In this document: piece after piece, positions 1 through 64,000 of the stretch
Position numbering within the stretch: position 1 is the first letter of the stretch
Layout: each line of letters opens with the position of its first letter
Notes under the pieces: model-generated
Seen by the model: only the letters and a program-made list of their open reading frames with translations
The model's database searches: none
What the model was told of the DNA's origin: nothing
Made by a program: the position numbers and the translations under genes
Assembly: GCA_033065855.1 (NCBI GenBank)
Contig: JAVXUO010001736.1
Span: forward strand, 12,501 to 76,500
DNA length: 64,000 nt
Direction: 5' to 3'
Source of the DNA: Escallonia rubra
Taxonomy: Eukaryota > Streptophyta > Magnoliopsida > Escalloniales > Escalloniaceae

Positions 1-663
1 TTCACGTGAGGTGTAGCCTGACAAGGAGCCCGTCTAGTTGGTTCTCGGATCACTTCTTCGTCACTCTCATCCTGAAGAGCGAAACTTCGAGCGTGAAACA
101 CTTGCCGAGCCTTGCGAGATGATTGAAAGCAAGAAGTTTGGACAGATGTGTGAAACACTTTTACTTTCATGTCCATCATCCGCTACATTATGTAGCGGAT
201 GGGTATTTAAGAGGAGAGAGAGAGAGAGAGAGTCAGAAATTGATGGGAGAGAGAGAGTGTGTCAGAACATTAAAGTAGTCTGTCTACTCGTCCGCTATAT
301 AATATAGCGGATGGGTATTTAAAAGAGTGTGTCAGAACATTAAAGTAGTGTCTGTCTACTCGTCCGCAATATAATGTAACGAATGGAACATGAGAGTATT
401 ATTGTAAAAAAATCGTCCGCTACATTATGTAACAGACGAACTTAAAAAAAACGTAAAAAAAATATTTGGACAGTCCGCGATACAATGTAGAGGACGGGCG
501 GAGGGGTAAAAATGTAAAAAAAACCCGTCCGCCATACAGTATGGCGGACGACTGACAGTATTCGAAAAAGGCGCGATCTGGGCCGTCCATCTTTCAGGAT
601 GGACGGCCAGATCGCGTTTGCAAGATCTCCTATTTTGCTAACGCTCTCAACGGATCAGCTCCC
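1..663. mobile_element. Foldback element FB0, right arm (left part outside window)
   Basis: The segment ends at ...CGGATCAGCTCCC followed by a TA repeat, the same terminus as three elements at 48.7-52.0 kb. Inside the arm lie six palindromes of the GTCCGC...GCGGAC type, near 178-200, 290-313, 361-385, 414-438, 473-497 and 526-550, the third and fourth degenerate. A longer hairpin at about 570-617 pairs CGATCTGGGCCGTCCATC with its mirror. The GA-rich stretch at 210-262 matches the linker of the 50.6-kb element. Positions 1-170 look like loop DNA, perhaps captured sequence, but I do not recognise it. Foldback (hairpin) transposons of plants are a known class; assignment here rests on shared ends. 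Confidence 0.7.
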
Positions 664-769
664 ATATATATATAGGTGGCAATTCGATATAGGACACCCA
701 TAACTAAATTGGTGATAATTTAATAGCTCCTCTAGACGCTAATAAATGTCGACAACAACGGATCAGCTC

Positions 770-808
<39 letters not shown>

Positions 809-887
809 TGGCAATTCGATATAGGACACCCATAACTAAATTGGTGATAATTTAATAGCTCCTCTAGACGCTAATAAATGTCGACAA
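648..887. repeat. Two tandem units of 108 and 132 bp, starting with the FB terminus
   Basis: Unit 1 (648-755) and unit 2 (756-887) both read CAACGGATCAGCTCCC, then a TA run, then the same 80-bp AT-rich sequence ending in GTCGACAA. They differ mainly in TA length (about 11 against 34 bases). The unit includes the last 16 bases of the foldback element together with its flank, so the duplication happened after the element inserted or during its insertion. Confidence 0.9.
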
Positions 888-1088
888 TTTAGTTGAAACA
901 AAAAGGGGACACAGGAAATAAAACAGCAGTCTTGCAAACGTTAACTCACTATGGGAAAATGGATAATATGCTTTTCTTTCTCTCTTTTCTTTTTCTGTTT
1001 CAAAACGAACACATGAATTACTATGATACAACAAATGTACAAACAATGCTGGAAGGGAGGGAAACAAGTATAAAGTGTGATGACTAAA

Positions 1089-4000
1089 TCATCTACGCCT
1101 TTGCCGAGAGAAACCTGGGGAGCCAACAGATTGTGAACCTCTGAAGTTCCTGCTGGGAGAGTCCATTGATCCTCTAAAAGAAGCATATGCTGCTTTGGCT
1201 GATTCTGGAACCGAGTCTAGTGGAATTGACTCCGCAAAGCATGCTGTGTTAAGTCGTGTCCTCTCGAGCTCTGCTTGAAGTAGCTCAGCACTATATTGCT
1301 GGGCAAGAGCCTAAGCAATATGAAACAAGTAGGGAAGATGTCAAATTACAAAGAGTAATGTACTCAACGGGAAACACGAACCACACAATGCATAACACAC
1401 TGCTTCATACAAAGCTAGTTTAAGGCCCAATGCTGGTGCAGTTAATAGTCTAAGTAGAAAACTAACAGACATGGTTTTGGCACGTGCAGCAACCATCTAG
1501 CTAAATTGCGAAGAAGAAAATCCGAAGACCAAAAGATACTATACATCATATTTTAGTGTGTTTGTAACTGGACCATGACGTTGCCGAGAACAAATTTTTG
1601 AAACATGATAAGTTGGCGCCGAGTGTTGGAGTTGCATAATTTGTAAGACACTTAAATAAAGATTTGCATAGCAAGAATAAGCTAGCGTCGTGCACTGATT
1701 AAACCTCTTCAGCATACCAACAATTAGGAAAATCACAGCACACCAATCAAACGATTGCCTAATAGCAATATGAAAATAAGTACGAGAATATCTTACGATC
1801 AGATCATCTGGTGACACAGACATCCCGTGCTGTCTGTCATCGGCAAGTACATCGTCACTTCCACGTGTTGGTCTGCGGTGATGAGTGGGAGTCTCGATAG
1901 TCTCGGTCACACTCTCAGTGGCTTTTTCCAATAGGACCCCTTGTAAAGACTTCAGAGACTCGCTCGCATCAGGAGTAAAATAGGGATTCAATATGGTCTC
2001 AAAGTATTCGAGCTGCACAGGATACATGTCAACAATGAAATCTCTCAGCAAGTAACTGTCACATCCATCTCAGTCAAAGGAATCAGTCAAAAAATACTAG
2101 ATGTAAACAAAAGAAAACTATACTGCACAGCATGGAATCACTATTAAGTATTAAGACAAGTTTTCAACCATAAAAGTTCACGCTAATGGAAATAGAAGAG
2201 CAGTAGATACAAGAATCTCTAAAAATTCGTAATTCGTGAATATCCATTATTAGCAGCTCTAATAGGAGCAGGAAATGGTTTTTTCAAAATGTTAGCAATT
2301 GGGTTGGAGAAGATCCATGAACAGACAAAATCATATTCACCTCAAGCATGAGTTGACAGAAACCGTTGGCGTCCAATGACCTTAGATCTTTGGCTTTGTT
2401 TTCATGGAAAAGGCTGAGGAAAGTGTCGATCAGGCCTTCGACAAGTATACCAAGTGTCTTGTCCAGAAGAGGCTTACAACCAGCAAAGACCTGCAATGAA
2501 GAAATTGCTTCATCTCCAGAGTTTCAATTGAATAGCATAGTTAAGAATATGTGTCTGGCTTGAGAAAAATGTTCTAAATGGTTGCTTAGAACCAACACAC
2601 AAGTAAAGCCTCCAAAAAATGAAATTCAATTGGACTAAATAGAATAAAAAGCTAGCAGGAATAATATGTTAAGCATATAGACAAGAACAGTTCATCAAAA
2701 TAAGTCCCGCAAGCCATGTTTCGGTACTACCTCTGCATGCACAGCTACTAATGTGTGTAATAACTCTACAGCAGCATCTCGCACACCCTGCAAAGTGCCA
2801 GCAATTTAAATATACTAATTAACATAAAATGCTTCCATAACTTACTATAAGAAACAAGATAAGTTATATCACTAATTTATTACTTTAACTGCAGGTGCTC
2901 CCCCCCATTGAACTCCAGCGTCCAACAAATAGTTCATGGCAGCTGTTCTTATAAAATTTGCCTGAACCCAAAATTGTGAAAGCAGAGTGAGCAAGTACTT
3001 GTCAATGCTTAGGGCATTAGCGTATACCATAATGTCAAGAAGAAGAGAACTGACAAGGCTTTGTGCACTTCGGGTCAGACGGAATCAATCCACTAGAAGC
3101 CATATTAAATAGAGTACGAGTACCTGAAGCAAATATCCAATCATACCTTTGCAATGGTGTACTGTGCAAGCACCTTCTCTTCCAGCCCAGAGAAAGACAC
3201 AATCAAATCTTGCACATCGCTGTCCTCTTCCTCTTTTCCCCTACAATTGCAAAGAAGATAGCATCATCTAAGGACACTCCATACCTGAATCTTTCAAGAT
3301 GTCCAAAATCGATGCAACTTAACTATTGTAGGTCACTACTAGCTTAGTGATCAAGTGGCGTCCTTGCTTCCAAGTCACTACAAGGATCGTACCTACTTGC
3401 TAAGCTACTTGGTTTTCCTCTTTATTTGTTGGTCGGGCAGGAGGGTGCTATCTGGGGTCCAACTAGCCCAACCCCCAACCCAAGGCACAAAAACAATTTG
3501 TATATTGACACAAATCCACCTTTCCGCTTTCAGAAGATATCCTACTTAAGATGGCAGGAGGAAAGAAGAGGGCTTCAAGGGTATGATGAAGTCCCAAAAA
3601 TTAGGGAACAAAACCTTCTTTTTCTTTTCAAATGCTAATGCTTCCACAAGTCCTCGCCACTTAATGTTTAAACAAAATAATGATTGCAGACAGTTATGGC
3701 CGGTCATGGAACTCAAGTATTTTTCAAGCTAATCCAAGCAGTCTAAGTGAAGGCCAGCGACAAACAAGTTCACAAACTGCATTGCAGCCAGCCAGCCACA
3801 GGTTTGTAACGGATCCATCTCATTGATGCCAGAAATTAAAGATAAGAAGCATTTCCCCATTGTAACACACTCGTTTACTTGAGAAGTAGAACAAAAAATC
3901 TACATGCTCACCTAGATTGCAGCCATATATGTTTGTATTTGTTGTACAATTCACGAGAAAGTTCATCTTTGCAATAGCCAATATTACTCAAAACCATCAG

Positions 4001-7000
4001 CAGCTGTTGATGTGGATCAATTAAGCTTCCAGGGAGAGGTTCACATGAAATTTCTTGTGGATCAAGAGAATATCCAGTTTGGAAATGTGGGCTTTCTTTA
4101 TTTGATCTATTTTGAGGAAGCTCGCCTGCGATGTGCTCCAGATAACCTAATAAATGGCAATATTCAATTGGTCAAAGAACTAACTGACAAATACTAAGAT
4201 TTGAAAAACAAATGAATATAAAATTGGAGCTGGAACATGTATCGGACCAGCGAAATCCAGCAAACAGTTCAGAAATGCAAGTCTAACAGACTCTTGAACT
4301 TCTTGGAGTTGCACAAACGTATCTTCTGACTTTGCAGCTTCACTCCTTAAGGACTGAATCATCCTGGAATGGCAATTATTGAGACAAGAAGTCAAAATTT
4401 AAGTAGCAGTTCTTAATACAAAGATAGCCAAAGTCAGTTATAACTTACATAAGAGAAGCCACAAAAGCAACGGATGGACTCTCACGTGTGCCAATTAAAT
4501 AGAATATTTTGTGGGATATAATTGGACGTATAAATTATTTTGTCTTCTAAATCTAGTAGGAAATTTGTTTGGGATGTAGGATTTATGTAGGAAAGTGTGA
4601 TTGCGGGTAGTTTAAGTGGTGAGGAGAGTAGTTAGAGTTAAGAGTTGCTTAAAGAGTAGTCTAGTAATCGACTTTCTGTTATATTACCATATGCTGTAAA
4701 AGTTTATGCTATAAGAGATTCGGCCCAACAATGTATATCGTGCTTTGACACTCCCCCACTTGTAAGCCCGCAAATGCACATGGAGACATCAAGGTACACC
4801 ACCACCAACTGCACAAATGAGTGCATGTTGCACTTATATAATAATGGGGGACCAAATATGCAAATGGAAGAATCGAACCCAAGACCTTGCCAAACAAGAT
4901 CTTTGATACCATGTTAAGTTACCATATGCTCTAAAAGCTTAAGCTGTTAGAGATTGGGCCAACAATGTAAATGATGCTTTAACACCCTCTACATACATGC
5001 ATATTATTCAAGGGAGGATCTCGCCTCCCTCGAAGTTGGGTTTTTGTCGTTTATCATTTTGAATTCAATTTGTTACAACTTGCACGTAACATGGACCTGA
5101 TACCTTTGTCATTTAATCAAGTCATATGTATGCTTGTGTTTTCTCTTTGGCTGGGAAAGGAGTGGTGGTTTATAAGAAGAGAAAAGTACACAACACATCT
5201 GCTTCCGTCGCATACAATTAATTACTTTTGTGTGCGTGAGAGGAGGGGGGGCGGGGGGGAGAGAGAGAATACTAAGTATCATACAGTAAGTTTGGAGTTA
5301 GGATGAGCATTTATGTTCTGGCTATGAAGAAGAGCAGAACTCTTCTCTGCTTTTCCCTAAAGTCTTGTATACTTTTTAAGTACTGCTACAAACCCGGTGG
5401 TTGGAAACGCTACTGCAAGACATGACAGACCACCGGCTTTCCAATTGTTATTGTATAGCAGTGGCAGTTTCTTGGGGAAGCCGAGGCACTAGAGGCATCC
5501 TCAGCTTTAATCACCAAATTAATGAGGATTAAGTCAGAAACAAGATGTGAATAGGAAATACATTTGAAAAAATATCCCCTCGAGTTTACTATTGCTTCAC
5601 TGAATTACTTCACCAAAACAAAATACAATTACATATCAATATCTTAACTCACTAGCCAAGAAAGATTAATATAAAACCTGGTGGCACTACCTCATTTGTT
5701 GGTGACAACCCTGTAAAATCACACAACCAACAAGCAAGCAACTTGCTCAGGGCTTAGCCATGAGCACAAAAACAAGCAACAAGGCAGGAAAAACAAAACC
5801 ATCCAACACTACCAGCTATGCTCATCCATGGATAGTTTTATACCCCCAGTATAATGCCCAAACGGAAGAGATTGGAACATCCTCACCCTAACCCAACACT
5901 CCAGCCACCAAGCCAGGTGCCTCACAGTTATACAGCTTGATGCTGTGTACTATGATGCTGACAAGCAGAAGCTCCTTGAGCCAGCTAGAAAGATACCTCG
6001 AAGTGCTGACAGAACTGCATAACCTAATGACTTCTGCCGACTTTCTTTTTCCTCATTTTCTATTTTTGTCACTTCATTCTACGTGCTCATGTCCACCAAT
6101 GTGGATTCATGGTCTAGGCAGCTCCTCTTGTTTCTCTACATGACCTAAAGCAGCTCAAACTTTATGAACAATATAAAGTTTTAAACTCATAGGCTTCACG
6201 GAACTTACAAATAGATCTGATCCATTGCTGAAACCATAATAGAACGGAACGCCAGAGGCAAAGAAGAGATTGTGTATTGAGACTTGTTCCTTTCAAGAAT
6301 AGATACTGGGACCCATGATTCATCTTTTGATATGTCTTCACTTGAAGTTCGCATCCATGAACAAAGCCTTAGTATGTACACTTTCGTGATTTCAGACTGA
6401 AGGGTCCTCAGCGCTGCAACTGTTGGTCACGGAGAGACAATCAGACCACTTGTAAATACAGTAACTGTAGTATGTATGAAGTTTTGCACATACCAGCAAC
6501 AGGAGGTGCTGATTCTTTTGCTTCAAAAGCTTGGCATGCTTTAGATATTTCCTCTATGGCATCACTCATGTATGGGCAAAGAATATTTGATTCCTCAAGA
6601 TCATTAAATGTGGAGTGGACCTGCACAACATATACAAGACTCAATCAGCTCCTCTTTCATCTGCCATAGTGGTCACCAAAGGAGACAAACTAGAAAACAG
6701 TAAGATGCAGCTGAGGTGGGTTGACGCTTAAGTAAATACAAATAGAAAGTTGATCCCAAATCATCACTCCTACTCTTTACACTTCCAGGGCCTACTGCTT
6801 CAAGTTATCTGATGTATTAAAATGAGTCTATTATCTGTACCCAAACTGTAGCAAGATTTATAATTTCCAAACTCGTACATAGTCTTCTGATGCTTTTGAT
6901 ATAGATCTCCAGTGATTTGCTTTCTTCAGGACAGCGAAATGCTATATTACCCTAGATGTGATGCTAGATTTCATCTTCTACTATTCTTCTTTCTTTTGCT

Positions 7001-8565
7001 TTCCAAACCTTTAAACAGCAATCAGATCTGAAATACACATTATATAGAACATCAAAAAGTTCCAAGTTTACATTAAAAGCATCACTTTCAACAAAGGTTT
7101 AGCCCTAGCGACCCCAAAACCAACTACATTCGCTGTTACAGAATAAAATCCAGGAAAATTCCGCTCAATTGATTTTGTATCGGATAACAAACATTATTCT
7201 AGCATCTAAACAAACTTGGCAGAGTTCATGCTTAGGCAGAGATTGTACGTTCGCATAGCTGTTTAAAATAAACTTTTTGCACTAACTTTAAATCCAAAGT
7301 TGAGGAAGTAGCAATCCAACTACCAAGTAATGCAAGAAAGTGTATTACCTTGGACTCATATGCAGATATAGTACTCCGTACCATTCCAGCAACTTCATCA
7401 AGAGAATGACTTGAGTACTTTCCATCTCCCAATTTGTCCTCAGTTTTACTTGCAATAGAATTGATATTTGATTCAGTAGAAACTTGGGAAGACTGAAAGA
7501 GAGTCCAGAAAAGGAGAGAAGAAAAGCAAGGGAGGGGGCAATTCAAATTGGAAGGATTAGTACTCTAGCAAAACAGCATGCTATGATAAATTAACTACAC
7601 AGGATTCTAAATTCAAAGGCTTCATGTTTGTCATTGACTCTGTTTTTTTTTTTTTTTCCAGCTTCGGGCAACTCAAGAAAGCATGTACTAGGAGTGAAGC
7701 GAAACGCAGACTAAATCAAATAAAAGCGCCTAGTATTAAAAAAGTCAAGCTTGTGAAAGATGAAGATCGTCTGGATTTTATGACCACTCATAGTTTCATA
7801 TTTGACTATGTCATGAACTCCGAAACTTAATAGAATTCCTTCAATAAAAAAAGATGCTAATATTGCTTCTAAGGAGCAAACATTGGAGGGTCCAGAATTG
7901 ATTGTGGTTCACTTGACCAAACACAAGAATACATATGAAATGGATCTAAACAACCACTCTATCTGTAAAAACTGCTCCCCAAAAGGTGTTATCCTATTTG
8001 ACAAAAAGTTCGAGGATGCAATGAACCTTTGTGCGGCATTAGAAATTCAAGTTGTCTCTAATACTTCTTTATAGTAGCTTATCGCAATTGGCAACTAATA
8101 ACGTACTACTAGAAATGATAGATCCCCTCATTCTTTTTACGTACCTTTTTTTGGGATGTCAAGGAAAAGATTTGAGTATGGATATTATATCAAATTCTTT
8201 AAGTACCATGTTCAACAAAGCAAAGATGCCCCACCACAAAGGATACGTCCATCAAAAGGCTACCAAGTAGATACTTTTGAGATAATATGCACCTTGTTTA
8301 AGGCCAAGTTCAAGCTCTAATGCAAAGCGTGTAATGTACTAGATATTAGCAGCTCACACACCCAAAACACATTATTGAATGAAATACCATAAAATAACCC
8401 TCCCATCCCTCATAAAGTGGTCTGTAATCACAATATACTTCTTGAGCAGTGCTTATAGTTAAATGCCATTACTTTCTCTACAAAGCAAGCCTTCACTTGC
8501 AGATGGATGAATGAATGGTGTTGATGCAACACACACAGAGAGACACAGAAATATAGACACACACA

Positions 8566-8607
<42 letters not shown>

Positions 8608-11600
8608 TATTAGGGGCCAATCATCCGTTTTGTATCTTATTGAACAAAAAACTCCACTGATCAAGAATTTCGATTTCTGGGAAATATCATGATCATCTGA
8701 AAGGGTTTTACAAACAAACACCCCCACCGGGAGAGGACTCCGGAGCAGCAAATGAGCCCAATATGTTCAACATACCAAGCCACAAAATGATATTGAAATT
8801 TGGCTTGCATCGACAATTAAGTTTATAATAAAGGTGTCTTGTTGTTAGTTAGATAACAGTCGCTTATATAGTAAATAAATTTCACGTATACTCTAATATT
8901 TTCCTTATCTCACTCATGCCCTTGATACACCAATAACGAAACGCGACGCTTTTCCCCCCATCAATTGATGACACCAACGAAAGAGAGAATACATTATTCT
9001 AAGGAATTTTTTTAAAATAATATGTTGCATAACATCAATGGCAAGAAAACGAAGTGAAACTATTTCCAGTCATGCAAAGAAAGAAATGAAATTTCTCACA
9101 TTAAATGCACCATATAGCCCGTAATTTGCTTTGAACTTACGCAGGAAAAGGCATGTCCCTGAGACCGTAAATGAAGATAAAATAACATGCTATTTACAAC
9201 ATCCTACTCCATATGCTTATAGTAGTACGAAGGAATCTGTTCAGAGTACCTTCGCAAATTTCCCACTGAAAACGGAGAGGGCCACCCTCCAGAAGGCTGG
9301 TATGTGATGGATAATTACGGCAGTTAATCGGCGAATATACCTTCCTCTAAGAGCATCAACTTCTTCACCAGTCAAGTCTAACGGCTGTGAATCTCCCAAC
9401 AATTGAGTGTTCCCAAGAGTTAAAGAGTAATCTACATCTGGCTGATAGCAGTACATAAGAAAGGGTTAACAGGCGAACTTCATATTTATTCAAGATGATG
9501 ATCTAGAGATGAACTTACAGATTGATTTAGATCCTGCTGCATTTGACTCCACTTTGCATCGGCTAGGGCTTTCTCACGTAACTCATTTTGCAAACTTTCC
9601 ATTCTTGTATCATGATCTAAGGTGCATTTTTCAAGCAAACCTCGAATCCTGTGATTCTGTGAAATGCAAAAAGAAGTCAGTTATGGCTTCATAGCAAAAG
9701 CTATTCCACCAAAAGATGGTCGATTAAACAGGAAGGATAAACAAGGACAACAAAATTTCCTAGTTTGATTGATTGTAACAGGAGAAGACCTCTTGAGTTT
9801 TTAAAATTATAGCTTGACAGATTATAGTGAAACCCCTTACAACAAACAAGAGAGTAAATGTGATATAGAACTCTCACCTGTATGCTTAAATAATGCCATA
9901 TAGGATCTGATTCAGGTTCCAAGTCCAACAAAAGCCTCACAATGTTCTCAAGCTACACGAAGCAACAGAAAAACAAATTAAGTTGCCATCATAAATCATA
10001 AAATGCATAAGCATCTAGAAACTTGCATGAATCACCAGCCACATGCCGAGCAGCATGGGTGAGAATAAACAGAAATTAAGCATAAAGACGCCAATAAGAT
10101 GAAGGTGGCAGTATAATCAATGTACTGTGTAAAATGACCTCATCCATTTAATATACCACGTCAGTGATTCAACGAAATACATCCCTCGACATGCCTAGGA
10201 GAATATAATACCCTGCAATCTTTCTTATTATTTCACGTCCATTGCTATCTATTAAGATGTCAGCAGAAAAAAAGATATTGAAGCAGGAAAAGCTTTAGAA
10301 AGTCGCAATAGGATAAACCACTGTCCACCTAAGAAAAAGCAGTTAAAGAAGAGTATCTCATCTGTGATCACGTAAGAGCGAAGCTGCTTTTGTCTTACCT
10401 TCTAAAAATTAGTAAAGGGGAAATCACAAATTTGATTGTGAAGATGTGCCATCTCCTGGTCCTAAATAGATGGATTGGAGTTGTTGATTATTGCTCCAAG
10501 TGAAGACATTGCCTTCATAACCAGCATCCACTAGTTCTCTCTATCTTCTCTACGTCTTCCAGGAATAAGAAACAAGAAGACAAGAGATCATCTCACGCAG
10601 TCCTAAATCAAGCCTATGCCTAAATAGCGTTTTAATTTGCACAAGTCAGAAAATTTAGATTTACTCTTCTCAGTTCTGATTTCAGAAAGACCAAATTTAC
10701 ATTTTCCTTGAACCACAATTGGCTAGTCAAATTGTGATGGAAAGTTTTATCGAAACAATGTTTTTATTTTTCTGAGATGGCATCCCACAAAAATAATTAT
10801 TTTATTTTGTTAAAATATCAAGCAAGTTTAATACCTAATTTCAACTTTTTCCCCAAAAAGGCATATTCTTCATGTCTGCAAAAACATGAAAACGAAAATA
10901 ATGAAAAGGCTATCTATCTGTTGACATTTCTGCATCCACATCTGTTGGACAGAACTGTGAAAACAACTTAAGGGGAACCAAAAAGCTTCTGGGCTCAAAC
11001 AGTGTTTCTGCGTTTTATTGCATTTGGCTGGGTGAATAAACTGCTTAAATAGGGGAATAAACCATAACTTTGAATACTCTCGTAGGGTCATGGAAACTAA
11101 AGGATAACCGACCACAAAAACCCTGATTGCAGGTTGCAAGTTTATACTATAGAGTGATATCTTAACCTTTTTTCCATATTTTTCGGCCATTGCACTAGTT
11201 AAAATTACTCGGTTCTAATTTCTAAATTCGAATCAGATAATTCAGCTACTTTGCATTATATGACAGATTGGAAACTGGGAGCAAAATAGAAGACAAAGCA
11301 AGCTTGATAGAAATCATAAAAAATCGATAAGCGAAAACAGAATAAATAATAACCAAAACTTCAAAATGTAAACTGTTTCTCTCTTGTGCTACAGCCTACA
11401 GTATAACCTACAGTCTTTAATGTTAACATGAGAACAACCGGCAACTTTCACGACAACTTGATAATAACTATTGGACGTGATTAAATTCTGTGTACACAAT
11501 GACCTTACATTTGCCAGGTCTATATTTGGATCCTCCATGGATCTGTAAAGCATGCCTTTGAACTCGTGCATTACTTTTTCAACCTCCTCAAGAACTCGTT

Positions 11601-14600
11601 TCAGTATTCCCACCTGAAAACGGCGGCTTAAAGTAAGTCTCACGAAGAACAAAAGAAAAAATATGCATCGGATTCCAATATTCAATAAATACAACCATGC
11701 AAGTCATCCAAGAATTATCTCAATGAAACACTGAAACAAGTATAGAGAATATTGAACTCAGTTCATCTGTTTACTAATCTTTGCCAAGAAGAAATAGCCT
11801 CTTAATGAACTTATACTTAGACATACTATGTGCTGCTGCTAGATGATATTAGCACTTCTATGAAAGTACCTTGCTCCCGAACTACGTCAACACAAACGAA
11901 CAATCGTTCTAATGTTGAACTATTACATAGCAGAAAGTGCAGATGGACGGATTGGATATGCAGACCAAGAAGTTTTATTTTTAATGGTGATCATAGCATC
12001 AAAGCTATCTGCAATAGAGCCTATTAACATACGAACTTGATATGGACAAAGTGCAGCTGGGCATACCAATGACTCAACTAAAGCTGGGAGCTAGAGGAAA
12101 CAAAAACTTCCATTACCCGTTGTGTTATAACCCCATCCACACTAAAATCCTCAATCTCATTAATATTTCATAGGAACACCACAACTACCCCCCCTTCCTC
12201 CAAAAATAGAAACTGCACATGCGCGTGCACACAAAAAAGAAATGACAGGACAAGGTATAAAGGAAAGCATTTTGTCTTAAATATAAAATTGGTAATGCCT
12301 AAAAGCATTTTTGCGAAGGAGAGCTAAGCTCAATGTGCAAAAACAGAAACCCTAACCAACAAACCACAGAACCCCATAACATGAGTCAACATACCGCCAA
12401 ATTTGCAAGTAGCAAGCAATTCAAAAAACCCGAGACTATACCTCCTAGATTTTTAGAGCCATGCCCTGTCAAAGTCATTGCTTAAAACGAGGCCTGTCCT
12501 ATTAAGCTAATGCACTATAACTTAAACAGGAAAGTGCCTCTATGGCCAATGCATTTTGAATAAGTAACACTATTTCAAAGTGTACACAACCCTTATGAGG
12601 CCAACTTGTTATAGTATTTAGTATAGACTCTTAAGAGAAAACTGCAAGCATGCTAATAGCAACAGCATATCTGATCCTGGTTAATGGTGAAAAGAAACCT
12701 CATCTCTGTGGCATCTCCAGATGTTAAACAGCAGAGAAATGCGGATATAAACACACAAGCACATAAACCATATCTTAGGTTCAAATTAATACGGTACATA
12801 GAGCAAAATGTAATGCTTACTTTATAAACTTGCAATTAATAATCCTACACAAAACATAAACTGTTCATGCTATTTATTCTAATAAAAAAAAATTAACAGA
12901 TTATTCTTATTCATCACAATATAAACATGAAGTTCTGCTCGTGGACCAAATCAATATTTAGAACTTCAGCTTGGAAACACAAATACAATCTTACTATTAG
13001 CAAATTGCAGCATATAAACAGCTTATTTTTATTATCAGTGGATCTGGATCCTTATGTGAAGCTCGGAAAAAGAACGAATGAAACATGGTACATAGCTGCA
13101 CGCGAAGGTGAGAAATGAACATGAAGGTCAATCAACACAGAAGTAAATAGAAGAATTATATGTAGGTCTTTTCGTACATGAGAAGGAAGAACAATCGACT
13201 TCGCTTTTCTGTACTCTCTGACCACCAAATCATATTCACCTTTACCAATGCTGGCACGAATTGCACTCGGCAAATTAAATAGTGTTCGGAATCTCTGAAG
13301 CATTCCTTGAACTGACCTAATCTTCTCAGCTTGAGCCTAGATAAACAACCAAGAAAAGGCTCAAACTTGATGAAACAGATTGCACTAATAGCATTCAGTG
13401 ATGCCCTACCTACCTGCCTCTCAAATAAGGGCCCACAAGCACGATTAGCCAATGATGTGACTCCTTGAATACAAGTAAACAAATGAGAGGTGCCCGTGCC
13501 TTCTGGGTCTTCTTCAATACGCCTTAATTTCGATTCTATATCTGTAGGATAAAACATCTTTTAAAATCACCAAAATTTCTCCACAAAGAAATATGTGTAG
13601 AACGTTCTCACTAGAGGAAGTACCGGGAACATAATAGGCAGAATGCTAAACCAAAAGCAAAGGCTAGCACAGCATGAGGTTAAGATATAGAACCAAAACC
13701 CCACGTGTGTCGTAAGGTATAGTAATCCAGCTTACCATCAATGGTGGTTTTGCAAGAGACAAAGCAATCAAAGTTTTCTTTGACCAATTGTTTTTTCTGT
13801 TGAGTCCGGCCTTTGAGATCAGTTTTCAAAGCAAGAGCACCAGCTTCCAGTTCTGCTGCACTTGTATCTTGGTGTACTCGGGATAGAAATGATTTTGCAT
13901 CAAATTTCTCAGAAAAATAAATCAATTTCTCTGCAAATATAGGTCAAGAACGTTGCCAGCCATTAAGAAAGCCCTTATAATTAAGTGTCCACAACGAACC
14001 GGAGTTATAATTAGGTACATTCTGAACCCTGAGGATGCAAAGAAAACTTCACACAAGCAGTCGTATTCTGAACCAATAAACAAAAGCTCAAGCAAGATAT
14101 TTCTGAGCACCACGACACCGTAATAGCCCTCTCTCCACCCTCTGAGATGCCACCCAGAGGATAATACAAGGAGTAAAGAAGAAAGCAACTTAACTTAAGG
14201 CAGTTGTTCAACAGAGGTTTGTCATGTATCTACTCTCTTACTCCCTCCGTCCCTAAAAGATCGATCCATTTGACTTTGCACGTATATTAAGGATTTAGGT
14301 TATATATTGTGTCTTTCCCATTTTACCCTTTAGAAAGAGGGGGGAAGAGAGTGAGCCATGAGAGAGAAAATTAGTTGGTAGAGTGTTAAATGTGGAGAGA
14401 GAAATAGAATAAAAAAGTGTAAAGTGGTGGGCCAGGAGAGAAAAAAATAAGTTGGTAGAGAACTAAATGTGGTGAGAGAAATAGAATAAAAAATGTATAA
14501 AAAGGGTAAATATGTAAAAATACCTACAAAATCTTTCCTAATTTGGAAGTGATCAATTTTTGTGGGACAGCCTAAAAAGGAAATATGATCAGTTTTTTAG

Positions 14601-17600
14601 GGACGGGGGGAGTATATTACACAAAATAGTAGTCATATTGACACATTTTCATGCATCCATGAATGAGAATTTCATAATCTTGCAAAATATTAAAGCGAGG
14701 TCAATGTATAAAAAGGGTAAATATGTAAAAATACCTACAGAATCTTTCCTAATTTGGAAGTGATCAATTTTTGTGGGAAAGCCTAAAAAGGAAATATGAT
14801 CAGTTTTTTAGGGACGGAGGGAGTATAATGTTTTGAACCTAATGATAATGCAAATCAAGCAAATTACGTGTCAAGTATATTTTAAGTACAAGCAAGAAAA
14901 GAAAAAATCAATTCATTCACTACAATTAGATCATAATCTTAACAACCTACTAGTGATTTCACAAGTATTTTATGCAAAGGAACCATTAACATGTCCCTTC
15001 AGCTAACGGACTGCAGTAAGGGTTTCAAAACTCTACCAAAAAATTCACAACTTGATCGGCGGCCACAAGAGCTGAGGTGTGCGGAACCTGCTCCATGCAA
15101 GCTCAGAGGGTAGGATAATACGCTACAATGCACTCCCACAAGCATAAACACCCGATAGTTGAAATTCTATGCGCATACGGCACATATTATGCATAAAATA
15201 GGAGCCACATGCGCATAGAATTTCAACTGTCGGGTCCTTATGCTTGCGGGAGTTGAAGCTCTGAGACTTGATCCCGCTGTGCCTTTCTGATGTTTGTGTT
15301 GAGAGAGAAATACCAGAGTCGTTGAGGGTTTGAACTGTTGATAGAGAGATTGAAGGCTGTGCTTTTGTCAATTCAGTTTTATTGGTTTGAGGAGAATGCA
15401 AACTCTATGAAGCGTACGTAACCTTTTTGGATAGTCTGTTCAGGTGTTTTTGCTAGGTTCTGGTGCAAATTTCTCATGTACAAGGATTCGCTCGTTCAGG
15501 CGGCTTTTGTTTTCAGTAATATGTACCGGAAAAAAAAAATTATGTTTTGAGAGCCTCCCCGCCCCTCCCTTCCCCAGAAAAGTAAAAAAGAAAAGAAAAA
15601 CCAAGTGCATTGAATTCCTCCACTTTAAATTGAAATAGAAAGGTCAAAAAGCTTTGCGTAATATAAGCGAAGCTAATTGAAGATTCTGCTGAGACTTTTA
15701 GTGGAGGCAAAAACCCAAGGATGCACACATGCGACATATACTTAAGGGACATAACCTCCATCAAAAGCACTTGGTGAACAAGATCCACAAAAATTATTTT
15801 TATTTTTTTTCATTAGGGAAACATATATAAAAGTGAGAACTTAAATGTCAACAATTGCAGCATAATGGGCAAAATACTCCACCATTCAAATATATTCTGC
15901 AAAGATATCACAAAAATAAGGTCCTTCCTAGTTATGCCATGATTCCATGAGCTCATTAAGTGGTGGAATACAAGTCAAAGATCACAAAGCTTATAAAAAG
16001 TACTAATTATCTAGTAAAGGAAAGCTACAAAGATTTGAAAGCTTCATAATGGGGCATAAACTAACATAAAAAATTAGTCCAGTATATGGGAAGTGAAAGA
16101 AGTATGAAAACAATGCAGCCATAGATAACAAAAGAAGTTTCAAGATAATAAGGAATACCGCGAACGTTAGGATCTAAGTAATCTTTGTCGGACTTGGACG
16201 GAGAACTTGCTAAACGATCGTTCATTAACCTCAATGTTTTGCTGTCTATTATGCTGTCAGTGCAACATAATTTTGAGTTAGCAGGAACATAATGAGGATA
16301 CAATATATGCAAGCTATAAATTGCTATCAGAAATACGACAATATACTCAGAGCAGTCATTACTGAAACCAATATGATGGCAAATGCCCCACTACCAAATA
16401 GACAAGATTTCTTAATTTTAGTGGCACGGAATATCAATAAACTGAAGCGAACCAAGTTTAACTAATATGAGAGAAGTTTACCCCAATCCTAGCGGATCTA
16501 CACATTCCATACCACGAGGGAAGGACTGTAGATTGTTAAGACCTTTTCTGATTGTCGACGGCTTCCGCTCAAACTTCGGAGCCACTGGAACTGCTCTTGT
16601 CTCCCGCATCTCGCGGACCCTACGACCAAGCTGCCAGAAAGGTAAAACTTCACTGATTTCACTAAAAAGACAAAATTTGAAAAGATACAAAATATTTGAC
16701 CCTAAAATGCAAGTTTCTGGTGATCATATGGTAATTGTAACTTAGGATATACATTTTAGAGTGAGCATATCGAAGGAGTGCGATGACATTTGAGAAGTTA
16801 GACGTCTCATCTAGTCGATGCCTATCGAGCATCAGAATGGTGAAGAAGAAACACAAAAGGAACAAGGAATAAGTTGATGAGATCAAATCATCGATGAGGG
16901 ATGACAACCATCATAAACCTGGAAACACTTCTCCTTTTCAGTTGATAAGTTGGACTACAGTTCAAAAGGCAAGCCAATGAGAATATCGGCCTTTTGTGTT
17001 AAGAAGAGAATCCCATTAGATTATCAATTTTACTAAAATATGTTTCTATACCAGTACCAAGTACAACTTTTACTTGTTGCGCTATCTAAAGACTAATTCA
17101 CTCATTACTTGTTGCGCTATCTAGAGACTTATTCACTCATTCCACACTTTTTTTATAGGAAATGTATCAGTAAACACCACCAAAGAAGGGGGCTCATCGC
17201 TGACAGAAATCACAAGCACAACTCATGTATGTATCGACAGGAAGTTTTCGAAAAATTCAATAGGCATAATGGGACCCTAAAGAGCCATCCTCAGCCTAAC
17301 ACAGTCCACAAACTTCCTTCTCAAAAATTTTTGCAGCAGAATGGATGTGCTACGTAAGTACCCATACCCAACCTCGTCAAATTTCTGCAGTCACACATCC
17401 ATAATGCCCACCTCTTTTTTCCCTCTCTTTGATAAGTATATTCTTTATCAATAAAGGCGCCAAAGGGCGTGCAGCCCCTGTATATAAAAAGTATGCCCCT
17501 CAAAACCTATACAGCAATCATGTCTATCTCAAAATTTCATTGGACTTCGGAAACTCCCCCCTTCAAAAGCTCACACTTTGCTCTCCAGCCATACGCACCA

Positions 17601-19454
17601 AAACTGGCCCCATGGGATGGCCCACAAAGACCACGCTTCCTCCTCCGTCTCTTATAGAGAGACCACAATGCCACCATCTCAACAAATCTGTGACAGACTT
17701 AGGCATCACCCACTGAACACATAGGAGGCTGGAAACCAACACCCAGAGCTCACGAACCACAGGACTAGCAACAATAGATGGCACACCAATTTCACCATCG
17801 CTTTTGCACAGATAAAGCCAATTAATATAAATCTTCCTACGTTTCTGCAAATTGTCTCCAGTTGAAATTGCTTTCATTGTCGCCTCCCAAGCAAAAAAGC
17901 ACACCTTGAGAGGAGCTGCCGTTCTCCAAATTGATGATTAAGGAAAGGAAACTCCACCCCGAGTAGATAACAAAGCATAACAGCATTTTACCGAGCAGGC
18001 GCCCTCGGAAACTCCCTTCCACTCTTTCTTGGTGCATGTTTATTTTTGCTCGTTGAAGTTCTCTTACATTGGCAGGACGCAAACTTATGGAGGGAGACAA
18101 AAACAGAAAAAGTTGACTGCCTCGACATAAATAAATGGACTTAGTTTCACATTAAATGGGTTCTTTCAGCCAAATAGCAATGTGGGACTCTTACTTCTTT
18201 GTGGTAAATTATAATGGAACTACAATAAATGGCAGATGATGACAATGGAAAACATTTTCAGCCTAGTGTAATTGCTTATTGGTGTACCAGTACCGACTTG
18301 CTTCAAAATTGTCATGAGATATCATTTTCGTCAACTTGTGATTAGTGAAATATATATAAGGCAAAGAATTCATAGTGCTTCTAACTTTTGACTATATTTC
18401 CTTTTTTCCGTTCTTAACTCAATGTTGCTTTTCAGAACTACTGTAGCACACCTATTAAGCATATTTACAGCTCAAAGAAGAGTTCAGCAAGACAAGGTAA
18501 TTTAGAGCAAAACCGTCATTATTGATTATCGCCTATAGTATGGTACTAAGCTGTCATGATGTCTAACGCCCTGAGTTATTCAAATCAACTCTGCCAAAAC
18601 CATTGAGCTTGCTATTATTCAGCAATTATGACGAAATGAGTAAAAGAATCACTTATGATTCCTAATACACTTTGCCTGTCAACAAGCAATTCCTAAGCAG
18701 TATGATCCACAGGGTAGGAAAGGGCACTAAGATGTATCATACCAAAGGTTTTTCACGTTACTCATTTTACCTAACTTCAATTTCACTAGCTCATTGTACC
18801 TAACTAGGTTTACAGCTTCCACCGCAAGAAAACAGCTTAGTCAAATCGAGCTTACTTCGGGAACGCCGCTACATTCTTATCGCATCTACATGTTAGCATG
18901 AGTATGTTATGCGCGCGGTAATGCATTTGCATTCCTATCAAAGCTGTTCACAATCAGCACATACATATAACTGATGCACAAAACTTCACTCACAAAGACA
19001 TATGCCACGCGTGCGTGGCATTTGTTTTGATTACCTCGGTTTCATCAACGCGCTTCCAGCAATCAGGCTCCTCTCCGTCCCACGCCCGATCATCGTCCCT
19101 CGCGCTGCCGCGCACCACCCGGTTCCTAGACCCGAACCCCCGATCCTTAGACGAGTCCTCGTCCCCCGACGAAATGCTCAGCATCTCCACCTCCGAGTCA
19201 TCGTCCTCCTCCACCGCCGCCGCCGCCCTCCGCTGCTGCTGGTTGTTGTTGTTACTCCTCTGCTGCATCTGCACCGCGTTAGGATTCTTCGATTTAGCCG
19301 GCTGCGCCGGTGGCTGCACGTAATTGGCGACCGGCTTGGCCGGTCTGGACGACGCTTGCGAGGACTTTTGGTAATTCAGATCCCGCTGAGCTTGTTCTTT
19401 CAACGCGATCTGCAGGAGCTCGTCCTCGTCCAAATCGTCGCTGCCGCTCGACAT
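1089..19454 (-). CDS. SEC5: Exocyst complex component SEC5 (SEC5A-like), 21 exons, complete
   Basis: SEC5 is a subunit of the octameric exocyst, which tethers secretory vesicles to the plasma membrane. Exons (minus): 19035-19454, 16482-16630, 16159-16253, 13736-13930, 13414-13541, 13178-13336, 11509-11613, 9878-9952, 9519-9656, 9250-9441, 7349-7492, 6494-6620, 6209-6419, 4248-4363, 3912-4146, 3147-3240, 2884-2961, 2731-2787, 2341-2490, 1797-2012, 1089-1310. All junctions are GT-AG and phases agree; the total is 3306 nt, 1101 residues, near the roughly 1090 of Arabidopsis SEC5A. Seen: start MSSGSDDLDEDELLQIALKE, an acidic serine-rich stretch around residues 80-100, the conserved IRSVQGMLQRFRTLFNLPS block, GEEVDALRGRYIRRLTAVII, GYCKDELSRELYNKYKHIW, FAGCKPLLDKTLGILVEGLI, and a basic tail ending RQRRR. 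The ATG at 19454 matches the family start. No stop or frameshift was found. Exon 11 acceptor is the least certain edge. Confidence 0.95.
4677..4984 (-). mobile_element. TRIM (miniature LTR retroelement) in SEC5 intron 13
   Basis: Two direct repeats of 74 and 73 bp (4677-4750 and 4912-4984) bound a 161-bp interior with no coding capacity. On the minus strand each repeat runs from TGT to ACA. Just inside the right repeat is TGGTATCAAAG (a primer-binding site like initiator tRNA-Met), and just inside the left repeat is the purine tract AAGTGGGGGAG. These are the defining parts of a terminal-repeat retrotransposon in miniature. The flanks CTTTC and CCCTC agree at only three of five bases, so the target duplication has decayed or my edge is off slightly. 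Confidence 0.8.
7660..8275 (+). other. Unrecognised small open frames inside SEC5 intron 10
   Basis: The SEC5 intron between exons 10 and 11 (7493-9249) contains two consecutive plus-strand open frames, at 7624-7830 (68 codons, lysine-rich second half) and 7883-8074 (63 codons, containing VVHLTKHKNTYEMDLNN and a C-x2-C pair, CKNC). A T-run and CAG precede the first, like a splice acceptor. I recognise neither. They could be the remains of a captured or inserted gene, or chance frames in AT-rich DNA. Confidence 0.2.
8556..8608. repeat. Compound (CA)n(GA)n microsatellite
   Basis: A CA run of about 28 bases is followed directly by a GA run of about 25 bases in a SEC5 intron. It is a likely length-polymorphic marker; no other role is visible. 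Confidence 0.95.
14239..14614. mobile_element. Stowaway-type MITE in SEC5 intron 3
   Basis: The element reads TA-CTCCCTCCGTCCC at its left end and GGGACGGGGGGAG-TA at its right end, the Stowaway (Tc1/mariner) inverted terminus with TA target duplication. The interior is A/T-rich with GAGAGAAATAGAATAAAA-like repeats in two copies (about 14360-14420 and 14430-14495). It lies between SEC5 exons 3 and 4 with intact splice sites on both sides. Confidence 0.85.
14703..14826. repeat. Duplicate of the Stowaway 3' third
   Basis: About 120 bp, from TGTATAAAAAGGGTAAATAT to GGGACGGAGGGAGTA, repeat the end of the element at 14494-14614 with only a few changes. This is either a truncated second insertion or a local duplication. 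Confidence 0.8.
15132..15253. repeat. Inverted repeat with 44-bp arms and 34-bp loop in SEC5 intron 3
   Basis: The left arm (15132-15175) and right arm (15210-15253) pair at 40 of 44 positions; the arms run from ACTCCC to CTATGCGCA. A transcript from either strand would fold into a long stem. No transposon terminus was identified at the edges. On the minus strand an open frame (15123-15401) crosses the hairpin, but I do not recognise it. Confidence 0.8.
17563..18100 (-). pseudogene. LINE reverse-transcriptase C-terminal (zf-RVT) remnant in SEC5 intron 1
   Basis: The minus strand reads FFAWEATMKAISTGDNLQKR, then CKSDGEI and VRELWVLVSSLLCVQWVMP. This matches the zinc-binding domain that closes plant L1-type reverse transcriptases (zf-RVT). 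The Cys-His portion is degraded, since the usual HC after the first cysteine pair is missing, and the upstream part (17837-18100) is in another frame. It is a dead 3' fragment of a non-LTR retrotransposon inside a 2.4-kb intron. Confidence 0.6.
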
Positions 19455-21002
19455 TTTGAGGGATTTGTGCGTGAGTGTGTTCGAAAATTGAAGGTTTTGA
19501 GTGGTGTTTGGATGCTAAATTTGGATCTGTTTGAATGATGATTAGTGATTTTAATGGTATTAACGTGGAAAATTATGCAGTGGGCGCAACGGTGAATGTA
19601 GGAGGAGGGGGGAAATGATTGGGTGTGGTCCGACTTTCCAGTTGGGGTGAGGATGAATGAGACGGCGTCGTTTCGACAGGTCTGCCTTCTAGATTTTGTT
19701 GATTTTACTTTGTTTCCTTTTTGGGTTGGCCAGGATCTTAATGAATTTAGCATTAAGGGGAGCAGTTCTAGTATTCCTAGATTACATAGTACCGCTTTTG
19801 TTTTACTACTATGGTAAGTTTTTCATGAATTAGATCGAGGCTATTCTGATGTTATTTGATGAGTCGCGTGAATAGCAAGAAAGTGAATTTTTTGGAAGAC
19901 TTTAAAGGTTCGGATTCTCGATAATTATTATTTTTTTGCATGATTTTTCTATTAAATCGAAACACGTATATTAGTTTATATAAATGAATATAATAAGTCT
20001 ATTTATCCCACTTATAAAGGGAAATTATCGGCATATGCAATGCGTGTGTGATTAAAATAAATATATGTAAATTTAATTGATAAAAACTATAAAAGGTACA
20101 CAAAAGGATAAATGAGTTTATCATGGAAATGGAGAGCTAAAGGGAAAGAGCAATAGAAATGGAATAAAAATGTTGATAGTTGAATATTTTTAGGTGAAGC
20201 ATTTGAAATAATGGAGACTAGCAGTTGAACACACACAATGCGTGTGCATCAAAATTAGAAAACTAATTGAAGGGAAAAAAAAATTTAATTATCACGCACG
20301 TTGATCGGAACATGCGAACAAGTTCCTTCCATCTCTATTTGAAGAAAGCAAATAATTTAGAGAGAACAAAGGGCCTGTTTTCCATCACATAGTGGTGAGG
20401 GAGCAAAGGTTGTGCGTTAGTGGTAACCATCGGGAGAAGTGAGCTTTTTTAATTGATTTTTTTATCTTCTTATTATATTTTATCTTCCTTATTTTTAATT
20501 ATCTTGCTTAATCTTTATCTTGATGTCAAGTGTCAATTTTCTGGGTATGAAGTTGTGCATACCATATTGTGTTATACCAAAAATGTATTTGCTTTATATA
20601 TATGATATTAGTTATTGTGACACAGGCGATGCATGTGCAAAAATAAAATTAATAATTTAAATTTTTTTAAAAAAAATATGCATGACATATAATTATTTAG
20701 TGTCAACATTCTAGAAAATGAGTTTTAAATTAGAATCAAACATAATACAGTAGTTATTTAGTATCTAGAATTTTATTCTTTTTTTTTGTTTGTAAAATAG
20801 GAGAATAACATTGGTAAATTAATATTATAAAGTTTTCCAAGTCACCCAAGAGCTAACAAAAGTCAAGAAGTTCCCGTAATTTTGTATACAAGACCGCAAA
20901 TGTCAGAATATAACAAGCTACCTAATAGGACCTCTAAAAATTGCTATTAAACTAAAGTAAAATATATCTTACATTTAGCCTAATTTAAGTAACATGCCAA
21001 AC
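19455..21002. other. SEC5 upstream and AT-rich spacer, no gene
   Basis: The first about 200 bp above the SEC5 start should hold its promoter and leader, but I see no unambiguous TATA box. The rest is A/T-rich sequence with short open frames only. The frames opposite SEC5 exon 1 (19002-19538 plus) are mirror artefacts of its GC-rich coding sequence. Confidence 0.6.
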
Positions 21003-21084
21003 CCTAAAAGTGTGTTTGGATGTGGGATTTGAACTGAAGATTTCACTTTGGGAAGGTATTTAGAAATTTCTTAAACAGAATCTC

Positions 21085-21547
21085 TTAGAGTGTGTTTGGA
21101 TGAGATAATTGAACTGATGATTTTACTTTCATAAAGGATTTTGAAATACATTGTATAAAATCCGTTGTTTGGATGTTGATAAGATGGATTTACCAAATTC
21201 TAGGAGGGATTTGAAAAATTAATTTGGTGTGCTAAAATTCTCTCTATAAATAACTAGTCCGGACTAGTTATTTGTCAAATCCCTTCCACAAAAAGAATCT
21301 CCATTATTTTAGGTAACTTTTTTCGTAAAAAAAAGGAGATGCTCTCTCTCATTAGTTTGTACCTATACACCATCAAATTATTTAACTTCAAATTTTTAAA
21401 TTTAAATTCATATACAAAATACTCAATCTACAAAATTGCCCAAATATAAAATTTGCAATTTCATAAATTTGTAAATCAACGAATTTTAAAATGAATGGAT
21501 TTTGAAACACAAGGTAATTTAAAATTTTTCATCCAAACACACTCTAA
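21085..21547. mobile_element. MITE with perfect 18-bp inverted ends
   Basis: The left end TTAGAGTGTGTTTGGATG (21085) is the exact reverse complement of the right end (21530-21547). The interior is AT-rich and non-coding. A truncated related copy lies directly before it at 21008-21084 (AGTGTGTTTGGATGTGGG and similar following bases), so one copy has inserted beside or into another. Superfamily is uncertain, because TTA and TAA at the edges could be part of the ends or of the target site. Confidence 0.75.
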
Positions 21548-21944
21548 AGGTTTATAAATAACACCTAACATCAGTGGACCCACAACAATACAAAAATAAG
21601 AACAACACAGTTATTACAATGAGAAGAACAACCAAAACCACATGACAGAGCACAAAGACAAAAGGCATCAACACTGCATGTGCCATGATCTTTTATCGAC
21701 ACTTCCAACACCAAAACACATTGCCATTAGAGAGCGTAACAAACCAAACAAGCACGCACAATATAGGGCTATCATTATAGTACTTTCCCCCACACCAACC
21801 CCCAAGCAAATTGAAACCAAAAGGACCTCGTGCCTCTCCCTCCTCCCCAGGGTCCCAATCCCCCATTTCCATCCCCCCCCCCCCCCTCCACCATGCAAAA
21901 TATAGATAAATACATAAATCCCATTAAGGCCCCCGAGGCTCTAT

Positions 21945-24940
21945 TGTAACGCCCCCAGAAAATCCGAAACTCTATTGTTCCGGACCCCTAAGGCGTTAAC
22001 CTATAATATCACCCAGATCAGAGCACCTGTCATACTTCCGGATTCTTAAACAACATCACGCTAAGTTCTTCCAACAACATAAAGTTCCACAAAAGTAATT
22101 CCAGACTTAAGATGTTACAACTCATACATAAGCTCTTTACAAGCACACTAACTATACAGGCCCACATAGGGGTCCTATTTACACCGACTAGGGTAGCTGC
22201 CCTAAAGGTCTTACCCGATGCTTGCTTTTCCCACACAAGTTATCGCTGAGGACTACTTGCATAATGGAACAATAAGGGGTGAGCTTTTGAGAGCTTAATA
22301 AGGTCGCTCAAAGCAATCTCGGAGGGAGTTACAACGATACAAGGACAAAAAGCTAAGGAGTTTCAAACAATTATTCTCAGACATTCTTGAAGTAATCAAT
22401 TCAGATATAATACACATAAATTCCAAAGATACTGATCATGGGTAGTAGCGATGCCACACATGCAAGGCTTAGAAAATGTACACATGCATGATGTACCATA
22501 ACACTAGTCCATTTAGGTACTAGCCTGCATTACATGCAGGATTCAGACTAGCCTTATAACGCCCGCCTCAGAACAGAACAGAGTCCCATGTCAGTATACA
22601 GAAGACATATATCACATAATCAATACATATATCGATGCTCAATATGCAATAAAAGGTGAGCACCAACAGAAGTTCAATAATTGAATAAGGTTCAACATCA
22701 GGGTTTACTTGGCAATAACATATCGAAATCAATGCATACTTAGAGTTCAACAACGGCCATAAGTAACAAAAGAATAATTTCGGAAGCAAACTGATGGCTT
22801 GAGGTTCGGATAGAAACTCTTACCTGGTTCACAACTATGTTAACCTAACCGAAACAACCCTTGCTTTAACCTAAACGGAACAGTTCAAAGATTAGAATGT
22901 AGCTTATAATACTGTATTATAACTCACTATTAACTCACGCATAATCCCAGAATGAACCCCTCGCTGGATGTGAAAAATTACCAAAATGCCCTGGGTGAAA
23001 ATTACCAAAATACCCCTCGCATTCCTAAGTCACCGAAATAGCGTTTCCATGATTAAACTTGCCAAAATAGTCTTATAGTATGTGAATGTACTCAAAAATA
23101 CATTTTATAAGTAAAATTACCAAAATACCCCCAGAGTTTTCGGCACCGGAAAAATCTCAAAAATATCTTAAAATATTATTTTAAGCATCTTGAAGTCACT
23201 TCTGGGCTAAAAGTATTTTAGGAAATGTTTGCCCGAAAATCTCAAACCGGTGTCTAGATCGAGCGCTTAAAAGCCTATTCGACTAAAAATACATATCGGC
23301 CTCGGAATGATACAAAATTTTATAATATGAATCATATCAATAAATTAAGATTCTCCTAAAATTTCTAGATTAGAATAACTTGATTTACTAAGCCAAATAA
23401 TTTGATAAGTTTAGTTCATCGATGCTCTAATTTAATGCCCTTCGGGGGCACCAAAAATTCCCGAAAAATTCCAGTACGTACGTCTCGTAAAAATATTGGG
23501 GGTTATAATTTTGCATTTTGTCCAATTTTGATCCCATATGTTTATAAAAATTGGATTAAAAATTGCCTAACTTATTCCTACCTTTAGTGACAATTTCAGT
23601 TACTATTTGGATTGCCACACCTACTATTTCGCCTAAACACACACACACACATCTTCATCCACCTTCAGCTGCCGTGACCCATTTTACTTGCCTAACTCCC
23701 AGAATCACACACCAACTCACAAAACCATTACTAACCCACCAAAACACCTACATATGCTTACTTAACACACTTTAACATAATTGAACCCAAAATCATACCC
23801 CCACCCCCAGTGGCGGAACCAGGATTTTATCCCGGGAGGGCTAAAAATATATCGAAGGAGATAAATATTTTTATAAGTAAAATAGCACACAAAAACAAAG
23901 TGCACTTTTCGATAATATACAAAACATACTAAATATTTTATTCTTTTACTTTTCCAGTCATGTTTTATTATCGCGTTAACCTAATTAACTTAATTTCACC
24001 CCACCATTCAACTAAATCACATATCCGACATCTCAATCCAATTGGGTCCCATCCTCCATCAACCATCTCAATTCTCAAATGCTCAATGCACAATTAACAA
24101 CATATAATCAGCATGAAAATACTCTAAATTTTTAAATGCACAATTAACACAACCTAAAATTATCAATCAAATAATCAATGCTCAAATGGGATAAAAATTC
24201 AATTGGGTCCCATCCTCCATCAACAATCTCAAATCTTAGTGCTCAATGCACGATTAACATCCATAAAGCATCAATTAGTAATCTAAATTATCAAATACAC
24301 AACTAACAACCTAAAATTATTAATCAAATAATCAATTCTCAATAGCAAAAGAAATTGTTCAAAATGCACACTGACCTCGATCCTCAGAAATCAGAATGGC
24401 GTCGTTGTCACAATGTTGTCGGTGACTGAAACTCAAAGTCAGATCTGCAATTTCACTATTTCAAGCGACGTGACCGCCGAATGGCAGTGGTGGAACTTCC
24501 TCGGTTCGTCTGCCAGCTCGTAGACGGTAGATCTAAGCTAGATCTGCCGCCCAGATCTGTTCTGGCCGGAGTCGCCGGAGTTGGGTGGGGACTGGCCGGA
24601 GTTGGGGTGGGGACCGCCGGACTGAGGAGGGCCTTCGCCGGCTTCGCGCTTCAGAATCGGAGGACGGACGGCAACCAACTGATGAGAGCCCAGCTGAGCC
24701 GACGACCGGTGGCCGTGGGTCGGTGGGTGGTGCCGGCGTGCGGGCGGTGAGCTGCGGTGGCTGAGAGAGCCGAGAGAGGAGGACTGGAGGAGAGATGCGG
24801 GCGTGAGAGCTTCACTGACGCCACGGCGTGACGGCGACCGACCGCCGACCGGTGTCCGACTGACCGACTGTCCGGTGACTGTGAGCCGGCCGAGAGAGGA
24901 TGAGAGAGAGAGAGAGAGGAAAAGTGGAAAATGAAAAAAA

Positions 24941-24987
<47 letters not shown>

Positions 24988-25863
24988 CTTCAAAATCTCA
25001 GGGGGGGCTATAGCCCCCCCCTCGTACAAGCGTAGTTCCGCCCCTGCCTATCCCTTTACCCGAATGAAGAACACACACATGAAAACCTGTTACACTCACT
25101 CCCAGCTATGCCACTCATGAATTCACCCTAATTCATCTCCAACACACTCCAAAGCATTAGGAAAACATCACACAGCCTTAGACATCCACTTACATACACA
25201 TTACTCGCATAATCACCCGCACAACATACGCCCGAATTTACATATGCACACATAACACATAGAAAACACACACAACACCCTGCATCACCCACGCATGGCT
25301 GAGTTTCCCTCTCCCTTACCCCCTGAAAGTACGAAAATGATCAACCAATAACCCATACACTAAAATTACACCGAGCCACAACATTAATCTCTCAACCGTG
25401 GCACAAATATCCCAGAAAATATCCTGCTTAAATGGCCATGTTCATGGCTTAATCATGTGCTCCACGATTGCGAAACACATACATAAATACCATAAGCACA
25501 CACTAGGATGTGCATACTAGAGATTTGAGTGGTTCATCTGCTAAAGAAATGGCAGAAATCCCTTCTGTTTTCCTTTGTTTTTCCCTTCCCCGAGCCCTGT
25601 TCTGCTTCTCTTTCCTTGTCTTTTTTTTCCCTCTCTTCTTGGTCTGTTTCTCTTCTTTTGTTTTATTTTTTTCCTTCTAAGGCTCCCTTATCCCCAAGAA
25701 CCATTATTACCCTCTTTAATTAGCTTAGCTTAGTCGTCTAAGCTAGTACGAGGTGTCAGGCTAAAAGAAAAGCCTCCAAATTTTATTTTATACTATTACA
25801 CAATTGACCCCCAACTTTACCTATTTACAAAACATTCGCACTAGGAAAAATGCGGGTATTACA
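21945..25863. mobile_element. Solo LTR-like unit (Ty3/Gypsy type) with nested hAT
   Basis: The unit starts TGTAACGCCCC and ends GGGTATTACA, the inverted ends common in Tekay/Del-like Gypsy LTRs. Flanks are TCTAT (21940-21944) and CCTAT (25864-25868), a target duplication with one mismatch. Removing the nested hAT leaves about 2.68 kb, within the range of such LTRs. No internal retroelement coding region or second copy is present, which fits recombination down to a solo LTR. The family name is inferred from the ends only. Confidence 0.6.
23808..25046. mobile_element. Non-autonomous hAT element (hAT-A)
   Basis: Ends are CAGTGGCGGAACCAGG on the left and, read inward from the right, CAGGGGCGGAACTACG. 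The flanking 8-mers CCCACCCC and CCTATCCC agree at six of eight bases, as expected for an old hAT target duplication. The first 110 bp are nearly identical to the end of the transposase-bearing fragment at 57.8 kb. Position 24400-24900 is GC-rich with an open frame at 24481-24750 that looks like leader or first-exon sequence, not a recognised protein. A TA microsatellite sits at 24941-24976. No transposase domain is seen. Confidence 0.8.
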
Positions 25864-26781
25864 CCTATCCCCCCCTCCCTCCCTCCCTCCCTAAGGACAT
25901 CACAGTGCACACACGCCAAATACTAGAACCAGAAACTAAGAACCTCTATAGAAAGCCCCCTCACAGCCTGCTATCTGAACCTTTTAGTCCTCACACCCTA
26001 CGACCAACGCCAAAAGTCAAGGAGCGATATTTGAAAATCAAAAGTGTGTAAAAATATCTAGAACACAAACCTGAGTCTGATCCCCGCCATTTCAGATGCG
26101 ACTCGCCGTTGATGAAATTCTAGCCACCACAGGTGATGATACTAGCCCGAAAATTAATAAAAGCCTTTTCATTCATGTAAAGGTATTGATCAACCATCAA
26201 TTGTCACAAAAGATGTAGATCTAATAGATCTAGTAGATCAAAAATATCACATAGATTTGACTAGACCAGGAGACGGAGCACAGACCTATGCGTCGTCATC
26301 CTCGATCGTGTAATTTTAAGGAGACGGCGGCTGTCGCTGCAATGCTGTCATCAACCCACTACTTCAGCCACCGGCCACGATCTGTACACTCCTCAAAGGA
26401 CAGTAACACACTACCGAAAGAAGGAACCTGCATAGATAACTAGGCCAGAGATCGACCACTGCCCCACGCGGGCTAACGCGCTATGGGGCTGCGCTAACCT
26501 TTGAAAGTTTTAGAGGGGTAGACAGAGGTGGAAGAACTTATTAGAGAGAGAACGTTGTGAATACTTTTTTATTTTGTATTAGTTTTTAAAAAGGTAGAGA
26601 AAACGAGAATGCTATTAAATGTAAAAGTTGGTTAGCAAAAGTAGTTACCGTTATTTTCAAACTTAAATCTTTGATATTCTTAAGTATCACATCACATGTC
26701 ACTAATTAGTGAGGCCTGGTCCCTAATATGAAGCCTATAACACAACCTTGGGTGTTAAACAATTTTCTACTCAGTAAATTG
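25864..26781. other. Spacer without recognisable gene
   Basis: It begins with a CCCT-rich tract (25864-25894). The rest contains only short open frames, none of which I can support. A fragment with GAC/CGG-rich composition at 26300-26480 is similar in texture to transposon first-exon DNA. Confidence 0.4.
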
Positions 26782-28042
26782 TAGAGATATAAAATGGGCT
26801 GGGCGGCCCGAAAAAAGCCCGGGCGGGCCCTGCCCTCTTGTGAACAGTAGCGGCCCGCAAAAAAAGGGCGTTGGGCCTGAGCTTGGACCAGGCCGAAGTT
26901 TTCAAGAAAAATGGCCCGTTTTGAGGCCCGGATCTGGCCCAATAACAAAATTAAACTCATTTTCTAGATAGCCATTTCGAACAGATACAAGCTGTGGTTG
27001 AGAAATTAAACTCCTTTATTACATAGCTATTTGTGCAGTTGGTACAACAAGGCCAGTATGTTGAAATACAAGAGTCTCCCTTCTACTGATCTTTGCATAA
27101 AAGACCATGATCTTTCACCATCAGGATTTTACTACATAACTTCTTAGGTATTTGTTCCAAAGCTTCTCCTTCTTGTCATGCTTGTCCCACCAATACCCAT
27201 GTCCAACGTGACGAATGTATATGAACACTTGATCACTAAAAGGCTATGGGTGTTTCGCCTCATGTGAAAAGGACTAATACCAATTAGGCAATTCAAACAA
27301 GTAGCTAACTCGATAGGCGGATTTATAAGCCAAGAACCACACAATCTTTTGAAACAATGTATTTGCATTAGTTCACCCAAATACTTGCTTAAATGGCAAA
27401 GTCAAGTCAAAAGACGTAGAGTAACTACAAGGGGTCAATGGCAGGATATATATTATAAGTTTACGAGATAGGGTACTTGATTCAAAAGTAATCACAACTT
27501 TGATATGAAAGTCTAGCATTGACCATAACGCATGAGTTACTAAATAAAATTCCCCACCTGGTTTTGGGAAGCCTTTTGGATAGTCACGGAGATTTAACAA
27601 TCCATCTCCAAACTTGTATGCCAAATCAGCAGGCTGCTCCGTTGACATTACTTCAGTCAGTTGTCTTACCACAAAATACAAAGGAAAAGAACTTGAAAAT
27701 CTAGACAGAAGTGATCCACCTGAAGATTCAAGCATACATTAGACAGGGTAAAAAATAGAAATAAAAAAGCGGTAGGCAACTTTTATGCATATGCTTCATG
27801 AACTACATTACCATATAATAGACAAATTTGATGTATTCTTGTTGGCCATCGACGCATGTAAATAACAAGTAGTTGGGAACTAAAAAATATTTTTTTTTGG
27901 GGCCCGGCCCTAAATATTGGGCCTAGGGCCAGGGCTTGGACTGGGCCCATATATCCCAGATTTTAGGCCCGGCCCAACCCGTTTTCCATTCATCTGGCCG
28001 ATCCCGGTCCGTTTTCATTGGAGGCCCGTTGGGCTATCTCTA
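26782..28042. mobile_element. hAT (Ac-like) element with 8-bp target duplication (hAT-B)
   Basis: The element is bounded by TAGAGATA (26782) and its inverse TATCTCTA (28035-28042). Both ends are followed inward by GGGC/GGCCC-rich subterminal DNA, as in Ac-like hATs. The flanks GTAAATTG and CTAAATTG match at seven of eight bases. On the minus strand the core carries exon-like sequence: a block with LTEVMSTEQPADLAYKFGDG ending in a GT (27540-27700), then, after a TTTTAG, a block with RHVGHGYWWDKHDKKEKLW (about 27130-27232). I do not recognise the protein; no transposase motif is seen. Confidence 0.75.
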
Positions 28043-28379
28043 CTAAATTGACACTTCTTTTCAAGACAAAATTTAAGAAATAAGACGAAAACTAAGACAG
28101 AAAAATAAGAAGATAAATGCCAATTAAATAAGTCAACTACTTCTTTATGGTTTACGTCGACGCTCAACATTTCCTTCCTGGTACAGCAGCACACAAAAAA
28201 CATGTCCATTACAGCATAGATGCTGTAACCTTAGTACAGCCTGTCCGATCAAAATGGACGCACCAGGTTCTGCCATGTCACCCAACCCACTAAAAGCACA
28301 TCAAATGGTGCATTATTGAGTTAATATAGAAGTCTTCCGTCAAACACTCTGCTATCTTTCCTTATCTTACGCTTTCCCT

Positions 28380-29480
28380 CACTCCAGAAACTAACTCATG
28401 TGGTGGGATGATTGGCACAGTAGGACCTAATTTTAGCGTTTCATCCAAAATACAATGAAGGTATGTCAGTTTTGCAAGATTCCTATCATCAAGTACCCTT
28501 GATGGAATTCAACATTTGCATCGCTCTCCTATCTCTTCCCTTCTTTAACACACCAGGATGTGATACTGCGTCATTCAAAACCTTAAGCAACTATATGGCT
28601 TTCAGACACTTACCTGTATGATTCCTTTTATGGTATCTTCAGTAAAAATTCAGGCCCTGTTTCTTGCAGTGTTAACATAACACCTATGATGGTCTGCCTC
28701 TTCTCTCCCTCCATACCCCCCTCCATAATTGAAGAATAAGATCCATTCTCTGTGTGTGTATCGATCAAGGCCTGCATAAGCACATCCCTCTTTTCGTGCA
28801 CTCTTCTACTTTTCCTTACCACTCTAAGAGAAATCAACAACCTCAGGGTTGGAAACAAGTCACTCAGAGCCATGGTCACAGTTGGGCCAAATGCCTTTTA
28901 TTTATCATCCAACTTATCATGTTTGTCCAAAACCAGTTCTTCCCCATTGAAATACCTATTTCCTGAAACCAACTTGATCATGGTATTAGGAGACAACATA
29001 TAAAAAAATAACCTGATTTCTGAGGCCGTAGACTGAATAGCAGTTCCGTAAAGAACCTGATTTCTTCGGCACGGATGCTTGAAGTGTACTGAATGCGTGA
29101 GATGAGAAAATCTCGAGAATGCTAAACCGACGAAGATTCCATAAGGGGCTGCACCAAGGGAGGTAAATTTGTATTCTAATGATTTAATTATTAGACGCAA
29201 AGCAGGGACGCTTTGCAAAAACAATCTCATTATTTGTGAAGCAATCTTCGACAGCTGAGGCAGTCGAGATCACAAGGACGGGGCGATACCCAACCAGAGA
29301 GAGAAGATAGCACCATACCGGTTGGATAGATTGCGGCCAAGAATGATTACTGGGTTCTTTAAGAGGTGAAAATGGCCTATTATGGGAAGTCTAGGGGGTT
29401 GGGGGAACTTTTGGGTTGAGACCTGCTTTGTGAGATGAGCTTGTAGATGATGAGGGGATAAGATATTAGCGTACACATGT
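28380..29480 (-). pseudogene. CYP81-type cytochrome P450 pseudogene, downstream copy
   Basis: The minus strand holds the proline hinge and following helix ([16 protein letters not shown]), then, after a frame change, VLVISTASAVEDCFTNNE and FAKRP, then pieces matching the C to H helix region (VHEKRDVLMQALIDTHTENG). The last part is the K helix, read as NLAKLTYLHCILDETLKLGP. The E-x-x-R motif is ETLK instead of ETLR and the heme-binding FxxGRRxCxG is absent. Several frameshifts separate these pieces. It is a decayed copy of the intact gene 1 kb away on the same strand. Confidence 0.85.
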
Positions 29481-30550
29481 AAAGCAGAGTCGCCATATTA
29501 TCAATTTCTCACGTTTCAGGTTAAGTTGGTTACTGTCTATCTAAACATGATTTGTTTGGTATCTATTTTCTTGGATTGTTCACTGTTTTGGCATGCACAC
29601 TCTAATTAAGTAAGAGGTTGATTTCAAGCTTTATGTGTTCTTTATCTGTCAACCTTTAAAGTTAGCACTTGACCTCTCCTGGAATGAATGAATCAATTAG
29701 CAGCACGTTAACAAATTAGAAAGTTTCTTTCAACCGGTTAGGTCGATACTATCAGAGCGGCTGTATTCAACTGCATCCATTCATCGAAATGTTGGTCTCT
29801 TTGATCGGTAAGTCAAACCGGAGGATCAGCTAGATTATAGTTAGCTTTTGATACTAGTGGAGGTATAAGATATTATTCTCCAATTTGCATGAATAACCTT
29901 AAAAATAAGAATTAGTAAGTCAGGAGTGATAGCTCAAGTCACGCCAAGTGTGGCTATCTTGCAATATTGACAGTCATTCTTGGAGTAATAGTTAATTGCA
30001 GTTGAGAGCTTAGAAATTACCTGTTTAACTTTCAGTATCCTTTCAATTGCACGGATAAAGTTCCGAAACTTTATTATTGAATTCAGTCGTCAGATTGATA
30101 ATCATGAACTTTAGTGGACTTTTATGGAGGGACGCTAAGCTTTTGTACCTTATTGATGCTTTAATATAAGACATTAGATAAAATGCTCCTCAACCGGTGT
30201 CTTCGAATGTTGCAAACATAGAACTTTTATTTTTCAAATCATGTCAGGAACCGAAGTGAAAGTTTCTAGCGGTTGCAAGTGTAATAACCCTTGATATGAT
30301 TTACAGGGAAAAATAGAGATGGGTGTCAGCCGATTAGCTTGCTTGGTGATGTTTAAGCCGTAACAAGGAGTGGAACCGGTTCACTGCCCTCAGGATTGAT
30401 AAATGGGCATATATATTTTGCGGATTGTTGAAAAAGGAGAAGCTGTTCATGGCTTCCTGCAATGTTTATTCGCGAAGCTATGGGTCAAGCAAAAGGTAAA
30501 TGAAAGTCTTCCAATACCATTACAAGTACACATGTATCTTAGACTACCAC
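29481..30550. other. Spacer between P450 copies, no gene seen
   Basis: Upstream region of the decayed P450 and downstream region of the intact one. Only short frames occur; nothing with recognisable domains or repeats. Confidence 0.5.
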
Positions 30551-33124
30551 TCAAAGATGTGAAAGGAGACTCAACATGGCAGGGCGAGGTCTGTAAAGGG
30601 CCTCCAGGGGCTTCACCTTTGGCACTGTTAGCCCGCTACCTTCTTCCAAGTCGACCAATTCAGGCCCAACCCTTTCCCACTCGAAGCATTGAATGAACGT
30701 ACCCAGTACCAACCCAACTAACCGCATAGCCAAGGCAGCACCAGGGCATGCCCTCCTTCCCATTCCAAACGGTATAAACTTGAACCCTTCTCGTCCCGCT
30801 TCAGTCCCTTCAAATCTCTCCGGCTTGAACATGGTGGCGTCTTCCCACACATTGGGGTCCCTCTGAATGGCCCAAGCGTTCACCAACAACATTGTTCCGC
30901 GTGGAATGTCGTATCCCTCTATCACACAATCCTCGGATGAAAGGTGAGGCAAGAGAAGTGGCGCAATGGGGAATAGTCTAAGTGTCTCGTTGATAATGCA
31001 ACGTAGATAAGGTAATTTCGCGAGATCAGAATCCTCTAGCAAGTGACCTGGTTGGATATTGCTGTCTATTTCCTTCCTCGCCTTCTCCAGTACCTCGGGG
31101 TGATTTAACATAAGTGACATTGCCCATTCCATGGTGAGCGCTGAAGTATGCGTTCCCGCTGTGAACAGTAGCTATACAAGCACGGAAAATCGATTGTCAG
31201 AATTAGAGATTTTTAGTGCAACACAGATATATATGAACTCACTGATTGAAAGCAAGCATTACAACCTTCAGACAATCCATACTTATTGCCTAAAGTGAGC
31301 TTATAACCCCTTTCGTGCATGCATTAAATCAAAAGTACATTTTACTCGAGTTATGCTGCTTACACTTTCTTTCTTGTTGCTTGGGTCACTACAGTTTTGT
31401 CTATTTTAGTAGGTCTCTTTTTGAGGGATGCATATGTTGCAAGGTAAATTTTATACGTGTTATTTATTTGTCATTAAGATAAATATATTTACTTACGATG
31501 CGTGTTCTTCAAAATATTACTACGTCGTCGAGCAAACGTTGGCCACATGTCATATGTCTAAAATTAATGGACAATCAAATAAATTGTTATGATAAGATGG
31601 CCCGGCCAATGACAACACGTCATGTATCACCTTGGGATTTTGTAACCAATGAGATTGTACCATTGTACCATAAACATGATATTTATCACTTTACGAAAAT
31701 AAGTGATAATTATCCAAAGAGGTGCATAACACTTCAATCTACCCTTATGGGATTGCCCCAAAGGGTGAACGGAAGTTTTTCTCTTAAGTCAGAAGAACAA
31801 GATTATTCTCTCAAGCGAGAGAATCAGAAGCTGCTTCAAAGGGTGTACTTGCTATTTAAATCAAAAATATATATTTGCAAAAGGTTCCTTTTCAAAGGGA
31901 CTGAGTGAACTTAGCATCATTAAAGAGTGTGCTAAACAATTTTTTTTTTTTTTGAGATAATCCTAGAACAGGTGCCAACCATTCGAAGGATGTATTCAAT
32001 AATCTTGGAGCGCCATAATCCTAAACAGGCGTCCATCATACGTAATAGTAATTCAGGAACTTATTAGACGAGCAGACTTCCCATATGGAAGTTTCCTCCT
32101 TAAGAATTGCCATCGTCACCTGAAAACGGTATGGCTTGAAAGGCAGCCAGTATCTAATATCATGCATTCTGCTCACACTCAAGCCTATCCCAAACTTCCA
32201 TTAAACAACTACGACATGAAGCATGCCCATACTGCAATCACCACGCTTAAAGGGTTAAACGAAACTTACCACTACGATGCCCTTAATGATATTGTCCGTG
32301 TAGTACTCTGGCTCAGATTTTTGAAGTAACAAGAGGGCTTCAACCATCGTCTTCCTCTTTTCAGCAGAGGAAGAATTCCCAGTTCTTATATTTCGATGCT
32401 CATCTATCAGACCTTGCAAGAACTCATCTCTCCTTCTCTGCAAATCCACTAGCTTCTTCTCGAACCCTTTATAATCCACCCACCCCAATACGGGTATATA
32501 CTCGCAGGCATTAAAAGACATGCTTGGCCCGAACAGACTAGCCGATCCAGACCACCGTTTTCCCGCAGCCAACCTCGTCATCACGTTGAACAGAAAATCT
32601 ACAAACGCCGACTTCAAGTTCACTCTCCGCTTTCCCCCATCGGATGCCCGAAAGAGTTCACGGACAGCAAAGCGGGTCTCTTCTGTTCGAGTGGCGGAGG
32701 AGAGCTGGAGGCTGGTGGCGGAGAAGGTTTGTATGGCAGTGACGCGGCGGATGTTCCGCCAGTGGTCACCGTAAGGGGAAATCCCGACTAAGGTGTAATT
32801 GTAGCCGAGGTGTTTGCTGGCGAGGAACTTGGGCCGGTTTGCAAACACCACGTCGTGGCGGGTGAAGCACTGCTCGGCCACCGAGGGGGATGAGACAAGA
32901 AGGACCGGGCGAGAGCCGAACCGGAGGAAGACGATTGGGCCATACTGGTTCGCGATGGATGTTAGGGTGCGCTGGGGTGCACTTTTGAGCAGGTGGAAGT
33001 GGCCAATTATGGTAAGAGCTAGCGGACCTGGTGGGAGGTTTCTTTTTTGTGGGAAGAGATGCTTGAGAATGAAGTAGATGAAGATGATGAGAGCTATGCT
33101 GCAGTAGAGGACCTCCATGCTCAT
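30551..33124 (-). CDS. CYP81-family cytochrome P450, two exons, 491 residues
   Basis: Exon 1 is 32270-33124 (285 codons), exon 2 is 30551-31171 (207 codons with stop); the intron is GT-AG, phase 0, at the usual CYP81 position. Microsomal plant P450s of this family oxidise phenylpropanoids such as isoflavones, lignans and indole compounds at the ER membrane. Seen: N-terminal membrane anchor (residues 5-21), the hinge [26 protein letters not shown] in helix [21 protein letters not shown]-helix ETLR, PERFEG, and heme loop [13 protein letters not shown] with its cysteine. Two oddities: the I-helix reads AGTHTS where the family has AGTDTS, and about 15 residues are missing between AGKRWSG and [10 protein letters not shown] (F-G region). 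Substrate cannot be named. The intron holds AT-rich repeat-like DNA. Confidence 0.93.
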
Positions 33125-34079
33125 GGAAACGAAAGTTTTTGGTTTTCAGTTTGATCTATCTTAATTTGTGCCCAAAACCTCTATAAATAGACAGATAAGG
33201 AAGAAAATCTTACGTGCAAAATACAAACTATTGTAATCTAGGCACGTGCAGCCAAATGGATGCCGGTCACATTATCTTCGTAGACTCTCACAAGGTTCTA
33301 ATCATTATACTATCCCGAGTTATGAACATGAACACGAGATTTGGTACCTCAATTTTGAGTAACTAAGTTATAATTGTTACACGTCTCATACTTCGATTTT
33401 GAGTAACTTAAGCACTATTGTTTCTCGCTAAAGAGCAATTTTTGCCAAATTTTCTCACAAAACTTCTCAATAAGAGATATTTTGAAGTCTGAGTTTAGGA
33501 TAAGGCCTTTGTACATAAGGACTAGTGCTATTTCACTATTTTTCGAATTTGATCACCAATACTATGTCCTTCTAGTAGCCAACTCTCTAATGGCTGCCAA
33601 AGATGAGGACAGTAAATCATCAGGCATGGTAAATTGTTTCGCTCTGGGGTGGCCTTTTACGGGCCAAAACGTGCAATTCCCGGTCTGCAAATGCTCTCAT
33701 CATGTGTTATCTAGTGATGCTACAGGTTGTAAGGGCTTGCATGGCTATCTTTCGTCTGTATTCGCACTCTTGACCGTTGAAGTTACTGGCTACCTGTCTA
33801 TTTTTGGTCTTATTCGACGTTCTTCTCGCATTATGATCACACTCTTTAGTGTATTTCTTGGTTATGTGACGCAAGTCCTTGCGTCATTGGAAAGGAGTTT
33901 TGCTTTTTGGAACGTCGGTCCCAGCACAGCATGATAATCACAGCTCAGTGGACAATGATGTTCATTATCAGTTCGAATTAATATGCAGGGAAATGTTATA
34001 TTCACTTTTCTATATACTTCTTCACTTCTCTTTGTCGCATAATATTATTAAGCGGCAATCATTTAATTTTTAATGCCGA
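33125..34079. other. Upstream region of the intact P450; one unrecognised 150-codon frame
   Basis: The 300 bp above the P450 start should contain its promoter. A plus-strand open frame at 33482-33934 (150 codons) has hydrophobic stretches but no domain I recognise and unusual composition. It may be chance or a transposon scrap, and I do not claim it as a gene. Confidence 0.4.
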
Positions 34080-35193
34080 AATATGACCTGTTCAGGCTTG
34101 TTCTTTGCCATGTCCAGACTTTAGTCCACAATATCTTCCTCAGCCTTTTTCCAATCGTCACACTGAACCAAAGTTCCAGTACCATTGCCATCATCTTCAT
34201 GGCCAAGCTCGCGCCAGGCCACTTCCGTCTACCTGACCAAAACGGATGAACTTCAACCCTCCACTTACCACTTTCAAATTGCTCGGACTAGCTTGAACGT
34301 GTTGGCGTCTTCCCAGAGCTCATGATCGTTGTAAGGGCCATGAATAGACCATCAACGTTGTACGTCGTGGCCCATCGAAACCAACCAGTGTACATTCCTC
34401 TGATCATTACTCACGTGGACGGATGATTAGCCCCGTAGTGCCCAATCTTAGTGTTCCGTTCAGAAAGCAATGAAAGTATGTGAGTTTTGCAAGATCTACA
34501 TCATCAAGTAGCCTAGATTGATCAAATACATATGGATGTAATATCAAAATGCCAACGACAATATTCTCAAGAGGCTTGAAATTGTATTGAGTATCGTACT
34601 CAACTCGGAGTACACAATTTCACATAACTTTTCATGTGGAATCATGGATGCTACACTTTGAACAACGATAGCTTTCTGCCACACAAAACTTTTTGTGACC
34701 TACCTTGAGGAATTTAGGCTACATACGACAATCTATTGTATTTTGATCCCCTTGTTCACTTACCTGGTATGCTACTAATCATATTTAAGGCCTATATGAA
34801 AGCAATTAACAAATTGCATTTTACATCGGTGGTTTGCCAGGTGTCCAAAAGAGGCGGCACCAATGACGGTGAAATTGTACTACTCTATACGCTTTCCTAG
34901 ATGCTAAGTGGGGCTGTTTGGCCAAAGTAATGTCATTCTTTGTCGAGCAATCTTTAATTTCGGAAGGAGTTGAGACCACAAGAAGAGGACGGCTTCACAA
35001 GCGGAGAAACAAGATAGACCGTATACTGGTTGCGAAGATTGTGCAGAGCATGGTGAAGTGGCCTCTTTAAGAGGTGATAGTGGCCTCTAAGAGGAAGACT
35101 AGGAGGGCTTGGTGGTAACTTTTTGTGTTGAGCCCTGCTATGTAAGATGAGTTTGCAAAGGATCGGGAAATTAAGAAAACAACACACATACAT
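34080..35193 (-). pseudogene. CYP81-type cytochrome P450 pseudogene, upstream copy
   Basis: The 5' end reads KKLPPSPPSLPLRGHYHLLK (proline hinge), followed by frame loss. Most of the middle is deleted. The K-helix region survives as DLAKLTYFHCFLNGTLRLG, where the glutamate of E-x-x-R is glycine (NGTLR for NETLR), followed by an in-frame stop. The heme loop survives as PFWSGRRKWPGASLAMK, with the heme-ligating cysteine replaced by tryptophan. It cannot encode an active P450. Same strand and order as the intact copy, so the three arose by tandem duplication. Confidence 0.87.
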
Positions 35194-35257
35194 ATTGCAT
35201 AGTCTCCATAATCACTTTGCATTTGCTTACAAATCGATATTTTTTGGGATATATTTG

Positions 35258-36020
35258 TTGGAATTGGGTTTTAAACCCATTGTGGAGAAGCAATTTTGAC
35301 TCAATTTTCAAATGGGTTCCAAACCATATTTTGGTTAGGAACAAATTAATGCATGTTCTTCTATTAGAATAGATGATCATGGTATATTCACATGTTTAAA
35401 ACAAATGGAAGGTGAATGAGAAAATTGAAGTTAAAGTTGGTGGTTCAACTTGAAGGGAAAATAGTATCCCACATTGAAGAGATAAAGCCAAATTGTCTCC
35501 TTATAAGGCTTAGCCTTGAGCTAAGGATTTGGCCCCTTGAGGGTACCCAAGTTTTGTAAGGAAGGAGGACCTAGGTTGACCCAAGGTCCACCACATGCGC
35601 GCCGCCCCGCCCCGTCCCGGTCCGTGGCTTGGGCCCATCAGGCTTTACATATTATTTATTTTTCGAAAAGTTGCAACCTTTCCAACCAGCTGTGAAGAGT
35701 TGCACCCCCCAGTGAAGACTCTGTGTATAAAAACGAGTCAGTTACTGAATTTTTAAATCTCGAAATTTATTTTCTTCTGTCCGTTTTTAAAGTGTCCAAA
35801 AAGAAAGAGTTCTGATGTTATTTTGGTTCGCCGAGTCTGAAGATTTGGAGTGCTCCTATTTTCAGACGTGCTACCGTTGAAATTTGTCACAAGAACGATC
35901 TTTTGCATAATTTTCAATATCGTACCGGTAAAGACCGATACATAACAACTTTTCTCTTTTACTACCAGTAAAAAAAAACTGTTATATACCGGTTGTACTG
36001 CCCGGTACAAGTGATACTGG
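35258..36020 (+). mobile_element. Probable LTR remnant (Copia-like), edges uncertain
   Basis: Starts TGTTGGAATTGGG, has the TCCCACATTGAAGAG motif common in plant Copia LTR promoters at about 35468, a GC-rich patch at 35595-35630 and TATAAAAACG at 35726. No matching second LTR or internal domain is seen. The right edge is a guess. Confidence 0.4.
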
Positions 36021-38043
36021 TTGAGAACTGCCTACCAGCAAGACATTGTGTTTTTATATTGGTCCCTTAAAAGGTGTTAATGTTACAAATTTTATTGAAA
36101 AATTAGTAAATTGACCATATAAGGACTAAGTAGATAAAAACTCTAAGTTTATTTTATTGATCAAAGCTTCTATAATTTCTTCCTCACAATATTCGTTATA
36201 ATTTGCAAAAAGTCTTTCTTGGCAAGTTTTTTTTTTATCTTCATCGCAATTTTAAGTTTGCTTTTATCCTCTTAACTTGGATTTACTTCATGTATAGTTG
36301 AAAGCTTTTATCGTATTCTTTCATCTATATGATTTATGGTATACTACTCTCCACACACACAGAGCTTCTTTTTAAACCCAAAAATAGTAGTATTGAACAA
36401 AAAACTTATTGTTTAATAGAATTTACTCGTAAAATAGTTGAAAAGGGAATAACTATAGGGGGTAATTTAAGGAATAAGTTCTTTGTTTCAATGACATTGT
36501 ATGAAAACCATTGCTGATAAAAGTTGTACACATTCCTATAAAGTTTGCGCACATTCATATACTCCTTAATATACAGTAATGATAAAAACAAATTAGAAAA
36601 TAACTTGGTTGGAGGTAATTTGAAGAAATAGTTTATTTTAGAATAACTGTGAGGAATGAAACATATACATTTTTTAGTTCATTAATGAATGAGCATTATT
36701 TATGTATAAAATCAATAAAATTTTTGAGACAATATATATAAAGTTGATGAAAAACTCAAGATACTATTGAAACGGTAACATACCATCTAAGAAGAAAATG
36801 GGCACCTACTCGTCATTGTGATCTTTTGGCGAAGTAACTTCTTCCCTCAAGCTCATCTGGCTGGCATAGTCCGTATTTTTGTCTTTAACTCCATGGAAGC
36901 CAGACCTTGGAATATTCTACCAAATCTATATTTATACTACCAATAAGAGTACGAATGTTGTAAATTATTTCTGAACGATTATGTCCTCTATTAATTATGT
37001 CAATAATATTCTTACCCTCCTTTTATGACTCTATTTTGAATTTGGTTGAAATTAAATGAACATTGGGTAATTAGTTTATTCTATACTTTAGAAAATGAAA
37101 AGTGTCATGAGAAAGAAAAACAAAATAAAGAAATCTCTCTATCACTTCGTTTTTAATTTGGTGAAATGAAATAAATATTGAATAATGAATTGGGTAATGA
37201 GAACTGTGATTTTTATTTTCCTTGCAATTTTGGATTAGCAAACAATTAACCAATTGAAAAAATGAAAAAGAAAAACAAAACTAAGAAACTGAAATACGTG
37301 AAAATTCAGTTAAGAAACAAAAAACATATGGAAAAACATAAACATAAATAAAAAAAATGAAAAACATGATTAAATATTCATAAAAATTAGGAAAAAAACA
37401 AGGCTTAAATATGGCGCCAATTTGATCTGAAAATCTGTTTAGTTATTACAGTTGAAGATCAAGTGCCTTGAATTTTATATTGATGAAATGGAAAGCATCT
37501 GATCTTGAAAATTATAAATCTTAAGTGTATACAATAAATCAATTTAAAAATTACAAAGGCAAAAACGTTACAAAATTGGAGAAAAAATTGAAAAACTAAA
37601 CGTTACCAAACAGAGCCGTAGATTTATTCTTTTAATTTCTTCATTTGCTTTATTTTTAGCAGCACCATCAAACATTTTTCAATCCAGAAGCTTACAAAAA
37701 AGATTTCTAAACATTGAACTAATTGCAATTGCGAACATCAAATCTACATTTCTTCCAAAACAAGTCACAAAAGAAATAAAAACATAATAAAATTATATTA
37801 TTTTGATCTAATGATATCACCTCAAAAATTGCTCTCGATGACATCCACGTACAACGCACGTGCTTAAATCACAAAATCACCAATCAAAAAAATTTGCCTA
37901 GCCCACGAACCGGTTATGGTGGTGTCTTGATGGTACCGATCCGTGCGCAGCTGAATCTGTTGGAGGTGCATAAATCAGGTTTCCGTACTTGATGACGATT
38001 TTGTTGTGTTGGGACGATTTTTTGAAAATGGAGAGCGATAGAC
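36021..38043. other. AT-rich spacer, no gene seen
   Basis: Very A/T-rich, with only short frames. Around 37565-37617 it contains GAGAAAAAATTG...AACGTTACCAAACAGAGCC, a terminal fragment of the MITE family described next. Confidence 0.6.
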
Positions 38044-38463
38044 TTAGGTAACGTTTGAAATCACTTCCAGTTTTGATTTTCTGTTTCAAAAAAAATAAAA
38101 ATCAAAACCAGTTTAGGAGGTTTTTTTTTTTACAAAAACAAATGAATGTTTGATTACCCAGTTTTTATTTTGAATTTTTTCTTTGGTGATGGTTTAAGGT
38201 GGCGGTGGCCAACAGTGGGCACTGGCAGTGGCTGCCCGCGGTGGGAGGGTGGTGATGGTTGTGGTCTCAAAATAAAAACCAAAACTGAAAACTGAAAACC
38301 AAAAAATCATTTTTGGAGTTTTTAAAAACAGCCATATTTTAAAAATTGGTTTTCAAAACTAAAGGAAAAAAAAAACAAAAATTATGTGCTAAACGTGTTT
38401 ATTTTCTCCGGTTTACAAAACTGGAGAAAAAACTGAAAAAATAAACGTTACCAAATAGAGCCT
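38044..38463. mobile_element. hAT-type MITE with GGTAACGTTT ends
   Basis: Left end around TTAGGTAACGTTTGAAATC, right end AAACGTTACCAAATAGAGCC. These ends match many plant hAT MITEs that begin GGCTCTGTTTGGTAACGTTT. The interior contains two C-poor, K-rich blocks that are inverted relative to each other (AAAACCAG and CTGGTTTT types) plus a short GC-rich centre. The left terminus has lost its first bases. Confidence 0.5.
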
Positions 38464-38735
38464 TAGAGGTAGGATGTGGGTTTCATGGTTAAGGTGATGT
38501 TTAGTACCTTGCCGGTGGTGGTGGTGGTAATGGGTTTGGTGGAAACAAGAACTTGTGACATGAAATTCAGATTATTATCAACCACCGCCAAGGTATATCT
38601 GGAAAATTCAGCGATCTTATAAGGGTATTATATTAGCTTTGACGTTCCCGTTTAATAAATTGGATTGAAGGTGAATTGTCCAGGGTCCTGGGTGCCGATG
38701 TTAAAACTTAGGCGCACATGATCCCCAGTTGCTCT

Positions 38736-39098
38736 TGTTGGCTGGTTGTAGAGCTGAAACATGTTAGATAACACTCAAAGAAATAGTTTTAAGGATGCTA
38801 AATAGGTCTGCATTTCAACAGCTAACAAGAGGAGAACACAGCTGAGTAAACAGAGCAGAAAACAGGGGAAAATGGACTAATTTTTTTCACTCAAAGTCAT
38901 TCTTCAGTTCTTAAACTCTAATTTCAGCACAACACACATGCTAGAACCTCCTTTTTGCACTAATAACAAGCTAACAAGTGGCCTACATGCAATATCCAAG
39001 TTAACTCATCTCAATAACCTCGCACAAGACATAACCAAGGTTAACAAAAGCAAAATAGGTAACACTAACAAGTTAGGACAGCACATTACATATCAATA
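38736..39098 (-). repeat. Copia 3' LTR
   Basis: Direct repeat partner of 43210-43572, 363 bp, about 97 percent identical by eye. The terminal dinucleotide on the inner side has mutated (TATTGATATG against TGTTGATATG). Confidence 0.95.
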
Positions 39099-42000
39099 TT
39101 CTCCCCCTTAATGTGATGTCGTTGGACTCCAAATTCTTCTCTGAATTTCTGAAACTTCACTTTCAGAAGTGCCTTGGTGAAGATGTCAGCCATTTGATCT
39201 TCGGACTTGCAAAACTCAAGTTGGATCACTCCTTCATCAATTGCTTCCCGAATGAAATGATGTTTGAGGGCAATATGTCTTGTCCTGCTGTGATAGACAG
39301 GATTCTTAGCCATTGCTATGGCTGATTTGTTGTCACAGTAGAGCTCAGTGGCCCTTTCTTGCTTCTCTCCCACATCATCTAAAATTCTTCTCAACCCAAT
39401 AGCTTGCGAAGTAGCCAACGTTGCTGAAACATACTCAGCTTCAGCTTTGGATTAAGCAACAGTTTGTGTTTCTTGGAGGTCCAAGAAAATATGCCGAAAC
39501 CAAGAGAGAAACAATAGCCCGAGGTGCTCTTCATACCATCTGCACAACCACCCCAATCACTATCACAAAAACCAAACAACCTCAACTCAGAATTTTTGGA
39601 ATACTTGATCCCGTAATCAAATGTGCCTTTAATGTACTTTAGCAACCTCTTTGCTCCTCCAAGGTGGAAATGACTCAGACTTTGCATAAATCGAGAGAGT
39701 AAGCTTGCTGCAAACATAAGGTCCGGTCTTTTTGCCGTGAGGAACATCAAATTTCCAACCAAACTCCAATAAAGAGTTGCATCTACTTTTCTTCCTCCAT
39801 CTTCTTTCTTTAACTTCTCACTCAAAATGAGCGGTATTGCCACAGGATTGCAAGCATGCATACCAACTTCTTTAGAACACTTAAAGCATACTTCTTTTGA
39901 GATATGAACACACCATGTTCATCTTGAACAATTTCCATGCCAAGGAAATGATGTAACAACCCCAAGTCACTCATTTCGTACCTTCACATCATTTCCTCTT
40001 TGAAGGCTCGTATCATTTTCTCATTGTTACCTGTGAGCAACATATCATCAACATAAAGAGCAACAATGAGTATATTAGTTGCACCTTCCTTTTTGACGTA
40101 CAAAGTTGGCTCACTTTTGCTCTCTTTGAAAGCCTTGCTCATAGAAATAGCCATCAATTTCGCTATACCAAGTCCTGAGAGCTTATTTTAGTCCGTACAG
40201 TGTCTTTCATAATCTATACACCTTGGCTTCTTCCCCTTCAATAAGAAATCCTTGAGGTTGCTCAACATACACCTCTTCTTTCAATTCTCCATTCAAGAAG
40301 GCAGATTTGACGTCTAGTTAGATGTAAAAACCAAACTTTATGTGCTGCCACATAAATGAGGGCTCTCACTGTGTCCAAGCATGTTACGGGAGCAAATGTT
40401 TCTTCATGATCAATACCAGGTTGTTGTGTGTAGCTTTTTGCAACCAATCTTGCTTTATTCCTTTGCACTAAGCCATCCGAGTTGTATTTTATCTTGTATA
40501 CCCATTTCACTCCAATTACTTCCTTATGTGATGGCCTATCAACTAACTCCCATGTATTATTTTTCTGAATTACATCGATCTCGTATTTCATAGCCTTTCT
40601 CCAAACTTTCTCCGTCATAGTTTTATCAAAGCTTTGTGGTTCAGCAATACAGAAATTATAACTTTGATATATTACACTCAAATTCTTGGTCTTTCTTGGA
40701 GTTATGCTTGGCGAAGATGAGGCTGAACTTTGAGACGTTGACATGCTTGACGAAGACAATGGTGAACCAGCCCCAAAGGGGAGTTGAGGTGATCCAAAAT
40801 CATTGCCTTCTTCTTCCATTTGCATTTGTTGTGGCTGAAATGATTCAATAGGCAGATTTTCCTTTTCTATTTTGCTATTTTCCCAATTCTATTTAGCATT
40901 TTCATCAAATAATACATCTCGACTGATAATGATTTTATTGGACTTCAAACTGTACAGTTGATAACCTTTTGATCTTGAGCTATAGCTAACAAAAATGCAC
41001 TTCTTGCTTGTCTCATCCAGCTTATACCGCTTTACTTTCGGTATTTTCGCATAACACACGCAACCGAAGACCTTAAAATACCTCATGGACGGTTTTCTAC
41101 CTCCCCAAGCTTCAAAAGGAGTTCGGCTCCACACGGCCTTTGTCGGACACCTATTAATCAAGTACACAGCTGTATAAAAAGCTTCTGCCCAAAAACGTTT
41201 TGGTAGTCTCTTCTCATGTAGCATGGAATTCGCCATCTCCATCACTGTTTGGTTTTTCCTTTTCGATACTCCATTTTGTTGAGAAGTATAGCCAGCGGTT
41301 ACTTGCCTTTCCAAGCTTTCATCTTCAAAAAATTTGTTGAATTCACTTGAGTTGTATTCTTTTCCTCTATCACTCCTCAATGTCTTTATAAAGTAGTCAC
41401 TTTGCTTTTCAGCATAACTCCTAAATTTCTTAAAAATGGCAAATACTTCCTATTTTTGTCTCATGAAATATACCCATGCCATGCGAGTATAATTATCAAT
41501 GAAAAGAATAAAGTACCTATTTTGTGCATTTGAATGTGTTCGCATACGCCTGCAAACATCCGTATGCACTAACTCAAGCTTCCCTTTGGCTCTCCACGCT
41601 ACTTCCTTCATAAATGGGCGGCGATGATGCTTCCCAAGTGCACAACCTTCACACACGCCATGTTTGTCTTCAATAGTAGGCAGCCCTTGCACCAAATTTT
41701 TCTGAAAAAGTTGCTTAAGACCTTGAAAATTTAGATGCCCGAATCTCTCGTGCCATAACCCTGAATCTTCTACGATATGTGCCTTCATTGCAACATCCTT
41801 GACATATTCCAAGGTGAATGGGAAACTTCTATTACTCTCCATTCTTATTTTCTTCACAAGCTGCCTTGGTTGCCCATTGTCATATATCATGCATCCATTG
41901 CCTTCGAAATCGAATTTATAACCATGCTCTAATAGTTGTCCGACACTAAGCAAATTCTGATCTAGGTCAGGAACAAGTAGAACATCTCGAATAAACCTAT

Positions 42001-43110
42001 CTCCTTCTTTGGTTTGAACGCCAATTGTTCATTTTCCTTTAGCCTCAACCAATGCTCCATTTCCCAGCTTTACTTGGGATTTGAAAGTGCTATCCATGTC
42101 TAGGAAAAGACTTTCATTTCCTGTCACGTGATTGCTACAACCACTATCAAGAAACCACACATCTCTCTTATGTTCCATGACACTTTGGCAAGCATAAAAC
42201 AGATTTCCTTCATCTTCCTTTTCTTCCTTAACACTTGCATGCTGAAATTTTTTTGATTTACAGTTCCTGTGCACATGTCCAAATCTCTTACATTTGTGTC
42301 ATTGTGGCTTCCCTTTAAACCAAAAATATTTCTCTACATGGCTGCCCCTTTTACAAATGTTACACTTTTGTGATGCACCATCATCATTCTGCCTTCCCTC
42401 AAAGCTTCTTCTTGTTTTATCTTTTCCCCTAGAATCTTTACCTTTCCCTCCAAATGTATGTTTTCTATTTTCTTCAAGATTCTGGAACTTCCTTTCATCA
42501 TTTTTTGATGAACCAATAGTGAGTTGAGATTGAAAAGCACTCTCAATAGATTTTTCAGAGTGTCTTGCCAATCTTTGCTCACAGGACTTTAAAGAAGCCA
42601 TCAATTCTTGAATTTCTCAGGTAAACTGATTAGAACCTTTTCAACAATTCTTCTGCTGCTAATCTCTTCAGCATAAGACTTCATTTGATTGATTAGATCT
42701 ATAAACTTAGTGAAAAATTTAGCTAAGGTTTCATTCTCTTTCATCTTCATATTTTCAAAATCTCTTCTAAGGGTTTGAAGATTGATAGCTCTTAACTTGT
42801 CATCACCATGGTACTCAACTTTGAGAAGATCTCATGCTTCTTTTGCCTTTGTTGCTCTGATTATTCTGGGAAAGATGGATTTGGTGACTCCTCTTTGGAT
42901 TATAGAAAGAGCATTTGCATCCTTTTGTCGAACCTCCTCCAATTTCTTCTTTTGATTTTCGGTCAAATTCTCCATCGATTCGGGTTCGGTAAACCCATTT
43001 TCAACCAAATCCCACAGCCCCATAGATCTGAAGATTGTTTTCATCTTCACAAACAATAAAATCGCAGTCTTCTTCATCAAACTCTGGAACATAGGCTGGT
43101 TGTGACCCAC
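39086..43110 (-). pseudogene. Copia gag-pol, interrupted
   Basis: Read on the minus strand: gag (43110-42832, then a zinc knuckle CNICKRGSHVEKYFWFKG at about 42300-42350, with the last cysteine lost), protease (FLDSGCSNHV, 42160), gag-pre-integrase (LWHERFGHLNFQGL with CEGCALGKHHRRPF), integrase core (MRSDRGKEYNS, QNGVSKRKN), reverse transcriptase (KWVYKIKYNSDGLVQRNKAR; later KRPDLMFAASLLSRF) and RNase H (ATELYCDNKSAIAMAKNP, HIALKHHFIRE). In-frame stops lie near 42030 (GGA to TGA), 41450 and 40887, a frameshift near 40320, and the YVDD-containing middle of RT (39862-40261) is out of frame. It makes no complete polyprotein. Confidence 0.93.
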
Positions 43111-43209
43111 TAGTATTGGCCATGCTGAAATTTTTGCTCAATCGGTGATTTTGGCGCCGATTCGTCACAACAATCTACCTCTCACGAACCTTGCTCTGAT
43201 GCCAGTAAA

Positions 43210-43572
43210 TGTTGGCTGGTTGTAGAGCTGAAACAGGTTAGATAACACTCAAAGAAGTAGCTTTAAGGATGCTAAATAGGTCTGCATTTCAGCAGCTAAC
43301 AAGAGGAGAACACAGCTGAGTAAACAGAGCAGAAAACAGGGGAAAATGGACTGATTTTTTTCACTCAAAGTCATTCTTCAGTTCTTACACTCTAATTTCA
43401 GCACAACACACATGCTATAACCTCCTTTTTGCACTAATAACAAGCTAACAAGTGGCCTACATGCAATATCCAAGTTAACTCATCTCAATAACCTCACACA
43501 AGACATAACCAAAGTTAACAAAAGCAAAATAGGTAACACTAACAAGTTAGGACAGCACATTACATATCAACA
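43210..43572 (-). repeat. Copia 5' LTR
   Basis: Direct repeat partner of 38736-39098. Ends TG...CA are intact here. Confidence 0.95.
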
Positions 43573-46500
43573 GATCCCATGTTTTGACGTTTTTGCTGAG
43601 ATGTTTGCATTCGAAGCAAAGAAGTGGCTAATGAGCTCCTGCCGTTGTATCAGGACTTGTGATGGTATCCATTACTGCCTAATGTGTTGCTACTCTAAGA
43701 AAATCCCTTGGTAGCATGATTTGTTAGCTGAACTCGCAAGGGAAATCTAAAGAGTTCAATAGCATCACTCGCATTTTGTGCAGTGAGTTTGAATCGGAAC
43801 GTCAACTCTTCATCTCATATCGTGCATGCAATTGTTTGCCCCTTCAAATTTTGTTGAAAGTGGTTTGTTAGCGCTTGCATTTTACGGGGTTGTAAAACGT
43901 AACCAATCTTTGTCGATCATTGTGTATCGAGTTTGCCCTAGATTTTGATGACACTGCAATAAACTTGACAAAAAAAGAGGAAAGTTAGTACCCATGAATC
44001 ATATATGACGCTCATCTTCTTACCCTTTCCAAATGAAAGGAGCATAGTAGAGAATCAACTCTATGGTCAACTTCCAGAAGGACTTGGAAGATTGAAGCTG
44101 CCTAACTATTTGTAAGTTTCTCAAATGAACGTTTACCAGTAGGAATAGCTACGCCGGATGGAAGTATATTGATACGTTCAGTAAACAATTGTCATTGTTG
44201 TTTTGCAGCTGGGCGCATTCAAATCATTTAAATGGGACATTGCCCAGCAGTTATAGCCAGCTCACGAACCTTCTCATGTTGTAAGTGCCACTTTCATCTG
44301 GGTTACTTTTTGCATTATTGCATATCTATTCTTGAAGGTGTTTCATTGATTAATGCAGTGGCATAGCTGCGAACTATATTAGCGGTCAGATACCTGAATA
44401 TATAAGCAACTGGACGCGCATTAATCTTTTGTAAGTTGGAAGTCATCTTTCATTTGCACATGCGAAGTAGGTTAAGTGTTACTCTACTTGTCTTTCTTGT
44501 GTTTTTCGATACTTCAATGTATATGCGTACAGTTTTCAAAAGAAATACAAGTTCTGTCTACCTAATCTACCATTTTTTCTTACATTTAAATGAAACTCTC
44601 TGTGGTAACATAGGCCTACTTGATTATGACTTATGAAGATTGTATCTATGAATTTATTAGGTATATACGGGTATGTTAGGAGAGTAATATAAGCCCCATC
44701 CAATTATTTATGCATAATGTAGATCTACACGTAGAAGAATTCTTACCGGTGCTTGTTACGAGCCGCAGGCTTGTCGTGATAATCATCCTAACCAAGTTCC
44801 AAACCACCGCAATGCGTTAGTGATGCTATAGTTGTTTCTTTTATGGGGAAGGGGAATGGCCTCGATTCTGAAAACCAAACTTTGACTAGCATTTGACTTT
44901 TCTATCAATTTTCGAAAGGTTATTTGAATGCCTAAACATGCTGTCGTTTATTTTTCCCTCAGTAGACTTTTCAGCTAGTACAGATCTAACTTTAATCGCT
45001 ATTTAGTTAAAGGAATATGTAAATCATCCAAGTAACCCTCCAAGCGATGGTTGAAATGTCATATAGTGCTAAAATTTTGAGACAGGAGAACTAACAATAA
45101 GAGGAAAGAATGAGAGAGGGATTTCTTAACCAATGTATCATTCTGAGTGACAATTTGCTGAAATCATATCTTGCCAATGCCAACTCAGGCTTCACGCTGG
45201 AATTCCCTTGTTTGCTCTAGCTCTATTTTTCTGAACATAACATGCCTAATCAACTGAGGAGACAACATTATGAAGAGAGGACAACGAGTTTTTTCATCGA
45301 TTAAGGGCAGGGAATATGATAATGTCATATAGCTTGATATTATTATTGCTCGATATTTCTAGCTCAAAAAAGTTTGCACTGATTACAGGAGTTTCATGGG
45401 AAATAATTTACAAGGACCTATACCTCAAGAGATTTTTAAGTTCCGATTCCTGAATCATTTGTGAGTGCAGTATTTCATTTCCTTTTACCCCTGGTTTAGG
45501 TAACTAACTAATGCTGCATTCACATGGATATACTTTTATCAAAAAACATGGATATACAGCATGCATATTGTAAACTTGTGATGCTGAGTTTAATGTGTGT
45601 TTCAGGGCCATTAGTGACAGCTTCAACATCCAACTGCCCGTATATGCAGACTTGCCCTCTATAAACACCCTGTGAGTGGTCGATTGCATCTTGCCTGCTA
45701 TCTCTTGTTGATACCAATTAAAGTTAAAAAATGGCGTATAAAGATTTGTAAGCAACTGATGTGTCATCCTGCAATGCATTTGCCAATAGGGCCAAATCAT
45801 GTTTTTTCTGGTGCATTAGAACTAAAGGTTCCAGTCAGGACACCACATCAAGTTGATTGTAGATTTTGTTGAACTTGTTTGTATAGCTTTATTGGAACAT
45901 ACCGTATTAAGGCAATCTTCAGCATATATGCGCTTATAGTTTACGAATTACCTTTTATAATGACACTAAAGGTTTCACGATGTGTCCAACCATGAGGTGA
46001 CCACTAATTTAGTATTGGGAATGGTTTAATTTCCTTGTGAAAATGCTACTAAAACAAACAAGTTTTACAAACCTTTGCTAACGATCTGATATCTCTCACC
46101 CTGCCATATGGTATTAAGTAATAGATGCTCAATTGTTAGTTTATGTGTGTCTCACTTCTTGAGATGCTTACACAGGATTATGAGGAATTGCTCAATCACA
46201 GGTCAAATTCCCGAATACATTAGTAACATGTCAGGGCTAAGGCATCTGTAAGCTCCTTTTCATATAGTGTCTCACTCTCATGCAAATTTTGTTGGTCTTA
46301 TGTGGCATGTCCAGTGATATTGTGGAGCATGAAGAACAAGATTTTCAATTAACCCGCGTTTGCAACAAAGATCCTCCTGCTATAGTTCTTTCACCAGTGA
46401 CTTCCCCCTCTGTCTTACATTTCCACGCCCTTTAATCGGGTGTTTATACGTTCCATCATTTAGCGGAATGAGTATCTCTGTTGCACTCTAGTCCTTAATG

Positions 46501-47734
46501 TTATAGTATCACAGCCAGACTATAAATATTGTGACTGCACGTCTGCACCTAAAAGGCAGAGGTTGTTTCATCTTTCTACTAGGCTCCAAGAACAACCCAC
46601 TTCCTCCTCCAAGACCAGACTATAAATATTCTTGATTTTCTTTGCAGCTCTAGTCAGGATATAGGCCTGGGACTGGTTGTTCAACACAATTTGCTACCCT
46701 TGTTGAGTACTTTGTGATATGAAAAAATATCTACTCCCTCTCCTTTCTTCTGAATATGTCGATGGCTTTTGAGTTTTTTTTACTAAAACTGTACTGGTGT
46801 TGTACAAGTTGAAAATTGCTAATAACGAAGTTACAAAGCAAGGTGGAGACTGTAAAACATGGTCCATCCTGAACAAACATAGTATGCAATGTCTTGATGG
46901 AGAAAATATTAGGCTTATATTTTCTCCGAAGAATGATTAAAATATATTAATTTTGTCAGTAGGTAGAGGGGGAAATGAGTGGGATGTTGCATGGTAAACG
47001 GTGAGGCTCTAACCAAATTAACACTTCGGAGTTTGGATAGTCGATTAGTAGCCTTTGCAGCTATCTAGATGATCTTTAAAACACTGTCGTTATAACCCCA
47101 GAGAACTGTTACAAGTTAGGTGACTCTTTGTCACACTTATATGACTGTTCGTGGAGTGATTGGTGACTATGTTTATCTGACATACGCCAAAATAGAATAC
47201 CCACAGGGTTGTGAAATTCAAAAGCTACGAATTAGTATATCAGGCATGTAGGACTCCGTTGTCAAAGCCATCATAAGACTAGTTGTCAGGTTTTTTGGGT
47301 TTATTCTAACATTTGTTAGGAAAGGATGTGACCCTCGGCTTGCAGTGTTTTAAGTTACCGTCTACTCAAAAAGTTTAATTTATGAGATAATAGACCAAAT
47401 AATATATGTCATATTTTAACACTTTCCCTACAAGCTAATAAGAAATAAATCAAGGTGCACCTTCACCCGCAAATTGCAATATTATGAACCCCGCGCGGGG
47501 GGTTTGGGGGGGGGGGGCGAGGATCTGTCCTAGGAGAGTGGGCCCAACGATGTTATCATATTTAACACTTCCCATGATGTGCAAGGCCCCTTCCGCTTAG
47601 AGAGAAATAAATCAAGGTGCACTACTATAAAGTACACATTAAAACATAGTGTGTATAGCACTAACAGAGAGGGAGACCAATTGCAATAGGAAAAATCCAC
47701 ATTGGGACTTTACCAGACTAGAGCTCTCTTAATA

Positions 47735-47808
47735 TGTTGACTTACGATTTGCTCTAAAAGGTTAAGTTGTTAGAGAATAGGCTAAACAATGTATACTCAC
47801 TTTGGACA
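47735..47808. repeat. Solo LTR of the TRIM family at 4677-4984
   Basis: A 74-bp copy running TGTTGACTTACG to TTTGGACA, sharing GCTCTAAAAGGTTAAGTTGTTAGAGA-type sequence with the 73-74 bp LTRs in the SEC5 intron. Same length and ends, no partner copy next to it. Confidence 0.65.
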
Positions 47809-48047
47809 TTCTAAAGAAAATGAATTTGTGCATTATCAATGCTTGTCCTATGTGTCTAGCAGCTAAAGAGCCGGTTAACCACCCTTTGATCCATTGTTCG
47901 TTCACCCAAGAATTGCGGTCCTTTGCTTTCTCTATGTTTGACTGTATGCCAAATAGTTTTCTTCTTTGCTTTATTACTGGGCTCAGGGGTGTATTGAGAA
48001 GCCTTGGCAAACGACTCATTTATGTGTATGGTGGTTTCTTTGGCTAG
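47802..48047 (+). pseudogene. LINE zf-RVT fragment in the LRR intron
   Basis: The 81-codon frame contains CPMCLAAKEPVNHPLIHC, the C-x2-C...H-x4-HC-like zinc-binding signature that ends plant L1-type reverse transcriptases (zf-RVT). The expected C-x2-C...H...HC spacing is kept. Nothing of the reverse transcriptase core is present. It starts right at the TRIM solo LTR, so that insertion may have cut it. Confidence 0.6.
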
Positions 48048-48530
48048 AACATACATGCTCCATTGTGAAGGCGTGTTGGATGTGAAGCAAGTTTTCTTGA
48101 GGTCTCTCTGTTCTTTGACGTCCAATTCTAGGAAAGTTCCTTCTCTCTTTCTTAAACTTTTTAGACATTTTTGCTTAACACTTAGGGGCTGGCTTGACGA
48201 TCTGTGATATTCTTCTTGTGTACATAGGTTTGCCCTCTACGTGTGGCTTCTGCTTCTCTACTAATTCCTTACTTATTGGAAAAAAGGTGATGTTCAATAT
48301 AGATGCTTTTTGGGTTCAATAGTAAAATTGGTGATTAATGCCTTAGAGGATGAATAATGTCCCACAGCTGAAGCTGTACCATCAACCTCTTTGTGTTTAC
48401 TGACTTGGGTAAAACTCCTTAAAGAGTTATTCCGTGTCATGATACGTCTGTTGGTGGGAACAACTCAAGATTCAACGGTTAAATTTTTGCCTCTGCATGA
48501 CTGAAGTATTTTGCCTACATAATAATCTAG

Positions 48531-48640
48531 GTAGCACGGACACGGACACGGTGTTCGACACTGACACCGGACACGGTGTCCGACACCGACACCGGACACG
48601 GTGTCCGACACCGACACCGGACACCGCAGGACATCGCTAT
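48531..48640. repeat. Short tandem repeats of the GGACACGGTGTCCGACACC type
   Basis: After GTAGCACGGACACGG, a roughly 27-bp unit (GACACCGGACACGGTGTCCG) repeats about three times; each unit is itself a palindrome. The same words occur inverted at 55880-56040, so these may be the two ends of one large element (see findings). Confidence 0.85.
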
Positions 48641-48675
48641 TTTTTAATATTTTTTTATTTTATATATATATGGAT

Positions 48676-50350
48676 GGGAGCTGATCCGTTGAGAGCGCTA
48701 GCAAAATAGGAGAAGTTGCAAGCGCGATCTGACCGTCCATCTTGAAAGATGGAAGGCCCAGATCGCGCCTTTTTTGAAAACTGTCAGTCGTCCGCCATAC
48801 TGTATGGCGGACGGGGTTTTTTACCATTTTGCCCCTCCGCGCCTGTCCGCTACACTGTGTGGCGGACGACATTAAAGTCCTGATGGGAGACAGCAAAAAG
48901 ACGTCCGCTATACAGTGTAGCGGACGTCCCGTCAGTCCTTTTTTTAAGTCCGTCCGCTACATAATGTAGCGGACGGTTTGTTGACAGGAATTTTTGTTCT
49001 GTTGTTTGCTTTCCTTTTGGTGTTGTTTGCTTTCCTTGTTCGTATCATTGCAATTCAAAAAGAACTCCAGTCCCACTTCGGCCCAAACTCCGTGACTTCA
49101 CTGTGGTTCCTTCTTTCTCACTATGTCGCTCCAAACAAGGAAAGATCGTCCAACAATTAATCGAAGAATCCATTTCTAGCTCGAGAGATTCAGAATGTAA
49201 AAGTCACATACCAATCTTTAGAACTGGAACCGAAAGAAACAATTGAAAGCATAACAAGAACCCAACATATTTTGATCTAAAATACAAACAACTATATTTG
49301 ATAAATTCTGCGTTTGATAAATACAAACAACTATATTTCCACAATTCCAAAACTATTCCAGGGTTCTTCGTTGACGTTGCAATTTTTGGCTAAAGCTTCG
49401 TTGACGTTGCAATTTTTGGGTAGGAGCTTCGGCCTGTCAAGGACGTTCGGCCTAAACAATGAGTTTGGCTAGGAGCTTCGTTGACGTTGCAATTTTTGGG
49501 CCTTCAGATCTGGATCAATGGTTGCGATTGAAGCTACAGATAAGGATTTTCAGATCTGGGCCTGAGGCCGGAGAATTACCTGGTGCCGGTGGATTCAGCC
49601 AAGAAGTTCTGCTTCTCATTTGCGCCGACGTCGGCATCGTTGTCGATCATTGGTAACTTGTAGCAGTAACGGACACGCGGCACCCACGACATCGTCGATT
49701 CATGTTCAGACTAACTTCCAGTAGCTCGGCGGCGTCAAGTTCCTTAGCCTGATTCTCCGGCCGGGTGCTTCAACAGCAACTCCGTCTCCTTCTCATCACA
49801 CTGCCGAGCACGGCCAATCGGGGGTGATGACGACATACCAGATCTGTCACACAGATCTGGGCGACGACGGGTTAGAGGGTGCGGGCGGCGACGGGATGGA
49901 GGCGACGATAGGGTGGGGGGGGGGGGTGACGGCGGGGTGGGGGATGTTGGAAGGACATAGAGAGATTTTTAGGCTCTGAATAAGGATTTTCACAAGGATC
50001 TTGAAAGCAACAGGGAACGACAAGATAGAAAGAAAAGGAAAAAGGCAGAGAGAGAGAGTGGGGGGCGGATACGGAATCATAGTGGTCCGCGTCCGCTACA
50101 TAATGTAGCGGACAACTCAACAGATTTTGCTGTCACGAGTCAGGACAGGACTTGAATGTCGTCCGCGATACAGTGTAGCGGAGGGGGCGGAAAGGCAAAA
50201 AGGTAAAAAAAATCCCGTCCGCGACACTGTGTCGTGGACGACTGACATTTTTCAAAAAAGGCGCGATCTGGGCCATCCATCTTTCAAGATGGACGGCCAG
50301 ATTGCGCTAGCAAAATAGGCTATTTTGCTAGCGCTCTCAACGGATCAGCT

Positions 50351-50353
<3 letters not shown>
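48676..50353. mobile_element. Foldback element FB1 (1678 bp)
   Basis: Inverted ends GGGAGCTGATCCGTTGAGAG are identical in the first 34 bases on both sides. The left arm reaches about 48976 and the right arm about 50090. Palindromes of the GTCCGC...GCGGAC type lie in the left arm near 48789, 48845, 48902 and 48953, and in the right arm near 50090, 50160 and 50217. The larger CCGTCCATC hairpin is in both arms. The 1.1-kb loop has a three-copy 24-bp repeat (CTTCGTTGACGTTGCAATTT and following) at 49366-49499, a G-run at 49915-49927 and GC-rich, first-exon-like DNA at 49600-49980, probably captured but unrecognised. Both flanks are TA repeats. Confidence 0.8.
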
Positions 50354-50415
<62 letters not shown>

Positions 50416-50419
<4 letters not shown>

Positions 50420-50551
50420 CGTTATCGATTGCTAGCGCTATCACGTTTCTAGCGCTGTTTTGTCGTCCGCTATACAATGTAGCGGACGATAATTCACCGT
50501 CCGCTATATTATATAGCGGACGGTGCTAGTGCTAGCAACGGATCAGCTCCC
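50416..50551. mobile_element. Minimal foldback element FB2 (136 bp)
   Basis: Begins GGGTCGTTATCGATTGCTAG and ends, read inward, GGGAGCTGATCCGTTGCTAG. Between them are only two 23-bp palindromes, at 50464-50488 and 50500-50523, with different variable letters (TATAC and TATAT). TA repeats flank both sides. It may be the smallest form of the family. Confidence 0.7.
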
Positions 50552-50569
50552 ATATATATATATATATAT

Positions 50570-50978
50570 GGGAGCTGATCTGTTGAGAGCGCTAGCAAAA
50601 TAGGCTATTTTGCTAGCGCGATCTGGCCGTCCATCCTGAAAGATGGATGGCCCAGATCGCGCCTTTTTCGAATACTGTCAGTCGTCCGCCATACTGTATA
50701 GCGGACGGCATTTTTTACCTTTTTGCCACTCCGTACCGTCCGCTAAACTGTATCCCGGACGATATTGAAGTCCTGACACGGGACAGCAAAAAGGTATCCG
50801 CTATACAGTGTCGCGGATCTGGCCGTAATACCCAGCCCATCCGCTACATTATGTAGCGAACTACTTTTCTGACATTTTTTTCTCTCTCTCCCTTTTCTAT
50901 CATTAATGCTCTGACTTTTTTTTCTCTCTCTGTCCTTTCTCTCATCTGCTACATTATGTAGCGGACTAGTTTTCTTAC

Positions 50979-51034
<56 letters not shown>

Positions 51035-51991
51035 TTAATGCGCTCTGGCTTTTTTTTTCTCTCTATCTCTCTCCTTTCACAGGTCATAAACCCATAGACA
51101 CCATCTCCCTGCACCCTTCAACCTTCTTCCCCGACCTCAAACCATGCAAAACCCTAAAAGACTTGTCCCAGGTCCACGCTAAATTCATCAAAATCGGCCG
51201 TATACGCGATTTGGAGGTGGTCGGAGGAGAGCAATTTGGAGGTGGTCGAAAGCACTAGATGAAGAAGATCCTTTATTACATGAGACAGCCAGTGGACTTC
51301 TCTTTTACTGCTCTCTTTCTTTGATTCTTGGAGTATTCTTGACAGAGAAATCCTAGAATTGACAACACATTTGCATTTTTAGCCTTCTTTCGCTTTCAGT
51401 TTTTGAAAAATGGCTTAGTACCCATCCGCTACATAATGTAGCGGATGATGGATACCCATTTCTTTCTCTCATAGAATGAATCAGGCCTTGTGTCTCTCTT
51501 TTTGTCTTAAGTCATGTAATGAACCAGTGGCCCTGTATCTCGAGTAAGAGCTTACAGAGCGCATTAATACGAGAGAGAGAGAATGTAAGAAAACTAGTCC
51601 GCTACATTATGTAGCGGATGAGAGAAAGGACAGAGAGAGAAAAAAAAAGTCAGAGCATTAATGATAGAAAAGGGAGAGAGAAAAAAAAATGTCAGAAAAG
51701 TAGTCCGCTACATAATGTAGCGGATGGGCTGGGTATTACGGCCAGATCCGCGACACTGTATAGCGGATACCTTTTTGCTGTCCCGTGTCAGGACTTCAAT
51801 ATCGTCCGGGATACAGTTTAGCGGACGGTACGGAGGGGCAAAAAGGTAAAAAAGGATGTCCGCTATACAGTATGGCGGACGACTGACAGTATTCGAAAAA
51901 GGCGCGATCTGGGCCATCCATCTTTCAGGATGGACGGCCAGATCGCGCTAGCAAAATAGCCTATTTTGCTAGCGCTATCAACGAATCAGCT

Positions 51992-51994
<3 letters not shown>
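50570..51994. mobile_element. Foldback element FB3 (1425 bp) with near-identical arms
   Basis: The left arm (50570-51047) and right arm (51555-51994) are inverted copies differing at only a few positions outside TC-run length. Each arm carries the CTAGCAAAATAG hairpin, the CCGTCCATC hairpin, and five 23-bp palindromes; one more lies in the loop at 51423-51447. Polypyrimidine linkers end each arm. The open frames seen in both arms are mirror images of the same repeat, not genes. The loop (51048-51554) carries a PPR-gene fragment. Flanks are TA repeats on both sides. High arm similarity suggests recent origin or ongoing arm correction. Confidence 0.85.
51076..51258 (+). pseudogene. Captured pentatricopeptide-repeat (PPR) gene fragment
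   Basis: An open stretch of 60 codons without its own obvious start reads KPCKTLKDLSQVHAKFIKIG, the classic first-repeat phrase of plant E/DYW-class PPR proteins (C-K-T-L-x-D-L-x-Q-x-H-A-x-x-I-K-x-G). PPR proteins edit or stabilise organelle RNA. After RIRDLEVV the reading continues as GGEQFGGGRKH and stops, so only the N-terminal repeat is present. It lies in the FB3 loop and is not long enough to function; I infer that it was copied from a host gene. Confidence 0.75.
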
Positions 51995-52034
<40 letters not shown>

Positions 52035-52126
52035 CAATCTAAAATAACAAACAATAGTGAAAAACTGTCAAAATAAGGAATTTAAATACAAGTCATAATT
52101 TATTTGGTCAATATTTATTTAGTCCA

Positions 52127-52600
52127 ATGTATTGGAAATGCAACGACAAAGGGAGAAAAGATAAAAAAGAAAAGAAAGAAACGAGAGGACAAAGGCTGAA
52201 AAGAAAAAATAACAGGAAAGAAACGAGAGGGAGTGACGACAAAGGGAGAAAAGAAAAAAAAAGAAAAGAAAGAGACGAGAGAACTAGAATAGGAAAGAAA
52301 CGAGAGGACTAGAACAGGAGACGAGATGAAGATAAGAGAAGAAAGAGACATGTGGGTCAGCGGCGGAGGACCTCCGGCGAAACTCTGGCGACGACGGCGA
52401 GACTCTGACGACCACGGCAAGAAGACGGCGACAGCGACGGCGGCAACAGCTGACTTCTCTTCCTTCGGCGACTGTAGCCGTCAGATCCGTTGGTTTCGGC
52501 TTCGGATCTTCGTCGAATGAGCTCCGGCAACACCAGCGACAGCCTTGATCTGGTCGGCAGACAGCAGACTCGAGGTGAGAGAGAAGAAGACGGCTGTGAG
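52127..52600. other. Purine-rich and CGGCGA-rich stretch between FB3 and the CACTA element
   Basis: Positions 52140-52330 are purine-rich with repeats of the ACGAGAGGA type. Positions 52350-52600 are rich in GGCGAC triplets, resembling transposon first exons. No protein recognised. Confidence 0.4.
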
Positions 52601-52659
52601 GTGAGAGAGAAGAAGACGGTAATAGTTCAATAAATCTGAAATTGGCCCCAAACGTTCTG

Positions 52660-55600
52660 CACTACAAGAAAATCAAGTTATGCCTATGGTACAGTACCGT
52701 AGGTATAGGTGCCATGTACCGTAGGCATAGCCTATCCCTACGGTACTATACCGTAGCCATAAGTGGCGATGCCCTAAATCTATGCCTACGGGGTTGAAGG
52801 TTATCCCTACGGTTATACCGTAGCCTATATACCTATGCCAAATTCGTATTAACCCACTTATAGCGACGGTTTTTGGAGGATTAGCCTACGGTATAACCGT
52901 AGGAATAAGTTTTATTTTTGAATGTTATGCCTACGGGCAATACCACAGGGATATGCTTACCCTATAGGTACCTTAAGCTATACCTACGGTACATTCCGTA
53001 GGCTAAAGTTAAACCATAGCCCTTTTTTAAGCCTTTCCCTACGGTTTAAACCGTATGGATTAATGCCCAGAAAATAGAACACAAACCTTTACCTACGGTT
53101 TATATAATTATTTTCTGTTACAACTTTCAGCATATAACCAATGGGCTAACAGTAAATCATTTCAAAATACAAGAACTTATAACCGTAATATCCACGAAAT
53201 TATGTTATTTCACTTGTAAAAAAGTACACTCATAAAACCATCATCTAGTACAATGGCTATATGTAAGATTAACAAGTTATAGCAGATACAATACGAAGTT
53301 TCTTGTCAATCATATAGACAAGTGAGCAAGTTCAAAGATCTATTTGGACAAGACAACTTTGTTCCAAAGATATACTCAAGAACGCTAGGATATCAATGAA
53401 TGAAGATTACTCCATATCTCGCAAACACCATCACAGATTGCATAATCTCTGCTCAACTTTTCATCGGCATTTACACAACTGTTGAAAAATTGAGTTACAT
53501 CCAATCAAACTACAAGTAAAATGCAAAATTAGACAAATGGGCAAATAGTCATATATAAAGTATCCAATACGATTCCAATTCATAAAGGAGAAATTGATAT
53601 TAGGACCCATATGACATGCATTATGTTACCATATGCCATTGGAGGGCTATTGGCAGCTAAATTACAACACTGCCAGTTCCATATATTCCAGCTAAACATG
53701 AATGAATGGACTAAAGACAATAGCATACATGTAAATGTATCGATAGTTATATCAGCTAAACAGAAAAAGTATCGATATTAATGAATTGCTACTAACATTT
53801 ACGACTGAAGTAAAATTATCTTCTAATATAATGATATCTGAACTCTCTTTTGTAACTTCTGTCCCACTTATGCCCATAGCAAGACAAATACCAACCTACT
53901 TTCCACAAAAGTGAACCAGATTAGTTCGATGAAGCAAGAAAATGAGACCAAAAGAAATTGAAAAAAAAGCTTTTTAACCCCATTTGAACATAAAAAAAAC
54001 CCGAGATTGTCGAGCGCAAAAAAATATGCATATAGAATCTCATCCAAAATTAGTTACAAAGTATTACCTACTAATCATAAAATTTCATCCAAAATCAGAA
54101 AGCGGATTTTGATTCTCATGAATGAACAAGCAAACAGGGTAGTCATGCCAATATTCCAATCCAGCTCCTTCACTGACTTCTAAATGCTAACAGATAACTA
54201 CTGTAATACATTGCCAACAAGCTACAATAATGTTATTCACATACATTAGGTACATTCCATACGAAGAAGTTCATAGTTTATTGTTGTTTTCCCTTTGCAT
54301 TTTTGCTCTCAAGGATGGATATATCATAGTAAAAATAAAAATTAAAGAAAAGAATCCTAATTCAATCACCTTCGGAGTAGACTCATACAAAGAATTGTAG
54401 TAAGGAAACCAAAACTGCTAACTTTGTAATTGTAGCATCGAACTCTTCATATGAAACTCATTACACAAGAAAATAGGAGCATGACAATTTGACACACAAC
54501 CACAGACAAAAACTGCAGCTTATAATATCCTTGTTCAACTAAAATTTTATTAAACACTACTCGTTAGCAAAATGCACAGCGCAAAGCATAGTGTGCGCAC
54601 CGCGTTATCAGCAAAATTTGGAATCCATAAATCATAGGTATTGTAATTTGATGACTATGACAGCTATGAGCTCGGCGTTAATATAGTTAATTGCATATTT
54701 TGCCTCGCATCTATTCATCTCACATCTATTCATAGCTGAAGAAGTTTACAGAGTTCTTACAAGTTGATCAAACCTCTGTTGAGAGGTCTAGCAGCCAAGC
54801 ACATATCAACAATTTGCTCCTATGTCTAGCCAAGTAACACTTTTTTATTTATATTCTTATGAAAATTTTCTCAACAAGGAGGCGTCTTTTAGATTTAAGC
54901 ATTTGAAGGACAAAAAAAAATGCGGTAAGAGTACACAGCTATAGGAAGAGAATCACATTCTCAAACAACTGCCTGCATTATATTGATGACTGACTCATCT
55001 TGCAAATTGCACCTCATCTCTCCACCAAGTTCTAGTTAGATCAACAAATCACGCTTTACTAACTGCTATATGTAGGGTACAGTACAACTATATTCTGAAA
55101 TCTGGGCTTATAATTTATGCTACTCGGCGATCTCAAATATAATTTCCTAGAATAAATTTTCATTTAGGCATTACATCAAACACCTCCCGTGCACGAAATC
55201 CTGGTCCACTAAAGCAATCAACTACACAGATAAATCAAAACTAGGGCAAATCGGTATTTATAATTCTTGTTCGCTGATGATTTAAGCAGCGAGTAAAAGT
55301 CTCCCAAACTTGTTTCCAATCTGAAAGTGTAGTGTATAAGAACAGAGGAAATGTATGTTCACGCAATCACTGTAACAGCTTTCTGAAAGTGTAGTGTATA
55401 AGAACAGAGGAAACGTATGTTTCACCATACGTTGTGATCGATAGAAGAAGAGAGAAGAAGATTGGCATGGTATGAGTGATCGACAAAAAGAAGAAAGAAG
55501 AACGTCATACCTAGAAGTCGATCTTCACTGAAGTTCTTGTTGCGCCCCAAAATCTCATTCGAGATAGGTTTTGTGCAATTCCAATTGCCAAAATTATGCC

Positions 55601-55873
55601 CGCGAATTTCTCCCGCCTGATCTTCAATTCCTATCCCCACGGTAATCAGCCGTGGGGTTTGCGTTTGAGAGATTGCTGATCGCCAAAGCTCTCCAATCTC
55701 TTTCTGATTTTCGACCCAATTCCCACGGCCGGCACCGTTGCAATTGCGTTCCAATTTCGAGAAGAAGCAATGGCCACGCTTCAATCTTAACCGTCGGTCT
55801 AAGGGGACTTGTATCTACGGTTCCGTGTAAGCCGTAGGCTATTTTGTCACTATAGGTTGATTTTGTTGTAGTA
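52660..55873. mobile_element. Non-autonomous CACTA (CMC) element
   Basis: Left end CACTACAAGAAAATCAA; right end, read inward, TACTACAACAAAATCAACC. The 3-bp target duplication CTG flanks both sides exactly (52657-52659 and 55874-55876). The first 450 bp carry many copies, in both directions, of a subterminal CCTACGGTA/TACCGTAGG word, the expected transposase-binding repeats; the right end has several too. The 3.2-kb interior is AT-rich with no transposase; a GC-richer stretch at 55540-55800 could be captured first-exon DNA. The terminal base on the right has mutated from G to A. Confidence 0.88.
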
Positions 55874-55879
55874 CTGACA

Positions 55880-56040
55880 CTGCCGATTGCCGTGTCCGAC
55901 ACTCCTCGACGAAGTGTCCGACACGGTGTCGGAAAATAAAAATAAAAAATTCTGACACCGATTGGCGGTGTCCGGAGGATGTCGGGGTGTCCGTCTGTTT
56001 AGGACACCAAACCTCCACCTAGGAGAGGTGTCCGTGCTTC
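55880..56040. repeat. Inverted counterpart of the 48.53-kb CGGACAC repeats
   Basis: Contains GTGTCCGACAC palindromes and ends GGTGTCCGTGCTTC, the inverse of GTAGCACGGACAC at 48531 with one mismatch in the shared word. Probably the right terminus of a 7.5-kb composite; no matching target duplication was found. Confidence 0.5.
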
Positions 56041-56854
56041 AGAGATAATAATTTTATTATTTCATCCTTAACTCGTTAAATTTCCTGCGCTTTTACCATA
56101 TTTGTTGTATGTACTAGCGTTTGCTTTAATTCCGTTTTCCATTTAAGATGCTCCTGTTTTGCATGCCTTTTTTAGATGCTCTGAACCTTCCAAAATTCTC
56201 CCCCAGCTCCCCATTCCCTTATTTCCTGGCGCCTTTCATTTGATGATTATAGAAAAACTTTCAATATTCAAATTTTTAGTAAAGATATCTCGTACATGTA
56301 ATGCAGTGACTTGAGTTTTAATAACTTAACGGGTGGAATCCCTTCGTCGCTTAGCCAACTAAGGCTAGATTACATGTAAGTTAGTTCTTTATTTATATTC
56401 CCTTGGCATTTCGTATAAGTCAAATCTTGTTTTTGCTCAACAAGCTGAAGTTCATCAGCCTTTACGTTTACACCTCAGGCTTCTTGCAAATAATATGCTA
56501 AGCGAATCAATCCATCATTGGGTCCAAAATGCAATCTCCAAAAAAGCGTGAGTGTTGTTTATTAAGTTTCCATTTACGTACTTTCTCTGCGGGTTCTTTG
56601 AGTCAAAAAGCAACAAAGATTAGCTATTGCATATTGAGGTTGGAGAATAAGTTGTTGGATGTTTGTCTTAGTTAAGGGCAGTCTCCCTTATGTTCATTAT
56701 GTACCTTTTAGTTGATTGTTTCATGTATCCATTTTTTCCCTTACCGGAACAGCCACCTCCAAGCATACATCTTAACTGTAACCTGAAGTGATAAGTAATA
56801 ACTGCATAAATGCATTTCTCATGTGCTAGCTTTATCTTTAGTTTGAGCCAACAC

Positions 56855-57619
56855 GGTATAAACATTGTGAATGCAATGAAGTTGGTAAGTATAACAAAGC
56901 AACGATTGCAGGACTTTAGGGATCAAGGGTTGGAAGACTTGCTGGAAGAGGTCTCACAATTTTGTGTAAAACACGATATTGACGTATTGGACATGAGTGC
57001 GAGGTTTGTAGCCCCGGGGAGGCAAAGACGTAATGCTGAAGAAGGTACAAATTTTTACCATTATCGTGTTGATATTTTTTTAACGGTTGTTGATTTGCAA
57101 ATCAGTGAGTTGAATAATCGTTTCAGTGAGGTAACCATGGGGTTGCTTATATGTATGGCATGTCTCGATCCAAGTGATGGTTTTTCTGCTTTTAATAAGC
57201 AGGAGTTGATACGCCTTGCACAGTTTTATCCATATGACTTTTCGCCAATAGAGCTTAGGGTACTTCAAAGTCAGCTCGAGACTTATATTATGGATGTGCG
57301 CTCCTGTGAAGAACTTTATGAAGTCAGGGGAATTGGTGAACTTGTTATAAAGTTAGTTGAATTGAAAAAGGATGTGATATATCATTTGCTGTTCTTGCTT
57401 TTGAGATTGGTCTTACTTTTATCTGTTGCAACTGCTACTGTAGAAAGAGCTTTCTCTGCAATGAAGATAATAAAGACTCGACTTCGGAATCGCATGGGAG
57501 ACGAATGGATGAATGATAGCTTGGTTTGTTACATCGAGAAAAATGTCTTCAAAACTTTTACAAATGAGGCTATTATCAAACGCTACCAATTTTCGGTGCC
57601 TCATCGAGTAGTTATTTAG
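56855..57619 (+). pseudogene. hAT transposase (TTF-type zinc-finger class), C-terminal part
   Basis: About 250 codons are open: NIVNAMKLVSITKQRLQDFR at the start, YRVDIFLTVVDLQISELNNR in the middle, LLLSVATATVERAFSAMKII and RNRMGDEWMNDSLVCYIEKN near the end. This is the C-terminal half of the plant TTF-type hAT transposase, ending in the hAT dimerisation domain with the conserved A-x-V-E-R-x-F-S-A-M-x-I. The DNA-binding N-terminal half and most of the catalytic core are absent, so the fragment is inactive though uninterrupted. The first 20 codons of the open frame (56810-56854) belong to flanking DNA. Confidence 0.88.
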
Positions 57620-57854
57620 TGTTTTCGTTTGTAAACACTGAAATATGTATTTTGTATTCTCTTCTTTTGTGTTTTAAAGAGTCCTTAGTGGCTCTCATGA
57701 AACTTAATAAGACCTTTTAGATGCTTTTTAGTATGTTTTGTGTATTATCGAAAAGTGCACTTTGTTTTTGTGTGCTATTTTACTTATAAAAATATTTATC
57801 TTCTTCGATATATTTTTAGCCCCCCTCTGGGATGAAATCCTGGTTCCGCCACTG
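56855..57854 (+). mobile_element. 5'-truncated hAT element (hAT-C), 3' end intact
   Basis: The right terminus is TTCCGCCACTG (57844-57854), the inverse of CAGTGGCGGAA. The last 110 bp match the left end of the non-autonomous hAT at 23808. The left end is missing: transposase sequence begins abruptly next to an LRR intron. The target duplication would start GTAGGAGA at 57855, with no partner on the left. Confidence 0.85.
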
Positions 57855-59697
57855 GTAGGAGAGGTAGGTCCTCGCAGCGAGTGAAAACCTCATTTCATCA
57901 AAGAATCCTTTGATCTTCGACATTTGCCCAAAAACAAGTGTTGGCTGGCCAGCTGAAGGCACACGAGGTACGGCTGGGGGCACAACTTCCGTTGAGGCTT
58001 CGGTGGTGGGGGGTTCAACATGGTCGGTAACGACCATGAGAACCTGATGCTCTATGTTGTTGCCATGAGGGAGGTATGAGTGTCCACGCACATCGTTGTT
58101 CTTTCGTAGCTTAAGGTCACCCGCAGCGACCTGCCTTGCAAAAATGTCCCTCAATCCATTGCAATCTTTTAAGTAGCGCCCAACAGCTCGGTGATAAGGG
58201 CAATAGTTGGGCCTTGCTTTGTCTGCTTCCATGACATTCGTCTTTGTCGGTGGCAAGTGGAAGTTGTCGTCGTGCTCTATCCACTCTGTCAACAGCTCAT
58301 TCATTGTCTTGAGGTCACATGGGTATTCAGGGGCAAGCTCCTGTTGTCTTCTCTTGTCAGGGCATCGGTCCCCCTCTTGGGACTGACGCTTGCGGCCATT
58401 GTAGTTGTTGTTGTTGTTGGTCCGAACCTCGGACGTGTCTGCCGTGGTAAGAAGGGCGATATGAGGGTGAGGCTTCCACAGCTTAATTGGATCAACCGAC
58501 TCGTAAGTGCGGCGGGCTGTCTCCTTGAGGTGACCCCATGACCTCAATTGCACGTTCTCAATATGCACCATATATACATCACTCATGTTCTTGATGCATA
58601 TAGGAACCAATGTTTCATCCTTGCTAAAGTCTATGCACTCGAGGCATTTGAGATGGAAGCGGTGCATATACTTGTTCAAATCCTCCCCGAGATTTTGGTG
58701 TATGCTGGTAATATCAACAATAGTGACTCTTTCAGCTTGATAGTGAAACTTGTCCAAGAAGAATCGTACCATATCATTCCATGAGCGGACAGTCCCATCA
58801 GGGATCTGGTGGTACCAGGTGTAGGCAAGGTCTGTGAGGAACTTGTGAAATTCCTTCAACTTCAAACTATCTCCCAGACCATATTGCTCTAACGAGCCTG
58901 CAAATCTGGTTAAATGCTCACGGGCATTGCCCTTATGTCCGTTGAAGATTACGAAGGTCGGCTGCTTATATTTGAGTGGGTAGGGTGTGATAGAGATGTC
59001 GATGGCATATGGTGCGGGGCCTGTCAGCCGGGTTGAGGTGTCGGGTTCAGAGTTCTTTGACAGGTGGTGAATGAGAGCTCTCAAGTCTAACTTGGTGACA
59101 TAATGAAGGGTAGGTTCTTCGTCGTCAGCCTGGGTATGGTAGCTGGCTGGGGTGTCGCGAGCCCCCAGATAGGATAACTTGTTGGATGGGACGAGGGAGG
59201 GTTGATATCTGACGGGAGCTGACAGCTGTATAGGGGCATGAGTAGCTGGGCGAGACACGTCCACCACATGGTCGATGGTTTGGTGTTGGTCGGTTGGGTA
59301 AGTAAAGGTTGGGTTCCATCTCGATGTAGAAGGTTGGCACATGGCGAGATGATGTAGCGGTAGGGAAGAGCTGCTGCAACACTATTCCAAGATTCGTCTA
59401 CAGTCTGTGGGGTGGCACCAAACAAGGAGCTACATCGGCTATGGGTGGTGAAGATGTCGTGAGTCCTACCACCAAGGGTCTGGATGCACGAGGCGGCGGT
59501 GGTCGTGACACTAGGACCTGGGTGGCGTCAAGGGCCTGCCCAGGTCCTGAAGGCTGGATCGGTGAAGCGGCTTGCTGAGATACAAATGTATGTATAGATC
59601 TTTGCATCTCTATGATGGCGGCCATGAGAGTGGTCTGAGAGTCTTGCAGGTTGGTGATGGTCAGAGTAAGTTGCTTAATGGCCCAACTGACAACCAC
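57816..59697 (-). pseudogene. Ty3/Gypsy gag polyprotein, frameshifted and truncated
   Basis: The main frame (59342-57816, 508 codons) holds the retrotransposon gag core: YKQPTFVIFNGHKGNAREHL, then FHKFLTDLAYTWYHQIPDGT and SWNDMVRFFLDKFH (retrotrans_gag domain). An altered zinc-knuckle follows, YCPYHRAVGRYLKDC. The N-terminal part is in another frame (59697-59398), so one frameshift separates them near 59370. The 3' end runs into the hAT at 57854; its last 13 codons (QWRNQDFIPEGG and stop) are hAT terminal repeat, so protease and the rest of pol are missing. Confidence 0.88.
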
Positions 59698-59888
59698 TTG
59701 TACATCAGGTGCAGTGGTTGGCGGCTAGTCTTGGAGTCGTACAATATTGGTCTCTTCTTGGTCGCCAAGGTGGTCTTATTCTTGTACAGTAAGGTTGAGG
59801 CCTTGACTGGTCGTTCTGGTAGCTCTCCATTGTACAGGCATGGTGCCTAAGTGTGGAAGGCAGGTGGACTACACTATGATGCTCACCT

Positions 59889-59907
59889 CCCCAGCGGAGT
59901 CGCAAAA
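59889..59907 (-). other. Retroelement primer-binding site
   Basis: Reads TTGCGACTCCGCTGGGGAGG-like on the minus strand, five bases inside the LTR edge at 59912. Complementary in type to the tRNA-Arg 3' end, as in Ogre elements. Confidence 0.7.
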
Positions 59908-60618
59908 ATGATGCCAAGGAGTGGCTTTGTACCTATGTGGAGGTACCATAAAGAATGCAGTCCGAGTCAGCTGCCAAATGTACAAAGTGAGATGCAATGA
60001 GGGTGGAGTATGGGCAGAGAGCAAGGCTTCCCAGACAGGCTGTGAAGGGTGACAGTGCTGTGCAGACGAGGCGAAGACAAACAGGGCCGACAGTCGACAG
60101 TTAAAGCTAGAGTCCGAGTCGGGGTCTAATGTCAAAGTCGATGTTGTGTCCAATGTCACAGTCCAATTGTTTTTCTCTCTCTAGAATTCAAGAGGTCTGG
60201 ATTCTAGAGTGCGAAAGTGTTGTGTCAAATGAGAGAAAATTCTTGTCCAAAATGAATTCTGAAGTCCAATATTTATAAGCAAAAGTATGTATGTGTCATC
60301 AATTGCCACATGTCATCCCCTGGGAGTGACATGTCACCAGGGGGTCCATAAATACCGATGCTCTGTTGGATTTCCAGTTCCCATATTCGCACTGTCTGTC
60401 CCACACATCATTGGCATGATCAGAGTAAGCCCGTTGCCGTAGCCACCAGTCCAAACCCTTACTGAACCCCACAAGGGTATGTCAAGAGTCGCGAAGAGGA
60501 CCTAACAGCGGAGAGGGAGAGTCCCTGTGCCCAAATGCCAGCTAGACTAGGCGCGATGCCCTCCAAAGACCTGTTCCCATTTCAGAGTGACCCGGCGGTC
60601 CCCGTCCTGAGGGTGCCA

Positions 60619-61768
60619 ATGATCACCGGTAACGTGAGTGGACATGGTCGCAGCTCAGATGTGCCTAGTGTCATGCAAGTCACCCCAGGCGGCAATAGCT
60701 TCTGTGGTAGTGAGCTCATCTCGCTACGAAGGGTACTCATGCCGGAGCATTGTGAACAGAGACCCTCGGAATGTTGCACACTTCAGAGAGTTGGTCGAAG
60801 CATGTTCCACGTCCACGGTGGGGGCGCATGGTGTGGTGAACAAGTAAGGGCGCTGATGATCACCGGTAATGTGAGTGCGACGTGGTCACAGCTCAGGCGT
60901 GCCCAGTGTTATCAAAGGCGTGCCTAGGCGCAATGCGCACTCCCTATACCTCTCCTAGGGCTAGGTGCAGCCCCTCCGAAAAGGCGCGCGCCTAGGCGTC
61001 CAGGCCAAGGGGCGGTGGAGGCGCAAAGAAAAGCCCAAAAATTTTAGTTTTGCATCATGGCATTATCTCAACCACTCATTATTTTTTTATTATTTATTTC
61101 TTAACATAGTAAATCAATATTTAAACCACCAAAAAAAAAACCTAAATTCCTAATCAATCGATTGTCGTATTGTTGTTCATTGTACTAGCATCACATTTCC
61201 AATTATTAGTCTTTTTTAAGTAAATATATTCCTTCACTTCACCTTGTAGACAAATGAGATGAAATTGAAGAGGAATCTCTACCAGGCTTTGAGTTTATAG
61301 TTTCCTTTTGAGGAAAACATTGTTACTTTAGCCTTCACTAATGACGAGGATGACGTTGTCATATTCAATTAGGATTAACTACTTCTAATTGGATCTAAAA
61401 CATTTCTAGTGTTCAAAGTTTGTTAATTGCCATGTTCTAATCTTTTACGTGATTTTATTGGTTTAATGCACTAATAATTATTTATTTTTATTTTGCGCCT
61501 CACTTCGAAAAGGCATGCGCATGCGCCTAGCGTCTAGGCTCCAGGGACTCTTTACGCCTTAGGTGCGCCTGCACTTTTAATAACTATGGGCGTGCCTAGC
61601 GTCGTGCGAGCCATCCCAGGTGGAGATAGCTTCTATGGTAGTGAGCTGATCCCGCTGCGAAGGGTCCTCATGCCGGAGCACTGCGAGCAGAGCCCTTTGG
61701 AATGCTACACACTCGGGAGAGTGGGTCGAATCATGTTCCACGTCCATGGCAGGGGCGCATGGTGTGAT
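60619..61768. repeat. 237-bp tandem repeat in the LTR, second unit split by a hAT
   Basis: Unit 1 starts ATGATCACCGGTAACGTGAG (60619). Unit 2 starts with the same words at 60856, is interrupted at 60903 and resumes at 61589, ending near 61768 with GGGGCGCATGGTGTGATGAA. The two units share most positions, for example GCATGTTCCACGTCCA against TCATGTTCCACGTCCA. Confidence 0.85.
60904..61588. mobile_element. hAT element (hAT-D, 685 bp) with perfect 8-bp target duplication
   Basis: Ends are CAGTGTTATCAAAGG and, read inward from the right, CATAGTTATTAAAAG. GGCGTGCC flanks both sides exactly (60896-60903 and 61589-61596). Both subterminal regions are rich in GCGCCTAGGCG-like palindromes. The middle is AT-rich; a short frame reading EIEEESLPGFEFI around 61255-61300 suggests a former coding tail, then stops. 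Non-autonomous. Confidence 0.85.
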
Positions 61769-62106
61769 GAATGAATGGGGTGCCCAGGGGCACGTAACAT
61801 AATTATGACGCACAGGCGTGGTACCAACGGCACGAGAAATGATTGTGGCGCATGGGCGCGGCGACGGCTGTCGCGGAACAATACCTAGTACCGGGGGCAC
61901 ATGTCATGGAAGTGGCACCGTGCCGGGGCACATGATGCATGAGGGGCGCATGGGCATGAGCGACTTATGTCGCGGAGGCGGCGCGCCGATCGAGTGTCCC
62001 GGAGATAGCGCGAGCCGCGGGCGACGTCGGGCGTCACAAAGCCGGCGCACGACAACGGGCGATATGTGAGCATTGTGGGCACTATGGTGCTCGAGCGAGT
62101 GCAAAA

Positions 62107-62340
62107 GAAAGGTGGCCGCCATCCCCCCGAAGGGGAAGGTGGCCGACCACCTTTTGAGAAGGTGGCTGACACCCCAAGGGAAGGTGGTCGACCACCCCCA
62201 CCCCGGGGAAGGTGGCTGACCCCTAAAGGGGAAAGTAGCAGACCCTCCCTGGGGAAGTGCGCCGAACCCCTTGAAGGGGAAGGCAGCTGACCCCCTTAAG
62301 GGGGAAGGCGGCCGACCCCCCCTTGGGGGGAAGGCACGCC
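62107..62340. repeat. GC-rich minisatellite, about 8 units of 24-32 bp
   Basis: Units follow the pattern GGGGAAGGTGGCCGACCACC with variable length C and G runs; each contains short internal inversions (CCCC...GGGG). The long open frames crossing it (61904-62356 and others) follow from the repeat, not from coding. Confidence 0.85.
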
Positions 62341-62345
62341 AACTC

Positions 62346-63152
62346 CGTCGTTGCACGTTCGCGTTAAGTTGGGTGCGTCAAAATCATTATGCCGGTGACC
62401 ATGGGTCGCGCAGTGAAAAATGCACGTGACTTAAGCGTGCACATTTTGACCGATTGGGAGCGTTGAAAAATTAACTGTTGACTATATGACGTGTCGCGCA
62501 AAACGGAACCCCTGGTGGGCCCTTGGATGCGACGTTGGAAACACATGTATAGGCAAAATCATGCTTTGCATGTGTTATACAAGTAACACATTCAAATCCT
62601 CTTCAAACTTGCAAGTTCCGCACCTTTGAGAGCATGTCACCAGTGATGGATTTGTGTAAAACCAGAGACCGGTTGCAATGTGGTTGGATTCATCTGTCGT
62701 GCAGTAATAAAGCAACGAATAATGCACTGATTCTCTACAATTACACGGCCTGTGTTCCAAACACTACTTCATTCAGGAGTTATTTCTAAGAAGTAATCAG
62801 TATGCACTTCATGCTTAATAGTTCAGGGAAAACTCGACGAGAAATGAAGAAGCATTTTTGTGGCTGAAGATGGTAAAAGGTCAGACTTGACTACGAAGAA
62901 GCATTGTAGTGGCTGAAGGTGGTAAAGGTCACACTGACTATGTTGCAAGGGTCTGCGTGATCACCATACAAGGCCACCTTTAGTTTCTTGGTGCGCTAGC
63001 TACAAAGAAGACAGCAACCTCAGCCAGAAGCTACTTTCATGATAGAAGTTTTCAATACAATTAGACCTTCAATGAAAGGTTCCGTATTACGAATAGAAAT
63101 TAGTAAGTAGAACGCAAAACTGCAGGGCGGAGATGAGATGGTATTTACATTC
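62346..63152. other. FBPase downstream region, no gene seen
   Basis: Probably includes the FBPase 3' UTR next to 63152. A 38-bp direct repeat (GTGGCTGAAG and neighbours) occurs at about 62841-62883 and 62897-62938. The transition from retroelement to host DNA lies somewhere between 62346 and 62600. Confidence 0.5.
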
Positions 63153-64000
63153 TCATTCTTTTTTCTCCTCAGCAGCGTAGAGCGCGATGATTTCCTCAAC
63201 ATCATCGTAGCTACCAAGGAATATTGGAGACCTTTCGTGTATCTTCTTTGGAACCAAGTCAAGTGCCTGAGAAAACAACAGCAGATGGTATTAAACATCG
63301 GCCAAAGGAAGCTTAACTGGTTGATGTAACCGAGGAGAATTTAGAGATAAGGCATGCTGACTATACTAGAAGCTTGTGTTTGTTGAAGAACCAAAAGGGT
63401 TGCCAAGTAAATACCCGTTCCTTGCCGGTAAATGACTGCCCTCCTGCTTGCTCAATCAAGAAAGACATTGGGAAGACTTCATATAGAACCCTGTTTTACA
63501 CAGATTAAATCCAAACTCTGAGATGGCACATCCTTTTCACAACTAGGACTATACAGTTTCTTTCAATGCATGCAGGCGACGTACCGAAGTTTGCCATTTG
63601 GGCTTTTCTTATCTGCAGGGTACAAGAAGACACCTCCATACAGTAACGTGCGATGAACATCAGCTACCATGCTGTAAATCAAAATCCAATAACCAGCGTT
63701 AAAAGAGAAGAATCTAGATACATATTTTATGCCAAGCCAATAATCTACAATCCCCTCATTATTTGAGTACAGATGAGTTGTTCAAAATATAATTGACAAG
63801 CCAATAATCTACAATCCCCTCACAAAATTTGATAGACATAGGAATCCCACGACAGCAAACAGATCAAATTGTTTTTGCTTAATTTTTCTGATCATAATAG
63901 TTTTGCCATAACCTCACAAATAAAGCAAAGCAGATGATTGGAAGACTTAAAACTTGGGTGAAGCTTCCAGCATCACTAATGGAACATCATCACCATATAA
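63153..64000 (-). CDS. cyFBP: Cytosolic fructose-1,6-bisphosphatase, last three exons (partial)
   Basis: FBPase removes the 1-phosphate of fructose 1,6-bisphosphate, a controlled step of sucrose synthesis in the cytosol. Exons: 63585-63671 ([20 protein letters not shown]...), 63415-63490 ([19 protein letters not shown]...), 63153-63266 ([19 protein letters not shown] then YDDVEEI and the stop). Phases fit: 1+84+2, 1+75 and 114 nt with stop. The C-terminal wording ([17 protein letters not shown]) is that of the cytosolic isoform; the plastid form ends differently and has a redox loop that lies outside the window. The sugar-phosphate binding segment KKSPNGKLR is present. All residues read are conserved, so the gene looks functional. 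Earlier exons lie beyond 64000; 63672-64000 is intron. Confidence 0.93.

Follow-up and report, generated by a model that had tools for sequence, protein, structure and literature searches.

Arrays of 23-bp palindromes with covarying halves in putative Mutator-like foldback elements

Mutator-like elements (MULEs) duplicate 8-11 bp of target, often 9. The FARE or Foldback MULEs of Arabidopsis belong to this class and have long palindromic ends, a trait that they share with the family reported here. MuTAnT of Medicago truncatula is also a MULE with foldback ends and a (TA)n target, and most of its copies are short and non-autonomous, while one large element carries a mudrA/Jittery-like transposase (PMC4486113). 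SaTar elements (guayule, rice, sorghum, citrus) are non-autonomous MULEs found in microsatellites, where they form linear, non-nested arrays; the terms 'palindrom', 'hairpin' and 'foldback' are absent from the main text that describes them (PMC5907723).

We analysed a 64-kb window (the whole stretch of DNA under study) from Escallonia rubra, in which four palindrome-bearing elements, E1-E4, had been predicted. The limits proposed for E2 (48676-50353), E3 (50416-50551) and E4 (50570-51994), all without strand assignment, were correct. E2 and E4 have long inverted arms and are foldback-type transposable elements, as had been claimed; the arms are 147 bp and 88% complementary in E2 (48676-48822 and 50207-50353), and 354 bp and 97% complementary in E4 (50570-50923 and 51641-51994). 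E3 is a minimal element of 136 bp with two ends, two palindromes and little else. An element proposed at 1-663 does carry palindromes but shows only one arm, a right arm with six palindromes that ends at a (TA)n tract (E1, 178-663, minus strand); a search of the 3 kb upstream of the window gave neither a second end nor a palindrome. E2-E4 are apparently non-autonomous, and E1 is seen in part only.

Of the seven TA tracts in the window that reach 10 nt, six are at element ends (five directly, one 4 bases off). They include the gaps between E2 and E3 (50354-50415) and between E3 and E4 (50552-50569), and the tract past E4 (51995-52031). The resulting non-nested array, E2-(TA)31-E3-(TA)9-E4, resembles those of SaTar but consists of one family, whereas SaTar arrays mix unrelated families (PMC5907723). 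The left end of E2 has four extra bases. The flanks of E3 (a|a) and E4 (t|t) show the odd parity expected of a 9-bp duplication, duplications as such being unreadable within TA repeats. Copies of E4 size with both arms present occur elsewhere in the genome, which implies mobility. Nothing significant was found by Pfam in four interior ORFs of E2 and E4 (best QLQ, E 0.19, below cut-off) or by NCBIfam in one, and viral contigs scanned for the palindrome and for the end gave 0 matches.

Three large relatives (12.0, 12.9 and 9.8 kb) have GGGAGCTGATCC-like ends that face each other and adjoin simple repeats, and all three have convergent genes with a palindrome array between them. Pieces of two of them gave the MULE domain PF10551 (6.4e-25 and 1.6e-13) and SWIM; an N-terminal piece, scanned for one, gave a FAR1 domain (7e-7); and all three have a PMD gene (1.7e-49 to 1.8e-44). 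Their ends and arm similarity suggest that they are linked to E1-E4, as putative autonomous relatives. Ten bases of TA/TG repeat lie directly outside 22 of 26 recognised ends. The family thus has the long terminal inverted repeats of MULEs (the E2 and E4 arms), relatives with the same ends that carry transposase domains (PF10551, FAR1, SWIM), the insertion into (TA)n or other microsatellites typical of MuTAnT and SaTar, and the microsatellite-joined, non-nested arrays of SaTar (E2-E3-E4). Because of its ends, its microsatellite target and the proteins of the large relatives we assign it to MULEs of the MuTAnT/SaTar sort, and the separate family implied by the original prediction was not borne out. 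It is not MuTAnT proper, which has a different TIR (mask GGGGTTTGCTAGAACA, against GGGAGCTGATCCGTTG here) and, as far as the available text describes it, neither 23-bp palindrome arrays nor a PMD gene (PMC4486113).

About 25 such 23-bp palindromes had been noted across the four stretches; we counted 26. Allowing up to three mismatches, the palindrome pattern matches the window at 28 places, against 3.0 expected by shuffling, and 26 of these make up arrays of 6, 7, 2 and 11 across E1, E2, E3 and E4; the two outside the arrays, at 49607 (in the interior of E2) and at 63110, are probably chance hits. There are 10 exact matches, and 0 in each of 100 shuffles. The palindromes, all unstranded, are E1R6 (178-200), E1R5 (290-312), E1R4 (362-384), E1R3 (415-437), E1R2 (473-495) and E1R1 (527-549); E2L1 (48790-48812), E2L2 (48845-48867), E2L3 (48903-48925), E2L4 (48952-48974), E2R3 (50091-50113), E2R2 (50161-50183) and E2R1 (50217-50239; two compensated pairs relative to E2L1); E3a (50465-50487) and E3b (50499-50521); and E4L1 (50684-50706), E4L2 (50738-50760), E4L3 (50796-50818), E4L4 (50839-50861), E4L5 (50944-50966), E4R6 (51424-51446), E4R5 (51597-51619; centre flipped relative to E4L5), E4R4 (51703-51725), E4R3 (51746-51768), E4R2 (51804-51826) and E4R1 (51858-51880). 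Seven of the 26 are perfect. The mean number of mismatches per 11 pairs is 1.46 within palindromes and 2.40 between them, and a within-palindrome mean as low was reached in 0 of 20,000 permutations. The proposed shape, 11-nt arms around one base, is right in its 23-bp length and A/T centre, but in the predicted DNA fold 10 bp pair as a stem and 3 nt form the loop (not 11 + 1). The predicted DNA hairpins are strong, with z from -3.5 to -8.0 for the five stretches folded.

Two more palindrome types lie nearer the element ends. The 31-bp type is subterminal and imperfect in E1 (614-644, minus strand; one compensated pair) and at the left of E2 (48695-48725, plus), and perfect at the right of E2 (50304-50334, minus), the left of E4 (50589-50619, plus; hairpin z -5.9) and the right of E4 (51945-51975, minus). 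The other, of about 47 bp, is represented by an imperfect copy at the left of E4 (50616-50662, plus).

In the 566-Mb host genome the exact pattern occurs at 19,337 sites, and its backward control at 0; the centre is A/T at those 19,337 sites against G/C at 241 (98.8% A/T). Evenly spaced series of palindrome units are common. Seven other stretches (L018-L024) were also inspected, six without a palindrome and one with one. Numbering the 23 positions, the stem pair 9/15 is associated genome-wide with an odds ratio of 4.08, and 67% of sites are paired there (50% if independent), one third being mismatched. The odds ratio for the stem pair 7/17 is 2.65, worked out by hand from the counts. For the loop pair 11/13 it is 1.00, and the 50.5% paired is the independent value. 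That the mirror half usually changes with its partner was thus right as to an excess of paired changes, but too strong genome-wide. P-values on genome counts are disregarded since copies and tandem arrays weight the counts. We also give a deduplicated sample. Its loci L005-L017 were picked around listed genome sites on contigs C1-C12, so it is not random, and L001-L004 were left out as repeats of L005. Here 7/17 is paired in 65% against 59% expected, a slight excess, and 11/13 in 57% against 46%, unlike in the genome count; 11/13 is also mostly paired among the window's own palindromes.

For comparisons between homologous positions, 23 arm ends were taken by hand, excluding L016 5118, the lone end at window position 771, both E3 ends and weak matches. 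Four arms were dropped as short or poorly alignable (L009_4597p, L015_4596p, L016_4463p, L019_1135m); the remaining 19 are the basis of the tree null and its variants, the column rates, the centre changes and the core comparison. Their flanks and the rank order of their palindromes are aligned over the outer part of the arms.

Paired changes in these arms exceed independent mutation. Both halves changed in 46 cells, against 13.6 under a tree-based null, a count reached in 0 of 600 simulations and in 0 of 300 in each of 18 variants of tree, kappa (1 to 6), rate and rows; shared ancestry, the alternative against which the original prediction was to be checked, did not refute it in this sample. 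Within the window there are five compensated pairs against 0.57 expected (reached by 1 of 20,000), or three against 0.29 without rank 3 (24 of 20,000), E4R having been dropped from this count because its letters are the same as those of E4L in the columns concerned. At one homologous site, 7/17 reads T-A in eight arms, G-C in five, C-G in two and is mismatched in four. Total pairedness is a weaker signal: in the window, for the 31-bp type and ranks 1-2, it is not above the null (7215 of 20,000), and once rates were lowered to 0.7, 14 and 46 of 300 simulations attained it. Covariation is weak in rank 2, where 198 of 600 simulations gave as many extra pair types and 28 of 600 as many both-changed cells; the left half there hardly changes while the right half varies. 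In rank 3 pair types are not in excess (407 of 600), and the palindrome of about 47 bp has 0 compensated pairs among four window arms, which counts against a general effect. A search of the window against Rfam at gathering scores gave 0 matches, and wobble is without strandedness (36 against 30), which disfavours selection on an RNA hairpin, miRNA-like or of an Rfam family.

Positions 2-6, 8 and 10, their mirror positions and the A/T centre are fixed. Across the 19 arms, rank 1 has 0.73 changes per column at fixed positions (0.36 without the centre), 3.25 at free positions and 2.61 in the spacer, and rank 2 has 0.87 against 2.38; in rank 3 the fixed positions are hardly slower than the spacer (2.27 against 2.61). 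The rank-1 centre changed six times, every time between A and T, which was matched by one simulation in 48,000 (six settings); repeated toggling of this kind is as core inversion would give. An exact inversion of the 3-nt core, TAG to CTA, separates homologous arms in L010/L011 from that in L013. Among control triplets, three reverse-complement core pairs also occurred in 1 of 213, and two or more in 7 of 213.

We favour, at a probability of about 0.5, an unproven reading in which the palindromes are MULE end sites read by a protein, with free stem letters re-matched by hairpin-templated copying. E1-E4 would be members of a Mutator-like family that has a FAR1-type transposase and targets (TA)n microsatellites, and the 23-bp palindromes would serve as repeated end and regulatory sites. 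The fixed letters would be retained by the protein that reads them, most likely the family's own FAR1-domain transposase acting as a dimer. The free stem letters 7/17 and 9/15 would be re-matched as the motif folds into its hairpin, one half occasionally being copied from the other by template switching that may invert the core too, on single strands presumably supplied by transposition or replication. Counting against it are the mismatches at 9/15, the weakness of rank 2, overall pairedness, which does not exceed every null, the values for 7/17 and 11/13 in the deduplicated sample, the core pairs among control triplets, and the young copies, which retain nearly all old mismatches: E4 and three copies have nearly all their rank-1 to rank-3 mismatches in common. 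In one of these copies (L028) one arm regained the 9/15 pair in rank 3 through a change of one base, contrary to the prediction of half-copying.

That re-match would suit selection on a cruciform or hairpin, where recognition by a transposase or a host protein depends on the 10-bp stem in folded form, stem-breaking mutants are lost and compensating ones kept, and special copying is unneeded. The genome-wide association of stem pairs and not of the loop pair, the hairpin strengths and the reduction of E3 to two ends and two palindromes point the same way. We nevertheless consider this account unlikely, as many mismatches persist, even in young copies, and folding needs neither recurrent toggling of the centre nor exact core inversion. 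Exchange among palindromes, to which we give similarly little credence, would exploit the shared GTCCGC/GCGGAC ends; symmetric cassettes moved by conversion or recombination, possible in either orientation since palindromes are self-complementary, would mimic covariation, and inverted exchange would yield centre flips. The GACAC half of E2R1 recurs in rank 3 of E4, and evenly spaced series are common, as this would have it, but flanks and rank order stay aligned over the outer arms, and exchange alone creates no new symmetric types and leaves the stem-without-loop association unexplained.

The dimeric transposase site suggested at the outset, in its plain form of two identical subunits each reading one half and so keeping symmetry, is doubtful. 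Letters at mirror positions are strictly kept around an A/T centre, and FAR1/FHY3 proteins, which derive from MULE transposases, form dimers (PMC13306707); however, the FAR1 site known from that source, CACGCGC, differs from the palindrome motif (PMC13306707), and positions free in base need not match, yet 9/15 and 7/17 are associated. A plain dimeric site is therefore insufficient to explain association of the stem pairs without that of the loop pair. Least probable is decay without maintenance, in which old palindrome diversity suffered parallel C-to-T changes in the two halves, at methylated cytosines. Of the 93 mismatches in the 23 arms, 66 are of C/T transition type without strand bias (36 against 30), but both-changed cells exceed the tree-based nulls in every setting at kappa 1 to 6, and transversion swaps at 7/17 are not deamination.

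The paired halves change together above chance, and the DNA may fold on itself and be copied or selected accordingly. More speculatively, the palindrome ends could be a self-renewing structural signal, a possibility we hold only tentatively: in thousands of short palindromes set stem positions would be free to drift, copying templated by the hairpin, perhaps in the course of transposition or of its repair, would restore symmetry and invert the loop, and the transposase would read the folded or symmetric form. If true, compensatory evolution would here act on the structure of DNA instead of RNA, and on the scale of a genome; to our knowledge covariation, the usual evidence for structure in RNA, has seldom been shown for structure in DNA. 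The motif occurs at more than 19,000 places in one genome and has a stem and a loop as well as fixed and free positions, so that counting can tell apart template switching, selection for a cruciform and binding by a dimer. The motif would also be a candidate recognition motif for a plant MULE family and would link a particular design of the ends to insertion into (TA)n.

Foldback elements of the Drosophila FB/Galileo type have tandem direct-repeat ends and an FB-type transposase; the protein pieces from the large relatives here are of the FAR1-MULE type. Among the open-licence literature matches listed, topic searches gave no description of such palindrome arrays, and the letter strings of end and palindrome gave unrelated titles. 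BvMSat05 of sugar beet has palindromic GTCCG motifs beside tandem repeats (PMC2820488), and a 25-bp core of its motif has 0 exact matches in the host genome. In yeast, template switching reportedly makes the arms of short inverted repeats alike and inverts their spacers, at single genic sites (PMC8604942), whereas here the motif is that of an amplified transposon. In tandem-TIR MULEs, end modules are likewise repeated in elements that amplify well, but whole TIRs are duplicated rather than short palindromes, and 'palindrom' is absent from the main text (PMC3310237).

The successive elements E2 (48676-50353), E3 (50416-50551) and E4 (50570-51994) have TA repeats between them, and a further single arm, E1, ends at 663. 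All but one of the window's seven element ends match GGGAGCTGATCCGTTG at 0 or 1 mismatch (663, 48676, 50353, 50551, 50570, 51994); the exception, the left end of E3, is GGGTCGTTATCGATTG. The window has seven TA tracts of 10 nt or more: five touch an element end (in one case a lone end), a sixth lies 4 bases away from one, and the seventh is not next to any. The lone end, at 771 (span 756-771), is a duplicate produced by a tandem repetition at 648-890 of the E1 tip, its TA repeat and ~80 bp of flank (the offset is 108 bp at the end and 132 bp at the flank, the gap being due to the TA tract). A degenerate tandem repeat of GGACACGGTGTCCGACACC, read by eye, lies directly left of E2 (48537-48630). 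Retrotransposon pieces (GAG-pre-integrase, gag) and a hAT dimerisation domain occur at 41450-42028, 56810-57619 and 57816-59381. The interior of E4 encodes the peptide DLKPCKTLKDLSQVHAKFIKIG (51100-51220), which we take to resemble a PPR-gene fragment, cargo of the type expected of a Pack-MULE; Pfam gave no match to the E4 interior ORF containing it.

The arms hold three kinds of palindrome from the tip inward: a 31-bp palindrome, a larger imperfect one of ~47 bp, and an array of 23-bp palindromes, the outer ones spaced ~55 bp apart. Pattern matching at up to 3 mismatches gave 28 matches in the window, two apparently due to chance, and the 26 that remain bear out the original prediction of about 25 palindromes in four elements. 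The 566-Mb genome holds 19,337 exact pattern matches, against 0 for the backward control.

Twenty stretches of the genome (numbered with L) were fetched, and large elements were recognised by their facing ends. Three were found (C1:10519-22558, C9:209717-222657 and C9:511925-521747, in our contig numbering). With Pfam, reading-frame pieces of two matched the MULE transposase domain and SWIM, and the one element with its N-terminal piece scanned matched the FAR1 DNA-binding domain; for the third, it was DNA similarity that identified the transposase. Plant mobile domain (PMD) ORFs were matched by Pfam in all three (L006:2778-3446, L011:7021-7662, L013:5077-5712). PMC8616336 describes PMD proteins as taking part in transposon silencing, and transposon-borne ones as a proposed counter-silencing tool. 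All three elements have two convergent genes with a palindrome series between them, spaced ~75 bp, and no palindromes at up to 2 mismatches were found inside their six ORF spans. This intergenic array may be a seed of minisatellites, as judged from palindrome positions alone; long palindrome series with ~77-bp spacing lie at C26:19755-20629, C103:31343-32515, C448:1769-2406 and C85:85388-85956. A second MULE transposase, of another sort that also matches Transposase_mut, adjoins a FAR1-type element (L010:880-2010).

E4 has two-armed copies elsewhere. In the three fetched, the arms are 96-98% alike to the left arm of E4, the longest alignments are 92-95%, and TA repeats lie on both sides in two copies and on one side only in the third. 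From the domains and ends of the large relatives and the E4 copies beside TA repeats, E1-E4 and their relatives therefore form a mobile MULE family of the MuTAnT and SaTar type (PMC4486113, PMC5907723). Some ends adjoin TG instead of TA repeats (L014:4247 and L016:4463); non-TA microsatellite flanks are also described for SaTar in PMC5907723.

Covariation was evaluated in the window against the same site patterns set at random columns (20,000 draws). Compensated pairs, where both mirror letters differ yet pairing is kept, numbered 5 vs 0.57 expected (1/20,000 draws). Without rank 3, rank 1 being the outermost 23-bp palindrome of an arm, they numbered 3 vs 0.29 expected (24/20,000), and total pairedness in this subset was not above the null (7215/20,000). 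For 19 homologous arms, a tree was built from non-palindromic columns, and each column evolved independently at its own rate. Cells with both letters changed numbered 46 vs 13.6 expected (0/600 simulations), and 16 vs 2.3 in rank 1 alone (0/600), where one homologous pair is T-A in eight arms, G-C in five, C-G in two and mismatched in four. The excess persists in all 18 variant analyses, which altered the tree, transition bias, rate and rows. With rates cut to 0.7, the null reaches the observed total pairedness in 14 and 46 of 300 simulations. The predicted covariation of halves holds as a both-changed excess over the tree null, but unevenly: it is weak at rank 2, and in the 19-arm simulations rank 3 shows no more pair types than expected.

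Folded as a single strand, the 23-bp palindrome forms a 10-bp stem and a 3-nt loop. Pairs were counted at the 15,071 genome sites that fit NAYAYWRTRTN between fixed ends; since these include copies and tandem arrays, only the contrast between pairs is used, not p-values. Pair 9/15 has an odds ratio of 4.08 (C-G 5546, T-A 4552, T.G 2491, C.A 2482), pair 7/17 one of 2.65, computed by hand (T-A 9641, G-C 450, G.A 1338, T.C 1222), and pair 11/13, within the loop, one of 1.00 (T-A 4577, T.G 3856, C.A 3604, C-G 3034 by subtraction). Among 101 distinct 23-mers from 175 sampled sites, 9/15 is 71% paired vs 48% expected, in agreement with the genome count, and 7/17 shows little excess (65% vs 59%); 11/13, unlike in the genome count, shows some (57% vs 46%).

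Slow positions in rank 1 (2-6, 8, 10 and the centre) average 0.73 changes per column, or 0.36 without the centre; the free positions average 3.25 and the 56 spacer columns 2.61. The rank 2 values are 0.87 vs 2.38; in rank 3, where the alignment is poorer, fixed positions are hardly slow (2.27). The centre is A or T at 147/147 sampled sites and 19,337/19,578 genome sites. By parsimony the rank-1 centre changed six times, always A <-> T. Of the 97 other columns with at least three changes, 4 show complementary letters only, none with more than three changes, and such a column was simulated in 0/8000 trials in five settings and 1/8000 in a sixth. The central three bases of one arm (L013) are an exact inversion of those in homologous arms (L010, L011). 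Reverse-complement pairs of this core number three in rank 1, one in rank 2 and two in rank 3; among 213 control triplets, one reaches three and seven reach at least two.

Judging from its fixed letters, the motif is probably read by a protein, for which the element's own FAR1-domain transposase is the natural candidate. Because the free stem letters match, the loop is free and the centre inverts, we suggest that the motif also folds, and that one half would occasionally template the other. PMC8604942 reports that both arm homogenisation and spacer inversion result from template switching between short inverted repeats. The 31-bp palindrome fits folding with self-copying, as it has one perfect form and another in which several sites of the right half differ and the left half is nearly constant. 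Re-matching must be slow, because E4 and its copies share nearly all mismatches; the one re-match among the copies (L028, rank 3) changed a single base. Two alternatives, selection for a folded site and exchange among palindromes, fit the data nearly as well, and either could act jointly with self-copying.

In the open-licence literature searched, we found no MULE family described in which the ends and the intergenic region consist of arrays of a short palindrome, some of its positions fixed and others covarying. The element class (MULE), TA-repeat target and foldback ends of the family are already known. Domesticated relatives of the FAR1-domain transposase dimerise, according to PMC13306707, and their known site there, CACGCGC, differs from the 23-bp motif of this family.
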